Shown here: in pieces, positions 1 to 64,000 of the stretch
Layout: every line of letters begins with the position of its first letter
How positions within the stretch are numbered: the stretch's first letter is position 1
Assembly (NCBI RefSeq): GCF_004217135.1
Contig: NZ_SHKK01000001.1
Coordinates: 4,774,001-4,838,000 of the forward strand
Reading direction: 5' to 3'
DNA length: 64,000 nt
Source of the DNA: Micromonospora violae
GTDB taxonomy: Bacteria > Actinomycetota > Actinomycetes > Mycobacteriales > Micromonosporaceae
The notes under the pieces: model-generated
Database searches by the model: none
What the model saw: only the letters and a program-made list of their open reading frames with translations
Told to the model about the DNA's origin: nothing
Program-made: the position numbers and the translations under genes

Positions 1-819
1 GACAACCTGGACGTGCTGCCCACGATCCCGACCGAGAGCCTGAGCACCGCGCCGAGCGACCTGGGCGACCGGTACAAGACCAGCCCGATGTCGTCGTTCC
101 AGTTCCTCGCGTTCCCGACGTTCGACAAGGACTACAGCAGCCCGGACGTCCGTAAGGCCATCTCGATGGCGATCGACCGTGACGAGATCACCAAGTCGGT
201 CTTCAAGGGTTCGCAGACGCCGGCGCGCTCCTTCGTCGCGCCGATCCTGCCGGGTTACCGGGAGGACACCGCGGGCAAGGCCGCCCAGTTCGACCCGACC
301 GAGGCCAAGAAGCTCTACCAGGCCGCCGGTGGTCCGTCGAAGATCGTCATCTCGTACAACGGCGACGGCGGTCACAAGGACTGGGTCGACGCCACGGTCA
401 ACCAGCTCAAGGCCAACCTGGGCGTCGACGCCGTCGGCGTGGCCGAGCCGAAGTTCGCCGACCTGCTGACCAAGGTCGAGAAGAAGACGCCGGTGGGTGC
501 CTTCCGGATGGGTTGGGTCATGGACTACCCGACCATGGAGGACTACCTCGGCCCGCTGTACAGCACGAACGGCGCGTCGAACTACTACGGCTACAGCAAC
601 CCGGAGTTCGACCGGCTGGTCAAGGAAGGTTCCTCCGCCAAGACGCAGGACGAGGCGATCGCCAAGTACCAGCAGGCGGAGGACATCCTGGCCAAGGACA
701 TGCCGGTGATCCCGCTCCGGTTCGGCCAGAACGTGTTCGGCCACTCGTCCAAGGTCAAGAACGTCGAGATGGACCTGTTCCAGCGGGTCAACCTCGTCAA
801 GATCGAAGCAGCCAACTGA
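1..819 (+). CDS. Oligopeptide/dipeptide ABC transporter substrate-binding protein (3' part)
   Basis: Partial: the reading frame is already open at base 1, so the signal peptide and N-terminal lobe lie outside. The 272 visible residues match the C-terminal half of family 5 (DppA/OppA) extracellular solute-binding proteins: an RKAISMAIDRDEI helix, the DWVDATVNQLKANLG segment and a C-terminal PVIPLRFGQNV stretch. It is clearly related to the complete binding protein at 22683-24320. Two permease and two ATPase genes follow on the same strand, so it should deliver peptides to that importer. The substrate cannot be told from sequence. Confidence 0.9.
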   Translation, partial: DNLDVLPTIPTESLSTAPSDLGDRYKTSPMSSFQFLAFPTFDKDYSSPDVRKAISMAIDRDEITKSVFKGSQTPARSFVAPILPGYREDTAGKAAQFDPTEAKKLYQAAGGPSKIVISYNGDGGHKDWVDATVNQLKANLGVDAVGVAEPKFADLLTKVEKKTPVGAFRMGWVMDYPTMEDYLGPLYSTNGASNYYGYSNPEFDRLVKEGSSAKTQDEAIAKYQQAEDILAKDMPVIPLRFGQNVFGHSSKVKNVEMDLFQRVNLVKIEAAN

Positions 820-832
820 GCTGACCATGGTG

Positions 833-866
833 CGGGCCACCCGGGCGACGTAGCCCGGGTGGCCCG
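833..866 (+). terminator. Intercistronic hairpin after the binding-protein gene
   Basis: Perfect 14-bp inverted repeat (833-846 with 853-866, 6-nt loop) starting 14 nt after the stop codon. There is no U-tract and the operon continues at 1017. It may be a partial terminator or an mRNA-stabilising stem that keeps the binding protein in excess over the membrane components. Confidence 0.65.
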
Positions 867-1016
867 GACCGCACCACCGGAGCCGGGCCGCCACAGCGGG
901 CCCGGCGTCGGTGGTGCCGGCTCCCCCGGGCCGGACGGCACGTCTCGGATATTTCGGGTACGACCAGAGATGCCGTCCTGCGACCCTTTCGCACATTTCC
1001 GGAGAGACTGCTAAGC

Positions 1017-1955
1017 ATGTTCCGCTACATCCTGCGGCGCCTACTGCAGATGGTCCTGGCGTTCTTCGGGACCACCCTGATCGTCTACGCGCTGACATTC
1101 GCCGGGCAGGGCGACCCGATCCAGGCGCTCGCCGGCGAACGGCCGGTCACGCCAGCGCAACGCGCCTACCTGACCGAGAAGTACCACCTGGACGCCACCG
1201 GGGTCGGCGGCTTCTTCTACCGCTACTTCGACTACGTGAAGAACCTGCTCCAGGGCAACCTGGGCGAGTCGCTCACGGGTCGCAGCATCGGTGACATCCT
1301 CCAGCAGGCCTGGCCAGTGACCGTGCGGCTCGCGCTCATCGCGCTCGCTGTGGCGATCATCTTCGGTGTCACCGCCGGGGTGCTCGCCGGCATCCGCCGG
1401 GCCAGCATCTTCGACAACTCGACGCTGGTGCTGACCCTCCTGGTGCTGGGCATCCCGACCATCGTGCTGGCGCCGCTGGCGCAGTATTTCCTGGGCGTCA
1501 AGTGGCAGCTCTTCCCACCCACCGCCGGCTCCGACCCGACGTTCTACGCGCTCCTGCTGCCGGGCATCGTGCTCGGGTCGCTGTCGCTGGCCACCGCCCT
1601 ACGCCTCACCCGGGCCTCGGTGGCGGAGAACCTGCGCGCGGACTACGTCCGGACCGCCCGGTCCAAGGGCCTGGTCAAGCGGCGCATCGTCATCGTCCAC
1701 GTACTGCGCAACTCACTGATCCCGGTGGTCACCTTCCTCGGTGTGGAACTGGGCAACCTGATGAGCGGCGCGATCATCACCGAGGGTGTCTTCAACATCC
1801 CCGGCGTGGGCTTCAACCTCTTCCGCGGCATCCGCACCGAGGACGGCCCCCTGGTGGTGGGCATCGTCAGCGTGCTCGTCGTGGTCTACCTGGTCTCGAA
1901 CCTGGTGGTGGACGTCCTGTACGCCGTACTCGACCCGAGGATCCGCTATGAGTGA
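1017..1955 (+). CDS. ABC transporter permease, DppB/OppB type
   Basis: 312 residues, first inner-membrane subunit of the peptide importer. Starts MFRYILRRLLQ, the usual amphipathic start plus first membrane helix of DppB proteins, then a periplasmic loop and five further helices. The cytoplasmic EAA-like loop lies around ENLRADYVRTARSKGL (about residue 205), the contact site for the ATPases. A GGAGAG ribosome site precedes the ATG. The C-terminus DPRIRYE is shared with the second system's permease (21608-22534). Confidence 0.93.
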   Translation: MFRYILRRLLQMVLAFFGTTLIVYALTFAGQGDPIQALAGERPVTPAQRAYLTEKYHLDATGVGGFFYRYFDYVKNLLQGNLGESLTGRSIGDILQQAWPVTVRLALIALAVAIIFGVTAGVLAGIRRASIFDNSTLVLTLLVLGIPTIVLAPLAQYFLGVKWQLFPPTAGSDPTFYALLLPGIVLGSLSLATALRLTRASVAENLRADYVRTARSKGLVKRRIVIVHVLRNSLIPVVTFLGVELGNLMSGAIITEGVFNIPGVGFNLFRGIRTEDGPLVVGIVSVLVVVYLVSNLVVDVLYAVLDPRIRYE

Positions 1956-1961
1956 GCAGGC

Positions 1962-2918
1962 ATGAGCGACTTTGAGACTGTGGCGGCCTCCGAGAACCAG
2001 GCCGCGCGACGGGGCCCCTCGGGGGAGCCGGGCGCACCCAACCAGGTCGGCGCAGCGCAGAAGCCGCGCAGCCTGGCCGGCGACGCCTGGCGCGACCTGC
2101 GCCGCAACCCGATCTTCTGGATCTCGCTGGCGTTGGTCGTCATCCTCACCCTGATGGCGCTGTTCCCCGGGGTGTTCACCGCCAACGACCCGAACAACTG
2201 CGTGCTCTCCCGGCAGCACGCCGGGCCGTCCGGCGGGGCGATCTTCGGGTACGACTTCCAGGGCTGCGACACGTACGCGCGGGCGGTCTACGGCACCCGG
2301 GCGTCGCTGCTGGTCGGCGCGCTCGCCGCGCTCGGCACCGGGATCATCGCCCTGGTGATCGGCATGTTGGCCGGTTACTTCGGCCGCTGGGTCGACGCGG
2401 TGCTCTCCCGGGTGATCGACGTGGTGCTCGGCATCCCGCTGCTGCTGGCCGCGATCGTGCTGCTCAAGCGGGTGTCCAGTGACAACCAGTGGGCTCGGAT
2501 CGGCGCGGTCGTCTTCGTGCTGGCGCTGCTCGGCTGGACCACCGCCGCCCGCGTCGTCCGGTCCTCGGTGATCACCGCGAAGGAGCAGGACTACGTCGCG
2601 GCGGCCCGGATGCTCGGCGCCGGCAACGGTCGGATCATGTGGCGGCACATCCTGCCCAACTCGCTGGCCCCGGCCATCGTCGTGCTGACCATCGCACTCG
2701 GCTCGTTCATCGCGGCCGAGGCGACGCTCTCCTTCCTGGGCATCGGCCTGAAGGCGCCCACCATCTCGTGGGGGCAGGACATCGACACCGGCCGTATCCA
2801 CATGCGGGAGGCGGCCACCCCGTTGATCGTCCCGTCGACCTTCCTGGCCCTGACCGTGCTGGCGTTCATCATGCTCGGCGACGCGATCCGGGACGCCTTC
2901 GACCCGAAGCTGCGGTGA
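1962..2918 (+). CDS. ABC transporter permease, DppC/OppC type
   Basis: 318 residues, second permease, starting 6 nt after the first. The first 45 residues are hydrophilic and cytoplasmic, followed by SLAGDAWRDLRRNPIFWIS, the conserved OppC N-terminal segment, and about six membrane helices. The EAA-like coupling loop is around EQDYVAAARMLGAGNGRI. The C-terminus GDAIRDAFDPKLR is typical. The paralogue is at 20647-21615. Confidence 0.93.
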   Translation: MSDFETVAASENQAARRGPSGEPGAPNQVGAAQKPRSLAGDAWRDLRRNPIFWISLALVVILTLMALFPGVFTANDPNNCVLSRQHAGPSGGAIFGYDFQGCDTYARAVYGTRASLLVGALAALGTGIIALVIGMLAGYFGRWVDAVLSRVIDVVLGIPLLLAAIVLLKRVSSDNQWARIGAVVFVLALLGWTTAARVVRSSVITAKEQDYVAAARMLGAGNGRIMWRHILPNSLAPAIVVLTIALGSFIAAEATLSFLGIGLKAPTISWGQDIDTGRIHMREAATPLIVPSTFLALTVLAFIMLGDAIRDAFDPKLR

Positions 2919-2926
2919 GAACCCCC

Positions 2927-2975
2927 ATGCGAGCGCGAGGAACAAGCGAAGCGAGTCCCGCAGTCGCGAGCGAAA
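2927..2975. repeat. GCGAG-rich spacer between permease and ATPase genes
   Basis: The 70-nt gap between the dppC-like and dppD-like genes contains several copies of GCGAG/GCGAA, including GCGAGCGCGAGG and GTCGCGAGCGAAAGG. It does not look coding. It resembles short GCGAG-rich units I recall from other Micromonosporaceae spacers, which would need a genome search to confirm. Confidence 0.4.
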
Positions 2976-2988
2976 GGCAGGCACAGTC

Positions 2989-4020
2989 ATGACCGTTCAA
3001 CCCACGCCCGCCTCCGCCACACCCGAGGGCGGCCACCTGCTGGAACTGCGGGACCTGCACGTCGAGTTCCGCACCAACGAGGGCGTCGCCCGCGTGATCA
3101 ACGGCGTCTCGTACCACCTGGACGCCGGCGAGACCCTCGCGGTGCTCGGCGAGTCCGGCTCGGGTAAGTCGGTCACCGCCCAGGCGATCATGGGCATTCT
3201 CGACACCCCGCCCGCGTTCGTCCGCTCCGGCCAGATCCTCTACCAGGGTGCGGACCTGCTCACCCAGTCCGAGGAGCAGCGCCGGCAGGTACGCGGCAAG
3301 GAGATCGCGATGATCTTCCAGGACGCGCTCTCCGCCCTCAACCCGGTCTTCCCGGTCGGTTGGCAGATCGGCGAGACGCTGCGCCAGCGCGCCGGCATGT
3401 CCCGAGCCGACGCCCGGCGTCGCGCCATCGAACTGATGGATCTGGTCAAGATCCCGGGTGCCGCCAAGCGGATCGGCGACTACCCGCACCAGTTCTCCGG
3501 CGGCATGCGGCAGCGCGTCATGATCGCCATGGCGTTGGCGCTGGATCCGAAGGTGCTGATCGCCGACGAGCCCACCACGGCGCTCGACGTGACCGTGCAG
3601 GCCCAGATCATGGACCTGCTGGCCGACCTGCGGCGGGAACTCAACATGGCGATGATCCTGATCACCCACGATCTGGGTGTGGTCGCCGGTGTCGCCGACC
3701 GGATCGCCGTGATGTACGCCGGTCGGATCGTGGAGCACGCCGACGTCCGCTCGCTGTACCGGGCGCCCGCCCACCCGTACACCAAGGGGTTGTTGGAGTC
3801 GATCCCGCGCCTGGACGTCCGCGGCCAGGAACTGTCGACGATCAAGGGGTTGCCGCCGAACCTGATGCGCATCCCGTCCGGCTGCCCGTTCCACCCCCGG
3901 TGCCCGTACGCGCAGCAGGTCTGCGTGGACGAGTTTCCGCACGACCTGGTCCTCGGCGACGGCCGGACCAGCGCTTGCCACTTCGCGCAGGAGGTCCGTG
4001 ATGACAGCGTCGCCCGCTAA
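2989..4020 (+). CDS. Peptide ABC transporter ATP-binding protein, DppD/OppD type
   Basis: 343 residues, first ATPase of the importer. Walker A GESGSGKS at 54-61, ABC signature FSGGMRQR at about 169-176, Walker B LIADEP with the D-loop TALD directly after, and the His of the H-loop in LITHDLGVV. The C-terminal oligopeptide-transporter extension carries a cysteine cluster ([14 protein letters not shown]), the likely iron-sulfur site seen in many DppD/OppD proteins. AAGG lies upstream of the ATG. Works as a pair with the next gene. Confidence 0.94.
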
Positions 4021-5035
4021 CCCGACAAAGGTCCGCGGCGAGACCATCCTCTCCGTCGACAATCTGGTGAAGCACTTCCCGATCACCCAGGGGGTGCTGT
4101 TCCAGCGGCAGATTGGAGCGGTGAAGGCCGTCGACGGGGTGAGCTTCGAGCTGCGTCGGGGCGAGACGCTCGGTGTGGTCGGCGAGTCCGGCTGCGGCAA
4201 GTCCACCCTCGCCCGGCTGCTGATGCGGCTGGAGACGCCCACCTCCGGGCGGGCCACCCTGGAGGGCAAGGACCTGTTCAAGGCCTCCGGGGGCGAGCTG
4301 CGCCGGTTGCGCCGCAACATGCAGATGGTGATGCAGGACCCGTACACCTCGCTGAACCCGCGGATGACCGTCGGCGACATCATCGGCGAGCCGTTCGAGA
4401 TCCACCCGGATGCCGCACCGAAGGGCAGCAAGGAGAAGCGGGTCCAGGAACTGTTGGATCTGGTCGGGCTCAACCCGGAGCACATCAACCGGTACCCGCA
4501 CCAGTTCTCCGGCGGGCAGCGTCAGCGCATCGGCATCGCCCGCGCGCTCGCGCTCAAGCCTGAGGTGATCGTCTGCGACGAGCCGGTGTCGGCGCTGGAC
4601 GTCTCCATCCAGGCCCAGGTGATCAACCTGCTCAAGCAGCTCCAGGACGAGCTGGGGCTCTCGTACATCTTCATCGCACACGACCTGTCCGTGGTGCGGC
4701 ACATCGCCGACCGCGTCGCGGTGATGTACCTCGGCCGGATCGTGGAGATCGGCACCGAGGACGAGATCTACGAGCGGGCCACCCACCCGTACACCCAGGC
4801 TCTGCTCTCCGCCGTGCCGGTGCCGGACCCGGAGGCCCGCGACCAGCGCAACATGATCCGGCTCGTCGGCGACGTGCCCAGCCCGGCCGACCCGCCGAGC
4901 GGGTGCCACTTCCGCACCCGCTGCTGGAAGGCTCAGGACATCTGCGCCACCCAGGACCCCCAAACGGTCCCCAGGGCAGCCGACCCCCACCCGTCCGCCT
5001 GCCACTTCGCCGAACTCCGCCCCACCCCAGCCTGA
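4001..5035 (+). CDS. Peptide ABC transporter ATP-binding protein, DppF/OppF type
   Basis: 344 residues, second ATPase. Walker A GESGCGKS at about 61-68, signature [14 protein letters not shown], Walker B VIVCDEP followed by SALD. The C-terminal extension contains [15 protein letters not shown] chose ATG 4001 over GTG 3998 because AGGAGGT ends at 3995, leaving a workable 5-nt gap. The gene overlaps the preceding ATPase by 20 nt, so translation is probably coupled. Last gene of the operon. Paralogue at 18587-19600. Confidence 0.93.
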
Positions 5036-5090
5036 CCCCGCCCCTGACCCCGCCCCTGACCCCGACCCGCGCCGACCCGCCGACCCACCC

Positions 5091-5167
5091 CGTCGATCAT
5101 GGAGTTGTGGTGGGCGATTTATCAGCCGGTACCCCTTTTGCGGGGCACCACAACTCCATGATCGACG
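5091..5167. repeat. Long intergenic inverted repeat, GATCATGG family
   Basis: Two perfect 22-bp arms (5091-5112 and 5146-5167) flank a 33-nt centre between the convergent transporter operon and purH. The arm core TCGATCATGGAGTTGTGG resembles the arms at 33208-33267 (GTTGATCATGAAGTTAC), so the two probably belong to one dispersed family. It could end transcription from both sides, but there is no U-tract. Confidence 0.8.
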
Positions 5168-5206
5168 CGGGCGGGGCGGGGCAGCGGGGGCGGGGCGGGG
5201 GGTGGG

Positions 5207-6778
5207 TTAGTGGAAGAAGTGGCGGGTTCCGGTTAGGTACATCGTTACGTTGGCCTTTTTGGCTGCTTCGATGACCTCTTCGTCGCGGATGGAGCCGCCG
5301 GGCTGCACGATGGCGCGGACGCCAGCGTCGATCAGGATCTGCGGCCCGTCAGCGAACGGGAAGAACGCGTCCGAGGCGGCGACCGATCCGCGGGCCCGGT
5401 CGGCACCGGCGCGGGAGACCGCGAGCTGCGCCGAGTCGACCCGGTTGACCTGACCCATGCCCACCCCGACGGTGGCACCGTCCTTGGCGAGCAGGATCGC
5501 GTTGCTCTTCACCGCGCGGACCGCCCGCCAGGCGAACGCGAGGTCACGCAGCAGCTCCTCGTCGGCGGCCTCGCCGGTCGCCAACTGCCAGGTTGCCGGG
5601 TCGTCGCCAGGGGCGTTCACCCGGTCGGCGACCTGCGCCAGCAGGCCACCGGTCACCTGCCGCAGCTCCACCAGCGCCGGCGTCCAGGCCGGGGCCCGCA
5701 GCAGCCGGATGTTCTTCTTGGCCTGCAACACCTCGGCCGCGCCCTCGTCGAAGCCGGGGGCGACCACCACCTCGGTGAAGATGTCGGCCACCTGCCGGGC
5801 CATCTCGACCGAGACCGGGCGGTTGACCGCGATCACCCCGCCGTACGCCGACACCGGGTCGCAGGCGTGTGCCCTGCGGTGCGCCTCGGCGACGTCCGCC
5901 CCGACCGCGATGCCGCAGGGGTTGGCGTGCTTGATGATCGCCACCGCCGGCTGGTCGGCGAAGTCGTTCGCGGCCCGCCAGGCGGCGTCGGCGTCGACGT
6001 AGTTGTTGTACGACATCTCCTTGCCGTGCAGCTGCTCGGCCTGGGCCAGCCCCGCCGGGGCGTCCGGGTCGGTGTAGAGCGCGGCGGGCTGGTGCGGGTT
6101 CTCGCCGTAGCGCAGCGCGGTCGACTTGCGCAGCGCCAGCCCCGCGAACTGCGGCCAAGAGTCGTCGGCGGGTGCCAGCTCCTGGGCGCACCACTGGGCC
6201 ACCGCGACGTCGTACTCGGCGATGTCGGCGAACGCCCGGGCGGCCAGCGCGCGACGCTGGGCCAGGGTGAAGCCACCCTCGCTGAGCGCGCCGATCAGCG
6301 CCGGGTAGCCGGTCGGGTCGGTGAGCACGGCGACCGAGGCGTGGTTCTTGGCGGCGGCGCGCACCATCGCCGGACCGCCGATGTCGATCTGCTCCACGCA
6401 CTCCTCGACATCGGCGCCGGAGGCGACGGTCGCCTGGAAGGGGTAGAGGTTGGAGACCAGCAGGTCGAAGGCCGCCACGCCCAGTTCGTCGAGCTGCGCG
6501 ACGTGGGTGTCCTTGCGCAGGTCGGCGAGGAGACCCGCGTGCACCTTCGGGTGCAGGGTCTTCACCCGGCCGTCGAGCACCTCGGGGAACCCGGTCACCG
6601 TCTCCACCGGCGTCACCGGCACCCCGGCGGCGGCGATCGTCCCCGCCGTGCTGCCGGTGGAGACGATCTCCACACCGGCGGCGTGCAGGGCCTGAGCCAG
6701 CTCGACCAGCCCGGTCTTGTCGTAGACGCTGACCAGCGCCCGCCTGATCGGGCGGCGCCCGTCCTGAGTGGGACTCAC
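5207..6778 (-). CDS. purH: Bifunctional AICAR formyltransferase/IMP cyclohydrolase
   Basis: 523 residues, full length. Catalyses the last two steps of de novo IMP synthesis: formylation of AICAR with 10-formyl-THF, then ring closure. The N-terminal cyclohydrolase domain shows SVYDKTG (about 18-24), GSTAGT and [12 protein letters not shown]. The transformylase domain has [16 protein letters not shown] with the catalytic Lys-His, and FFPFADGPQ near the end. Its start overlaps the stop of purN by 4 nt (ATGA), so the two are co-translated. Confidence 0.97.
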
Positions 6779-7395
6779 GGAACCGTGACCTTCCTTCCGG
6801 TGATGGTCCAGCCTTCGCGGACCAGGCGACCGACCTGCTCGACGAGCTGGCGTCGCTCGGCTTCCTTGATGCGCTCGGTGAGCGTGTCCACGTCGTCGTC
6901 GTCCAGAACCGGCACCGCGACCTGCGCGACGATCGGCCCGGTGTCCATGCCGGCGTCGACGAAGAAGAGGGTGGCTCCGGTGAGCTTCACGCCGTAGGCG
7001 AGGGCGTCACGCGGGCCGTGGATGCCGGGGAACGCCGGCAGCAGCGTGTTGTGCGTGTTCAGGTAGCGGTCGCCGAAGGCGGCGAGGAAGTGCGGACCGA
7101 CCAGCTTGAGGAAACCGGCGGAGATGACCAGGTCCGGTTGGTGCTTCGCGACGTGCGCGGTGAGGGCGCGGTCCCAGTCCTCCCGGGTGTCGTGGTCGCG
7201 GACCCGCTCGACGAAGGTCGGCACCCCTGCCGCTTCGGCCCGGTCCAGGCCCGCGATGCCGTCGCGGTCCGCGCCGACCGCGACGACCTGTGCGCCGTAC
7301 GCGGGGTCGGCGGCGGCCTCCAGCAGCGACTGAAGGTTGCTCCCGGAGCCGGAGATGAGGACGACGATGCGGGCGACAGGCGCGGGCTCGGTCAC
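6775..7395 (-). CDS. purN: Phosphoribosylglycinamide formyltransferase (GART)
   Basis: 206 residues. Transfers formyl from 10-formyl-THF to GAR in purine synthesis. SGSGSNLQ near residue 15 is the phosphate-binding loop. [12 protein letters not shown] carries the catalytic Asn/His, and GMDTGPI the catalytic Asp. No Shine-Dalgarno is seen before the GTG. Instead a TAGGGT box (7402-7407, minus strand) lies 6 nt upstream, consistent with a leaderless transcript. Forms an operon with purH. Confidence 0.96.
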
Positions 7396-7683
7396 CGGGC
7401 CACCCTATCGGGCAGGTCAGGGGCACCCTTCGGCCGGGCGGCACGCCGATGGTGACAGTGCGGATGTGCATCGACCCGGTACGCTGCCGCTCGCTCGGGC
7501 CGAACGCCGCGCCGGCCCACACACCGCCACTGATCCGGCACAAGAAGCGGGTCGACAAGGGCTTGTTTGCGCGCTTTGGGAGATATGTCGTCCTGTTGCT
7601 GTACTGGGCTTTGGGAGGACTGACCGCGATCATGGATGGAAACAAGAGCACCAACTGACGGAACCAACCAAGGAGCTTCTCGA

Positions 7684-8211
7684 ATGCAGCCCGGTAACCC
7701 CGGTCAGGACCCGTACGGCCAGCAGCCCAACCAGGACCCGACCGCTCCTCAGCCGCCGGCCGCCCCGTACGGCCAGCAGCCCCACGATCCGTACGCCGCG
7801 CCGCAGGCCCCGTACGGTCAGCAGCCCACCTCGGGCCAGCCGTACGGCCAGCAGCAGCCGTACCAGGACCCGTACGCCCAGCAGCAGCAGCCCCCGTACG
7901 GCGCCGGCCCGACCTACCCGAACGCCGGGTACCCGCAGGCGCAGGGGCAGAACAACACCCTCGGCCTGGTGTCGATGATCCTCGGTATCGCGTCGATCCC
8001 GCTGGTCTGCTGCCTGTACCTGGGCATCCCGGTCGGCATCGCCGGCATCGTGACCGGCTACCTCGCCAAGCAGAAGGTGGCCCAGGGCCAGGCCAACAAC
8101 GCCGGCCAGGCCAAGGCCGGTCTGATCTGCGGCGCGGTCGGCGTCGGGCTGGGCATCCTGCTGCTCATCCTGAGCGTCGTGGCGCAGGTCAACCTGCCCA
8201 CCCAGCCCTGA
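7684..8211 (+). CDS. DUF4190-type membrane protein with Pro/Gln-rich N-terminus
   Basis: 175 residues. The first 90 are low-complexity, with repeated PYGQQP and DPY units. Two membrane helices follow (NTLGLVSMILGIASIPLVCC through GIAGIVTGYLA, and AGLICGAVGVGLGILLLIL) joined by a short Lys/Gln-rich loop, the DUF4190 layout. ATG 7684 is preferred over the in-frame ATG 7636 because AAGGAG (7670-7675) lies 8 nt upstream and the extra residues look unlike the family. Function unknown; probably an envelope protein. Confidence 0.85.
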   Translation: MQPGNPGQDPYGQQPNQDPTAPQPPAAPYGQQPHDPYAAPQAPYGQQPTSGQPYGQQQPYQDPYAQQQQPPYGAGPTYPNAGYPQAQGQNNTLGLVSMILGIASIPLVCCLYLGIPVGIAGIVTGYLAKQKVAQGQANNAGQAKAGLICGAVGVGLGILLLILSVVAQVNLPTQP

Positions 8212-8226
8212 CGGGCTCGGATTCGA

Positions 8227-8258
8227 CGGGGCGCTCCGGGCTTGCCCGGGGCGCCCCG
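8227..8258. terminator. Bidirectional terminator hairpin
   Basis: 15-bp near-perfect stem (8227-8241 with 8244-8258, one G-U pair, 2-nt loop) in the 54-nt gap between the convergent DUF4190 and PerM-like genes. Confidence 0.7.
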
Positions 8259-8265
8259 CGCTCGT

Positions 8266-9570
8266 CTACTGCGCGGGCCGGCGGGTCAGCACCCGGGTGG
8301 CGGCGGCACCGAGGAGCGCGCCGGCCGCGATGACACCGGCCGCCACCGCACCGACCTGCCAGCTCACCGGCCCGACCTGGGCCAGCCGACCGGCACCGAG
8401 CGGCCCACTGGAGACCGCGGCGGCTGCGCCGAGCACCATCCCGGCCACCGGACCGGCCAGCGCCGCCGGGGCCAGCAAGTCGGCCCAACGCGGCGCGGCC
8501 CGCTCCGGCCCGGCCCGCTCCGGCCCGGCGAGTCGAGCCACCCGACGGGCGAGCAGCCAGCCGGCCACCATCCCGGCCAGCACCGGCACCGCGAGCAGCA
8601 GCGTGCCGAAGCCGTCCACCGGACCGCGCGGTAGGCCCGCGAGCAGCGGCACGGCCGGCAGCGCGCCGACCGACACCTCGCTGGTGCGGACCGCGGTGTC
8701 GGTCCCGACGGCGAAGCCCGGCCCGAGCAGGTAACTGGCCGACCAGACGGCCGCGTTGGGCGCGTACGCCACGCTGATCAGGGTGATGCCGGCCTGCCCG
8801 GCGACCCCGGTCCGGTACGCCCCGATCATGTCGGCCGCGTCGCCGCCGCCGGTGGCCACCGCCAGGCCAGCCGCGCCCGCGCCCGCGCCGAGCAGGAGCA
8901 GCCCGGCCACCAGACCGGTCCGGACGCCGTCGCGCACCGCGCCCGGCAGCCGGGTGACGATCAGCCGGGTCACGGCGGTGATCCGGACCGCGCCGACCAG
9001 CGCGGCGAGTGCGCCGACCACCGCGAACGTGGCACCCGCCCGGGTCAGGGACACCTCCGGCCCGCCGCTGCCGACCAGCACCGCGGCGAGCACGCCGAGC
9101 AGCGCGTACGCGATGCCGACCGCGCCCGCGGCGAGCAGCGCCCGGCGCGGTGAGCGGGTGTCGCGGGCGCCGATCGCGCGGCTGACGTGCACGCCGGCGC
9201 GGGTCAGCCGCCAGAGCGCGAGCACGGTCAGCGCGAGCGGGGCGAGCCCGAGCGGGCCGGACTCGGTCTGGATCGGTACGCGGTGCCCGAGCAGCCAGCC
9301 GGCCAGCGCGGTGCGCAGGGTGCCGGTCAGGGTGGTGGAGTCCGTGCCGAGCTGCACCAGGCCGAGCACGATGGCGACGGGCAGGTAGGAGGTGAGGGCT
9401 GCCCAGCAGGCGGCCACCCCGGCGGCGACGGGCAGCGGCGCACGCCCGCGCGGAGACCCACCAGCGCGAGGCGCGGGCACCCGCCGGGCCGGCGCGGCAC
9501 GATCGACCGGCCGGTCGTCGGCGCTCACACCACCGGGACGGCTGGGACGGTCAGGGGTGACGGGGGACAT
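8266..9570 (-). CDS. PerM-like polytopic membrane protein (DUF6350)
   Basis: 434 residues with about ten hydrophobic helices, starting with a Pro/Arg-rich cytoplasmic tail. The position beside purN-purH and near sucCD matches mycobacterial perM (Rv0955), a membrane protein linked to cell division and persistence; the assignment rests on this context plus topology. I chose the ATG that begins MSPVTPDRP; an in-frame ATG at 9639 would add 23 residues and cannot be excluded. Neither start has a convincing ribosome site. Confidence 0.75.
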   Translation of the reverse strand: MSPVTPDRPSRPGGVSADDRPVDRAAPARRVPAPRAGGSPRGRAPLPVAAGVAACWAALTSYLPVAIVLGLVQLGTDSTTLTGTLRTALAGWLLGHRVPIQTESGPLGLAPLALTVLALWRLTRAGVHVSRAIGARDTRSPRRALLAAGAVGIAYALLGVLAAVLVGSGGPEVSLTRAGATFAVVGALAALVGAVRITAVTRLIVTRLPGAVRDGVRTGLVAGLLLLGAGAGAAGLAVATGGGDAADMIGAYRTGVAGQAGITLISVAYAPNAAVWSASYLLGPGFAVGTDTAVRTSEVSVGALPAVPLLAGLPRGPVDGFGTLLLAVPVLAGMVAGWLLARRVARLAGPERAGPERAAPRWADLLAPAALAGPVAGMVLGAAAAVSSGPLGAGRLAQVGPVSWQVGAVAAGVIAAGALLGAAATRVLTRRPAQ

Positions 9571-9771
9571 CGGCTCTACTCTGGCACGTCGCGCGGGCGG
9601 TGGCAGTCCGTTAACACCTCCTGAGTGCGGCGAGTTCACCGAACCGGCGTCCCGCCCACCCGGGCCGGTCTAGCCTCGGGCCAGAGGGGGCGCGTGTAGC
9701 CGCCACCCGGGGCGGGCCCGCCGGTAGCGATCCGGGTCGGCACATCGCCCACGAACCACCCGGAGGACGCC

Positions 9772-10035
9772 GTGACGACCCCATACCCGCCTCCCCCACC
9801 GCCACCGGCCCGGGGACGCGACCGGACCACCCTCTGGGGCGTGCTGGGCATCGTGCTGGGGCTGATCTGCTGCGGCGTCTTCGGCATCGTCTTCGGCTAC
9901 CTGTCCATCCGCGACGCCCGGCGGTACGGGCAGTCGCCGCTGCTCGGTTACCTCGCCGTGGCGTTCGGCGTGATCAACATCATCGGTGGGGCGATCCTGC
10001 GGGTGACCGGCAACTACCCGTTCTGGAACGACTGA
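9772..10035 (+). CDS. Small DUF4190-like membrane protein
   Basis: 87 residues from GTG 9772, with GGAGGAC just upstream. A short proline run (PYPPPPPPP) is followed by two membrane segments (WGVLGIVLGLICCGVFGIVFGYL and GYLAVAFGVINIIGGAIL) with a basic loop RDARRYG. A shorter relative of the 7684-8211 protein. Function unknown. Confidence 0.8.
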   Translation: MTTPYPPPPPPPARGRDRTTLWGVLGIVLGLICCGVFGIVFGYLSIRDARRYGQSPLLGYLAVAFGVINIIGGAILRVTGNYPFWND

Positions 10036-10059
10036 CCAGCGACGGGCGCAGGTACGCCG

Positions 10060-10090
10060 AAGGGGGTCGACCGTTGCGGTCGACCCCCTT
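10060..10090. terminator. Bidirectional terminator hairpin
   Basis: Perfect 14-bp stem with a 3-nt loop (10060-10073, 10077-10090); arms begin AA and end TT. It lies between the convergent small membrane protein gene and sucD. Confidence 0.85.
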
Positions 10091-10107
10091 CGTCTCGCCT
10101 GACCGGC

Positions 10108-10995
10108 TCAGCTGCCGGACATGATCTCCCGCATCAGCTTCGCGGTCTCGGTCGGCGTCTTGCCGACCTTGACGCCGACGGCCTCCAGCGCCGCCTGCTT
10201 CGCCTCGGCGGTGCCGGCCGAGCCGGAGATGATCGCCCCGGCGTGACCCATGGTCTTGCCGGGAGGGGCGGTGAAGCCGGCGATGTAGCCGACCACCGGC
10301 TTGGTGACGTTCGCCTTGATGAACTCGGCGGCCCGCTCCTCGGCGTCGCCACCGATCTCACCGATCATGACGATCGCGTCGGTCTCCGGGTCGGCCTCGA
10401 ACGCCGCGAGGGCGTCGATGTGGGTGGTCCCGATGATCGGGTCACCGCCGATGCCGACGCAGGTGGAGAAGCCGATGTCGCGCAGCTCGTACATCATCTG
10501 GTAGGTCAGCGTGCCGCTCTTGCTGACCAGGCCGATCCGGCCGGAGCCGGTGATGTCGGCCGGGATGATGCCGGCGTTGGACGCGCCCGGCGAGGCGATG
10601 CCCGGGCAGTTCGGCCCGATGATCCGGGTCCGCTCGCCCTGCGCCACGTTGTACGCCCAGAACGACGCGGTGTCGTGCACCGGGACGCCCTCGGTGATCA
10701 CCACGGCCAGGTCGATCCCGGCGTCGATCGCCTCGACCACGGCGGCCTTGGTGAACTGCGGCGGCACGAAGATGACGGTGACGTCGGCCCCGGTCTCGGC
10801 CATCGCGTCCGCCACGGACGCGAAGACCGGCAGCTCGGTGCCGTCGAAGTCGACAGTCTGGCCCGCCTTGCGCGGGTTGACGCCACCCACCACGTTGGTG
10901 CCGGCGGCCAGCATCCGCCGGGTGTGCTTGGAACCCTCGGAACCGGTCATCCCCTGGACGATGACCTTCGAGTCCTTGGTCAGCCAGATAGCCAT
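10108..10995 (-). CDS. sucD: Succinyl-CoA ligase, alpha subunit
   Basis: 295 residues. TCA-cycle enzyme converting succinyl-CoA to succinate with NTP formation; the alpha subunit binds CoA and carries the phosphohistidine. VQGMTGSEG near the N-terminus is the CoA-binding loop, and GHAGAIISG holds the phosphorylated His at about residue 251. sucC ends 2 nt upstream, so the pair is one operon. Confidence 0.97.
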
Positions 10996-10997
10996 GA

Positions 10998-12176
10998 TCA
11001 GACCCCCGCAGCTGCCAGCTCGGCGGCCCGCTCGGCCGCACCGTCCATGGTGTCCACCCGCTGCACGAGCGGGTTGTTCGCGCTGTCCAGGATCGCCCGG
11101 CCAGCCTCGGCGTTGTTGCCGTCGAGCCGGACGACGAGCGGCTTGGTGACCTGCTCGCCGCGCTGCTCCAACAGGGCCAGCGCCTGGATGATGCCGTTGG
11201 CGACCTCGTCGCAGGCGGTGATGCCGCCGAAGACGTTGACGAAGACGCTCTTCACGGCCGGGTCGGAGAGCACGATCTCCAGCCCGTTCGCCATCACCGC
11301 GGCGCTCGCGCCGCCGCCGATGTCGAGGAAGTTGGCCGGCTTGACGTTGCCATGCCGCTCACCGGCGTAGGCGACCACGTCGAGGGTCGACATGACCAGA
11401 CCCGCGCCGTTGCCGATGATGCCGACCTCGCCGTCGAGCTTGACGTAGTTGAGGTCCTTGGCCTTGGCGGCCTGCTCCAGCGGGTCCACCGCGGCCTGGT
11501 CGACCAGGGCCTCGTGGTCCGGGTGCCGGAACGCGGCGTTCTCGTCCAGGCTGATCTTCGCGTCGAGCAGCAGCAGCCGGCCGTCGCCGTTCTTGGCGAG
11601 CGGGTTGACCTCGACCAGGGTGGCGTCCTCGGCGACGAACGCCTGCCACAGGCCGACGGCGATCTCGACCACCTGGTCGGCGACCTCGGCCGGGAAGCCG
11701 GCCGCGGTCACGATCTCGCGGGCCTTGGCCTCGTCCACGCCCTTCACGGCGTCGATCGGGGCCTTCACGACCTTGTCGGGGGTCTCGGCGGCGACCTGCT
11801 CGATGTCCATGCCACCGGCGACGCTGGCAATGCAGAGGAAGGTGCGGTTCGCCCGGTCGAGCAGGTACGAGAAGTAGTACTCCTCGACCACGTCGGCGGT
11901 CACCGTGATCATGACCTTGTGGACGGTGTGACCCTTGATGTCCATGCCGAGGATGTCGGTGGCCCGGGCCACCGCCTCATCCGGGCCCTCGGCCAGCTTG
12001 ACGCCGCCGGCCTTACCTCGGCCGCCGACCTTTACCTGCGCCTTGACGACCACACGGCCGCCGAGGCGTTCGGCGATCGCGCGGGCCTCTTCCGGGGTAG
12101 TGGCGACGCCGCCGGCGAGCACGGGCAAACCGTGCCGCTCGAACAGGTCCCGCCCCTGGTACTCGTACAGGTCCAC
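10998..12176 (-). CDS. sucC: ADP-forming succinate-CoA ligase, beta subunit
   Basis: 392 residues. ATP-grasp subunit of succinyl-CoA ligase. Starts [19 protein letters not shown] as is typical. [12 protein letters not shown] is the nucleotide-binding glycine region, VEVNPLAK the metal-binding region and [12 protein letters not shown] the loop facing sucD. The start is well supported by N-terminal family conservation. Transcribed from the AT-richer interval upstream (12177-12300). Confidence 0.97.
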
Positions 12177-12530
12177 GATTGCGCGTCCCGTCCCGTCTCC
12201 GCGGCGCGCCGTCGCGCCGCCACCAGCGTTCAGAAAACAGTTTGACGCCTGTCATCACTTGAAACAGGCCATTGGCCGCAGCCTAGCGAGGTCGACACCA
12301 CCGGCAACCGAGCGGGTGCGCGGTGTGCGGTAATGCACAACCGGGCATCACGGGTGGCCGGTTTCCGGCCAGGACTCCGGCGGCATCCACCGTCCGGGCG
12401 ATGTTGTCCGGCTTGCGTAACCCTGCCGTGGGGGCGTCGTTGAGTCAGATGTCGGAGCGCTGAACAGCGCAATGACGGGAGACGGCCGATGCCCTGTCGG
12501 TCGAGGGGTGGCGGCGGGGCATCGTGCATA
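12177..12530. other. Gene-free interval upstream of sucCD
   Basis: No gene is supported here. The part nearest sucC should hold the sucCD promoter. It contains a 6-bp inverted repeat GCCTGT (12247-12252) / ACAGGC (12264-12269) with an 11-nt spacer, about 70 nt from the sucC start, a possible operator. The rest shows no clear structure. Confidence 0.5.
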
Positions 12531-12567
12531 GAGGGGCCGGACGTGTGAGGGGTGCGTCCGGCCCCTC
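12531..12567 (-). terminator. Terminator of the B12-binding protein gene
   Basis: 13-bp perfect stem (12531-12543 with 12555-12567, 11-nt loop) located 28 nt past the stop codon of the minus-strand gene at 12596-13000. Confidence 0.75.
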
Positions 12568-12595
12568 CCCCGTGCCCAGATCAGGTCGCGCCAGG

Positions 12596-13000
<405 letters not shown>

Positions 13001-13472
13001 CAGCGCACACCTTTCACCGGCTTGACAGCCTTCACCTTAACGAACGGTAACCCGGTGCACCCGGCCCGGGAAATCCGGGCCCGGTCACCGGCCGTTACCC
13101 GGTGCGCCCATCCGACAACCCGCAGTGGTCCCGCCGATCCCGGCCCAGTACGCCCCTGACGTCGACGCCGACACCAGCCCGATGCCGTTCGGAGTCAAGC
13201 CGGACGAGTCCGCCGGAACGGTCACGCTCGGCGACGAACGGGCAGCGACGGGGGCACCGTTCGGCGGCGCGATGCGTGACAATAATGGACGCAAACGGAC
13301 AGATCGACACGCCAATTTTCCGCTCTAGCTTGTGACTCGCCTGACGGTTGGCTAACGTGTCCACGGTTGTCATCAGGTCCATGGACGGGTGACGACGCGG
13401 TCAGCGGAGGTTCACTGGAGCTTCAGGGAACGTCCACCGGCCGCTTCGGAACCCCGACAACGGAGGGTGTGC
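13001..13472. other. Divergent regulatory interval (B12-binding gene / M23 gene)
   Basis: 472 nt without a supported gene. It holds the rightward promoter at 13330-13358 followed by a leader of roughly 110 nt, and must hold the leftward promoter near 13020-13060. I looked for a c-di-AMP (ydaO) riboswitch, common ahead of actinobacterial wall hydrolases, and did not recognise one. Confidence 0.5.
13330..13358 (+). promoter_or_regulatory. Likely housekeeping promoter for the first M23 peptidase
   Basis: TTGTGA (13330-13335), 17-nt spacer, TAACGT (13353-13358). The good -35/-10 match and optimal spacing suggest a main sigma factor promoter, with transcription starting about 105 nt before the chosen start codon. 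Confidence 0.6.
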
Positions 13473-14180
13473 GTGCGCCAGCGCCTGTCGTCTGAGCCCG
13501 ATCGATATCGCGGTCGCCGCCGCGTACCCACCCCACCCCGCAGCCGCTACGCCGCTGTCGTGACCACCGCGTTCGTCGGGGCCGGCATCGTGGCTCTCGG
13601 CGCGAGCGCCCTGCCGGACGCCAAGGACGTCAGCCCGACGGTCCTCGACGAGCTCAAGCAGGCGTCGGTCACCAGTCAGGACGCCGCGGCCCGTGCCGAC
13701 AACGCCGACCGCGCCTCCCGGGACAGCCGCGCCAAGGACAACGCCGAGCCCGAGGTCTGGCTGCTGCCGCTGCAGGGTTACGACTTCAACTCCCCGTACG
13801 GGATGCGCTGGGGCAAGCTGCACACCGGCGTGGACCTGGTCGCCCCCGAGGGCACGCCCTACGTGGCGATCCACGACGGCCTGGTCACCAAGGCCGGCTG
13901 GTTCGGCGGCTACGGCAACGCGGTGATCGTCCAGCACGCCGACGGCAGCGAGGCCATCTACGGCCACTCCTCCGCGGTGAGCGTCAAGGAAGGCCAGCAG
14001 GTCAAGGCGGGCGACCAGCTCGGCCTGGTGGGGCAGACCGGCCACGCGTACGGCACGCACCTGCACCTGGAGATCCATGTCAAGGGGCAGCCGACCGACC
14101 CGGTGCCCTACCTCCAGGAGCGCGGAGTGGACATCAAGCTGCAAGTCGAGGCAATCTACAGCGAGGTAGCCGCCTCCTGA
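13473..14180 (+). CDS. Secreted or membrane-anchored M23 peptidase
   Basis: 235 residues. Probable zinc endopeptidase of peptidoglycan cross-bridges (LytM family). A basic N-terminus (RYRGRRR) precedes one hydrophobic segment (AAVVTTAFVGAGIVALGASAL), then a charged spacer. The M23 domain has H117 and D121 (LHTGVD) and the HLH motif at about 196-198, so all zinc ligands are present. GTG 13473 is chosen because GGAGGG (13462-13467) lies 5 nt upstream; the open frame extends back to 13389. Paralogous to the next gene. Confidence 0.88.
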   Translation: MRQRLSSEPDRYRGRRRVPTPPRSRYAAVVTTAFVGAGIVALGASALPDAKDVSPTVLDELKQASVTSQDAAARADNADRASRDSRAKDNAEPEVWLLPLQGYDFNSPYGMRWGKLHTGVDLVAPEGTPYVAIHDGLVTKAGWFGGYGNAVIVQHADGSEAIYGHSSAVSVKEGQQVKAGDQLGLVGQTGHAYGTHLHLEIHVKGQPTDPVPYLQERGVDIKLQVEAIYSEVAAS

Positions 14181-14200
14181 CGTTGCGTCACGACCGTTGG

Positions 14201-14231
14201 CCGCCCGGATCTGTCGATCCGGGCGGTTTTT
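14201..14231 (+). terminator. Rho-independent terminator after first M23 gene
   Basis: 10-bp stem CCGCCCGGAT/ATCCGGGCGG (14201-14210, 14217-14226) followed by a T-run, 20 nt after the stop codon. Confidence 0.88.
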
Positions 14232-14453
14232 CGTTAGGCGGTCCGGGCGGATGTATCCCGGGTCACAGCAGCGACTGTGGCCGGCGACACTCCCCAACAT
14301 GATCACTTTTCCGGATGTAGCACCCCACAGGCGGTCATATCCGGGCATCCGGTCTTCCGCTCTCCGCCCGATCGGGCGGTCCCCGCGCCTGCCACCACTC
14401 GGCCGGACACCAGTATTTCGAGGTCAAGTGCCCCTCGACTGTGAAGGTCCGCC

Positions 14454-15212
14454 GTGCAGGAAGACAGCCCCGTCCAGAACGAGAACACCCCCGACACCAG
14501 CCAGACCGTGCCGCCGCAGCGCACCGGCCGACGGAACCGCCTCATCGTGCTCGGGGCCGCCGCACTGGTAGCCCTCGGCCTCGGCGGCGTCGCCGTCGCC
14601 ACGAACGGCACCGACCATTCGGCACCCGCCGCCGTCTCCCTCGACACCCAGTCCCGGGCCGAGGCCGCAGGCCGCGCCGACCGCTCGATACGCGAGTCGA
14701 GCACACCGGTCATTCCCTCGCTCAGCCCGACACCGAGCCCGCCGGCGGTCAGCGTCAGCCCGACCTCCGCCAAGACGGCCAAGCCGAAGCCGAAGAAGAC
14801 GACCAAGCCCACGCCCGCCTGGGTCGACCCGATGCCGGGCGCGACTGTCACCTCCTGCTACGGGCAGCGCTGGGGCACCCTGCACGCCGGTATCGATCTG
14901 GCGCTGCCCTCCGGTACGCCGATCCGCGCCGCCGCCGCCGGTACCGTGACCAAGGCTGGCGACGCCTCCGACGGGTACGGCAACTCCGTCTTCATCGACC
15001 ACGGCAACGGTTACCTGACCCACTACGCCCACCAGAGCCGCATCGCCGTCACGGTCGGCCAGGCGGTCAAGGCCGGCCAGGTCATCGGCTACGAGGGCGC
15101 CACCGGCGATGCCACCGGCCCGCACCTGCACTTCGAGGTGCACCAGGGCATGTGGAACCAGATCGACCCCGCCCCGTTCATGCGGGCGCGCGGCGTCGAC
15201 CTGGGCTGCTGA
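14454..15212 (+). CDS. Membrane-anchored M23 peptidase
   Basis: 252 residues. A hydrophilic N-terminus of about 25 residues, one membrane segment (IVLGAAALVALGLGGVAVA), then a Pro/Lys/Thr-rich linker (KPKPKKTTKPTP) likely to span the wall, and a C-terminal M23 domain with H144/D148 (LHAGID) and HLH at 224-226. All catalytic ligands are intact. GTG 14454 has GAAGG 6 nt upstream. Likely a peptidoglycan endopeptidase like its neighbour. Confidence 0.87.
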   Translation: MQEDSPVQNENTPDTSQTVPPQRTGRRNRLIVLGAAALVALGLGGVAVATNGTDHSAPAAVSLDTQSRAEAAGRADRSIRESSTPVIPSLSPTPSPPAVSVSPTSAKTAKPKPKKTTKPTPAWVDPMPGATVTSCYGQRWGTLHAGIDLALPSGTPIRAAAAGTVTKAGDASDGYGNSVFIDHGNGYLTHYAHQSRIAVTVGQAVKAGQVIGYEGATGDATGPHLHFEVHQGMWNQIDPAPFMRARGVDLGC

Positions 15213-15230
15213 GGCAGTCCCCGCGCGCAC

Positions 15231-15277
15231 CATCACGAAGAGTGGCCTCAGCGGGGCTGAGGCCACTCTTCGTGATG
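15231..15277. terminator. Bidirectional terminator between M23 gene and pcrA
   Basis: Perfect 22-bp stem (15231-15252 with 15256-15277) and a 3-nt loop between two convergent genes; one of the strongest hairpins in the window. Confidence 0.9.
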
Positions 15278-15290
15278 TGGTGTGACGGGG

Positions 15291-17732
15291 TCAGAGCTTG
15301 TCGACCGGGGCGTGCCGGAGCACCAGCCACATGGTCTGGTCGCCGAAGTCGATCTGCGCGCGCGCACCCGGGCCGTGCCCCTCGACGGCGAGCACCCGAC
15401 CCAACCCGTACCGCTGATGATTGACCCGGTCGCCGGCGGACACCTTCGGCCCCTGCGGCAGCTCGCTGGCCGTGGTGAGCCGGCTGGCGTCCACGCCGAG
15501 CCGCTGGGCCAGCTGTGCCGCCTTCGGTGTGCCACCGGTGAAGGTGCCACGGCCGCCGGGCGCGCGGTCCGCACGACCGCCCACGCCGCCGCCCCCGCCA
15601 GCCCACGAGGTGTACGACCCTTCCGTGCGCTCCCAGTGCACCAACTCGGTCGGCAGCTCCTCCAGGAAGCGCGACGGCGGGTTGTAGGACGGCTGCCCCC
15701 AGGCCGAGCGGGTCACCGCCCGGGAGAGGTAGAGACGCTGTCGGGCGCGGGTGATGCCGACGTACGCCAGCCGGCGCTCCTCCTCCAGCTCGCGGGTGTC
15801 GCCGAGCGAGCGTAGGTGCGGGAAGACGCCGTCCTCCAAGCCGGTCAGGAAGACCACCGGGAATTCCAGGCCCTTGGCGGTGTGCAGGGTCATCAGGGTG
15901 ACCACGCCCTGGTGAGGTGCGGCGTCGTCTGCCTCGTCGCCGTCCGGCGACGAGCCGGGTTGCGCAGGGATCTGGTCGGCGTCAGCGACCAGCGCCACCT
16001 GCTCCAGGAAGCCGGCCAGGGTGGCCCGCTCCCCGTCGGCGCCCAGCGCCTCGATCCGCTCGGTGTACTCGCGGGCCACACTGACCAGTTCCTGGAGGTT
16101 GTCCACCCGACCGGCGTCCTGCGGGTCCAGGCTCTCCTCCAGCTCGGTGAGGTAACCGGAGCGGGTCAGCAGCGCCTCCAGCACTTCCTCCGGGGTGCCG
16201 GTCTCGGCCAGCTCGCGGGCGCCGTCGAGCAGCGCCACGAAGTCGGCGATGCCGTTCGCCGCCCGGCTGGAGATGCCCGGCGCCTCCCGGGCCCGGCGCA
16301 GGGCCGCGCCGAAGGAGATCCGGTCGCGGCTGGAGAGCGCCTCGACGCACGCCTCGGCGCGGTCGCCGATCCCCCGGCGCGGGGTGTTGAGCACCCGCCG
16401 CAGGCTCACCGTGTCGTCGTCGTTGACCACCGAACGCAGGTACGCGAGGGCGTCGCGGACCTCCTTGCGCTCGTAGAAGCGCACCCCGCCGACCACCTTG
16501 TAGGGCAGGCCGACGCGGATGAACACCTCCTCGAAGACGCGGGACTGGGCATTGGTGCGGTAGAAGACCGCGACGTCGCCGGGGCGGGTCTCGTCGGCGT
16601 CCACCAGCCGGTCGATCTCCCGGGCCACCCAGTCGGCCTCGGCGTGCTCGGTGTCGGCCACATAGCCGACGATCTGCTCACCGGCGCCGGCCTCGCTCCA
16701 CAGCCGCTTGGGTTTCCGGGAGGTGTTGCGGTCGATCACCGCGTTGGCCGCGTTGAGAATGGTCTGGGTGGAGCGGTAGTTCTGCTCCAGCAGGATCGTC
16801 CGGGCGTCGGTGAAGTCCCGTTCGAACTCCAGGATGTTGCGGATCGTCGCGCCCCGGAACGCGTAGATCGACTGGTCGGCGTCGCCGACGACGCACAGCT
16901 CGGCGGGCTCCAGCCCGTCGGTGCCGGAGACCAGCTCCTTGATCAGGACGTACTGGGCGTGGTTGGTGTCCTGGTATTCGTCCACCAGCACGTGCCGGAA
17001 CCGCCGGCGGTAGCTCTCCGCGACGTGCGGGTGGGACTGGAGCAGGTGCACCGTGGTCATGATCAGGTCGTCGAAGTCCAGTGCGTGGGCCTCCCGCAGC
17101 CGACGCTGGTAGAGCGTGTACGCCTCGGCGAGGGCCCGCTCGTTGGGCCCGGTGGCCCGCGCCGCGAACTGCTCCGGATCGACCAGCTCGTTCTTCAGGT
17201 TGGAGACCTGGGCCGCCAACCCCCGCGCCGGGTAGCGCTTCGGGTCGAGATCCAGCTCGCGGGTCACCAACTGCATCAGCCGGCGGGAGTCGTCCGCGTC
17301 GTAGATCGAGAACGTCGACTTGAGGCCGGCGTGCTCGTGCTCGGCACGCAGGATCCGTACACAGGCCGAGTGGAACGTCGACACCCACATGAGGCGGGCC
17401 CGGGGACCGACCAGCGCGGCGACGCGTTCCTTCATCTCGCCGGCGGCCTTGTTGGTGAAGGTGATCGCGATGATCTCACCAGGGTGCACGTCCCGAGCGG
17501 CGAGCAGGTAGGCGATCCGGTGCGTGAGCACCCTGGTCTTGCCGGACCCGGCGCCGGCCACGATCAGCAACGGTGAGCCGGCATGGCTGACGGCGTCGCG
17601 CTGCGGCCCGTTCAGCCCGTCGAGCAGCTGCTGCGGATCGAGGCGCGCGGTGGCCGCCCCGGGTCGGTACGGGCGGGCCGGCGCGGACTCCGGCGCAGGC
17701 GGGGACGCGGGGATGTCGAAGAGAGGATGCAT
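15291..17732 (-). CDS. pcrA: ATP-dependent DNA helicase PcrA/UvrD
   Basis: 813 residues. Superfamily 1A 3'-5' helicase for nucleotide excision repair and replication-conflict clearance. Q motif LNGPQRDAV at 40-48, Walker A AGAGSGKT at 59-66, DEYQDTN (motif II), GDADQSIYAFRGA (III), QNYRST (IV), TLHTAKGLEF (V) and VGITRARQRLYL (VI). The C-terminal 50 residues (DRVNHQRYGLGRVL...) form the Tudor-like RNA polymerase-binding domain. No ribosome site; TAGACT (17742-17747, minus strand) lies 9 nt before the ATG, fitting a leaderless mRNA. Confidence 0.96.
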   Translation of the reverse strand: MHPLFDIPASPPAPESAPARPYRPGAATARLDPQQLLDGLNGPQRDAVSHAGSPLLIVAGAGSGKTRVLTHRIAYLLAARDVHPGEIIAITFTNKAAGEMKERVAALVGPRARLMWVSTFHSACVRILRAEHEHAGLKSTFSIYDADDSRRLMQLVTRELDLDPKRYPARGLAAQVSNLKNELVDPEQFAARATGPNERALAEAYTLYQRRLREAHALDFDDLIMTTVHLLQSHPHVAESYRRRFRHVLVDEYQDTNHAQYVLIKELVSGTDGLEPAELCVVGDADQSIYAFRGATIRNILEFERDFTDARTILLEQNYRSTQTILNAANAVIDRNTSRKPKRLWSEAGAGEQIVGYVADTEHAEADWVAREIDRLVDADETRPGDVAVFYRTNAQSRVFEEVFIRVGLPYKVVGGVRFYERKEVRDALAYLRSVVNDDDTVSLRRVLNTPRRGIGDRAEACVEALSSRDRISFGAALRRAREAPGISSRAANGIADFVALLDGARELAETGTPEEVLEALLTRSGYLTELEESLDPQDAGRVDNLQELVSVAREYTERIEALGADGERATLAGFLEQVALVADADQIPAQPGSSPDGDEADDAAPHQGVVTLMTLHTAKGLEFPVVFLTGLEDGVFPHLRSLGDTRELEEERRLAYVGITRARQRLYLSRAVTRSAWGQPSYNPPSRFLEELPTELVHWERTEGSYTSWAGGGGGVGGRADRAPGGRGTFTGGTPKAAQLAQRLGVDASRLTTASELPQGPKVSAGDRVNHQRYGLGRVLAVEGHGPGARAQIDFGDQTMWLVLRHAPVDKL

Positions 17733-17856
17733 CGCCCGACAAGTCTATGCCGCCGGTCGGACACTGCGCCGCTGGCGCTCAGCAGCTCGTGCCCGACGGC
17801 GTGCACCACCGCGTACGCCCACCGGTGAGAAAGCTGCCCTCCGCGACGCGGAATGC

Positions 17857-17886
17857 TTGCGCACCCGGCAGCGACGTGGGCATACT
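17857..17886 (+). promoter_or_regulatory. Promoter of the chorismate mutase leader
   Basis: TTGCGC (17857-17862), 18-nt spacer, CATACT (17881-17886). The -10 box ends 7 nt before the GTG of the leader peptide, so the leader transcript would begin at or very near its start codon. Confidence 0.6.
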
Positions 17887-17893
17887 CGACGGC

Positions 17894-17959
17894 GTGATCG
17901 CTGCGCGCTACTACTTTTACTATGGCACCGGGAGTCCGGCTGCCGTAGGTCGCGCCTGA
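17894..17959 (+). CDS. Aromatic-amino-acid leader peptide of chorismate mutase
   Basis: 21 codons beginning GTG and ending TGA, encoding M-I-A-A-R-Y-Y-F-Y-Y-G-T-G-S-P-A-A-V-G-R-A. Five consecutive aromatic codons (Tyr-Tyr-Phe-Tyr-Tyr, 17909-17923) are very unlikely by chance in such DNA and are the classical mark of ribosome-mediated attenuation. A competing segment follows at 17931-17939 and a terminator at 17976-18009. Leader for the chorismate mutase gene at 18056. Confidence 0.82.
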   Translation: MIAARYYFYYGTGSPAAVGRA

Positions 17960-17990
17960 TCGATTCAGACCTGCTAAAGCCCCGGGCTCC
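17931..17990 (+). promoter_or_regulatory. Predicted antiterminator pairing
   Basis: GGAGTCCGG occurs in the leader (17931-17939) and again in the 3' arm of the terminator (17992-18000). Either copy can pair with the terminator's 5' arm (17978-17990). A ribosome stalled on the Tyr/Phe codons (17909-17923) would leave the upstream copy free, allowing the antiterminator and read-through into chorismate mutase. Confidence 0.7.
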
Positions 17991-18009
17991 TGGAGTCCGG
18001 GGCTTTTTC
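17976..18009 (+). terminator. Attenuator terminator before chorismate mutase
   Basis: 14-bp stem with one G-U pair (17976-17989 with 17993-18006, 3-nt loop) followed by a T-run: a standard intrinsic terminator, but placed 47 nt upstream of a gene rather than after one. Confidence 0.88.
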
Positions 18010-18055
18010 CGTCCCAGGTTCCGGGCACCGGGCACCACAGTGCGAGAGGTACCCG

Positions 18056-18445
18056 ATGATGACAGACGTGATGGAGCAGAGCGGCAGCCCGATCCGACCG
18101 GGGCAGTCCGCGGCGCAGGAGGCCGAGGCGGCGGAGGCCACGACGCCGGCAGGTGTCGACGCCGAGCCGGCCGAGCAGCAGACCGGCACCGCGGAGCCGG
18201 TCGCCGCCGCGCGGATCGTGCAGATCAGGGAACGGATCGATGAGATCGACCACGCGTTGATCACGCTCTGGCAGGAGCGGGCCGCGTTGTCCCAGGAGGT
18301 CGGGGCGACCCGGATGGCGTCCGGCGGAACCCGTTTAGTGCTCTCCCGCGAACGGGAGATCCTGGAGCGGTTCCGGGTCGCGCTCGGCGCCGACGGCACC
18401 CAACTGGCCCTGCTGCTGCTCCGCGCGGGCCGCGGCCCGCTGTGA
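18056..18445 (+). CDS. Chorismate mutase (AroQ type)
   Basis: 129 residues. Converts chorismate to prephenate at the branch to Phe and Tyr. The first 50 residues are an Ala/Glu/Pro-rich tail. The all-helical AroQ core follows: IVQIRERIDEIDHALITLWQ, then ERAALSQEVG and SREREILERFR, with the Arg and Glu residues expected in the active site. The core is short, as in actinobacterial AroQ-delta enzymes, which in mycobacteria depend on DAHP synthase for activity. Start ATG 18056 or ATG 18059; GAGAGG lies upstream. Expression is probably set by the attenuator. Confidence 0.88.
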   Translation: MMTDVMEQSGSPIRPGQSAAQEAEAAEATTPAGVDAEPAEQQTGTAEPVAAARIVQIRERIDEIDHALITLWQERAALSQEVGATRMASGGTRLVLSREREILERFRVALGADGTQLALLLLRAGRGPL

Positions 18446-18538
18446 GCCGCACCGGCCCGCAGGTGACTCACCCGGCCCGCTGAGACACGGCGTGCGCTCC
18501 TGCGCGTCGCAGGCGGCCGATCCGGTCCCGGACAACGA

Positions 18539-18579
18539 AAACCGCCTGCCGCCGTCGTGCTGACGGCGGCAGGCGGTTT
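18539..18579. terminator. Bidirectional terminator between chorismate mutase and transporter operon
   Basis: Perfect 18-bp stem (18539-18556 with 18562-18579, 5-nt loop), A-rich on the left and T-rich on the right, in the gap between convergent genes. Confidence 0.9.
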
Positions 18580-18586
18580 CGGTGAC

Positions 18587-19600
18587 TCACGCCTCGTGGG
18601 TGGCGACGATCTCGCGCTTCTCCGCGAAGTGGCAGGCGCTCGGGTGGTCCGAGCCCTGCCGGATCTCCAGCAACGGCATCTGCTCGGCGCAGACGTCCTG
18701 TGCCTTCCAGCACCGGGTCCGGAACCGGCAACCCGAGGGCGGGCTGATCGGCGACGGCACGTCACCCGTGAGCCGGATGATCGCCTTGTTGTTCCGCTGC
18801 GTCGGGTCCGGCACCGGCACCGCGGACAGCAGAGCCTGGGTGTACGGGTGGGTCGGCCGCTCGTAGATCTCGTCCTCGGTGCCGATCTCGACGATCTTGC
18901 CGAGGTACATCACCGCGACGCGGTCCGAGAGGTGGCGAACCACCGACAGGTCGTGCGCGATGAAGACGTACGAGAGCCCGAACTCGCCCTGCAACTGCTC
19001 CAGCAGGTTCATGACCTGGGCCTGGATGGAGACGTCCAGCGCCGACACCGGCTCGTCACAGACGATGATCTCGGGCCGCAGCGCGAGCGCGCGGGCGATG
19101 CCGATGCGCTGACGCTGACCGCCGGAGAACTGGTGCGGGTACCGGTTGATGTGCTCCGGGTTGAGCCCGACCAGGTCGAGCAGCTCCCTGACCTTGGCCC
19201 GGCGGCTGCCCTTCGGCGCGACCTCCGGGTGGATCTCGAACGGCTCACCGAGCAGGTCACCCACGGTCATTCGCGGGTTCAGCGAGGTGTACGGGTCCTG
19301 CATGACCAGCTGGATCTGCCGGCGCAGGCGACGCAGCGCCCCACCGGACAGCTTGGAGATGTCCTGACCCTTGTAGACGACGCTGCCTTCGGTCGGCTTC
19401 TCCAGGTTCATCAGCACCCGGGCGAGGGTCGACTTGCCGCAGCCGGACTCGCCGACCACGCCGAGCGTCTCACCGGCACGCAGATCGAACGAGACCCCGT
19501 CGACCGCCTTGACCTGACCGACGGTCTTCTTGAACACCACACCCTGCGTCACGGGGTAGTGCTTGACCAGGTCACGGACCTCGAGGATGTTCTCAGACAC
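18587..19600 (-). CDS. Peptide ABC transporter ATP-binding protein, DppF/OppF type (system 2)
   Basis: 337 residues. Walker A GESGCGKS at about 55-62, signature [14 protein letters not shown], Walker B IIVCDEP followed by SALD, and H-loop FIAHDLSVV. The C-terminal extension includes [14 protein letters not shown]. Very close to the system 1 protein at 4001-5035, with long identical blocks. Overlaps the upstream ATPase gene by 8 nt, so they are co-translated. Last gene of the operon. Confidence 0.94.
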
Positions 19601-20636
19601 GGTTCACCAGCTCCTCGGCGAAGTGGCAGGCGCTGGCCCGGGCAGTGCCCACCTGCAGCAGCGGCGGGAGCTTCTCCCGACACACCGGCTGAGCCATGGG
19701 GCAGCGCGGGTTGAACGGGCAGCCCGTCGGAATGTTCATCAGGTTCGGCGGGAGGCCCTTGATCGTCCGGAGCTGCTGCCCCTTCTCGTCCATCCGCGGG
19801 ATCGAGTCGATCAGACCCAACGTGTACGGGTGCGCCGGCTTGGCGTACAGGTCGTACACGTTCGCTTCCTCGACGATCCGACCCGCGTACATGACCGCGA
19901 TCCGGTCCGCGACGTCGGCGACCACACCGAGGTCGTGGGTGATCAGGATCATGCCCATCTGCCGCTCGCGCTGAAGCTCGGCCAGCAGATCCATGATCTG
20001 GGCCTGCACGGTCACGTCGAGGGCGGTGGTCGGCTCGTCCGCGATCAGCACCTCCGGGTCGAGCGCCAGCGACATCGCGATCATCGCGCGCTGCCGCATA
20101 CCGCCGGAGAACTGGTGCGGGTAGTTGTTGAACCGACCCTTGGCGTTCGGGATCTTGACCTGGTCGAGCATGTCGATCGCGCGCTTCTTGGCCTCCGCGC
20201 GGCCCATGCCCCGCCGGACCCGGAACTGCTCGGCAATCTGGAACCCGACGGTGAAGACGGGGTTCAGCGCGGAGAGCGCGTCCTGGAAGATCATCGCGAT
20301 GCCCTCGCCGCGGATGCGGCGGCGCTCCTCGTCGGACATGCGCAGCATGTCCTTGCCGTGGAAGCGGACCTGCCCACCGGTGACGAAGCCGGGCGGCGTG
20401 TCGAGGATGCCCATGATGGTCTGCGCCGTGACGCTCTTACCGGAGCCGGACTCGCCGAGCACGGCGAGGGTCTCCCCCGCGTCGACGTGGTACGTGACCC
20501 CGTTGATGACCTTTGCGACGCCGTCCCGGGTACGGAACTCCACCCGCAGGTCGTCGACCTCGAGCAGCCGGCCGGAGGGACGCCCGGACCCGCCGGATCC
20601 CGGCGCAGACTGCTCGGACACGAGAATGTCGGACAC
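19593..20636 (-). CDS. Peptide ABC transporter ATP-binding protein, DppD/OppD type (system 2)
   Basis: 347 residues. Walker A GESGSGKS, signature [14 protein letters not shown], Walker B VLIADEP followed by TALD, and C-terminal cysteine cluster [17 protein letters not shown] 20636 is chosen because AGGGGAGA sits just upstream and the gene then begins 11 nt after the permease stop; the open frame continues back into the permease gene without support. Partner of the DppF-like protein. Confidence 0.93.
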
Positions 20637-20646
20637 TGGATCTCCC

Positions 20647-21615
20647 CTAGCGGAGTTTCGGATCGAGGGCCTCGCGGACCGACTCACCGAGCATCACGAA
20701 GCTCAGCACTGCGGTGACGAGGAACGCGGCGGGGAAGAACACCAGCCCTGGCGCGACCCGGACGAAATTCTGCCCATCACTGATCATGATGCCCCAGGAC
20801 ACCACCGGCGACTTCAGGCCGACGCCCAGGAAGGACAGGGTGGCCTCGGCGCCGATGAACGAGCCGACCATGATCGTGCCGTAGACCAGCAGCGGGGCCA
20901 GGCAGTTCGGCAGCAGGTGCTTGAGGACGATCCGGCCGGTGCCGGCACCCAGCGCGCGGGCCGCCACGATGTAGTCGGCCTCCTTGGTGGCGAGCACCGA
21001 GGAGCGCATCAGCCGCATCACGACCGGCCAGCTCAGCACGATCAGTGACGCGATCACCAGGCCCATGATCTGGGCCTTGCTGTTGCCGGAGCCCGACCCG
21101 TTGAAGGTGGTCAGGATGACGATCGCGCCGAGCACGAACGGCAGACCGAAGAAGACGTCGGCGATTCGGCTGAGCAGCGCGTCCACCCAACCACCGCGGT
21201 AGCCGGCGATGATGCCCATGGTTCCGCCGATGAGCAGCGTGCCCACCACGGAGAGCACGGCGACCACGATAGAGGCCCGTGCGCCGTAGATGACCCGGGC
21301 GTAGACGTCGCGGCCCTGCACGTCGTAGCCGAACCAGCCATTGGCGGACGGCTTATCGAGACTGCGGGACAGCGAGCCGTTGACCGCGTCGCCCGGGGCG
21401 AACAGCGTCGGGAAGGCCGCCATCAGCAGGAAAATCATGATCAGCGTGGCCGAGATCCAGAACAGCGGCTTGCGCCGCAGGTCCCGCCAGGCGTCGCCGA
21501 GCAGACCGCGCGGCTTCTCGTTGCTCTGCGGCTGGCCCGCGGTGGCGGGGGCGGCGGAGTCGGTCGGTTGTGCGCCAGGGGTGCTGACGATTGATGCGGT
21601 ACTCGGGTCACTCAT
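20647..21615 (-). CDS. ABC transporter permease, DppC/OppC type (system 2)
   Basis: 322 residues. Hydrophilic N-terminus of about 55 residues, then LLGDAWRDLRRKPLFWISAT as in other OppC proteins, about six membrane helices, coupling loop around KEADYVAARALGAGTGRI-like sequence and C-terminus REALDPKLR. ATG 21615 is chosen: it overlaps the upstream permease stop within ATGAGTGA, a coupled junction. The longer frame from 21654 lies inside the upstream gene. Confidence 0.92.
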   Translation of the reverse strand: MSDPSTASIVSTPGAQPTDSAAPATAGQPQSNEKPRGLLGDAWRDLRRKPLFWISATLIMIFLLMAAFPTLFAPGDAVNGSLSRSLDKPSANGWFGYDVQGRDVYARVIYGARASIVVAVLSVVGTLLIGGTMGIIAGYRGGWVDALLSRIADVFFGLPFVLGAIVILTTFNGSGSGNSKAQIMGLVIASLIVLSWPVVMRLMRSSVLATKEADYIVAARALGAGTGRIVLKHLLPNCLAPLLVYGTIMVGSFIGAEATLSFLGVGLKSPVVSWGIMISDGQNFVRVAPGLVFFPAAFLVTAVLSFVMLGESVREALDPKLR

Positions 21616-22534
21616 AACGGATCCTCGGGTCCAGGGCGGCGTAGAGCAGGTCAACCAGCAGGTTCATCACGAGATAGACCAGCACCAGGACGACCACGAT
21701 GCCTACCACCGTGGCGCTTTCCTTGGTGATGATCGCCCGGAAGACCTGGCGGCCGATTCCGTTGATGCCGAAGATTCCCTCGGTGACGATGGCGCCGCCC
21801 ATCAGGGCACCGAGGTCGGTGCCGAGCAGGGTCACCACCGGGATGAGCGAGTTGCGCAGCAGGTGCACACCCACCACGCGGCGCATCGGCAGGCCCTTGG
21901 CGATCGCCGTGCGTACGTAGTCCGCGCGACGGTTCTCGGCGATGCTCGTTCGTGCCACCCGGGCGATGTACGCCACTGACGCGCTGCCCAGCACGAAGCC
22001 CGGCACGATCAGCTCGGACCACCGCATCTCGGAGGAGACGGTCGGCTTGATGATGCCCCACTGCACACCCAGCAGCCACTGCAGCACGAAGCCGACCACG
22101 AAGACCGGCAGCGCGATCAGGAAGAGGGTGGAGACCAGGACCAGGTTGTCGATGAAGCCGTTACGCCGCAGACCGCTCAGCACGCCGGCGCCGAGGCCGA
22201 TGATCGCCTCGATGGCGAGCGCCACGACGGCCAGCTTGATCGTGTTCGGGTACGCGGTCGCGATGATGTCGCTGATCTCGCGTTGCTGGAACGTCTGACC
22301 GAAGTCGCCCTGGAGCAGGTTCTTCATGTAGTTGGCGTACTGCACGAAGACGTTCTGGTCGAGGTGGTACTTCTCGGTCATGAAGGCGATGTACTGGTCC
22401 GGGCAGCGACGCTCACCGCACTTGCCGGCGAACGGATCGCCCGGGACGGCCCAGACGAGCCAGTAGATCAGGAACGTCGTACCGATGAAGACCGGCACGA
22501 GTTGGAGCAGCCGTCTCAACAGATAACGGCCCAT
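21608..22534 (-). CDS. ABC transporter permease, DppB/OppB type (system 2)
   Basis: 308 residues beginning MGRYLLRRLLQLVPVFIG, the DppB amphipathic start. The first periplasmic loop carries two cysteines (CGERRC) absent from the system 1 permease. The coupling loop is around ENRRADYVRTAIAKGL and the C-terminus DPRIRYE. ATG 22534 has GGAGG 8 nt upstream. Separated from the binding-protein gene by a strong hairpin. Confidence 0.92.
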   Translation of the reverse strand: MGRYLLRRLLQLVPVFIGTTFLIYWLVWAVPGDPFAGKCGERRCPDQYIAFMTEKYHLDQNVFVQYANYMKNLLQGDFGQTFQQREISDIIATAYPNTIKLAVVALAIEAIIGLGAGVLSGLRRNGFIDNLVLVSTLFLIALPVFVVGFVLQWLLGVQWGIIKPTVSSEMRWSELIVPGFVLGSASVAYIARVARTSIAENRRADYVRTAIAKGLPMRRVVGVHLLRNSLIPVVTLLGTDLGALMGGAIVTEGIFGINGIGRQVFRAIITKESATVVGIVVVLVLVYLVMNLLVDLLYAALDPRIRYE

Positions 22535-22626
22535 GGGGTGGTCCTCCAGACAGGGGGCGCGTCGGACGGCCGACACGGTGGTGACAACGTGCGAGTGGAG
22601 TGTTGTAACACCCAATCGCGGAACGG

Positions 22627-22668
22627 CCCCGGGTCGGGCTCACCGGATGTGGCGAGCCCGACCCGGGG
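22627..22668 (-). terminator. Intercistronic hairpin after the binding-protein gene (system 2)
   Basis: Perfect 15-bp stem (22627-22641 with 22654-22668, 12-nt loop), 15 nt after the binding-protein stop and before the permease gene. Same placement as 833-866 and 56915-56951. Confidence 0.7.
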
Positions 22669-22682
22669 TCAGACCGTTCGGA

Positions 22683-24320
22683 TCAGAGCTCGACCGAGGT
22701 GATGTCGATCTCGCCGACGTTGTTCAGCTCGAGCTTCTTGATCTTCTCCGAGTGGCCGGACTGCTGGCCGTAGAAGTAGACCGGGATGCTCGGAACGTCC
22801 TGGTCGACCTTCTCGACGGCCTTGGCGAACGCCTCGTGCGAGGCCTCCAGGCTCGGCGCACCGCTGGCCTGCTTGGCCAGGGCGTCGACCTCGGGGTTGC
22901 TGTACAGACCGTCGTTCGAGGAACCGTTCGTGACGAACAGCGGGTTCACCCAGTTCTCGACGTCCGGGTAGTCCTGCTGCCAGGCAGCCCGGTACGGGCC
23001 GGTCATCTTGTACGCGTTGACGTTCTGGCGGAACACCGCGAAGGTCGGCACACCCTCGGCCCGGGCGTTGATGCCGAGGTTGGTCTTGACCTGCTGGGCG
23101 ACGGCGTCCATCCAGTCCTTGTGGGCGGAGTCCGCGTTGTAGTAGAAGACCATCTCACCGGTGAAGCCACCGGCCTCGGCGAGCAGCGTCTTGGCCGTCT
23201 CCGGGTCGAACTTGCAGGCGGTGCAGTTGCCCGGCTTGGCGCCCGGGGTCAGCGGGTTCGCCCAGCTGTCGGCCGGCTTGCGGGTACCGAAGAAGATCTT
23301 GTCGGAGATCTCCTGCCGGTTGATCGACAGCGACACGGCACGACGCAGCTTCGGGTCCTTGAAGCGCTTGTCGTAGATCGGGAACGCGATGAACGCGGTC
23401 GACGGCGTGACGGTCGAGCGGCCCCGGTCACCGAGGTCGGTCTTCCACTTGTCACCGGCGAGCGCCGAGGTGGGAACAACCTCCATGAAGTCGAGGTTGT
23501 TGGCCAGCAGGTCGGCGTAGGCGGCGTTGTCGTCCTGGTAGAGCTTGACGTCGACGTCCTTGATCTTCATCTTGTCGCGAAGATTGTAGTCGTCGAAGCG
23601 GGTCAGCTTGATCAGGTCGTTGTCGGCCCACGACACGAACTTCACCGGGCCGTTACCGATCGGCTTGCGACCGAACTCCTCGGGCTTCTGGGTGAAGAAC
23701 GCGTCCGGCAGCGGCATGAAGGCGCTGTAGCCGAGCTTGGTCGGGAAGACCGCGGTCGGCGCCGCCAGGGTGACCTCGAAGGTCTGCTCGTCGATGACCT
23801 TCAGGCCGGACAGCTTCTCGGCCGACGGCGGCGGGGCCTTCTTCGGGCCGTCCGGGCCGTCCGGGTCCGAGGTGTAGGTCTTGTCGAAGCCCTCGATGTC
23901 CGAGAAGAAGGTGCCGTTCTGCGCGCCGTTCGGCGAGTAGGCGGCCCAGTTCCAGGCGTCGACGAAGTTCTTCGACTTCACCTCGGTACCGTCGTGGAAC
24001 TTGGTACCGGCCTTGATCTTGATCGTGAAGACCTTGGAGTCCGTGGTGTTGATGGACTCCGCCAGCGCGTTACGCGGGGCCCCACCGTCGTTCGGGTACT
24101 CGACCAGGCCGGTCCACAACCAGTCGACGATCTTGCCGCCACCGGTCTCCGTGGTGTTCGACGGGACCAGCGGGTTCTCCGGCTGGACACCGTGAACGAC
24201 GATCGAGCCATCCGCGCTGTCGGCAGTATCGCCGTCACCGCCGCTCGAGCAACCGCTCGCGACAAGCGCGGCAGCCGCGCTGAGCGCGATCGCGCTCGTC
24301 GCCCGCTTCGAGACTCTCAT
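22683..24320 (-). CDS. Oligopeptide/dipeptide ABC transporter substrate-binding lipoprotein (system 2)
   Basis: 545 residues, complete. The lipobox LVASGC places the lipidated Cys at residue 24, so the mature protein is membrane-tethered outside the cell. Family 5 features include VDWLWTGLVEY, GTKFHDGTEV and RRAVSLSINRQEI. Two internal cysteines (NCTAC) may form a disulfide. First gene of a five-gene operon in the order binding protein, DppB, DppC, DppD, DppF. Substrate unknown. Confidence 0.94.
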   Translation of the reverse strand: MRVSKRATSAIALSAAAALVASGCSSGGDGDTADSADGSIVVHGVQPENPLVPSNTTETGGGKIVDWLWTGLVEYPNDGGAPRNALAESINTTDSKVFTIKIKAGTKFHDGTEVKSKNFVDAWNWAAYSPNGAQNGTFFSDIEGFDKTYTSDPDGPDGPKKAPPPSAEKLSGLKVIDEQTFEVTLAAPTAVFPTKLGYSAFMPLPDAFFTQKPEEFGRKPIGNGPVKFVSWADNDLIKLTRFDDYNLRDKMKIKDVDVKLYQDDNAAYADLLANNLDFMEVVPTSALAGDKWKTDLGDRGRSTVTPSTAFIAFPIYDKRFKDPKLRRAVSLSINRQEISDKIFFGTRKPADSWANPLTPGAKPGNCTACKFDPETAKTLLAEAGGFTGEMVFYYNADSAHKDWMDAVAQQVKTNLGINARAEGVPTFAVFRQNVNAYKMTGPYRAAWQQDYPDVENWVNPLFVTNGSSNDGLYSNPEVDALAKQASGAPSLEASHEAFAKAVEKVDQDVPSIPVYFYGQQSGHSEKIKKLELNNVGEIDITSVEL

Positions 24321-24896
24321 TCCGAGGGGCCTCCTCTTTCTGACCAGGTTCCGTCGTGGGTTTCACGCACGTTTGGGGGTGACACCGCCCGACCACCCCG
24401 GGGCGCGGGTCGCCGGGACCACAGGGAAGTTGGAGACACCCCTGATGTTCCGATCCGCCGGGCTCCCCCGCCAACGAGGCGCGACACGACGCAACCGACA
24501 CCGCCACGGACCGCCGTGATCGGCAGAAACGTGGTGGTGGGCGTACGGAGTGCCACACACCGATGGTGAGGTGCTGCCACTGTGACACCCACTGGCCGCT
24601 TCCGTGAAGGTGCCGTTATCAAGCCGTTAGTTGCCCGCCACGTTGCCGATACTTGAAAAATGATCATAAAACGGTCGACGCGGGCAGCATTGAGCAGGAA
24701 ATACGTTGCACCGCCCGAAGACCCAGCCTCGGCCCGTGCGCAAGCGCCGGGGGCACCCCACCTCGGTGCGACGCGCGTCACCACTCATGTTTCGACCCAT
24801 CCGGATGAGGGCGGCTGGGCCAACCCGGGCACGATCACCGGCTGGGCGTACGAGGGCGCGCGGGACAGTTTTCTGATCTCGCCGGCGGTGACCCCG
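24321..24896. other. Gene-free interval upstream of transporter system 2
   Basis: 576 nt with no supported gene. A stretch at 24607-24675 is clearly AT-richer than the surroundings (it includes ACTTGAAAAATGATCATAAA) and is the best place for the operon's promoter. GAAATACGTTGC at 24698-24709 recurs upstream of the sugar-binding protein gene (55733-55744), possibly by chance. Open frames crossing this interval have no plausible start or family similarity. Confidence 0.5.
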
Positions 24897-25589
24897 TCAC
24901 ACGAGCCGGCGGTCCGCCGCCCAACGGGAGAGTTCGTAGCGGTTGGACATCTGAAGCTTGCGCAGCACGTTCGACACGTGCGTCTCCACCGTCTTGATGG
25001 AGATGAACAGCTCCTTGGCGATCTCCTTGTACGCGTACCCCCGGGCCAGCAGCCGCAACACCTCCCGCTCACGGTTGGTGAGCTGGTCCAGCTCCGGGTC
25101 GGCCACCGGCGCGTCCGGTCGGGCCGCGAAGGCGTCCAGCACGAACCCGGCCAGCCGTGGGCTGAACACCGCGTCCCCGTCGGCCACCCGACGGATCGCG
25201 GCAGCCAACTCGTCCGGCGAGATGGTCTTGGTGACGTACCCCCGGGCACCGGCACGGATCAGCCCGATCACGTCCTCCGCCGCGTCGGAGACGCTCAACG
25301 CCAGGAACTTGACCTGTGGGTGCGTACGCCGCATCGCCTCCAGCACCGCACGACCGCCGCCGTCGGGCATGTGCACGTCGAGCAGCACCACGTCCGGGCC
25401 GACAGCGGCGATCCGGGTGACCGCCTCGGCCACCGTGCTCGCCTCGCCCACCACCTCGACGTGAGCGCCCAACTCCGCACGCACCCCGGCCCGGAACATG
25501 GCGTGGTCGTCCACCAGGAACACCCGCAGCCGCTCGGGGCGGGCATCCGCCGGGTCGAGGCGCTCGGTCGACTGCTCGGCCATGGTCAT
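24897..25589 (-). CDS. NarL/FixJ-family response regulator (LiaR-like)
   Basis: 230 residues. Receiver domain at about 20-140 with acidic pair VDDH, phosphoacceptor Asp in VVLLDVHMPD and conserved Lys in YVTKTIS; all key residues present. The C-terminal LuxR helix-turn-helix is LTNREREVLRLLARGYAYKE followed by KTVETHVSNVLRKL. Its start overlaps the kinase stop by 4 nt (ATGA). It should be phosphorylated by the adjacent PspC-containing kinase and may control the divergent PspC/LiaF-like gene. Confidence 0.93.
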   Translation of the reverse strand: MTMAEQSTERLDPADARPERLRVFLVDDHAMFRAGVRAELGAHVEVVGEASTVAEAVTRIAAVGPDVVLLDVHMPDGGGRAVLEAMRRTHPQVKFLALSVSDAAEDVIGLIRAGARGYVTKTISPDELAAAIRRVADGDAVFSPRLAGFVLDAFAARPDAPVADPELDQLTNREREVLRLLARGYAYKEIAKELFISIKTVETHVSNVLRKLQMSNRYELSRWAADRRLV

Positions 25590-26824
25590 CTGTTCCTCTC
25601 CGCTGCGGACGAGTCCCGGGAGATCGGCAGGATCAACCGGACCTCGGTCCCCTCCCCCGGGCCGGACCGGATTTCGGCCCGTCCGCCGTGCCGCTTCATG
25701 CGCCCGATGATCGAGCCGCGTACGCCGTGCCGGTGGTCCTCCACCGTATCGGGATCGAAGCCCTTTCCCCGGTCCCGGACGAAGACGCTGACCTGATCCG
25801 GTTCCACCTCGGCGTAGAGCGACACGGTCTGCACGCCAGCGTGCCGGGCCGCGTTCACCAACGCCTCCCGCGCGGCCGCGACCAGGGCGCCGACCTTCTC
25901 GTCGGTCTCGCGGTCTCCCACCACCACCGTCTCCACGCTGATGGCGAAGGTGTCCTCGACCTCGGCCGCGGCCTGCTCCAGCGCGGCCGCGAAGCGCTCA
26001 CTCGGCGAGGCGGTCGGCTTGTAGAGCCAGTTGCGCAGCGACCGCTCCTGCCCTCGGGCCAGCCGCTGCACCGTCTTGACGTCGCCGGCGTTGCGCTGGA
26101 TCAGGGCCAACGTGTGCAGCACCTGGTCGTGCACCATGGCGGCCAACTCGGCCCGCTCCTGCTCGCGGATGCGGCCCTCGCGCTCCGAGCGGAGCTGGCT
26201 GTACGTCCGCCAGAGCACCGGCGCGGCGACCACGCCGACGCCGGCCAGCCCGACCAGCGCGAAGATCACGCCGTTGATCACCGCGTCGAAGTTCTGAGCT
26301 GGCGAGTAGACGGCCGCGACACCGATGATGCCGACCGCGACCAGCACGCCCCCGCCGATGAACCGGAGCACGAAAGCCCGCCGGTCGCTCTCCTCGACGA
26401 CCGCGCCGAGCCAGGGCACCGGCATCGTGTCGCCCCACTGTCGCCGCCGCTCGGGCGCGGACTGGTGCCAGATGACCCCGGCGCCGACCGCGATGATGGC
26501 CACCAACCAACCGGCGGTGCCCGCCGCGCCGACCGAGTCGAAGACCATCACCTGGATCAACAGGACACCGAGCCCGATCCCCACGAACGGCAGGAGCTGG
26601 GCGACGTCCCGTCGGGGCGGCACCGCGGTGTTTCCGGGTCGCAGCGGCACCACGGCCCAGAAGGCCGCGTAGAGCAGCAGACCGAGCCCGCTCAGCCCGA
26701 GCAGAACCATGAACGCGACGCGCACCCGCAGCACCGAGATGCCGAGATGGTCGGCGATACCGGCGGCGACGCCGGCGGCCATCCGGTGCTCCGGGGCGCG
26801 GTAGAGGCGCGCGGGCGGGGTCAC
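25586..26824 (-). CDS. PspC-domain sensor histidine kinase (LiaS-like)
   Basis: About 412 residues. An N-terminal PspC domain (YRAPEHRMAAGVAAGIADHLG) is followed by about five membrane helices, a dimerisation segment MVHDQVLHTLALIQ with the likely phospho-His, and a C-terminal HATPase with EALVNAARHAG (N box), RDRGKGFD (G1) and GRMKRHGG. The start is uncertain. The frame is open to ATG 26929 but the extra 35 residues look unlike the family. AGGGAG (26840-26845, minus strand) sits 6 nt before an ATC codon at 26833 and 15 nt before GTG 26824, which I report. Confidence 0.85.
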   Translation of the reverse strand: MTPPARLYRAPEHRMAAGVAAGIADHLGISVLRVRVAFMVLLGLSGLGLLLYAAFWAVVPLRPGNTAVPPRRDVAQLLPFVGIGLGVLLIQVMVFDSVGAAGTAGWLVAIIAVGAGVIWHQSAPERRRQWGDTMPVPWLGAVVEESDRRAFVLRFIGGGVLVAVGIIGVAAVYSPAQNFDAVINGVIFALVGLAGVGVVAAPVLWRTYSQLRSEREGRIREQERAELAAMVHDQVLHTLALIQRNAGDVKTVQRLARGQERSLRNWLYKPTASPSERFAAALEQAAAEVEDTFAISVETVVVGDRETDEKVGALVAAAREALVNAARHAGVQTVSLYAEVEPDQVSVFVRDRGKGFDPDTVEDHRHGVRGSIIGRMKRHGGRAEIRSGPGEGTEVRLILPISRDSSAAERNR

Positions 26825-27007
26825 GGTGCTGATCGGAAGCTCCCTGGATGATGGTGGCGGGCAGGTCGAGGTGGGTGACTCGATCGTCACACGCTGCGGC
26901 GTCCATGACCACGGGGACGCCCCCGACATTCCGGCCGCCGGATCTCAGGGTGGGGTCAGGGTCGGGTCCTGAGGCAGTTCGGGTGGACCGGGCAGCAGGA
27001 TCGAAGC

Positions 27008-28807
27008 ATGACCGAGGACGCTGCCCCGCCGCCCCGACCGGGGTCGGCACAGCCGGGCGGTTCAGCACCGCCCCCGCCCACCACCACACCCAGCGAATGG
27101 ACCGAGCCCAGCACGTTCGGGCCGCACGCTGGCACCGACGCCACCGCGCCCGGCGGTCCGACGGGCGGCTACGGGTCGCCCGGCGCGGGCTACAGCCCGG
27201 GCCCAGGGTTCGCGGCGGGCACCGGCTATGGCCCGGGCGGCACGCCACCCGGGCCGGGCGGCCCCGGCCCGTCCGCGCCGCCACCGCCGCTGGGCGGCAC
27301 CGGCTTCACCTCACGGTACGGGCTGGTCCGACCGCGCGAGGGCCGATACCTGGCCGGCGTCTGCGCCGCGATCGGCCGCGCCACCAACACCGATCCGGTG
27401 CTCTGGCGGGTGCTGCTCGCGGTGCTCGGCTTCTTCGGGGGCATCGGCATCCTGGTGTACGTCGCCGCCTGGCTGATCATCCCGAACGAGGGCGACACCG
27501 CGTCCCCCGTCGAGTCCATGCTCGGACGCGGTCGCTCCAGCATGTCGCCGGTCACGGTGATCGTCTTGAGCATCCTGGCCGCAGCCAGCTTCGCGTACAT
27601 CGTCACCGACGCCTTCCGCGCGGTGCTGCTCGGCGCGGCCATCCTGGTCGCCGGCGCGCTCCTGCTCAACCGGGACGGCCGCAACCCGCGGCCCGGCACC
27701 CCGGGTGGTCCGCCGCCCGCCGCACCGCCCGGCAACCCGGCCGGCCCGGTCCCGCCGGTGGCCTGGCCCGCGCCGTCGTACGGCGCCGCGCCGTCGACCG
27801 GCCCGGCGGCGACGCCGCCGATGTTCGGCACCGATCCGGGGTACGCCACCGCGTCGACGGGGGCGGCGCCCACCGTCACCACCCCGGCGTACGACGCGCC
27901 GCCGACCAGCGGTCCGCTGCCGTCCACCGGGACGCCGCCGGTGTCCGGGGTGGGCCCGATGAGCGGGCAACCAGCCGGCCCGACGGTTACCCAGCCCGGC
28001 TGGCCGAGCACCGCCATGCCCAGCGCCGGCTGGCCGTCGGCACCGGTGAGCAGCACACCTGCGGCCCCGGCCGGCTATCCGACCGCCCCGCCGCCCTCCG
28101 GTTACCGCCCCCCGTTCGCACCGCACGGCCCGTACGCTTCGCCGACCCCGGCCGCGCCTCCCGCGCCCAAGCCGCCCAAGCCGCCGAAGCGACCCAAGGA
28201 GCGGTCGCCGCTCGGCGCGGTGACGTTCTCGCTGATCTTCCTGGTGCTCGGGCTGGTCGCCCTGCTCGATTTGCTGGACGTCTTCCCCATCGGCGCCTCG
28301 GCGTACTTCGCGGCCGCACTGGCCACCATCGCCCTGGGGCTGCTGGTCGGCACCTGGTTCGGGCGGGCCCGCTGGCTCATCGCGCTCGGTGTGGTGACCG
28401 CTGCGGCGCTGGGCACGGCGACCGTCGCCGAGTCCTACGACCGGATTCGCGGGGTCGACGGCGCGGTGACCTGGGCGCCCACCGACCACCGCGACCTGGC
28501 GGACCGGTACGAGAACAGCTTCGGTGACGCCGTGCTCGACCTGCGCGGGCTCGACTTCGCGAAACGGGACGCCCAGGTGACAGTGGCCGTCAACTTCGGC
28601 CAGGCGACCGTGGTCGTGCCGCCGAACGTGGACGTCACCACCGTGGCCGACGTCAACGCGGGTGACGCCAACATCTTCGGCAACCGCTCCGGCGGGCTGG
28701 ACGGCCGCCTGCGGGAGTCCACCGACGTCGGCGCCGACGGGCCCGGTGGCGGGACCCTGCGCCTCTACATCCATGTCAATGCCGGCAACCTGGAGGTGAC
28801 CCGGTGA
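27008..28807 (+). CDS. PspC-domain membrane protein with LiaF-like C-terminus
   Basis: 599 residues. A Pro/Gly-rich N-terminus (1-100), PspC domain at about 105-160 (REGRYLAGVCAAIGRATNTDP) with its membrane helices, a second Pro/Thr-rich region (about 215-395), more membrane helices, then a soluble C-terminal domain of about 100 residues (VTVAVNFGQATVVVPPNVDV) like LiaF or cell-wall-active-antibiotic-response proteins. Divergent from the PspC kinase and regulator, it completes a LiaF-S-R-like set that likely senses envelope stress. Stop overlaps the next gene start. Confidence 0.88.
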   Translation: MTEDAAPPPRPGSAQPGGSAPPPPTTTPSEWTEPSTFGPHAGTDATAPGGPTGGYGSPGAGYSPGPGFAAGTGYGPGGTPPGPGGPGPSAPPPPLGGTGFTSRYGLVRPREGRYLAGVCAAIGRATNTDPVLWRVLLAVLGFFGGIGILVYVAAWLIIPNEGDTASPVESMLGRGRSSMSPVTVIVLSILAAASFAYIVTDAFRAVLLGAAILVAGALLLNRDGRNPRPGTPGGPPPAAPPGNPAGPVPPVAWPAPSYGAAPSTGPAATPPMFGTDPGYATASTGAAPTVTTPAYDAPPTSGPLPSTGTPPVSGVGPMSGQPAGPTVTQPGWPSTAMPSAGWPSAPVSSTPAAPAGYPTAPPPSGYRPPFAPHGPYASPTPAAPPAPKPPKPPKRPKERSPLGAVTFSLIFLVLGLVALLDLLDVFPIGASAYFAAALATIALGLLVGTWFGRARWLIALGVVTAAALGTATVAESYDRIRGVDGAVTWAPTDHRDLADRYENSFGDAVLDLRGLDFAKRDAQVTVAVNFGQATVVVPPNVDVTTVADVNAGDANIFGNRSGGLDGRLRESTDVGADGPGGGTLRLYIHVNAGNLEVTR

Positions 28808-29439
28808 AGGCTCACCGCACGGATCTGGTGTCGTTCGCCTTCGGGCTCGTGTTCCTGGCGCTCTCCGCCTGGTGGCTGCTCGCCCAACTCCTCGGGCTCG
28901 CGCTGCCACCGGTCGGCTGGTTCCTGGCCAGCGCGCTCATCCTGATCGGGGTCTTCGGGCTCGTCGGCGCGCTGCGCTCGGGTCGGTCGAACCAACCGAA
29001 GCCGACCGCCGAGGCCGAGGCCGTCGCTCCGGTCTCCGGCACGTCCGTCTCCGGCGCACCCATCTCCGGGACGCCCGCGCCGGTCTCCGGCGCCGCCACG
29101 TCGACCTCCGGCGCGGCTCTGCCGGCCTGGGAAGCCGAACGGTCCACCTGGGACGCTCCCGCAGCGGACCCGACCCGCACCACGGACCCGACGCTCACCT
29201 TCGACCCCACACCGCCCTCGGGAGCGGCACTCTCCTCGGACCCGACGGTCAAGACGCCGACCACCGAGGTGCGGGCGGAGGATGCGCCGACCACCGATGT
29301 GATCCACCCGGCCTGGCTGGCACATCCGCCGACCGAGCCGCCGACCGAGCCGCCAACCGAGCCGCGGTCGGAGCCGCCGACCGAGCCCGTCGGCGACCAG
29401 CCGGGCGACGAGCGGGACGCTCCACGCCGGGAAGCCTGA
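28804..29439 (+). CDS. Two-helix membrane protein with low-complexity tail
   Basis: 211 residues from GTG 28804, overlapping the previous stop by 4 nt. Two membrane helices (LVSFAFGLVFLALSAWWLL and WFLASALILIGVFGLVGAL) are followed by a long Ser/Thr/Pro-rich tail with SGTSVSGAPISGTPAPVSG and TEPPTEPPTEP repeats. No recognised domain. The coupled position suggests a role with the PspC/LiaF-like protein. Confidence 0.82.
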   Translation: MKAHRTDLVSFAFGLVFLALSAWWLLAQLLGLALPPVGWFLASALILIGVFGLVGALRSGRSNQPKPTAEAEAVAPVSGTSVSGAPISGTPAPVSGAATSTSGAALPAWEAERSTWDAPAADPTRTTDPTLTFDPTPPSGAALSSDPTVKTPTTEVRAEDAPTTDVIHPAWLAHPPTEPPTEPPTEPRSEPPTEPVGDQPGDERDAPRREA

Positions 29440-29610
29440 CCTGGGTCACCTGGGCCGCGCCGGTCCACCGCATCCCCACGGCGGTGCGGCCGGCGCGGAC
29501 GGACGCATATGCTGGCCGGTGGAGATCTCGCCTCCGCCGGCCGGCCCGTTCCCGCCCATGGTGGTCCCGCCGCGATTCCCGTCTCTACCCCCGTCAGGAG
29601 CCCGCCCGAC

Positions 29611-30864
29611 ATGACCCAGTCCTCCGCCGTGCGTACCACCGGCCGGTCCGGTCCGGTCCGCATCGGCGAGCGAGCCGCCCGTACCCTCATCGCCGAGCTG
29701 GCCCGGATCAACGACGCAAAGGCCGCCCTGCTCGTCGGGGTGAACCCGGACTCCGCGGTACTGGCCGCGGCGGTCGAGGCGCTGCTCCCCGGTGACCGGC
29801 TCACCGTGGTGCCCGCCGAGCCGTCCGGCGCTGCGGCGCTGCGCGAGCACGTCACCGCCCAGGGCCGCTGGGTCGCCGACCGGGTGAGCGTCGTCGACTC
29901 ACTCGCCGAGGCCGAGGCCGCTGCGGTCGTCATCGCCGGCGAGGTGTTCACCGGCACCGCCGAGGCGACCCGCAGCAGCATCGAGGGCCTGGCCAAATAC
30001 CTGACCGACGGGGCGGTGCTGAGCGTGGCCACCGACGCCACGCCCGGCCGGACCGAGGGTGCCGCCGCCGAACTGGCCCGACAGGACGCCCTGTACGGCG
30101 TCGGCGCCGACCTGGTGCTGCGCAACTCGCCACCGGTGCGGGTCTACCGACTGCGGTTCACCCCGGCCAGTCCGGCCACCGCCGACAGCCTGGCCCCCGC
30201 GTACCGGCCGTCGAGCGTGCCGCTGACCCGGGGCATGCACATCGACTCCAACGGCGTGGCGGCGGCGGGCATCGCGCTGGGCCTCGCGGCGCTGGCCCGG
30301 GTGGCGCGCCCGTCGTCCAAGCTGTGGCTCCTGCCGGCCCTGGCCGCCGGGCCGGTCGCCGCGTTCTTCCGGGACCCGGAACGGGACGTGCCGGAGGACC
30401 CGAGCGCCGTGGTCGCCAGCGCGGACGGCAAGGTCCTGTCGGTGCAGCGGCTGCACGACGAGCGCTTCGGCGACGGTGAGTGGCTGCGGATCGCGGTGTT
30501 CCTGTCGGTGCTGGACGTGCACGTCAACCGCGCCCCGGTCGCCGGCAAGGTGGTGGACTACTTCGTCGCCGACGGCGGCTTCGTCAACGCCATGAAGCCG
30601 GACGCCGAGCACAACGTCGCGGCGTACACCGTGCTGGACACCGCCCGCGGCACGGTGGTGGTCGCGCAGCGGACCGGGCTGATCGCCCGCCGGATCGTGC
30701 AGCGCGCGCCGATCGGCGCGCTGCTGGCCAAGGGCGAACGCTTCGGGCTGATCCGGTTCGGCTCCCGCACCGACGTCTACCTCCCCGCCGAGGCCGCGGA
30801 CCCGCTGGTCGGGCCGGGCGACAAGGTGGTCGGTGGGTCCACGGTCATCGCGCGCTGGCGCTGA
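29611..30864 (+). CDS. psd: Phosphatidylserine decarboxylase with N-terminal methyltransferase-like region
   Basis: 417 residues. The C-terminal half (about 205-417) is a pyruvoyl-dependent phosphatidylserine decarboxylase: FFRDPERDVP, SADGKVLSVQ, FLSVLDVHVNRAPVAGKV, GERFGLIRFGSRTDVYLP and GGST near the C-terminus, whose Gly-Ser is the expected self-cleavage site giving the pyruvoyl group. The first 190 residues are not part of that family and resemble a Rossmann-like methyltransferase fold, without a clear SAM motif. AGGAG precedes ATG 29611. Makes phosphatidylethanolamine from the product of convergent pssA. Confidence 0.88.
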   Translation: MTQSSAVRTTGRSGPVRIGERAARTLIAELARINDAKAALLVGVNPDSAVLAAAVEALLPGDRLTVVPAEPSGAAALREHVTAQGRWVADRVSVVDSLAEAEAAAVVIAGEVFTGTAEATRSSIEGLAKYLTDGAVLSVATDATPGRTEGAAAELARQDALYGVGADLVLRNSPPVRVYRLRFTPASPATADSLAPAYRPSSVPLTRGMHIDSNGVAAAGIALGLAALARVARPSSKLWLLPALAAGPVAAFFRDPERDVPEDPSAVVASADGKVLSVQRLHDERFGDGEWLRIAVFLSVLDVHVNRAPVAGKVVDYFVADGGFVNAMKPDAEHNVAAYTVLDTARGTVVVAQRTGLIARRIVQRAPIGALLAKGERFGLIRFGSRTDVYLPAEAADPLVGPGDKVVGGSTVIARWR

Positions 30865-30874
30865 CCCACGAACG

Positions 30875-30911
30875 CGAAACGGGGCGCCGCTGTCCGCGGC
30901 GCCCCGTTTCG
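30875..30911. terminator. Bidirectional terminator between psd and pssA
   Basis: Perfect 16-bp stem (30875-30890 with 30896-30911, 5-nt loop) in the 57-nt gap between convergent genes. Confidence 0.9.
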
Positions 30912-30921
30912 TCTGCTCAGA

Positions 30922-31947
30922 TCAGACGGTACGGCGCTGCCGCAGCCAGAGAACCGGCCCGCTGACCAGGTAACCCACCACGATCAGGGCGAACGTCAGC
31001 CGGACGTCGACCAGCGCGCCGATCACCGGAGCCAACCAGACCCACGGCGGCAGCTTCACCAGGCGGGCGAGCTTGGCGTACGGGAAGCTCGACACCATCG
31101 CGAAGGCCAGCAGCGCCACCCCGGCGACCAGAACGTCACCGGGCACCGGCAGGCCGATCGCCACGGTCACGGCGAGCACCGCGGCCGCCATGGTGGTGGG
31201 CACCCCGCAGAAGAACCGGCCGTCCTTCGGCGAGACGTTGAAGCGCGCCAGCCGGATCGCGGCACACGCCGCGACCAGGGCGCACGCCACCGCCGCCGCG
31301 GCCGTGGAGACGGAGCCGGCGAGCGAGGCGTAGACCACGACCGGCGCGGCGAGACCGAACGAGCACATGTCGGCCAGTGAGTCCATCTGCGCGCCGAACG
31401 GGCTGGCCACACCGAGCCGTCGAGCCAGCGCGCCGTCCAGACCGTCGAAACCGACGCAGGCGATCAGGCAGAGCGCGGCGGTGCGCACCTCGCCCTGCAT
31501 GGCCAGGAAGATGGCCAGCATGCCGAGCATCAGGCTGGCCAGCGTGCAGGCGTTGACCAGGCCGAACTTCATCCGGCGCGCGATGGTGCGCTCGCCGGGG
31601 AGCAGCGGGATCGAGCGGGCCTCATCGGCCTGCGCCATCGGCGGCATCGCCGGGCTGACCGGCACGACCGCGTCGATGGCGGCTCGGTCCAGGCCCAGTG
31701 TCGGGTCCACCCGCAGTGTGGGCCGGCTGAGCCGGTCCAGGCCGTAGCGGCGGCGCTGCCGGTCGGCGTACCTGTGCTCGGTCGGGGCCAGGTCGGTCGG
31801 GTGCAGGTCACCGTCGCGGCGACCGACCCGGACCAACAGCACCTGGCGGGCGAACGTGCTGCTGCGGCGCAACCGGCCCGCCCAGCGACGCCCTGCGGGG
31901 CGCGGACTGTCAGTAGTACGACGCCGGCGCCATGGGGCTCTCGGCAC
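30922..31947 (-). CDS. pssA: CDP-diacylglycerol-serine O-phosphatidyltransferase
   Basis: 341 residues. Makes phosphatidylserine from CDP-diacylglycerol and serine in the membrane. The CDP-alcohol phosphatidyltransferase signature is intact: FDGLDGALARRLG followed by FGAQMDSLADM. About eight membrane helices follow. The first 110 residues are Arg-rich and hydrophilic, longer than in most PssA proteins. GTG 31947 is chosen for the excellent GGAGGAAAC just upstream. Supplies the substrate of the convergent psd. Confidence 0.92.
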   Translation of the reverse strand: MPRAPWRRRRTTDSPRPAGRRWAGRLRRSSTFARQVLLVRVGRRDGDLHPTDLAPTEHRYADRQRRRYGLDRLSRPTLRVDPTLGLDRAAIDAVVPVSPAMPPMAQADEARSIPLLPGERTIARRMKFGLVNACTLASLMLGMLAIFLAMQGEVRTAALCLIACVGFDGLDGALARRLGVASPFGAQMDSLADMCSFGLAAPVVVYASLAGSVSTAAAAVACALVAACAAIRLARFNVSPKDGRFFCGVPTTMAAAVLAVTVAIGLPVPGDVLVAGVALLAFAMVSSFPYAKLARLVKLPPWVWLAPVIGALVDVRLTFALIVVGYLVSGPVLWLRQRRTV

Positions 31948-32217
31948 GTTTCCTCCATCACCGGATCTGCTGGCCGCCACTCGGCGGGTGCCCGGCTGTC
32001 TCGTGTCGGACCTTGCATGGCCCGGCAGCCGTTTTGCGGAGTACACCATCGCATAGGGGAACGTGGCTTGGCGATAGCTGCCGGCGGTACTTATATCTGG
32101 CCTAAACCGCTCGAACCGCTCGCTTGTTCCCATCCCGGGCCTCATCGCCCGTTTCCTCCATCATTCCCGCCTTTGACTGTACCGGAGGGTCACCAAGTCG
32201 GCTCATCGAGCCGGGTG

Positions 32218-33168
32218 CTATCGGCCACTCTGTCCGATTGCCACCGCAGCGACGTCGCTCAACGGCAGGTCAACCGCCTCAGCCCGGGTGAACCACGCCG
32301 CCCGCGCCGTCGACCCTCCCGCCGACTCGGTGACCACCGCCTCAGTGGGTACGTCCACCAGCACCCGATAGATCACCCGTACGCCATGCCAGTCCAGCGG
32401 CCGACCCTCCGGGCCCAGCGCGGCAGGATTGTGCAGATTGTTGACGCCCAGAAGCTCCACCACCCGGCCCACCTGGCCACCCTCCTCGACCAACTCCCGA
32501 AGCAGGCCGGTGGCCGGCTGTTCACCGTGATCAGTGCCACCGCCCGGCAGATGCCACAGGCCGGCCCCCGGGTAGCCCTCCGCGATCTGGGTGAGCAGGA
32601 TCCGCCCAGCAGGATCAGTGACCAGCCCGTACGCCCCGAAGCGCAGCCGGCGGTCAGGGTGCGGTGGCGGGAACAGTCCCCGCGACCGGCGCGTCCCGGA
32701 CGGCAGCGGCGTCACCGGCAGGCCGAGCGCCTCGGCGGTGAACGGGGTCAGCGGCACCTGCGCCACCTCCGCGAGGGAGAACCAGCAGACCTCATCCACC
32801 AGGCCAGACGCGCCGTCACCGCTCCCGGGCCGCGCACCCTCGGGCCCCCCGCTCTCGGGCGGCGCACCCTCGGGGCTCGCGCCGTCGCGCGTAGTGACCT
32901 CGAACAACAGGCGGTCGGTGTGCAGCGCGACCGGCTCCTCCGGGAAGGTGGCCACATCGGCAACTACCGCGAGTAGCCGCGCCACCGCCACCACCAACCC
33001 GGTCTGGTCGGCGACCTCGCGGACCACGGCGCGCTCCGGGTGCTCGGCATGTCCGACGGCACCGCCCGGCAGCCGCCAGGCTCCCGGGAACTCACCCTCC
33101 GTCCCGTCCCGAACCAGCAAGACCCGATCCGCGTCCCACAGAAGCCCATAGGTAGCGACCCGCCGCAT
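32218..33168 (-). CDS. Double-Nudix hydrolase (copy 1)
   Basis: 316 residues with two Nudix domains. The first (about 1-150) has GGAVGHAEHPERAVVREVAD with Asp-Gln where the Nudix box expects two Glu, so it is probably non-catalytic. The second (about 165-316) has an intact box (GGGTDHGEQP then RELVEEGGQ). A low-complexity insert GASPEGAPPESGGPEGARPG sits in domain 1. ATG 33168 follows GAAGG. Substrate unknown. Tandem paralogue at 33459-34409. Confidence 0.86.
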   Translation of the reverse strand: MRRVATYGLLWDADRVLLVRDGTEGEFPGAWRLPGGAVGHAEHPERAVVREVADQTGLVVAVARLLAVVADVATFPEEPVALHTDRLLFEVTTRDGASPEGAPPESGGPEGARPGSGDGASGLVDEVCWFSLAEVAQVPLTPFTAEALGLPVTPLPSGTRRSRGLFPPPHPDRRLRFGAYGLVTDPAGRILLTQIAEGYPGAGLWHLPGGGTDHGEQPATGLLRELVEEGGQVGRVVELLGVNNLHNPAALGPEGRPLDWHGVRVIYRVLVDVPTEAVVTESAGGSTARAAWFTRAEAVDLPLSDVAAVAIGQSGR

Positions 33169-33207
33169 CAATTGCACCTTCACCCACCCCCGCCTCGCGC
33201 CCCGGCC

Positions 33208-33267
33208 CGTTGATCATGAAGTTACCGCCCTCCATCTCGCCTTCCGACAGTAACTTCATGATCAACG
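33208..33267. repeat. Intergenic inverted repeat, GATCATGA family
   Basis: Perfect 18-bp arms (33208-33225 and 33250-33267) with a 24-nt centre. Arm CGTTGATCATGAAGTTAC is related to the arms of the 5091-5167 element. Confidence 0.8.
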
Positions 33268-33315
33268 CAAGGTGGCGCACCGGAAACCGCAGGCTGGCGA
33301 GCCGGCAGACGGACG

Positions 33316-33394
33316 TTGATCAACTCGGGTTCATGAAAGGCGCGGCATCCCAGGCACGGGGATACCGCGGTTTCAAGAAACCCGAGTCGATCAA
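33316..33394. repeat. Intergenic inverted repeat, ACTCGGGTT family (copy 1)
   Basis: Imperfect arms of 23-24 bp (33316-33338, 33371-33394) with core GATCAACTCGGGTTCATGAA. The whole element, including its centre, aligns with 47815-47891. Confidence 0.75.
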
Positions 33395-33458
33395 GCCTGG
33401 AGAGCCCTCGCAGAAGCGGCCCGCCGGACCAGCCGCGCCTCGCGCGGACTGGTCGGGG

Positions 33459-34409
33459 TCAGGCCAGGCGGGCTGCGTGTACCGCTTCGGCGGTCACCTC
33501 GGTGAGGCGGTGGGTGGGGAGCGCGGCGAGTTCGTCGCGACCGAACCAGCGGGCCTCACAGGTGGAGCCGCCCACGTCGGCGACGGTCAGCGGGTTGGGC
33601 TTGTCGACGACGACGCGGTAGAAGGCGCGTACGCCGTGCCAGTCGATGGGGTAGCCCTCGGGGCCGAGCGAGGCGGCGTCGCGGTGGCTGGCGACGCCGA
33701 GCAGTTCGACGAGGCGGCCGGTCTGCCCGGTCTCCTCGACCAGTTCCCGGATGAGGGCCGCGCCGGGCTGCTCGCCGTAGTCGGTGCCGCCGCCGGGCAG
33801 GTGCCAGCAGCCGGCGCCGGGGTAGCCGTCGGAGACCCGGGTGAGCAGAACCCGACCGGCGGGGTCGGTGCAGACCGCGTACGCGGCGAAACGCTGGGCC
33901 CGGTGCAGCCCGTCGGGGCCGGGCACGGCATAGAAGGAGGGGAACTCGGGTGCCTCGTCGGGCACCACGTCGGTGGAGGACGCGGGCAGCCCGAGGGCGC
34001 GTGCGGTGAACGAGCGCAGCGGCAGCTCGCGCGCTTCGTCGAGGGTGTACCACCGGGCCAGGTCGGTGGGGCGTTCGCCGGCCCGGTCCGCGAGGGTGCC
34101 GCCACGGACCGCCACCCGGTAGATCAGCCGGTCGGTGTGGATGGTGATGCCCCGGTCGGGGAGCGCCCGCATGTCGGCGAGGACGTCGGCGAGGTCGGAG
34201 ACGGCGACGGAGAGGCCGGTCTCGGCGGCGGTTTCGCGAACGACCGTGTGGTTCGGGTCCTCGCCGTGGTCGACCGCCCCACCGGGCAGCGACCACGCGC
34301 CGGGAGTGCCGGAGCGCTCCGAGGCGCGGACCAGCAAGACTCGGCCGCTTGAATCAGCACAAACTGCGTATGCCGCGATCCTGCGGAGCGGCTTGAGCAA
34401 GGTGGTCAC
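33459..34409 (-). CDS. Double-Nudix hydrolase (copy 2)
   Basis: 316 residues, same architecture as copy 1. The first Nudix box (GGAVDHGEDPNHTVV then RETAAETGL) has Ala in place of one catalytic Glu. The second (GGGTDYGEQPG then RELVEETGQ) is canonical. Both copies keep IDWHGVR or LDWHGVR, GYPGAG and GGST motifs in the second half, so they are true paralogues. GTG 34409 with GGGGAG about 11 nt upstream. Could clean up oxidised or sugar nucleotides; not determinable here. Confidence 0.86.
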   Translation of the reverse strand: MTTLLKPLRRIAAYAVCADSSGRVLLVRASERSGTPGAWSLPGGAVDHGEDPNHTVVRETAAETGLSVAVSDLADVLADMRALPDRGITIHTDRLIYRVAVRGGTLADRAGERPTDLARWYTLDEARELPLRSFTARALGLPASSTDVVPDEAPEFPSFYAVPGPDGLHRAQRFAAYAVCTDPAGRVLLTRVSDGYPGAGCWHLPGGGTDYGEQPGAALIRELVEETGQTGRLVELLGVASHRDAASLGPEGYPIDWHGVRAFYRVVVDKPNPLTVADVGGSTCEARWFGRDELAALPTHRLTEVTAEAVHAARLA

Positions 34410-34552
34410 GGAAGCAAATTCTCCCCGGGCCGCGTTACCGGAACGGAAAAGAGTCGGATTCCTGACTGTCTGACCCCGCTCAGGGATTGGTCAGGGTAAT
34501 GATCCGGGCGGTCACCGAGGGCAGGCCGGGCAGCAGCGCGGACCGTGGGGGT

Positions 34553-34921
34553 ATGACATCCACCACCGCTCCTCACGCCCCGTACAAGCAGCTTCGGCGA
34601 CCCACCACCGACCGCATGGTCGCGGGGGTTGCCAGTGGCGTCGGCCGCTACTTCGCCGTCGACCCCACCCTGGTCCGGGTGATCTTCGCGGTCACCGGTC
34701 TGCTCACCGGCGGGCTCGCGCTGTTCGCGTACCCGATCATGTGGTTCCTGATGCCGGAGGAGCCCACCGGCGCGCCGGCCTGGCCGCACGCCGCGGGCGT
34801 CGCGCCGCAGAACGGCCCGCCGCCCACCGCCGGGCCCGCGCCCGGCGGACCACCGCAGGGGTACGCGCCGACGGCGCCCTACCCGCCGACGACCCCGTCC
34901 AGCACGCCGCCGGTGGGCTGA
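34553..34921 (+). CDS. Small PspC-domain protein
   Basis: 122 residues. PspC domain at about 15-70: RRPTTDRMVAGVASGVGRYF, then a membrane helix (VIFAVTGLLTGGLALFAYPIMWFL). The Pro/Gly-rich tail lacks other domains. ATG 34553 is chosen as the domain starts soon after; an upstream in-frame start at 34487 adds residues of no family character. Third PspC gene in the window; probably envelope-stress related. Confidence 0.83.
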   Translation: MTSTTAPHAPYKQLRRPTTDRMVAGVASGVGRYFAVDPTLVRVIFAVTGLLTGGLALFAYPIMWFLMPEEPTGAPAWPHAAGVAPQNGPPPTAGPAPGGPPQGYAPTAPYPPTTPSSTPPVG

Positions 34922-34923
34922 GC

Positions 34924-36485
<1,562 letters not shown>

Positions 36486-36551
36486 GTGCACGAAGCCTAC
36501 CCACAGTCACCACCGCTCCCGGCACCGGCTCGCCGGGTGGGCCGACGAGAC

Positions 36552-38249
36552 TCACTGACGCAGCGCTCCCGGGGCGTCCGCCGGGACGGCCGGGTGGTGC
36601 GGGGGCACGGGGGCGAGCCGGCGGTACGGGGAGGCAAGGGGTGGGCGGGGGTCCTGCTCGCCCTTGTTGGGCCAGAAGGACGTCGCCCGTTCCGCCTGGG
36701 CGGTGATCGTCAGGGACGGGTTCACGCCCAGGTTCGCCGAGATGGCGGCGCCGTCGACGACGTGCAGCCCCGGGTGCCCGTACACCCGGTGCCAGGGGTC
36801 GATCACCCCGTCGGCCGGGGTGGCCCCGATGACCGCTCCGCCCAGGATGTGCGCGGTCACCGGGATGTCGAAGGGTTCGGTGACCGAGCCGCCGGGGGTG
36901 CCGCCGATCTCGTCGGCGAGCATTCGGGCCGCGGTGTTGCCGGCCGGGATCCAGGTCGGGCTGGGCGTGCCGTGGCCCGGGCCGGTGACCAACCTGCGGC
37001 CGAGCGGGCCACGCCGCCACCGGGTGGTCAGCGAGTTGTCGGCGGACTGCATGACCAGGGCGATCACTGTCCGTTCCGACCAGCCGCGTACCGACAGCAT
37101 CCGCGCGGCCAACCCGGGCTGCCGCACGATGCTGCCGAGCCAGCGGCGCACCCGGTGCGGGCCGCCGTCGACCAGCAGCGACTGGAGCAGCCCCATCGCG
37201 TTGGAGCCCCGCCCGTAGCGGACCGGCTCGATGTGTGTCTGCGGGTCGGGGTGGAACGAGCTGGTGATGGCCACCCCCTCGGTGTAGTCCAACCGCTCGG
37301 AGCGGGCCCGTTGGCGGGGCACCGAGGCACCGAGGATCGCCTCCGAGTTGGTCCGGGTCAGCTCGCCGAGGCGGGGTGAGAGCCCGGGTAGCGCCGCGTC
37401 GGCCCGCATCGCGTGCAGGAGCCGCTGGGTGCCGAGCGCCCCGGCGGCGAAGACCACCTGGTCGGCGTGGATGACCTGCCGACCGGTGCGCAGCCAGGCG
37501 CCGGTGCGTTCGGTGTGCACCTGGTACCCGCCGCCGTCGGCGGGCCGGACCGCGGTCACCGTGGTCAGCGGGCGGACCGTGACCCCGAGCCGTTCCGCGA
37601 GCCAGAGGTAGTTCTTGACCAGCGTGTTCTTCGCCCCGTGTCGGCAGCCGGTCATGCACGAGCCGCAGTGCAGGCAGCCGGTGCGTTCCGGGCCGGCACC
37701 GCCGAAGTACGGGTCGGCGACCCGTTGGCCGGGCCGGCCGATGTGCACGCCCACCGGGGTGGCGTGGAAGGTGTGCCCCACTCCCATCCGCTCGGCCACC
37801 GCGCGCATGGCCCGGTCCGCGCCGGTGTCCACCGGGTACGTGGTGACGCCGAGCATCCGTTTCGCCTGGTCGTAGTGGCGGGCCAACTCGTCGCGCCAGT
37901 CGGTGATGTCGCGCCACTGTGGGTCGTCGTAGAAGGCCGGCAGTGGTTCGTAGAGAGTGTTCGCGTAGACCAGCGAGCCGCCACCCACCCCGGCCCCGGA
38001 GAGCACCAGCACCCCGCCGCCGGAGCGTCGGTCGGCCGGGCGGAGCAGGGTGAGCCGTTGGATGCCGTAGCAGCCCAGCTTGGGCGCCCAGAGGAAACGG
38101 CGGAACCGCCACGACGTCTGCGGGAACTCGTCGTCGGCGAAGCGGCGGCCGGCTTCCAGCACCGCGACCGAGTAACCCTTCTCGGCCAGTCGGAGCGCGG
38201 TGACGCTGCCACCGAAGCCGGATCCGATGACGACCACGTCGTACCGCAT
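36552..38249 (-). CDS. GMC oxidoreductase, cholesterol-oxidase-like
   Basis: 565 residues. FAD-binding Rossmann motif VVVIGSGFGGS at 5-15, GAGVGGGSLVYAN (FAD/substrate loop), and cysteine-rich CLHCGSCMTGC around 190, seen in the ChoD-like branch. The C-terminal GMC segment includes HVVDGAAISANLGVNPSLTI. Mycobacterial choD (Rv3409c) sits between guaA and guaB3 as this gene does. Sterol substrate is not proven; another hydroxy-lipid is possible. The frame is open to 38765, but MRYDVVVIG is the natural start. Confidence 0.88.
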   Translation of the reverse strand: MRYDVVVIGSGFGGSVTALRLAEKGYSVAVLEAGRRFADDEFPQTSWRFRRFLWAPKLGCYGIQRLTLLRPADRRSGGGVLVLSGAGVGGGSLVYANTLYEPLPAFYDDPQWRDITDWRDELARHYDQAKRMLGVTTYPVDTGADRAMRAVAERMGVGHTFHATPVGVHIGRPGQRVADPYFGGAGPERTGCLHCGSCMTGCRHGAKNTLVKNYLWLAERLGVTVRPLTTVTAVRPADGGGYQVHTERTGAWLRTGRQVIHADQVVFAAGALGTQRLLHAMRADAALPGLSPRLGELTRTNSEAILGASVPRQRARSERLDYTEGVAITSSFHPDPQTHIEPVRYGRGSNAMGLLQSLLVDGGPHRVRRWLGSIVRQPGLAARMLSVRGWSERTVIALVMQSADNSLTTRWRRGPLGRRLVTGPGHGTPSPTWIPAGNTAARMLADEIGGTPGGSVTEPFDIPVTAHILGGAVIGATPADGVIDPWHRVYGHPGLHVVDGAAISANLGVNPSLTITAQAERATSFWPNKGEQDPRPPLASPYRRLAPVPPHHPAVPADAPGALRQ

Positions 38250-38394
38250 GGAGGCATCATTACTCGCGAGTAGCGCTCGCGCCAGCGGCACTTTTCGCGC
38301 GATCATGCTCCGGCCGACCGACCCGGCGCCTCCCGGCCGCAACCCGGAGCACCCGTCGGAGCGTTGTTCACCGGACGGGTGGAAGGAAACCAGG

Positions 38395-39513
38395 ATGGTT
38401 CTCGGCTCGATGGCGCCGCGCCGACGGTGGCTGCTGCTGGGGTTGACGGCCCTCGCCGTCGTCGCGCTGATCGCGGCCGGCTCGGTGGTGGTCACCCGAC
38501 TGACCGGCGACGACAAGCCGGGCGGCGCTCCGGTGGCCGGCTCGTCGACCCCGTCACCGGTCGGTACGCCGACCCCGAGCCCCAGCGGTCCGCCACCGGG
38601 CGCGGACATCACCGGCCCGCTCAACCTGCTGCTGGTCGGTGTGGACACCCGGGTCAGCGTGCCCGGCTGGGAGCCGCACTCGGACGCCGTGCTGGTGCTG
38701 CACGTACCCAAGGGGTTGGATCGGGCGTACCTCTTCTCGCTCCCCCGCGACCTGGTGGTGGACATCCCGGCGTTCCCGAAGGCCGGCTACAAGGGCGGCA
38801 AGACCAAACTCACGCACGCGATGAGCTTCGGTAGCCGGGTGCCGGGCAAACCCAAACAACCGAGCACAGCCCAGGGGTACGAGCTGCTGCGCAGCACGGT
38901 CAGCGGTTACACCGGGCTGCGCATCGACGCGGGCGCGGTGCTCACGTTCAACGGGTTCGACCGGCTGGTCGACGCCCTGGGCGGGGTGGACATCTACGTC
39001 GACCAGCGGGTCGAGTCGCGGCACCGCCGACCGGACGGCAAGTACCGGGAGAGCGGGCCGGGCGGCTACATCGGGCCGCAGCAGGTCTACGAGAAGGGCC
39101 AACGGCACCTCAACGGCTGGCAGGCGCTGGACTACTCGCGGCAGCGCTACATCACCGGCGGCGACTACGCCCGGCAACGTCACCAGCAGCAGCTGATCCG
39201 GGCGATGACCCGCAAGATCCTGGACGAGGGCCTGGCCCGGCAACCGGAGCGGGTCGACCAGGTCGTCTCCGCGCTGGGCGACACGCTGGTCTATGTGGGC
39301 GGACGACGGATCGTCAATATCGCGTACGCCCTGAGTGGCCTGCCGGAGAACCGTTTCACGCTGGTCGGGCTGCCCGGTTCCGGCGTCGGCAAGGGCAGCG
39401 CCTACCGGGGCGAACAGCTGACCACCGAGGGTCGGAAGTTCCTCACCGAGCTGCGTGCCGGCCGCGCCGACGCGTACCTGGCCGCCCACCCCAAGCTGGT
39501 GGTCAAGAACTGA
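38395..39513 (+). CDS. LytR-CpsA-Psr (LCP) family protein
   Basis: 372 residues. Membrane-anchored phosphotransferase that attaches glycopolymers to peptidoglycan. A short cytoplasmic tail, one membrane helix (WLLLGLTALAVVALIAAGSVVV), a Pro/Ser linker, then the LCP domain with LLLVGVDTR, LFSLPRDLVVDIP (catalytic Arg and Asp) and YSRQRYITGGDYARQRHQQQ. ATG 38395 has GAAGG upstream. Divergent from the GMC oxidoreductase. Confidence 0.92.
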   Translation: MVLGSMAPRRRWLLLGLTALAVVALIAAGSVVVTRLTGDDKPGGAPVAGSSTPSPVGTPTPSPSGPPPGADITGPLNLLLVGVDTRVSVPGWEPHSDAVLVLHVPKGLDRAYLFSLPRDLVVDIPAFPKAGYKGGKTKLTHAMSFGSRVPGKPKQPSTAQGYELLRSTVSGYTGLRIDAGAVLTFNGFDRLVDALGGVDIYVDQRVESRHRRPDGKYRESGPGGYIGPQQVYEKGQRHLNGWQALDYSRQRYITGGDYARQRHQQQLIRAMTRKILDEGLARQPERVDQVVSALGDTLVYVGGRRIVNIAYALSGLPENRFTLVGLPGSGVGKGSAYRGEQLTTEGRKFLTELRAGRADAYLAAHPKLVVKN

Positions 39514-39520
39514 CCGCAGC

Positions 39521-40975
39521 TCAGAGCCGCTTGGGCAGGGCGGGCTTCTCGGTGCCGTAGAGCCAGTCGTCGAAGAGCGCGTCGAGCTGCTTGCCGGAGA
39601 TCCGCTCGGCCAGGGCCACGAACTCGGCCGTGGTGGCGGTGCCGTCGCGCTTCTCCGCCGCCCACGTCTTGACGATCTCGAAGAACGCCTTGTCACCGAC
39701 GGCCACCCGCAGGGCGTGCAGGGTCATCCCGCCGCGCTGGTAGACCGACTCGCTGAACAGCTTGTCCACGCCCGGCTTGCCCGGCGGTGTCCTCCACACC
39801 TGTGCGGACACCTCGGCGTACCGGCGGTTGAACGCCTCCTTGGCGGTGTACGCCTTGGTGTGCTCGGCCCAGAGCCACTCCGCGTACGTCGCGAAGCCCT
39901 CGTTGAGCCAGATGTCCTCCCAGGTGGCCAACGCGACGCTGTCGCCGAACCACTGGTGGGCCAGCTCGTGGGCGACGACCTCGGTGTTCTCGCCCTGCCG
40001 GAAGAAGCTCGCCGCGTAGACCGGCCGGCTCTGCGTCTCCAGCGCGTAGGATATCCGGCTGTCGGAGATCACCACACCGCCGTACGCGTCGAACGGGTAC
40101 GGCCCGAACACACTCTCCAGGTAGTCGGCCACCACGGTGGTCTGCGCGATGGACGCGTCCGCGTTCCCCTCGGCCAGGGTGGTGGTGACCGCGCTGTAGA
40201 CCGGGCGGCCCTTGTGCTCACCGGTGGTGATCCGGAACTTGCCGATCACCAGCGTGCTCAGGTAACTGGCCATCGGCGACTTCTCCGACCACTTCCAGGT
40301 GGTCCACCCGCCCGAGCTGGTCTTCCCGCCGGGAACGCCGTTGCTGACCGCGGTCAGCCCGTCCGGGACGGTGACCTCGAAGTCGTAGGCCGCCTTGTCC
40401 GACGGGTGGTCGTTGACCGGGAACCAGGTGCTGGCCGACTCGGGCTGCCCCAGCGCGATGGCACCGTCGGTGGTGTGCCGGAAGCCGCCGTCACCGAGCG
40501 CCTCGTTCTGCAACGGTTTCGGCTTACCCGCGTAGGTGATCTCGACGACGAACCCGTTGCCGTTGATCAGGCCGGACGCCGGTTTGATCACCAACTCGTT
40601 GCGCTTGCGGCGGTGGGTCGCCGGTGCGCCGTCCACGGTGACCGCGCTGACGGTCAGGCCGGCCAGGTCGAGGTTGAACGTCGACAGGTCGGCCGTGGCG
40701 GTGGCCCGCACTGTGGTCGTACCCGTCAACTGGTCCTTGGCCGGGTCGTAGCGCACCTTCACCGTGTACCGCCCGACGTCGTAGCCGCCGTTGCCGTACG
40801 TCGGGAAGTAGGCGTCGCCGACCCCGTCGGCGCCCGCCGTGAACGTCCGCGACGGTGTGGGGGACGCGCTCGGTAGCGCCGTCGCCGGGGCCGCCGAGTC
40901 GCATCCGGACAGTGCGAGCGCACCGGTCACCAGCAGGCCGGCACCCCTGCGCAGTCTGTGCCGCGTCCCCCGCAT
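39521..40975 (-). CDS. M1-family zinc aminopeptidase, lipoprotein (copy 1)
   Basis: 484 residues. Lipobox LALSGC near residue 25 predicts an exported lipoprotein. Zinc site VVAHELAHQWFG (His336, Glu337, His340) with the third ligand in WLNEGFATYAEW. The beta-rich N-terminal domain includes FPVNDHPSDKAAYDF. Shorter than typical M1 enzymes because the C-terminal armadillo domain is missing. ATG 40975 follows an AAGGG-like site. Tandem paralogue upstream at 41086-42492. Confidence 0.92.
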   Translation of the reverse strand: MRGTRHRLRRGAGLLVTGALALSGCDSAAPATALPSASPTPSRTFTAGADGVGDAYFPTYGNGGYDVGRYTVKVRYDPAKDQLTGTTTVRATATADLSTFNLDLAGLTVSAVTVDGAPATHRRKRNELVIKPASGLINGNGFVVEITYAGKPKPLQNEALGDGGFRHTTDGAIALGQPESASTWFPVNDHPSDKAAYDFEVTVPDGLTAVSNGVPGGKTSSGGWTTWKWSEKSPMASYLSTLVIGKFRITTGEHKGRPVYSAVTTTLAEGNADASIAQTTVVADYLESVFGPYPFDAYGGVVISDSRISYALETQSRPVYAASFFRQGENTEVVAHELAHQWFGDSVALATWEDIWLNEGFATYAEWLWAEHTKAYTAKEAFNRRYAEVSAQVWRTPPGKPGVDKLFSESVYQRGGMTLHALRVAVGDKAFFEIVKTWAAEKRDGTATTAEFVALAERISGKQLDALFDDWLYGTEKPALPKRL

Positions 40976-41085
40976 CCCACACCCTTTCCGCACGGTGACC
41001 GGTCACGGCCTCCGCCGCTCCGCGCGAACGACCACTCACCCGCCGCTCGCAGGCGGCAGCATATCGATCGGCCGAGCCGGCCGGG

Positions 41086-42492
41086 TCACGGCAGTGTGGG
41101 GGCCGACCCGCCCACCAACCAGGCGTCGAAGAGCGGACGCAGGTGCCGTCCGGCGACCCGCTCGGCGAGCGCGACGAGGTCCTCGGTGGTCGCGTTGCCC
41201 GCCGCCCGCTCGGTGGTCCAGGTGCGCAGGATGCGGAAGAAGACGTCGTCACCGACGGTCCGGCGCAACGCGTGTACGGCGAGCGCCCCCCGCTTGTAGA
41301 CGGCCGTGCCGAACATCTGCTCCCGGCCCGGCTCGACCGACGGCTGCGTCCAGTCGGTCGCCGCGTACTGAATCTCGAAGTTGCGCTGGGCGGTCCGGCC
41401 GCCGTCGTGCTCCTCCCACAGCCACTCGGCGTAACTGGCGAAGCCCTCGTTGAGCCAGATGTCACTCCACCGGGTCAGCGACACGCTGTCGCCGAACCAC
41501 TGGTGCGCCAGTTCGTGCGCGACGACGCTCGGGTTCGGCCGGTCGTCGGAGAAGAAGGCAGGCCCGTAGACCGGCCGGGACTGGGTCTCCAGCGCGTAGG
41601 AGATCCGGTCGTCGGCGACCACGATCCCCCCGTACGAGTCGAACGGGTACGGGCCGAAGCGGCTGGCCAGGAAGTCGACGATCGCGCCGGTGCGGGCCAG
41701 CGACGTGGCCGCGCCGCCGCTGGCCGGAAGGCTCGCGGCCACCGCCGTGACCATCGGCCGACCGGCGTGGGTGCCGGTCACCACCCGGTAGTCACCGATC
41801 ACGAGCGTGCTCAGGTAACTGGCCATCGGTGCGCGCTCCGACCAGCGCCAGGTGGTCCAGCCGTCGGCGCTGCTCTTCGGCCCGGGTACGCCGTTGCTCA
41901 GCGCGGCCAGGCCGTCCGGGACGGTCACCGCCAGGTCGTAGGTGGCCTTGTCCGACGGGTGGTCGTTCACCGGGAACCAGGTGGCAGCAGAATCGGGTTG
42001 GCCGAGCGCCACGGCCCCGTCGGCGGTGTGCAGGAAACCGCCGCTGCCCAGCGCCCCGTCGTCGACGGCCGTGGGCACGCCCGCGTACTCGACCGTCACG
42101 GTGAACTGCTGACCGCGCGGCAGGCCGCCGCGGGGCGTCACCACCAACTCGCCGTCGCCGCGCCGGTGGTCGGCCGTCGCGTCGCCCACGGTGACGGTGC
42201 GGACCTCCAGGCCGGAGAGGTCCAGATTGAACCGGGACAGGTTCTGGGTGGCGGTGGCCGTGATGACGGCTCGACCGGTCAGCTGGTCGGTCGACGGGTC
42301 GTAGCGGACGTCGAGGCCGTAGTGCGAGACGTCGTAGCCGCCGTTACCGTGCCCCGGCACGTACGGGTCGCCGACGTCGGCCGCACCGGGCCGGAAGCCG
42401 TCGCGGTCGTCACCCGTACAACCGGCGGCGACCAGCCCGAGCACGCCGGCCAGCGTGGCGGCGACGCGGAGTCTCCGTCCGGTCAGGACCAT
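41086..42492 (-). CDS. M1-family zinc aminopeptidase, lipoprotein (copy 2)
   Basis: 468 residues, colinear with copy 1 over almost its full length (shared VPGHGNGGYDV/YGNGGYDV start, FPVNDHPSDKA, APMASYLSTLVIG). Lipobox LVAAGC. VVAHELAHQWFG (His326) and WLNEGFASYAEW keep all zinc ligands. ATG 42492 is chosen because AGGAGG lies 8 nt upstream; the frame opens further back to 42723 without support. A local duplication producing two secreted aminopeptidases. Confidence 0.92.
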   Translation of the reverse strand: MVLTGRRLRVAATLAGVLGLVAAGCTGDDRDGFRPGAADVGDPYVPGHGNGGYDVSHYGLDVRYDPSTDQLTGRAVITATATQNLSRFNLDLSGLEVRTVTVGDATADHRRGDGELVVTPRGGLPRGQQFTVTVEYAGVPTAVDDGALGSGGFLHTADGAVALGQPDSAATWFPVNDHPSDKATYDLAVTVPDGLAALSNGVPGPKSSADGWTTWRWSERAPMASYLSTLVIGDYRVVTGTHAGRPMVTAVAASLPASGGAATSLARTGAIVDFLASRFGPYPFDSYGGIVVADDRISYALETQSRPVYGPAFFSDDRPNPSVVAHELAHQWFGDSVSLTRWSDIWLNEGFASYAEWLWEEHDGGRTAQRNFEIQYAATDWTQPSVEPGREQMFGTAVYKRGALAVHALRRTVGDDVFFRILRTWTTERAAGNATTEDLVALAERVAGRHLRPLFDAWLVGGSAPTLP

Positions 42493-42611
42493 GCGTACCC
42501 CTCCTGCGGCAATGCGGCCGGTGGCGGCCGTCCGGTCAGGACGAGCGTAGTCAGCATCGCCGGCCATGCGGTGAGTATCAGTAACTCGGTCCGGCCCCGG
42601 CTGAACGCGAC

Positions 42612-42647
42612 GAAGGCCGGCCCCGCAGCAGCGCGGGGCCGGCCTTC
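42612..42647 (-). terminator. Terminator after guaB3
   Basis: Perfect 15-bp stem (42612-42626 with 42633-42647, 6-nt loop), 19 nt after the guaB3 stop codon. Confidence 0.85.
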
Positions 42648-42665
42648 CGGCGTCTGACGGGTCGG

Positions 42666-43784
42666 TCAGCGGTCCAGGACCAGACCGACCTTCTGGAACT
42701 CCTTCAGGTCGCGGTAACCGCACTTGGCCATCGCCCGGCGCAGCCCACCGAACAGGTTGAGCTGACCGTCGGCCTCGTCCGCCGGCCCGAAGAGCAGCTG
42801 CTCCATCGACCCGAGCGGCTCACCCGAGACCTCGAAGGCACCCCGGGGCAACGACGGGTGGCTCGCCGCCGAGTGCCACCAGGCACCACCGGCGGGGGCC
42901 TCATCGCAGAGCGACAGCGGCTCACCGAGCATCACCGCGTCCGCGCCACAGCCGAGCGCCTTGGCGATGTCGCCCGAGGTCTGGATGTCACCGTCGGCGA
43001 TCAGGTGCACGTACCGGCCGCCGGTCTCGTCCAGGTAGTCACGGCGGGCCGCCGCGGCGTCAGCGATCGCCGTGGCCATCGGCACCCGGATGCCCAGCAC
43101 CGACTCGGTGGTCGACCACTCGTCGCCACCGATGCCCACGATCACGCCGGCCGCGCCGGTACGCATCAGGTGCAGCGCCGTCTTGTAGTCCGTGCAACCA
43201 CCGACGATCACCGGCAGGTCCAGGTCGGCGATGAACTCCTTGAGGTTCAACGGCTCGTCGGTGGTCGACACGTGCTCGGCCGAGACGATGGTGCCCTGGA
43301 TGACCAGGATGTCCACCCCGGCGTCCAGGATCACCGGTGCCAGCGCGAGGGTGTGCTGCGGGGAGACCCGCACCGCCACCGTGCCACCGCCGGCGCGCAG
43401 CTCGCGGACCCGCTCCGCGATCAGATCCGGGCGGATCGGCTCGGCGTACACCTCTTGGAGCCGCTTGGTCGCGCGGGCGTCCTCGTCGAGGCCGGCCAGC
43501 TCGTCCAGCACCTTCGTCGGGTTCTCGTAGCGGGTCCACAGCCCCTCGACGTTGAGCACGCCGAGGCCGCCGAGCTGACCGAGACGCACCGCCGACGACG
43601 GGCTCATGGTGGCGTCGGAGGGGTGGCCGACGCACGGAATGCCGAACGGGTACGCGTCGAGCTGCCACGACGTCGAGACGTCATCGACGTCCCGGGTGCG
43701 GCGGCTCGGCACGATGGCGATGTCGTCCAGGTGGTAGCCGCGCTGCGCGGTCTTGCCCAGCCCGATCTCGACCACGTCACGCAT
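42666..43784 (-). CDS. guaB3: GuaB3-family IMP dehydrogenase-related protein
   Basis: 372 residues, no CBS insert. TIM-barrel of the IMPDH/GMPR superfamily: PSRRTRDVDDVST (IMPDH-type N-terminal strand), VIVGIGGDEWSTT in place of the usual GxGS-C-T loop, and [25 protein letters not shown] for phosphate binding. The catalytic Cys loop is altered, which sets GuaB3 apart from GuaB. Lies directly downstream of guaB, as in mycobacteria and streptomycetes. Reaction in vivo uncertain. Confidence 0.93.
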   Translation of the reverse strand: MRDVVEIGLGKTAQRGYHLDDIAIVPSRRTRDVDDVSTSWQLDAYPFGIPCVGHPSDATMSPSSAVRLGQLGGLGVLNVEGLWTRYENPTKVLDELAGLDEDARATKRLQEVYAEPIRPDLIAERVRELRAGGGTVAVRVSPQHTLALAPVILDAGVDILVIQGTIVSAEHVSTTDEPLNLKEFIADLDLPVIVGGCTDYKTALHLMRTGAAGVIVGIGGDEWSTTESVLGIRVPMATAIADAAAARRDYLDETGGRYVHLIADGDIQTSGDIAKALGCGADAVMLGEPLSLCDEAPAGGAWWHSAASHPSLPRGAFEVSGEPLGSMEQLLFGPADEADGQLNLFGGLRRAMAKCGYRDLKEFQKVGLVLDR

Positions 43785-43814
43785 GGGGGACTCCAGGTGG
43801 TTGGGGGTGGTGGG

Positions 43815-45407
<1,593 letters not shown>

Positions 45408-45562
45408 TCAGCGAGGTGGCGCGCGCGGGCACCGGAGCGCGCCACGGTGCTAGCACGTCGCCTCATCGTACCCAGTGAGCTGGGCGACCTGTCCGTGGCA
45501 GGCCGGCCGGCACGGAGGCCGGGGGGCGGACGTTCGCGCCGCGTTGGGTCTACGGTGAGGGG

Positions 45563-45982
45563 GTGCACGACGAGCCCATCGACCCGTTCAACGGCGACCC
45601 GGCCGATCCGACCGCGGGTCTGGACGACCCGGGCGATGACCCGACGCCGGATCCGCTGACCGACGTCGAGCGGCAGGATGTGCTGGAAGACCTCGCCGAC
45701 CTGGAGATCTACCAGGCTCTACTGGCCCCCATCGGGGTCCGCGGGCTGGTGATCGAATGCGAGGACTGTCGGGAGCCGCACTACTTCGACTGGGACCTGC
45801 TCCGCGGCAACCTGCGCCACCTGCTCAACTCCGGTCGGCCCCGGGTGCACGAGCCCGCGTACGACCCCGACCCGGACCACTATGTGACCTGGGACTACGC
45901 CCGGGGGTACGCCGACGGCGTGCACGACACCCTGTCCGAGGGCACCGAAGACGAACCGGGCGCCCCGACCGCCGCCAAGTGA
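45563..45982 (+). CDS. DUF5319 family protein
   Basis: 139 residues, acidic. Conserved centre LVIECEDCREPHYFDWDLLRGNLRHLL with a CxxC pair, which may bind metal. No membrane helix. The same position next to guaB is found in mycobacteria (Rv3412). GTG 45563 lacks a ribosome site; TACGGT (45551-45556) lies 6 nt upstream, so probably leaderless. Function unknown. Confidence 0.88.
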   Translation: MHDEPIDPFNGDPADPTAGLDDPGDDPTPDPLTDVERQDVLEDLADLEIYQALLAPIGVRGLVIECEDCREPHYFDWDLLRGNLRHLLNSGRPRVHEPAYDPDPDHYVTWDYARGYADGVHDTLSEGTEDEPGAPTAAK

Positions 45983-46067
45983 CACCGGCCGCGCCGCGCG
46001 GCCTCGCGGTGGGTGGCTCGCCGCCGTACCCCAGTGGGTCTTGCCGTGCTGCCGCGCCGCGCGTACG

Positions 46068-46883
46068 TCAGGCGACCAGGCCGGCCCGGAACCCCGCCGC
46101 CACCGCGTGTGCCCGGTCCCGGGCGCCAAGCTTGCGGAACAGCCGGCGGGCGTGCGTCTTGACGGTGTCCTCCGAGACGAACAGCTCCCGGCCGATCTCC
46201 GCGTTGCTCTTGCCCTCGGCCATGCCGAGTAGCACCTGAAGCTCACGCTCAGTGAGGCCGATCGACGCCCGACTGGGTCGGGTGTTCGGGGCGGGACGGC
46301 CCGGGTCCGACTGCGCCGCCGGCTCGCCGGTGCCCGCCTCCGCCTCGTCGTCACCGCGCTGCACCGGCACCGACGCCAGACCGGCCGGCCCGTCAGCGGT
46401 CGAGGCCGCCCAGCCGGGTTCACCAGAGCCACGCGGCGACGGCCCGGAACGACCGGAGCCACCCACCGCCGCGGCATCGCGGGCCGGATCGGTGATCCGC
46501 TGCCGGGAGGCTCGGCCGGGCGCGGTCAGCAGCAGGAGAGCCTTCGCCACCGCGCTGGTCAGGTCATGGTCGACGTTCTGGATCAACCCCCGGGCACCAG
46601 CGCTGATGGTGGCCGCCGCCGCCTCGGACTCCTCGGTGCCGAGCAGCAGCACCGCCGCCTGCGGCGCACGCGCCAACACCCGGCGGACGAAGCCGGCGCT
46701 GTCCGGCCGGGTGAGGGCCGTGTCGGCCAGCACCACGTCGGCCGGTCGCTCGGCCAGCCGCAGCATCACCTCGGGATCAGAGACGGCGGTACGAACGATC
46801 GCGGACAACCCCAGCCGCGCGGCAGCAGAAGTAAGGTGCTGGGCCGCGAGTGGTGTCCGAACGCACACAAGAACGGTACGCAC
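46068..46883 (-). CDS. BldM-like orphan response regulator
   Basis: 271 residues. The C-terminal LuxR domain (SNAEIGRELFVSEDTVKTHA, then RRLFRKLGARDRAHAV) is nearly identical in pattern to Streptomyces BldM. The N-terminal receiver is degenerate: VCVRTP replaces the acidic pair, one Asp survives in VVLADTA, and the switch Lys is lost (GLIQNV). A 75-residue low-complexity linker joins the two. GTG 46883 has GAGGAG upstream. Divergent from whiD, as BldM and WhiD genes are close in Streptomyces. Probably phosphorylation-independent. The open frame extends further upstream without support. Confidence 0.87.
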   Translation of the reverse strand: MRTVLVCVRTPLAAQHLTSAAARLGLSAIVRTAVSDPEVMLRLAERPADVVLADTALTRPDSAGFVRRVLARAPQAAVLLLGTEESEAAAATISAGARGLIQNVDHDLTSAVAKALLLLTAPGRASRQRITDPARDAAAVGGSGRSGPSPRGSGEPGWAASTADGPAGLASVPVQRGDDEAEAGTGEPAAQSDPGRPAPNTRPSRASIGLTERELQVLLGMAEGKSNAEIGRELFVSEDTVKTHARRLFRKLGARDRAHAVAAGFRAGLVA

Positions 46884-47136
46884 TGTGGTCTCCTCTCCGC
46901 CAACGAGCAGACCATGACGCGGTCGGCTGGGGAGGGGGTTCCCGGCAATCCTTCGAACTTTTCCGACAGATGGGGCAAAAGCCGCAATTTCCCGGACGTT
47001 TTCGATCACAGACGTGTGAGTTGGCAACAGTGCGGGTACCGGGAGATCCAGGCCGGGAACGGTGCGCCTGCGCGGCCCGCCGCCCGGACGCCGGCCATAA
47101 GGATTCTCGCGGAGCCGCGCGGGAGGAGGGGTGCTG

Positions 47137-47520
47137 ATGTCGAACGTACGTAGACTGCCCGGACCCATCGTCGATCTCTGGGACTGGCAGCGACTCGGTG
47201 CCTGCCGAGGACGCGACAGCGCCCAGTTCTTCCACCCTGACGGCGAGCGTGGGTCGTCCCGGTTGCGCCGCGAATCCGCCGCCAAGTCAGTCTGCCGCGC
47301 CTGCCCGGTACGCGCCGAGTGCGCAGCCCACGCACTGTCCGTACGCGAACCGTACGGCGTGTGGGGCGGCTTCAGCGAGTCGGAACGCCTGCGACTGCTC
47401 GCCGTCGGCTGGGAGGACCTGGCAGACCGCCGCCACGCCCGAGTCGACGTCGCCCGGCTGGAGGCCCGCCTGGGCCGGCCGCACAAGTCCACCGTCCCGG
47501 CCCAACGCAACGTCGCCTGA
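47137..47520 (+). CDS. whiD: WhiB-family iron-sulfur regulator (WhiD/WhiB3 type)
   Basis: 127 residues. The four cluster ligands are Cys23, Cys53, Cys56 and Cys62 (C-X29-C-X2-C-X5-C), followed by the sigma-factor-contact turn PYGVWGG and a basic C-terminus. The start RRLPGPIVDLWDWQRLGACRG is the WhiD signature. ATG 47137 is preferred over GTG 47131, which abuts the GGAGGAGGG ribosome site. WhiD acts late in sporulation in Streptomyces; the mycobacterial counterpart WhiB3 controls redox and lipid genes. Confidence 0.93.
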   Translation: MSNVRRLPGPIVDLWDWQRLGACRGRDSAQFFHPDGERGSSRLRRESAAKSVCRACPVRAECAAHALSVREPYGVWGGFSESERLRLLAVGWEDLADRRHARVDVARLEARLGRPHKSTVPAQRNVA

Positions 47521-47548
47521 CCTTCACCAGCCCCGGCCACCGCTGTAC

Positions 47549-47628
47549 GCGCCGTTCGACTGCACGCGCCGTTCGACTGCACGCGCCGTTCGACTGCACG
47601 CGCCGTTCGACTGCACGCGCCGTTCGAC
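47549..47628. repeat. 17-bp tandem repeat, 4.7 copies
   Basis: GCGCCGTTCGACTGCAC is repeated without change four times, then 12 bases of a fifth copy, 28 nt after the whiD stop. The unit length is not a multiple of three and no gene covers it. Confidence 0.92.
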
Positions 47629-47662
47629 GCGGAAGTCCTGATCGGCCGGGCGGACCCACATC

Positions 47663-47700
47663 CGCGAAACCGCGCCCCCACCTGGAGGCGCGGTTTCGCG
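47663..47700 (+). terminator. Terminator downstream of whiD
   Basis: Perfect 14-bp stem (47663-47676 with 47687-47700, 10-nt loop). Confidence 0.75.
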
Positions 47701-47814
47701 CGTTCCATGCCAGCCGACGCAGGGCACCGCGCGCGGAGGTCCGCTCGGGTCGCCTGGTGGGCGGTTTGCCACATTTATCGCGAGTCCGACACGTCGAGCT
47801 GTGATCAAACTTCT

Positions 47815-47891
47815 TGATCGACTCGGGTTTCATGAAGTCGGGGTGTCCCGGCGTCCCGGATCCCCCGGTTTCCATGAACCCGAGTGGATCA
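47815..47891. repeat. Intergenic inverted repeat, ACTCGGGTT family (copy 2)
   Basis: Imperfect 22-bp arms (47815-47836, 47870-47891) with core GATCGACTCGGGTTTCATGA. Homologous end to end with 33316-33394. Confidence 0.75.
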
Positions 47892-48010
47892 CCCAAGTGA
47901 GGGCCGATGTGACGCCGTCGGCCTGACGTGGTGTGGGTGGTTTGTCCGGTGGCGGGTGGTTGTGGGGTGTGGTCGGGTGCACCCGTGGGCCGGAATCGTG
48001 GCGGGCCCGG

Positions 48011-48380
48011 GGTCGTTACACACCCTGACGCTCGCAGCACCACCGCCGCCCCTCACGAGTGCGGGACGCCGGTCCCGGCTGGTTGGAATGCCAGCCTCCG
48101 CCCGGTCGTTGAAGTCCCCACGACCAACCGCACCGCCTCGACGAGGGTGCCCGGCAGGTGGTCCAACCCCCGGGAATGACCCCGGCCGCCCGGTCGTTGC
48201 AGTCCCCACGACCAACCGCACCCCGATGAGGGTGCCGGCGGGTGGGCCGCCCCGGGAATGACCTCGGCCGCCCGGTCGTTGCAGTCCCCACGACCGACCG
48301 CACCGCCTCGATGAGGGTGCCTGGCAGGTGGGCCAACCTCCGGGAATGACCCCCGCCGGCTGGTCGTTACACAGGGACCC
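48011..48380. repeat. GGTCGTT repeat array, five copies
   Basis: GGTCGTT lies at 48011, 48104, 48192, 48274 and 48362 (spacings 93, 88, 82, 88). The three inner units share most of their length: CGGTCGTTGCAGTCCCC at the start, GACGAGGGTGCC or similar in the middle, GGGAATGACC at the end (48172, 48254, 48342). The outer units are diverged. Each inner unit has imperfectly inverted ends (GGTCGTT...AATGACC) and an inner GCACC/GGTGC pairing. The similar inter-repeat sequence argues against CRISPR spacers. Confidence 0.85.
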
Positions 48381-48550
48381 GGCGCCACGAGCCCTCCGCC
48401 CGTGAGGTCGCCGACCCCTGACGCCCAGCGGGGCGTCACCCCCCAAGACTTTCCCTCTTGTTTGTGCAGCGCCGGACGAGGTGCTCACACCCCTGCCGCC
48501 GCCCCCCCTTGGTGGTTCGGGTGTTCCTACCCCCGAAGGAGCTACCCCTC

Positions 48551-49114
48551 ATGAACACGATCATCCGTAAGAGCGTGCTGTCCGTTGCTGGTCTCGCGTT
48601 CGCCGGTGGTGTCTTCGCCGGCCCGATTGCCGCCCACGCCGCCACCCCGACCGTGGACGCCAAGCCGGTCGCTATGGCCGTGCAGTCGGCACCGAAGCCG
48701 CAGGGCGACCAGTCCCACATCGCCCTCAACGACGAGCAGACCGCCAACGTGAAGGCGATCATCGCCGCCACGAAGAAGGCCGGTATGCCCGAGCGGGCCG
48801 CGGTCATCTCCATCGCGACGAGCCTGCAGGAGTCGAAGCTGGAGAACCTGGGTCACCTGGGTGACATGAACGACCACGACTCGCTGGGCCTGTTCCAGCA
48901 GCGCCCGTCCAGTGGTTGGGGCACCCCGGAGCAGATCACCAACCCTGAGTACGCCACCACCGCGTTCCTCAAGGGCCTCAAGCAGGTCGACGGGTGGCAG
49001 GACATGCCCCTGACCCAGGCCGCGCAGACCGTACAGGTCTCGGCCTACCCGGACGCCTACGCCCAGTGGGAGCAGCAGGCCACCGACCTCGTCACCCAGC
49101 ACTGGAACAGCTGA
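48551..49114 (+). CDS. Secreted lysozyme-fold (transglycosylase-like) protein
   Basis: 187 residues. Signal peptide of about 32 residues (KSVLSVAGLAFAGGVFAGPIAAHAA). The mature domain contains ISIATSLQESKLENLG, with Glu in the position of the lysozyme-superfamily catalytic acid, then NDHDSLGLFQQRPSSGWG, a motif common in actinobacterial phage-like and cell-wall lysozyme-fold proteins. AAGGAG lies 9 nt before ATG 48551. Probably acts on peptidoglycan; activity unproven. Isolated between repeat regions. Confidence 0.85.
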   Translation: MNTIIRKSVLSVAGLAFAGGVFAGPIAAHAATPTVDAKPVAMAVQSAPKPQGDQSHIALNDEQTANVKAIIAATKKAGMPERAAVISIATSLQESKLENLGHLGDMNDHDSLGLFQQRPSSGWGTPEQITNPEYATTAFLKGLKQVDGWQDMPLTQAAQTVQVSAYPDAYAQWEQQATDLVTQHWNS

Positions 49115-49248
49115 CCCACAACACCACCGCACCACCCGCACGATGGCACCACCGCACGACAGCAGCACAGCAGGACACCGACCGCTGGCCGGCACCCGCA
49201 ACCCGGGGTGCCGGCCAGCGGCACTTCCGCGTCCGGCGCCGCCGGCAC

Positions 49249-49391
49249 GCGTCGCGGTCACGCGTCGCGGTCACGCGTCGCGGTCACGCGTCGCGGTCAC
49301 GCGTCGCGGTCACGCGTCGCGGTCACGCGTCGCGGTCACGCGTCGCGGTCACGCGTCGCGGTCACGCGTCGCGGTCACGCGTCGCGGTCAC
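49249..49391. repeat. 13-bp tandem repeat, 11 perfect copies
   Basis: GCGTCGCGGTCAC is repeated eleven times without a single change over 143 bp. Each junction creates ACGCGT. All three frames stay open on both strands, giving RVAVTRRGHASRS-type peptides, so the open frames here are artefacts of the repeat. Confidence 0.97.
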
Positions 49392-49482
49392 GCGGTCCGA
49401 GGCGCAATGCCCGATGTCTTGCCCGGGCAGCGGTGCCCGATCCCCGCGGGCGCGGGGCGGGCGGTTTGGGCGGTGGCTATCT

Positions 49483-49538
49483 GTAGATCTTGGACACTTT
49501 CCGTTCTGGCGGCAGAACGGAAAGTGTCCAAGATCTAC
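49483..49538. repeat. Intergenic inverted repeat, GATCTTGGACACTTTCC family
   Basis: Perfect 26-bp arms (49483-49508 and 49513-49538) with a 4-nt loop, the longest perfect palindrome in the window. Arm core GTAGATCTTGGACACTTTCC. No other copy occurs in this window. Confidence 0.9.
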
Positions 49539-49762
49539 GTTCATGAGCTGATTACCGCCGCTCAGTCAGTTGGTTCGTCGACTCGACGGACAGTCGCACT
49601 GACCCACGGACCACCCCGCCGACACAGCCGACCGAACCCACAGACCACGTGCAGACGCCGCCTACCGGCCCCGCGGACCACGGCGCAGACGCCGCCTAAC
49701 GACCCGATGAGCGGGGCGCGACCGCCGGCCGCCGAAAACCCGGGCGCGACGCTGCGGCAGGC

Positions 49763-51472
49763 TCAGCGGACGGTGACGGTGACCGTGTGCCAGCCGGTGG
49801 CGCCGTCCGGGGCGACGTCCTGCGTACGCTCGGTTTGGGTTGCACCGGTCGCGTCCGTCGCTCGGACCTGGAGCTGGTGCTCGCCCGGCGTGGCGTCCCA
49901 GCGCCAGGACCATTGCACCCAGGTGTCCACGGAGACGGTCGGGGCCAGCACGGCTTCCTGCCACTGGCCGTCGTCGACGCGTACCTCGACTTGGCTGATG
50001 CCCCGGTGCTGCGCCCAGGCTACGCCGGCGACGGTCACCGGCCCGGCGGTCAGTCGGTTGCGCCTGCGGGGGGTGTCGATCCTCGACTGGGTTTTGATCG
50101 GCCCTTGGGCGGACCAGCCGCGCGGCACCCAGTACGCGTCGAAGTCAGCGAACCGGGTCAACTCCAGCTCGGTCACCCATTTGCAGGCCGACACGTAGCC
50201 GTAGAGGCCCGGCACCACCATCCGGACCGGGAAGCCGTGCTCGACGGGCAGCGGCTCACCGTTCATCCCGACGGCCAGCAGGGCGTCTCGTCCGTCGCGC
50301 AGCACGGCGGTGGGGGTGCCGCAGGTCCAGCCGTCGACCGACCGACCAACGACCTGGTCGGCGTCGTCGTCGGGTTCCACCTCGTCGAGCAGTTCACGCA
50401 GGGGTACGCCGAGCCAGCGGGCATTGCCGATCAGGTCCCCGCCCACCTCGTTGGAGACGCAGGCCAGTGTGACGTACCGCTCGACCAGCGGTCGGGCCAG
50501 CAGGTCGGCGTAGCTGTAGGTGCGCTCCTGACCAACCCGCCCGTGGATCCGCAGCCGCCAGGTGTCCGGGTCGACCTGCGGCACCACCAGCGCGGTGTCG
50601 ATCCGGTAGAACCCGAAGTTCGGGGTGACGTACGGCGCGAGCTGGGTCAGCGCGAGGTTCGCGCCGGCCGGCACGGCTGGCGCGGGGGCGACCGGCGCGG
50701 GCAGGCGGATCGCGTCCCGGGCTGCGGACACGCCGCGCCGACCCGCCAGCCAGCGCCCGCCGAGACCGGCCACCACGGCCGTGCCGAGCAGGGCCCCGCT
50801 CCCGGTGAGGAACCGCCGCCGCGACTCCGGGTCCACGCCCGCAGGCCCGACCGGCTCGACCGCCCCTGCCGGCCTGGCAGGGGCAACCGGCACCGGCCCA
50901 GCGGGAGACACCGGCACCGGCCCGGCGGGCGAAGCCGGCCCAGCGGACGATGCTGACACCGCAGCGCCGGACGAAACCGGTCCGCCAGACGACGCCGGAG
51001 CGATGTTCGGCGTGGGTGGTGACCAGGACCAGGGGTTCAGCTCGAACGGTCCGGCGATGAACAGCCAGAGCACCAGTGCGCCGAGGCTCGCGCCGACCAG
51101 GGATGGCAGCGCGTCGGCGAGGTCCGCGCCGGAACGGGTCACCGCGGCGGCCACACCGATGGCGCCGAACACGGCAATGCCGGCCAGGCCGAGTGCCAGC
51201 CGGCGAATTGCGAGTACGCCGAGGAGCGCGGCGAAGCCTCCGAGCAGTACGGCCGTGCCGACCAGCAGCGCGATCTTGTCGGCGGTGCCGAAGATGTCGA
51301 TGGCGAGTTGCTTCAGCGACTCGGGGACGGCGTCGACGACGACCCCGCCGACCGCGACCAGGGGCGCCGACCGGGGGCCGGTCAACACCGCGACCGGTTC
51401 GGCGATCCCGATCGCGACGGCGGCGGCGGTGATTCCGGCCAACGCGCCGTACCGCCGTGACGTGGTGCTCAT
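49763..51472 (-). CDS. Membrane molybdopterin-dependent oxidoreductase (sulfite-oxidase fold)
   Basis: 569 residues. About four N-terminal membrane helices, a Pro/Ala-rich linker (about 165-215), a further hydrophobic or twin-arginine-like segment (RRRFLTGSGALLGTAVVAGLG), then the sulfite-oxidase molybdopterin domain with ligand Cys in YVTLACVSNEVGG, followed by the Ig-like dimerisation domain ending VAPDGATGWHTVTVTVR. The catalytic domain is probably outside the membrane. No electron-transfer partner is adjacent. Start uncertain between ATG 51472 and ATG 51493. Confidence 0.9.
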   Translation of the reverse strand: MSTTSRRYGALAGITAAAVAIGIAEPVAVLTGPRSAPLVAVGGVVVDAVPESLKQLAIDIFGTADKIALLVGTAVLLGGFAALLGVLAIRRLALGLAGIAVFGAIGVAAAVTRSGADLADALPSLVGASLGALVLWLFIAGPFELNPWSWSPPTPNIAPASSGGPVSSGAAVSASSAGPASPAGPVPVSPAGPVPVAPARPAGAVEPVGPAGVDPESRRRFLTGSGALLGTAVVAGLGGRWLAGRRGVSAARDAIRLPAPVAPAPAVPAGANLALTQLAPYVTPNFGFYRIDTALVVPQVDPDTWRLRIHGRVGQERTYSYADLLARPLVERYVTLACVSNEVGGDLIGNARWLGVPLRELLDEVEPDDDADQVVGRSVDGWTCGTPTAVLRDGRDALLAVGMNGEPLPVEHGFPVRMVVPGLYGYVSACKWVTELELTRFADFDAYWVPRGWSAQGPIKTQSRIDTPRRRNRLTAGPVTVAGVAWAQHRGISQVEVRVDDGQWQEAVLAPTVSVDTWVQWSWRWDATPGEHQLQVRATDATGATQTERTQDVAPDGATGWHTVTVTVR

Positions 51473-51556
51473 CGGCCCAGTGTGCGCGATCATCTTGCCC
51501 GGCCGCCAACAACGTCAGCGTTCGGTAAGACCTCAGTGCGGACCCGCGGAGAACGA

Positions 51557-51592
51557 CAAGGGGCACACCGCCGTACGACGGTGTGCCCCTTG
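51557..51592. terminator. Bidirectional hairpin after groEL
   Basis: Perfect 14-bp stem (51557-51570 with 51579-51592, 8-nt loop), 14 nt downstream of the groEL stop codon. Confidence 0.8.
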
Positions 51593-51606
51593 GTGTCGCT
51601 ACCGGA

Positions 51607-53632
<2,026 letters not shown>

Positions 53633-53767
53633 ACCCTCCTGGGGTACTGGTTTCGTTGCTGACCAGCGGGGCTGACCAGCGTCAATCTGCCTCATGCCAC
53701 CGGGCGGTGCCGTCGTCGCGGGTGCCGGTCCGCCTGGCGTGCGCACCCGGGTCGTGAGACCCGGAAG

Positions 53768-53794
53768 CTGGCACCCTCAGGGTGAGAGTGCTAA
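53768..53794 (-). promoter_or_regulatory. CIRCE operator (HrcA site) of groES-groEL
   Basis: Read on the minus strand: TTAGCACTC, 9-nt spacer, GGGTGCCAG. The left half equals the CIRCE consensus; the right half differs at three positions. A further half-site (GAGTGCTAG, minus strand) lies just upstream at about 53812-53820. HrcA repression of heat-shock chaperonins is the expected role. Confidence 0.85.
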
Positions 53795-53891
53795 TCGCAG
53801 GTTATTCCGTGGCTAGCACTCCGTCAAGGAGAGTGCCAGCGCGTCGCGCCCCGCCAGGCAGGATTTTGGGCTCGACCGGGACAATGGCCAG

Positions 53892-55073
53892 GTGGATCTC
53901 GAACAGCTGGCGGCGCTGCGTACCCCTGAGGGGTCGGCCGCGCTCACGGCGGCGGCCGGGCTGGCCGGCGGTGATCCACTGGCCGCGGCGTCGGCGTTGC
54001 GCGCGGCCGGGGTGCCGCCGTCGCTGGCCGCGGCGGCCCTCACCCAGGCCGAGCTGCGCCACCGGGCGGTGGGCAAGTTCGGTCCGGCCGCCGCCGGGAT
54101 GTTCCTCACCCGCCCCGGCCTGGAGCAGGCCACCCGCCGGGTGGTCGCCGACCGGCGGGCCGCCAGGTTGTCCGCGGCCGGAGTGCGCACCCTGGCCGAC
54201 CTCGGGTGCGGGCTCGGGGCCGACGCGCTGGCCGCCGCCCGCGCCGGCATCCGGGTGTACGGGGTGGAGGCCGACCCGGTGACCGCCGCGATGGCCGCCG
54301 CCAACGCCGAGGCGGCCGGCTTGGCCGAGCTGTTCACGGTGGAGTGCGGCGACGCGACCAGGTTCGACGTGTCCCGGGTCGACGGGGTCTTCTGCGACCC
54401 GGCCCGTCGCACGACCGGCACCGGGCGGCGGATCTTCGACCCGCGCGCCTACTCGCCACCGTGGGACTTCGTCACCGGGTTGGCCGAGCGGGTGCCGCAC
54501 ACCGTGGTGAAGGTGGCCCCCGGCCTGGATCACGCGCTCATCCCGGCCGGCGCGGAAGCGGAGTGGGTCGGCGTGGACGGCGACCTGGTCGAGGCGGCGC
54601 TCTGGTGCGGCGCGCTGGCGGAGGTGCCCCGCCGGGCCAGCGTGTTCCGCACCGGGATCCACCAGCTCACCGGCTCGGGTGCCGCCGAGGCGCCGGTCGG
54701 GCCGCCGCGCCGCTACCTGTACGACCCGGACCCGGCGGTGGTCCGCGCGCACCTCGTCGCCGAACTGGCCACCGATTTGGACGCCACCCTGGGCGATCCG
54801 AGCATCGCCTACCTCTACGCCGACCATCCGATCCGTACCCCGTTCGCGCGCTGTCTGGAGATCACCGACGTGCTGCCGTTCTCGCTCAAGCGCCTGCGGG
54901 CGTTGCTGCGCGAGCGCGGCGTGGGCCGGGTGGAGATCCTCAAGCGGGGTTCGGCGCTCACCCCGGAGCAGCTCCGGCGGGACCTGCGGCTGGCCGGGGA
55001 CGCGGCGGCGAGCCTCGTGCTCACCCGGGTCGACGGCGCACCGACGGTGCTGATCGGCCAGCCGGTCGAGTAA
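53892..55073 (+). CDS. Class I SAM-dependent methyltransferase with THUMP-like domain
   Basis: 393 residues. A helical N-terminal segment of about 90 residues precedes a Rossmann methyltransferase: motif I LADLGCGLGADAL, acidic VYGVEADP, motif IV FCDPARRT, and a C-terminal domain with PFSLKRLRALLRERG and GRVEILKRG that resembles the THUMP-like domain of this family. The DPAR motif hints at a nucleic-acid base substrate, but none is established. GTG start; GACAAT lies 7 nt upstream with no ribosome site, perhaps leaderless. Confidence 0.85.
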   Translation: MDLEQLAALRTPEGSAALTAAAGLAGGDPLAAASALRAAGVPPSLAAAALTQAELRHRAVGKFGPAAAGMFLTRPGLEQATRRVVADRRAARLSAAGVRTLADLGCGLGADALAAARAGIRVYGVEADPVTAAMAAANAEAAGLAELFTVECGDATRFDVSRVDGVFCDPARRTTGTGRRIFDPRAYSPPWDFVTGLAERVPHTVVKVAPGLDHALIPAGAEAEWVGVDGDLVEAALWCGALAEVPRRASVFRTGIHQLTGSGAAEAPVGPPRRYLYDPDPAVVRAHLVAELATDLDATLGDPSIAYLYADHPIRTPFARCLEITDVLPFSLKRLRALLRERGVGRVEILKRGSALTPEQLRRDLRLAGDAAASLVLTRVDGAPTVLIGQPVE

Positions 55074-55133
55074 CGCGTCGGCCGGCCCGTCGGGTAACGC
55101 GTCCCGGCCAGCCGGTCGACTAGCCTCGTCGCT

Positions 55134-55613
55134 GTGGCGGGACAGGGCACGCCGGCGACGGCACTGTTGGTTAAGCGCGGGATCGCGCATCGCACCCATC
55201 CGTACCGGGTGGCGCCGGACGCCCCGAACTACGGCGCGTTGGTGGCGGTGGCGCTCGGCGTGGCGCCGGAGCGTGTGTTCAAGTCGCTGGTGACCGAGGT
55301 CGACGGCGCACTCACCGTGGCGGTCGTTCCGGTCACCGGTGAGTTGGATCTGAAGGCGCTCGCGGCAGCGGTTGGCGGCAAGCGGGCGGCGCTGGCCGAC
55401 CGGGCGGTCGCCGAGCGGGCCACCGGCTACGTGCGCGGGGGGATCAGTCCGCTCGGGCAGCGCCGGCGGCTGCCCACGGTGCTGGACGAATCCGCGCTGG
55501 ATCTCCCGACGATCTACGTCTCGGCTGGTCGGCGCGGTCTGCAACTCGAACTGGCCGCGGCGGATCTGGTGGCGTTGACCGACGCCCGCACCGCGCCGTT
55601 GCAGACCCACTGA
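55134..55613 (+). CDS. ybaK: YbaK/EbsC aminoacyl-tRNA deacylase
   Basis: 159 residues. Hydrolyses mischarged tRNA, usually Cys-tRNA(Pro). Catalytic Lys in RVFKSLVTEVDG, GGISPLGQRRRLPTV and GRRGLQLEL are family hallmarks. GTG start without a ribosome site; TAGCCT (55121-55126) lies 7 nt upstream, fitting a leaderless transcript. Duplicated bases around GGCCAGCCGGTCGA separate it from the methyltransferase. Confidence 0.92.
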   Translation: MAGQGTPATALLVKRGIAHRTHPYRVAPDAPNYGALVAVALGVAPERVFKSLVTEVDGALTVAVVPVTGELDLKALAAAVGGKRAALADRAVAERATGYVRGGISPLGQRRRLPTVLDESALDLPTIYVSAGRRGLQLELAAADLVALTDARTAPLQTH

Positions 55614-55634
55614 CGACCTTCGTTACGTCGATTG

Positions 55635-55655
55635 CTCCGTGGGATACCCGCGGAG
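55635..55655 (+). terminator. Small hairpin downstream of ybaK
   Basis: 9-bp imperfect stem CTCCGTGGG/CCCGCGGAG (one G-U pair, 3-nt loop), 22 nt after the ybaK stop. Could be a weak terminator or an operator for the sugar transporter. Confidence 0.4.
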
Positions 55656-55739
55656 TAACAGTCGCGTTGCTGAATTGTTATCGCCCCCAACAAACTTGGC
55701 ACCTGCGCGGTCTTGTGGAGCCGGTGTGACGCGAAATAC

Positions 55740-55754
55740 GTTGCCGGACGCAAC
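55740..55754. promoter_or_regulatory. Possible operator before the sugar transporter
   Basis: GTTGC-N5-GCAAC palindrome, 38 nt before the binding-protein ATG. It is a candidate target for the ROK regulator encoded downstream (59097). No second copy is obvious nearby. Confidence 0.4.
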
Positions 55755-55792
55755 AAAACAACACCTCCCCCACCTCCGAAAGGACCCTGCAC

Positions 55793-56881
55793 ATGCGTAA
55801 GGGGCTCCTCACCATCGCCGCCGTGGGTCTGCTCACGACCGGTGGCTTGACCGCTTGCAGCGAAGACTCCGACCCTGGTTCGACCGGCTCCGCCAAGACC
55901 CCCAAGATCGGCGTGATCCTCCCGGACAGCAAGTCATCCGTCCGCTGGGAGACCGCGGACCGTCGATTCCTGGAGGAGGCGTTCAAGGCCGCCGGCGTCC
56001 AGGCCGACATCCAGAACGCCCAGAACGACAAGACCGCCTTCCAGACCATCGCCGACCAGATGATCACCGGCGGCGTCACCGTTCTGATGATCGTCAACCT
56101 GGACTCCGGCACCGGCAAGGCCGTGCTCGACAAGGCCAAGTCGCAGGGCGTCGCCACCATCGACTACGACCGGCTCACCCTCGGCGGCTCCGCCCAGTAC
56201 TACGTCAGCTTCGACAACGAGACCGTCGGCAAGCTCCAGGGCGAGGGCCTGTCGAAGTGCCTCACCGAGAAGGGCGCCAAGAACCCCGTCGTGGCGTACC
56301 TGAACGGCTCCCCCACCGACAACAACGCCACCCTGTTCAAGGCCGGCTACGACTCGGTGCTCAAGCCGAAGTTCGACTCCAAGGAGTACGTCAAGGGCCC
56401 CGAGGACGCGGTGCCGGCGTGGGACAACGCGCAGGCCGCGACGATCTTCGAGCAGCAGCTCACCAAGGCCAACGGCAAGATCGACGGCGTGCTGGCCGCC
56501 AACGACGGTCTCGGCAACGCGGCCATCTCGATCCTGAAGAAGAACAAGCTCAACGGCAAGGTGCCGGTGACCGGGCAGGACGCCAGCACCGAGGGCCTGC
56601 AGAACATCCTCGCCGGCGACCAGTGCATGACCGTCTACAAGGCGGTCCGGGAAGAGGCCAAGGCCGCCTCCGACCTGGCCATCGCGCTCGCCAAGGGCGA
56701 GAAGAAGGAAACCGGCCAGACGGTCAAGGACGGCGACCGCGACGTCCCTGCGGTGCTGCTCACCCCGAAGGCCATCTACAAGGAGAACGTCAAGGACGTC
56801 ATCGCCGACGGCTACGTGACCAAGGAAGAGGTCTGCGCGGGGGCGTACGCCAAGCTCTGCGCCGACGCCGGCATCAGCTGA
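55793..56881 (+). CDS. Sugar ABC transporter substrate-binding lipoprotein (xylose type)
   Basis: 362 residues. Lipobox LTAC with lipidated Cys at residue 22. Periplasmic-binding-protein type 1 fold: KIGVILPDSKSSVRWETADR, NLDSGTGKAVLDKAKSQGV, DYDRLTLGGSAQYYVSFDN and VPVTGQDA match XylF-like proteins. GAAAGGA precedes the ATG. First gene of a binding-protein, ATPase, permease, ROK-regulator cluster. Xylose is likely but not certain. Confidence 0.91.
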   Translation: MRKGLLTIAAVGLLTTGGLTACSEDSDPGSTGSAKTPKIGVILPDSKSSVRWETADRRFLEEAFKAAGVQADIQNAQNDKTAFQTIADQMITGGVTVLMIVNLDSGTGKAVLDKAKSQGVATIDYDRLTLGGSAQYYVSFDNETVGKLQGEGLSKCLTEKGAKNPVVAYLNGSPTDNNATLFKAGYDSVLKPKFDSKEYVKGPEDAVPAWDNAQAATIFEQQLTKANGKIDGVLAANDGLGNAAISILKKNKLNGKVPVTGQDASTEGLQNILAGDQCMTVYKAVREEAKAASDLAIALAKGEKKETGQTVKDGDRDVPAVLLTPKAIYKENVKDVIADGYVTKEEVCAGAYAKLCADAGIS

Positions 56882-56914
56882 CCGACGCCGCAGTACCCGC
56901 CGGGACGACAACCG

Positions 56915-56951
56915 CCGCCCGGCACGGGAGCACCTCTCCCGTGCCGGGCGG
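56915..56951 (+). terminator. Intercistronic hairpin after the sugar-binding-protein gene
   Basis: Perfect 16-bp stem (56915-56930 with 56936-56951, 5-nt loop) between the binding-protein and ATPase genes, the third case of this arrangement in the window. Confidence 0.72.
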
Positions 56952-56996
56952 CGCCCGCCGGACGGGCCCCGACACTCCCTTAAGAAGGAGACCCCC

Positions 56997-57815
56997 GTGT
57001 CCGCGACCCCCCTGCTGGAACTCCGCGGGATCGACAAGAGCTTCGGTCCCGTCCAGGTGCTCCGCGACGTCGCCCTGACCGTCCACCCAGGCGAAGTGAC
57101 CGCACTGGTCGGTGACAACGGCGCCGGCAAGTCGACCCTGGTGAAGTGCATCAGTGGCATCCACCCCACCGATGCCGGCGAGTTCCTGTTCAACGGTGAA
57201 CCGGTGCACATCGGCAGCCCCCGCGACGCCGCCGCGCTCGGCATCGAGGTCGTCTACCAGGACCTCGCGCTCTGCGACAACCTGGACATCGTGCAGAACA
57301 TGTTCCTCGGCCGGGAGAAGCGCAGCGGCGTCGTCCTCGACGAGCCGACCATGGAACAACTGGCCGCCGAAACCCTGGCAGGGCTGTCCATCCGCACCGT
57401 CACCTCGCTGCGCCAACACGTGTCCAGCCTCTCCGGTGGTCAGCGCCAGACCGTGGCCATCGCCAAGGCGGTGCTGTGGAACAGCAAACTGGTCATCCTG
57501 GACGAGCCGACCGCGGCACTCGGTGTGGCACAGACCGCCCAGGTGCTCGAACTGGTCCGCCGTCTCGCCGACAACGGCCTGGCCGTGGTGCTCATCTCGC
57601 ACAACATGAACGACGTCTTCGCCGTCTCCGACCGGATCGCCGCGCTGTACCTCGGCCAGATGGTCGCCCAGGTGAAGACCACCGACATCACCCACGCGCA
57701 GGTGGTCGAGCTGATCACCGCCGGGCGCTCGGGCGGGCTCGGCATCGCCGCCGACCCGGGCAGCAACGGCGACGGCCCGCAGCCGGCCGACTCGATCTCA
57801 GGAGGCGCCCGATGA
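56997..57815 (+). CDS. Sugar ABC transporter ATP-binding protein (single NBD)
   Basis: 272 residues. Walker A GDNGAGKST at 39-47, Q-loop around VVYQDLAL, signature LSGGQRQTVAIA, Walker B LVILDEP and H-loop LISHNMNDV. It has one nucleotide-binding domain, whereas E. coli XylG and RbsA have two in one chain, so it should work as a homodimer, as is common in actinobacteria. GAAGGAG site upstream of GTG. The stop overlaps the permease start by 4 nt. Confidence 0.92.
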   Translation: MSATPLLELRGIDKSFGPVQVLRDVALTVHPGEVTALVGDNGAGKSTLVKCISGIHPTDAGEFLFNGEPVHIGSPRDAAALGIEVVYQDLALCDNLDIVQNMFLGREKRSGVVLDEPTMEQLAAETLAGLSIRTVTSLRQHVSSLSGGQRQTVAIAKAVLWNSKLVILDEPTAALGVAQTAQVLELVRRLADNGLAVVLISHNMNDVFAVSDRIAALYLGQMVAQVKTTDITHAQVVELITAGRSGGLGIAADPGSNGDGPQPADSISGGAR

Positions 57816-59074
57816 CCACCACCGCCGTGCGGAAGGACGGTCCCGCGGCCGTCACACCGGCACCGACCGTCGGGGGCCACGTCCGCAACTACCTGAGTCG
57901 GGTACGCGGTGGCGACGTCGGGGCGTTGCCGGCCGTACTCGGCCTGATCGTGCTCTGCACCGTCTTCGCGATCATGCGGCCGTCGTCGTTCCTCTCCGCC
58001 GGCAACTTCGCCAACCTCTTCACCCAGGGCGCGGCGGTCACGCTGATCGCGATGGGCCTGGTCTTCGTGCTGCTCCTCGGCGAGATCGACCTCTCCGCCG
58101 GCTTCGCCAGCGGCGTCTGCGCGGCGGTACTGGCCAATGTGGTCACCGTCCTCGGCTACCCCTGGTGGGTCGCCGTGCTCGCCGCGGTCGCCACCGGTGT
58201 GGTCATCGGCACCGCGCTCGGCATGCTCGTCGCGAAGATCGGCATTCCGTCCTTCGTGGTCACCCTCGCCGGTTTCCTCGCCTTCCAGGGCGTCGTGCTG
58301 CTGCTGGTCAAGGAAGGCACCAACATCTCCGTACGCGACGAGGTGCTGGTCGCCATCGCCAACCGCAACCTCGCCCCCACGCTGGGCTGGGCGCTGACCG
58401 CCGTCGCGGTCGTCGGTTACGCGGCGGTGCAGTTGCTGCGTCACCGAAACCGGGTGGCCCGCGGCCTCATCACCGACCCGATCGCGGTGGTGGCGCTGCG
58501 GATCGGCGGGCTCGCCGTCATCCTCGGCACGGCGGTGTACGTGCTCAACCTGGAGCGCAGCCGCAACGTCCTGATCACGTCGCTCAAGGGTGTGCCGATC
58601 GTGGTCCCCATCATCGCGGTGCTGCTGGTCATCGGGACCTTCGTGCTCCAACGCACCAGCTACGGCCGGCACATCTACGCCGTGGGCGGCAACCGGGAAG
58701 CGGCCCGCCGGGCCGGCATCGAGGTCGACCGGATCCGCATCTCGGTCTTCATGATCTGCTCGTCGATGGCCGCCATCGGTGGCATCGTGGCGGCCAGCCG
58801 GGCCAACTCGGTCGACCCGAACACCGGGGGCAGTAACGTACTGCTCTACGCGGTCGGCGCAGCGGTGATCGGCGGCACCAGCCTCTTCGGTGGCAAGGGT
58901 CGCGTCCTCGACGCCGTGCTCGGCGGCGCGGTGGTCGCGGTCATCGAAAACGGAATGGGCCTGATGGGGTACAGCGCGGGAGTCAAGTACGTGGTCACCG
59001 GCGTCGTGCTGCTGCTGGCCGCCAGCGTCGACGCGCTCTCCCGCCGCCGCGCGGCAGCCACCGGCACCCGCTGA
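57812..59074 (+). CDS. Sugar ABC transporter permease (XylH type)
   Basis: 420 residues with about ten membrane helices. LLGEIDLSAG is the hallmark of ribose/xylose permeases, and YAVGGNREAARRAGI the conserved cytoplasmic loop before the last helices. ATG 57812 overlaps the ATPase stop (ATGA), with AGGAGG upstream; a longer frame opens from 57476 but lies inside the ATPase gene. Works with the preceding two genes. Confidence 0.93.
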   Translation: MTTTAVRKDGPAAVTPAPTVGGHVRNYLSRVRGGDVGALPAVLGLIVLCTVFAIMRPSSFLSAGNFANLFTQGAAVTLIAMGLVFVLLLGEIDLSAGFASGVCAAVLANVVTVLGYPWWVAVLAAVATGVVIGTALGMLVAKIGIPSFVVTLAGFLAFQGVVLLLVKEGTNISVRDEVLVAIANRNLAPTLGWALTAVAVVGYAAVQLLRHRNRVARGLITDPIAVVALRIGGLAVILGTAVYVLNLERSRNVLITSLKGVPIVVPIIAVLLVIGTFVLQRTSYGRHIYAVGGNREAARRAGIEVDRIRISVFMICSSMAAIGGIVAASRANSVDPNTGGSNVLLYAVGAAVIGGTSLFGGKGRVLDAVLGGAVVAVIENGMGLMGYSAGVKYVVTGVVLLLAASVDALSRRRAAATGTR

Positions 59075-59096
59075 CCGCGCGGGAGGTAGCACCAGC

Positions 59097-60278
59097 ATGC
59101 GCCCAGGACCGAGCCAGGATGACGTCCGACGGCAGAACCTCGGGGCCCTGCTGCGGCACGTGCACGTCCACGGGGCGACCACGCGTGCCGAACTGACCAC
59201 CACGCTCGGGCTCAACCGCAGCACCATCGGCGCGCTCACCGCCGACCTGTCCGCAGTGGGGCTGGTCAGTGAGGGGGCACCGAAGGAGACCGGCCGGGCC
59301 GGACGACCGTCACTTGTCGTCCGGCCCGAGTCGGCCCGGGTCTACGCGTACGCGTACTCCATTGAGGTCGACCGGCTGCGCGCCGCACGCGTCGGGCTGG
59401 GCGGCGCGGTCCTGGACCGCCGGGATCTGGACCGGCCACGCGGCCTGCTGGCCGCGGAGGCCGCGCCGCTGCTGGCCGGCGCGGTCAAGGAGATGCAGCA
59501 GTTGGTGCCGCCGGACGCGATCTGCGTCGGTGCCGGCGTCGCGGTCTGCGGCATGGTCCGCCGGGACGACGGCCTGGTCCGACTCGGCCCCGCCACCGGT
59601 TGGGTGGACGAGCCGATCGGCGCGGCCCTCGCCGACGAGTTGGGCATCGACGTGCCCATCACCGTGGGCAACGTGGCCGACGTCGCCGCGTTCGCCGAAC
59701 ACGCACGGGGTGTGGCGGCGGGTTGCGACAACGTTCTCTACCTGTACGGCGACGTCGGCGTGGGTGCCGGCATCATCGCCGGAGGGCGTCGGCTGACCGG
59801 GCACGGCGGGTACGGCGGCGAAGTTGGCCACATGAAGGTGGTCCGCGACGGCAGGCCCTGCGAGTGCGGCGCACGGGGCTGCTGGGAGACCGAGATCGGT
59901 GAGCACGGCCTCCTGCGCGCCGCCGGACGCTCCGACGCCCGGGGCCGCGACGCGCTGCTGGAGGTCTTCGACGCCGCCGACCGGGGAGATGCACGGGCCC
60001 AGACGGCGGTCCGACAGGCCGGCGACTGGCTCGGCTTCGGGGTGGCCAACCTGGTGAACGTCTTCAACCCCGAGATGGTCATCTTCGGTGGCACCATGCG
60101 TGACCTCTACCTGGCGGCGGCGGCCCAGATCCGCAGCCGACTCAACTCCAACGCACTCGGTGCCTGCCTGGAACACGTCCGGTTGCGTACCCCGAAACTG
60201 GGTGCGGACGCGCCGCTGATCGGTGCCGCCGAGCTGGCCTTTGAACGGCTCCTCGCCGACCCCCTCGACGTGGGCTGA
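59097..60278 (+). CDS. ROK-family transcriptional regulator
   Basis: 393 residues. N-terminal winged helix-turn-helix (TRAELTTTLGLNRSTIGALT), then the sugar-kinase-like ROK fold. The zinc-binding motif CECGARGCWE is intact, and DVGVGAGIIAGG and GHMK are conserved ROK segments. GGGAGG precedes the ATG. Directly downstream of the sugar permease, so it is likely the repressor of that transporter, relieved by the imported sugar. Confidence 0.92.
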   Translation: MRPGPSQDDVRRQNLGALLRHVHVHGATTRAELTTTLGLNRSTIGALTADLSAVGLVSEGAPKETGRAGRPSLVVRPESARVYAYAYSIEVDRLRAARVGLGGAVLDRRDLDRPRGLLAAEAAPLLAGAVKEMQQLVPPDAICVGAGVAVCGMVRRDDGLVRLGPATGWVDEPIGAALADELGIDVPITVGNVADVAAFAEHARGVAAGCDNVLYLYGDVGVGAGIIAGGRRLTGHGGYGGEVGHMKVVRDGRPCECGARGCWETEIGEHGLLRAAGRSDARGRDALLEVFDAADRGDARAQTAVRQAGDWLGFGVANLVNVFNPEMVIFGGTMRDLYLAAAAQIRSRLNSNALGACLEHVRLRTPKLGADAPLIGAAELAFERLLADPLDVG

Positions 60279-60297
60279 CCCGCGTACGCTGTCCGGC

Positions 60298-60594
60298 GTG
60301 GATGTCGAGCTGCGCGCCTCCGACGACGACCGCAACCGGGTGGTCGCCGTGCTGCATCAGCACACCGCGGCGGGCCGGCTGACGCTGGACGAGTTCTCCG
60401 AACGGGCGGGGGCGGTGTGGACGGCCCGCACCCTCGGTGACCTGGCCGCGCTGACCCGCGACCTCCCCGCCCTGCCGGCCCCGGTCGTCGACGCCGGCCC
60501 GGTCGCGCGCGGGCGTCAGGAGTTGCTGATGGTGTTCGCCGCCGCGGCGCTCACCCTGCTGCTGCTCGGCGGCCTGCTCGCCGTCACCCGCTGA
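60298..60594 (+). CDS. DUF1707 membrane protein
   Basis: 98 residues. DUF1707 domain at 1-55 (RASDDDRNRVVAVLHQHTAAG then LTLDEFSERAGAVWTARTLGDL) followed by one C-terminal membrane helix (VFAAAALTLLLLGGLLAV). GTG 60298 follows TACGCT (60285-60290) by 7 nt with no ribosome site: leaderless. The frame opens upstream inside the ROK gene but without support. Function unknown. Confidence 0.85.
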   Translation: MDVELRASDDDRNRVVAVLHQHTAAGRLTLDEFSERAGAVWTARTLGDLAALTRDLPALPAPVVDAGPVARGRQELLMVFAAAALTLLLLGGLLAVTR

Positions 60595-60719
60595 TCCGGG
60601 TCGCGCTGCGATGAACTGATCACGCGATCAGTCCGTACCAGTGGGCGGACGGGCAACCGGCAGGTTACGGCTGCCCGGTCCAGACGCGTTCCGGTCCGGA
60701 CCGAGGAGGCACCACAGAC

Positions 60720-61460
60720 ATGGCACCGCTCAGCTCCGCCCATCGCCGACTGGGCACCCGGACCCACCGAGCGGCGTTGCTGCTCATCGCGATCATCGCG
60801 GGGGTCGGTGTCCTGCCCGGAGTGGCCGTCGCCGCGCCCGCCGGCGGTCAACAGCTCAACGCCGCCGACATGACACTGCTCAACGGGGTACGGCTGGCCG
60901 GACTGTGGGAGATGCCAGCCGGCCAGATGGCCGCCGAGAAGGGACAGTCGGCGAAGGTCCGGGAGATCGGCGCCGGCATCGCGACCGAGCACCAGAAGCT
61001 CGACGAACTCGTCGTGGAGGCGGCCAACAAACTCGGCGCGACCATCCCCTCCGAGCCGACGGCCGAGCAGAAGGGCTGGCTGGCCGAGATGCAGAAGGCG
61101 TCCGGCGCCCGCTTCGACCAGATCTTCGTCACCCGGCTCCGGGTCGCCCACGGCAAGATCTTCCCGGTGATCGGGGCGGTACGGGCCAGCACCCGGGACG
61201 CCACCGTCCGCAAGCTCTGCGAGGACGCCAACGGATTCGTCCAGCACCACATGCAGATGCTGGAGAGCACCGGCCTGGTCCGCTGGCCGGAGTTGCCGCC
61301 GGCCGCGCTGCCCGCCCCGGGTGAGGACGGGCTGCTGGCCGCCGCCTCCGCAAACACCGGCCCGCAGGTCGGGGTCAGCAGCACCGTCGTCTGGCTGGTC
61401 TTCCTCGCCGCGCTGGGCACGGGCGGGATCGCCACGTACCGGATGTTGCGCCGCAGCTGA
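60720..61460 (+). CDS. DUF4142 secreted, C-terminally anchored protein
   Basis: 246 residues. Signal peptide ending near VAVAAPAGG. The ferritin-like helical DUF4142 domain follows: GLWEMPAGQMAAEKGQSAKV, HQKLDELVVEAANKLGA and FDQIFVTRLRVAHGK. A Pro/Ala stalk then leads to a C-terminal membrane helix (TVVWLVFLAALGTGGIATY) and basic tail. GGAGG precedes the ATG. Role unknown; the topology places the helical domain outside the cell. Confidence 0.87.
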   Translation: MAPLSSAHRRLGTRTHRAALLLIAIIAGVGVLPGVAVAAPAGGQQLNAADMTLLNGVRLAGLWEMPAGQMAAEKGQSAKVREIGAGIATEHQKLDELVVEAANKLGATIPSEPTAEQKGWLAEMQKASGARFDQIFVTRLRVAHGKIFPVIGAVRASTRDATVRKLCEDANGFVQHHMQMLESTGLVRWPELPPAALPAPGEDGLLAAASANTGPQVGVSSTVVWLVFLAALGTGGIATYRMLRRS

Positions 61461-61492
61461 CGGTCAGCGGCGGCAGTGGTTGGCGGCTCGCG

Positions 61493-61747
61493 TCACCGGT
61501 CGACCTGGGTGAAGTCCCAGGAGTGCGGGGCGCGGGCCACCAACAGGGCGGGCGGGTCCGGCAGGGGGCGCGGGTTGCTGCGCCACTTGGAGATGACCAC
61601 CACACGGTGGTCGGTGGAGGAGAAGACCTCACTGGAGACGTGGAGCGGGTCATGCTCCAACTCGGGCAGGGCGGTGTCGCACACCCAGGTGATCAGGTCG
61701 GCGACCCCGTACGCCTCGGCCCGCGCCTCCCACATCCGCACGATCAT
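61493..61747 (-). CDS. Hypothetical protein downstream of tsaD
   Basis: 84 residues from ATG 61747, 11 nt after the tsaD stop, with a G-rich stretch upstream. Soluble, with IVRMWEARAEAYGVADLITWV and SSTDHRVVVISKWRSNPR. Its length and strand pattern resemble a small monooxygenase-like (ABM) fold, a weak guess. Same strand and tight spacing put it in the tsaB-rimI-tsaD operon. Confidence 0.72.
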   Translation of the reverse strand: MIVRMWEARAEAYGVADLITWVCDTALPELEHDPLHVSSEVFSSTDHRVVVISKWRSNPRPLPDPPALLVARAPHSWDFTQVDR

Positions 61748-61758
61748 GTCCGCCCCCG

Positions 61759-62805
61759 TCACACACTGACCGTGGTCAACGGCAGCGCCGAGTCGGCTGG
61801 CAGGTCCAGCCGGCTCGGAGCGACCCCGGCGGCGACCAGGTGCGAACCGAGCGCGGCCACCATCGCCCCGTTGTCGGTGCACAGTTTCGGCCGGGGTACC
61901 CGGACCCGGATGCCGTACTTCTCGGCCCGCTGCTCGGCCAGCGCCCGCAACCGCGAGTTCGCCGCCACTCCCCCGCCGATGACCAGGGTCTCGATGCCCT
62001 GCGCGCGGCAGGCGGCGAGCGCCTTGCTGGTCAGGACGTCACAGACCGCCTCCTGGAAGGACGCGGCCACGTCCGCCACCGGCACCGGCTCGCCGGCACG
62101 CTGACGGGCCTCGACCCACCGGGCCACCGCGGTCTTCAGCCCGGAGAAGGAGAAGTCGTACCGGTGCGCGGCGAGATCCTTCGCGGCGGTCAGGCCGCGG
62201 GGGAAGCCGATCGCGGTGGCATCGCCGGCCCGGGCTTCGCGGTCGATGGGCGGACCGCCCGGGAACGGCAACCCGAGCAGCCGGGCGACCTTGTCGAAGG
62301 CTTCCCCGGCCGCGTCGTCGATGGTGGCGCCCAGCGGGGTGACACCGCGGGCCAGGTCGTCGACGAGCAGGAGGGACGAGTGGCCGCCGGAGACCAGCAG
62401 GGCGATGGCGGGTTCGGGCAGTGGGCCGTGTTCGAGGGTGTCCACCGCGACGTGGGCGGCGAGGTGGTTGACGCCGTAGACGGGTTTCTCGGCGGCGAGC
62501 GCGTACCCCTTCGCGGCGGCGACGCCGACCAGCAGCGCACCGGCCAGCCCAGGCCCGGAGGTGACCGCGATCGCGTCGATGTCGGCCAGCGTGACGCCGG
62601 CCTCGGTCAGGGCCCGGTCCATGGTCGGCACGATGGCCTCCAGGTGCGCCCGGCTGGCCACCTCCGGCACCACACCCCCGAACCGGGCGTGCTCCTCGAC
62701 GCTGGAGGCGAGCGCGTCGGCCAGCAGGGTGTGCCCCCGCACGATGCCGACGCCGGTCTCGTCGCAGGAGGTCTCGATACCCAGGATCAGTGGTTCGTCA
62801 GCCAT
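61759..62805 (-). CDS. tsaD: tRNA threonylcarbamoyladenosine synthase subunit TsaD
   Basis: 348 residues. Transfers threonylcarbamoyl to A37 of ANN-decoding tRNAs. [16 protein letters not shown] start, metal-binding His114 and His118 ([10 protein letters not shown]), [11 protein letters not shown] for nucleotide, and [13 protein letters not shown] near the C-terminus. ATG 62805 overlaps the rimI stop by 8 nt, so translation is coupled. The longer frame lies inside rimI. Confidence 0.97.
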
Positions 62806-63280
62806 GGTCGTGTGGTCCGTCCCCGGTCGGCTCGGTGTCGCGCCGCATGACCAGCGCGTCGGTGTTGCTCGGTTGGTAGTAGCCGCGCCGTACCCCGATC
62901 GGTTCGAACCCGTACGTCGCGTAGAGCCGCTGGGCGGCGGCGTTGTCCACGGCCACCTCCAGCAGGGTGCTTCGGGCGCCGCGCCGGTCCCCCTCGGCGA
63001 GCAGTTCCTCCAGCAGGGCGCGGCCCACGCCGCGCCGCTGGGCGTCCCGGCGGACCGCGATGTTCTGCACCCAGACCTCGTCCGGCGGCACACCGGCGAG
63101 CCCGGCGTAGCCGAGCACCGAACCGTCCGCGTCGACGGCGACCCGGTAGTGGTGCCCGTTGGCGAGTTCGCTCCAGAACATGGCCGGCGACCACTGCTCG
63201 GCGCCGAACAGGTCCGCCTCGATCGGCAGCACGTCGACGATGTGCCACCAGCGGAACGGTTCGAGCCGTACCGCTGTCAC
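62798..63280 (-). CDS. rimI: Ribosomal protein S18-alanine N-acetyltransferase
   Basis: 160 residues. GNAT fold with acetyl-CoA loop [18 protein letters not shown] and VQNIAVR before it. [19 protein letters not shown] is typical of the RimI N-terminus. Placed between tsaB and tsaD as in many actinobacteria. Overlaps tsaB by 4 nt and tsaD by 8 nt. Confidence 0.93.
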
Positions 63281-63954
63281 GGCAGGACCGGTTTGCGGCC
63301 GGTCGCCGCCACCGCGTCGGGGCGGCGCAGGTAGAGCGGGGTGAGCCGCTCACCGGACGCGCCCGCCCGGATCCGCTCGGCGGCGAGCAGGGCCAGCACG
63401 GTCGCGTCCGGATAGCGCGGCTCGACCCGGACGGGGAGGTCCAGGACCTCGGCGTACCGGTGCGCACCGTCGCCGACCGCGATCGCCGCGCCCAGTTCGC
63501 GGGCGCGCGCGGCGGCCACCGCCGGCGCGGACACCTCGGGCCCGACGATCCGCTCGCCGGCACCGTCGTAGACGGCCCAGTAGAGCTCCTTGCGCCGGGC
63601 ATCGCTGGCAGCCAACACCGGCGCGCCGGACGCAGCCGGGTAGCCGATGGCGTCGAGCGAGCAGACGCCGTAGGTGGGGATGCCGAGCACCTGACCCATG
63701 GTCGCGGCCGTGACCAGGCCGACCCGCAGCCCGGTGAACGGCCCCGGGCCGAGCCCGGCGACGATGGCGGTCAGGTCACGCGGGCGCGCGTCAGCGTCGG
63801 CGAGGACCGCATCCACCTGGGGCGCGAGCAACTCACCGTGCGCGCGGGCATCGACCGTGCACCGCTGGGCCCGCGACGCCACGCCGTCTGCCGAGACGTC
63901 CATCAGCGCCGCGGTGACCGCAGGGGTCGAGCTGTCCACCACGAGTACGAGCAC
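63277..63954 (-). CDS. tsaB: tRNA threonylcarbamoyladenosine complex subunit TsaB
   Basis: 225 residues. VLVVDSSTPAVTAAL start, VDAVLADADARPRDLTAIVAGLGPGPFTG (split ASKHA-type motif GPGPFTGLRVGL) and a C-terminal half lacking the metal site, as expected of this inactive TsaD paralogue. GTG 63954 follows TAGGCT (63963-63968, minus strand) by 8 nt, with no ribosome site. tsaE would usually lie upstream, beyond the window. Confidence 0.95.
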   Translation of the reverse strand: MLVLVVDSSTPAVTAALMDVSADGVASRAQRCTVDARAHGELLAPQVDAVLADADARPRDLTAIVAGLGPGPFTGLRVGLVTAATMGQVLGIPTYGVCSLDAIGYPAASGAPVLAASDARRKELYWAVYDGAGERIVGPEVSAPAVAAARARELGAAIAVGDGAHRYAEVLDLPVRVEPRYPDATVLALLAAERIRAGASGERLTPLYLRRPDAVAATGRKPVLP

Positions 63955-64000
63955 GGTAAGTCAGCCTAGCCGCCTCCGCCCCACGCCCCGGTCACGCCCC

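Follow-up and report, generated by a model that had tools for sequence, protein, structure and literature searches.

The window analysed here (the whole stretch of DNA, 64 kb in length) carries ahead of its chorismate mutase gene an element, positions 17894-18008, which is in all probability a ribosome-mediated transcription attenuator of that gene, and its sequence and conservation make it very likely that this attenuator is functional. The element combines the features of trp-type control, i.e., a leader ORF rich in control codons, an intrinsic terminator in front of the gene, and an antiterminator sharing the 5' arm of the terminator. Chorismate mutase commits carbon to phenylalanine and tyrosine.

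Organization of the Leader Region

The chorismate mutase gene (18056-18445, forward strand) encodes a 129-residue protein of the AroQ class, which matches PF01817 with 39.1 bits (cut-off 27) and is the only PF01817 match in the 7.1-Mb genome. It forms a divergent pair with a UvrD-type helicase gene (15291-17732, reverse strand), and the leader ORF and the terminator sit in the gap between both genes. Leader ORF and chorismate mutase gene are 96 nt apart, a distance that includes the complete terminator. Beyond the gene, chorismate mutase and oligopeptide ABC transporter genes converge, and a perfect 18-bp inverted repeat (18539-18579) between them is likely a two-way terminator. The parts of the leader region are the following:

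17857-17862, forward strand: -35-like box TTGCGC, read from the sequence (TTGCG in most of the Micromonosporaceae rows listed)
17881-17886, forward strand: -10-like box CATACT, read from the sequence (a NANNNT box is conserved before leader starts)
17894-17959, forward strand: ORF for the leader peptide VIAARYYFYYGTGSPAAVGRA, apparently leaderless, of 21 codons (GTG at 17894-17896, stop codon TGA at 17957-17959)
17909-17923, forward strand: control codons Tyr-Tyr-Phe-Tyr-Tyr (TAC TAC TTT TAC TAT), read from the sequence, at conserved codon positions
17920-17948, forward strand: protector (1:2) hairpin, pairing 17920-17927 with 17941-17948 and 17928-17931 with 17936-17939, from folding and covariation
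17930-17991, forward strand: antiterminator, pairing region 2 (17930-17941) with region 3 (17978-17991), from folding, covariation, and duplex energies
17945-17951/17968-17974, forward strand: stem nested in the antiterminator, from folding, with the leader stop codon in its loop
17976-18008, forward strand: intrinsic terminator (3:4 hairpin with T-run), stem 17976-17989/17993-18006 and T-run 18004-18008

The repeat GGAGTCCGG is present twice (17931-17939 and 17992-18000), and its two copies are region 2 and region 4, rivals for region 3. The last Tyr codon of the control run falls inside the protector hairpin. A sequence-only reading of this DNA had claimed a classical attenuator complete in all its parts, with five consecutive aromatic codons in a 21-codon leader. 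ORF, codons, terminator, and shared-arm repeat can indeed be read directly and covariation agrees, but that inventory had missed the protector hairpin and the nested stem.

The whole leader folds with -57 kcal/mol versus -40.3 +/- 3.3 kcal/mol in shuffled sequences (z -5.1), and the terminator stem with -26.0 kcal/mol (z -4.8 against shuffles). The protector accounts for -19.9 kcal/mol and the antiterminator, with its nested stem (17945-17974), for -30.6 kcal/mol; a transcript lacking both the 3' arm of the terminator and the outer 5' arm of the protector has the antiterminator as its minimum-energy fold (-30.3). The window contains a single short ORF with at least four consecutive F/Y/W codons, and the terminator comes next, whereas dinucleotide shuffling of all 64 kb, repeated 100 times, gave no such ORF. 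Intergenic terminators are common, and one might think of an ordinary one next to a spurious short ORF with an aromatic run arisen by chance. That nothing comparable appears in the shuffles, that the neighbouring helicase gene is divergent, and that codon positions are conserved and helices covary across families (see below) contradicts such an origin, which we regard as extremely improbable.

The attenuator might operate as follows. RNA polymerase would begin at or beside the leader GTG, and a ribosome would load on the leaderless 5' end of the transcript. With charged Tyr-tRNA and Phe-tRNA in ample supply, this ribosome would reach the stop codon and depart; the protector could then form, leaving region 3 free to pair with region 4, and the resulting terminator would stop transcription near 18008. 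If Tyr or Phe were scarce, the ribosome would stall on 17915-17923, masking the upstream strand of the protector. This would release region 2 to pair with region 3 before region 4 is made, with the nested stem stabilizing the duplex, and the antiterminator so formed would preclude the terminator and permit transcription of the chorismate mutase gene.

Putative Promoter and Leaderless Start

The position of the -35-like and -10-like boxes would put the transcription start at the GTG or beside it. Of all components of the attenuator, the promoter, noted already in the sequence-only reading, is the least secure. Its boxes are there and the -10-like one is conserved, but a sigma-70 scan found no promoter ahead of the leader. 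When leader starts were chosen without reference to the box, a NANNNT box lay 6-8 nt upstream of the start in 85 of 92 leaders, compared with 106 of 1472 shifted upstream positions; the count of 147 among 153 leaders is biased, as those starts were chosen partly by such a box. Shine-Dalgarno duplex energies are -2.6 for the leader of the window versus -7.7 for the chorismate mutase start, and the respective means are -2.78 for leaders (n = 153) and -7.98 for chorismate mutase starts (n = 67); the leaders have a poor Shine-Dalgarno sequence, chorismate mutase starts a good one.

Distribution and Gene Association

Scanning named genomes with the chorismate mutase protein gave 125 confirmed loci, 80 of which were kept, mostly from Micromonospora, but also from Salinispora, Phytohabitans, Actinoplanes, Asanoa, and others, including three MAG records. 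All 80 possess a cluster of aromatic codons in a short ORF upstream of chorismate mutase. Together with the window, these 81 sequences comprise 77 distinct ones, which were aligned. At E<=0.01, covariance model R1 finds a match in 223 of the 298 genomes sampled from the order, and in 60 of 60 fetched loci, drawn across families from among the R1 matches listed, chorismate mutase is encoded directly downstream on the same strand, that of L197 being a weak match (E 3e-4) over a short stretch. With model R2, built from 86 matches, 238 of 298 genomes and 60 of 76 genera of the order are matched at E<=1e-6, the downstream gene having been checked for part of them only. The element is found beyond the order too and is not specific for Micromonosporaceae, the family named in the sequence-only reading. 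In 18 representatives of the order, fetched at chorismate mutase irrespective of a match, an aromatic leader is seen by eye in 14; of the other four, L225 has an F-L-Y version, L216 is ambiguous, and L212 and L226 are without an aromatic leader, L225 and L226 being poorly located by the profile used.

In the wider class, chorismate mutase follows the element at each of the 21 loci examined in family f33, one of the leaders being MLTHPTFLFTYGNRPTGCHGRAA. Family f8 loci L213, L273, L274, L322, and L324 likewise have the element ahead of chorismate mutase, and the enzyme of L273 aligns closely with Rv0948c structures, by which f8/g8 resembles Mycobacterium; the switch thus also precedes genes for enzymes closely related to the much-studied chorismate mutase of mycobacteria. 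Among 20 fetched weak R2 matches across the class, three lie before chorismate mutase and five before DAHP synthase, while the remaining 12 have neither gene downstream and look like plain terminators, which is why the class tally of 219/394 overstates the spread. Second-strand matches, seen at many elements, are an echo of the palindromic terminator.

No intact element was encountered at 11 CM-domain loci of eight f8 genomes that had been chosen for absent or weak R2 matches. L314 retains a degenerate element, and L312 has a terminator-like hairpin without an aromatic run. L306 and L308 (g20 of f8) share a different 5' region, with a short non-aromatic ORF together with a TCTGTTTCACGGTGAA stretch common to both, which is possibly another regulator. 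In L309, L310, and L311 chorismate mutase itself apparently is encoded by a leaderless transcript with no attenuator. Rfam returned three matches up to E 1 for window positions 17500-18600, all to unrelated families and below the gathering cut-off, and none at the gathering cut-off for six relatives.

Covariation of the Competing Helices

In alignment A3, which was fitted to the R1 structure and favours its own three helices (protector, nested stem, and terminator), 20 of their 28 pairs show double changes; double-change cells number 239 versus 88.7 in shuffles and 9-27 when the arms are slid. Ten of 14 terminator pairs show double changes in this alignment, as do six of seven pairs of the nested stem, for which 82% of cells pair in the fitted alignment, the weakest value of the four helices. 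The outer stem of the protector has 37 double-change cells (19.8 in shuffles). For the antiterminator, a helix absent from model and fit, 38 double-change cells are counted (15.7 in shuffles, 0-9 with slid arms); the number of its pairs with double changes, however, shows no excess (4 versus 3.0 shuffled, 144 of 500 shuffles). In the codon-register analysis, which is independent of the model, an antiterminator pair alternates between G-C (30 of 93 rows) and C-G (29 rows). Within Micromonosporaceae, where sequences are highly conserved, shuffles equalled the observed antiterminator covariation.

Across 14 families, duplexes of region 2 with its own region 3 reach -14.1 kcal/mol versus -11.9 kcal/mol for permuted partners, and one of 5000 permutations is as good; in this set f10 is a misanchored row, L225 was dropped, and L197 was kept with a misanchored region 3. 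In nine of the 14, the representative's own duplex is stronger than those with region 3 of other families, which fails for f5, f7, f9, f10, and f12. The covarying stems that the sequence-only reading had proposed to look for are therefore present in terminator, protector, and antiterminator. T-runs are short in many relatives, with at least five T in eight positions in 29 of 92 and at least four in 73 of 92. In L039, L049, L055, L056, and L061 (Actinoplanes and relatives) the terminator stem reaches into the usual position of the T-run (GGGGCTTGA), so that the U-tract is nearly gone.

Leaderless upstream ORFs can affect downstream translation, and the leader might govern access of ribosomes to the chorismate mutase start rather than termination. 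Such translational coupling or translation attenuation could be suspected for L037, L049, L051, L052, and others, in which the leader stop lies less than 50 nt from the region of chorismate mutase homology, although the true start may be further on. In the window, however, 96 nt with a complete terminator intervene and the gene has its own strong Shine-Dalgarno sequence; moreover, the covarying rivalry is that between region 2 and the 5' arm of the terminator and does not involve the Shine-Dalgarno sequence. We therefore consider control of translation very unlikely and favour transcription attenuation.

Placement of the Control Codons

A total of 153 leaders of the order were brought into register by the Tyr-Gly at the start of the protector. 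Codons are aromatic in 150/153 leaders at position -2, in 144/153 at position -1, and, partly by construction, in 153/153 at position 0. Position -2 is Phe in 144 leaders and position 0 is Tyr in 151, whereas Trp occurs at -3 to 0 in none of the 153; the f33 chorismate mutase leaders L249 and L321 do have Trp at -3. Conservation of the aromatic codons, which the sequence-only reading had named as a check, is thus evident in these leaders as in the 80 loci from named genomes. The mixture of codons suggests that the attenuator senses Phe plus Tyr.

In a footprint model applied to 93 sequences, antiterminator pairing (as a fraction of 9 bp) is 0.70, 0.87, 0.90, and 0.66 with the A-site codon at -3, -2, -1, and 0, respectively, and drops to 0.31 at +1, 0.08 at +2, and 0.05 for ribosome-free RNA. 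As the near-invariant aromatic codons coincide with the highest modelled pairing, they seem to be placed where stalling should work; according to the model, a ribosome stalled there would block the protector and spare region 2. Stalling on the first Tyr codon of the window's leader yields a modelled value of just 0.07. With the ribosome at the stop codon and upstream RNA free, modelled pairing averages 0.35 (0.49 in the window, at most 0.2 in 27 of 93 sequences), and hence one has to postulate either departure of the ribosome or a topological block.

The leader peptide is strongly conserved inside Micromonospora, as would be expected if the nascent peptide were an arrest peptide that stalls the ribosome upon binding free Tyr or Phe. 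However, what persists among the 153 leaders is the run of aromatic residues, the Gly, and, in 142/153, Pro at +5, and in L050, L152, L153, L156, L161, and L164 the GCCGTAG-type RNA element is retained while the C-terminal half of the leader is in a frame other than that of the window. Since each of the three frames is used to read the element in one relative or another, conservation concerns the RNA and not the peptide. Sensing by an arrest peptide is thus very unlikely, and stalling for lack of charged tRNA would be the preferred reading.

Similar Leaders Ahead of DAHP Synthase

R2 also found eight leaders of this architecture ahead of DAHP synthase (L253, L257, L258, L263, and L264 from f31, L267, and L318 and L326 from genomes outside the class), the downstream protein of L257 belonging to PF00793. 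In seven of them, e.g., MRTAFWFWYGDGPESVRHLTLR, positions -3 to 0 include Trp codons in addition to Phe or Tyr, L267 having none; this fits with a switch that would respond to all three end products at the initial step of the pathway. In the 420 nt upstream of the organism's own DAHP synthase gene (PF01474), no short ORF with adjacent aromatic codons was found. That a single ancestral RNA switch governs the aromatic pathway across Actinomycetota, with Tyr-Gly invariant at the protector base, seems to us as likely as not; codons -3 to 0 would have been swapped according to the enzyme (Phe and Tyr almost only at chorismate mutase, Trp gained at DAHP synthase), and the switch would have been lost in some Mycobacteriaceae-like lineages. 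The codon exchange between both kinds of leaders makes the evolution of attenuator specificity testable.

Significance and Comparison With Known Systems

Control of the Phe/Tyr branch point in Actinobacteria has been described, in the portions of the literature available, as feedback inhibition. If it works as proposed, the attenuator would superimpose control of transcription in the majority of the genomes sampled from the order, and it might provide a ready-made reporter for Phe- and Tyr-tRNA and a handle for strains making aromatic-derived natural products.

Searches of the open-licence literature, including that on Rv0948c, turned up no description of attenuation at an actinobacterial chorismate mutase gene. 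Rv0948c has been discussed without attenuation or a leader peptide (PMC6437058), and a description of mycobacterial ilvB1 attenuation does not include Rv0948 (PMC13236596). The word 'chorismate' is absent from the main texts of PMC2965389, PMC4833913, and PMC4633059. Judging from excerpts, no conserved RNA structures were seen for phenylalanine/tyrosine operons of Actinobacteria (PMC1262725), eight leaders listed for S. lividans include none for Phe or Tyr (PMC8079986), and attenuators of tyrA operons have been treated in other bacteria (PMC1173090).

The mechanism is of a known, classical kind; what is new is a widespread, very probable attenuator of chorismate mutase, undescribed for Actinobacteria in the literature searched. 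E. coli pheA encodes a bifunctional chorismate mutase-prephenate dehydratase, and its leader pheL is concerned with Phe only and is led by a Shine-Dalgarno sequence; in these respects it differs from the present case. It resembles the present case in the Phe-rich leader, the choice between terminator and antiterminator, and the chorismate mutase activity encoded downstream. The pheL/pheA attenuator is mentioned in PMC11802643. For Corynebacterium, attenuation of chorismate mutase had been named as a precedent in the sequence-only reading, but in the excerpts of PMC11802643, PMC11525245, and PMC7356990, which cite Neshat et al. (2014), the aromatic leader of C. glutamicum is aroR ahead of aroF, encoding DAHP synthase, and the same excerpts do not describe csm (chorismate mutase) as attenuated. 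Compared by description in these partial sources, aroR is similarly an actinobacterial leader, with Phe-Tyr-Phe codons, at which stalling is said to raise transcription of an aromatic gene. In contrast, the gene controlled is that for DAHP synthase, and the aroR attenuator is said to answer to Phe and not to Tyr (PMC11802643). Finally, as far as the excerpts of PMC1262725 and PMC8079986 extend, trpL, ilvL, and leuL of Streptomyces and Corynebacterium are actinobacterial attenuators as well, several of them leaderless, whereas their control codons are those for Trp or branched-chain amino acids.
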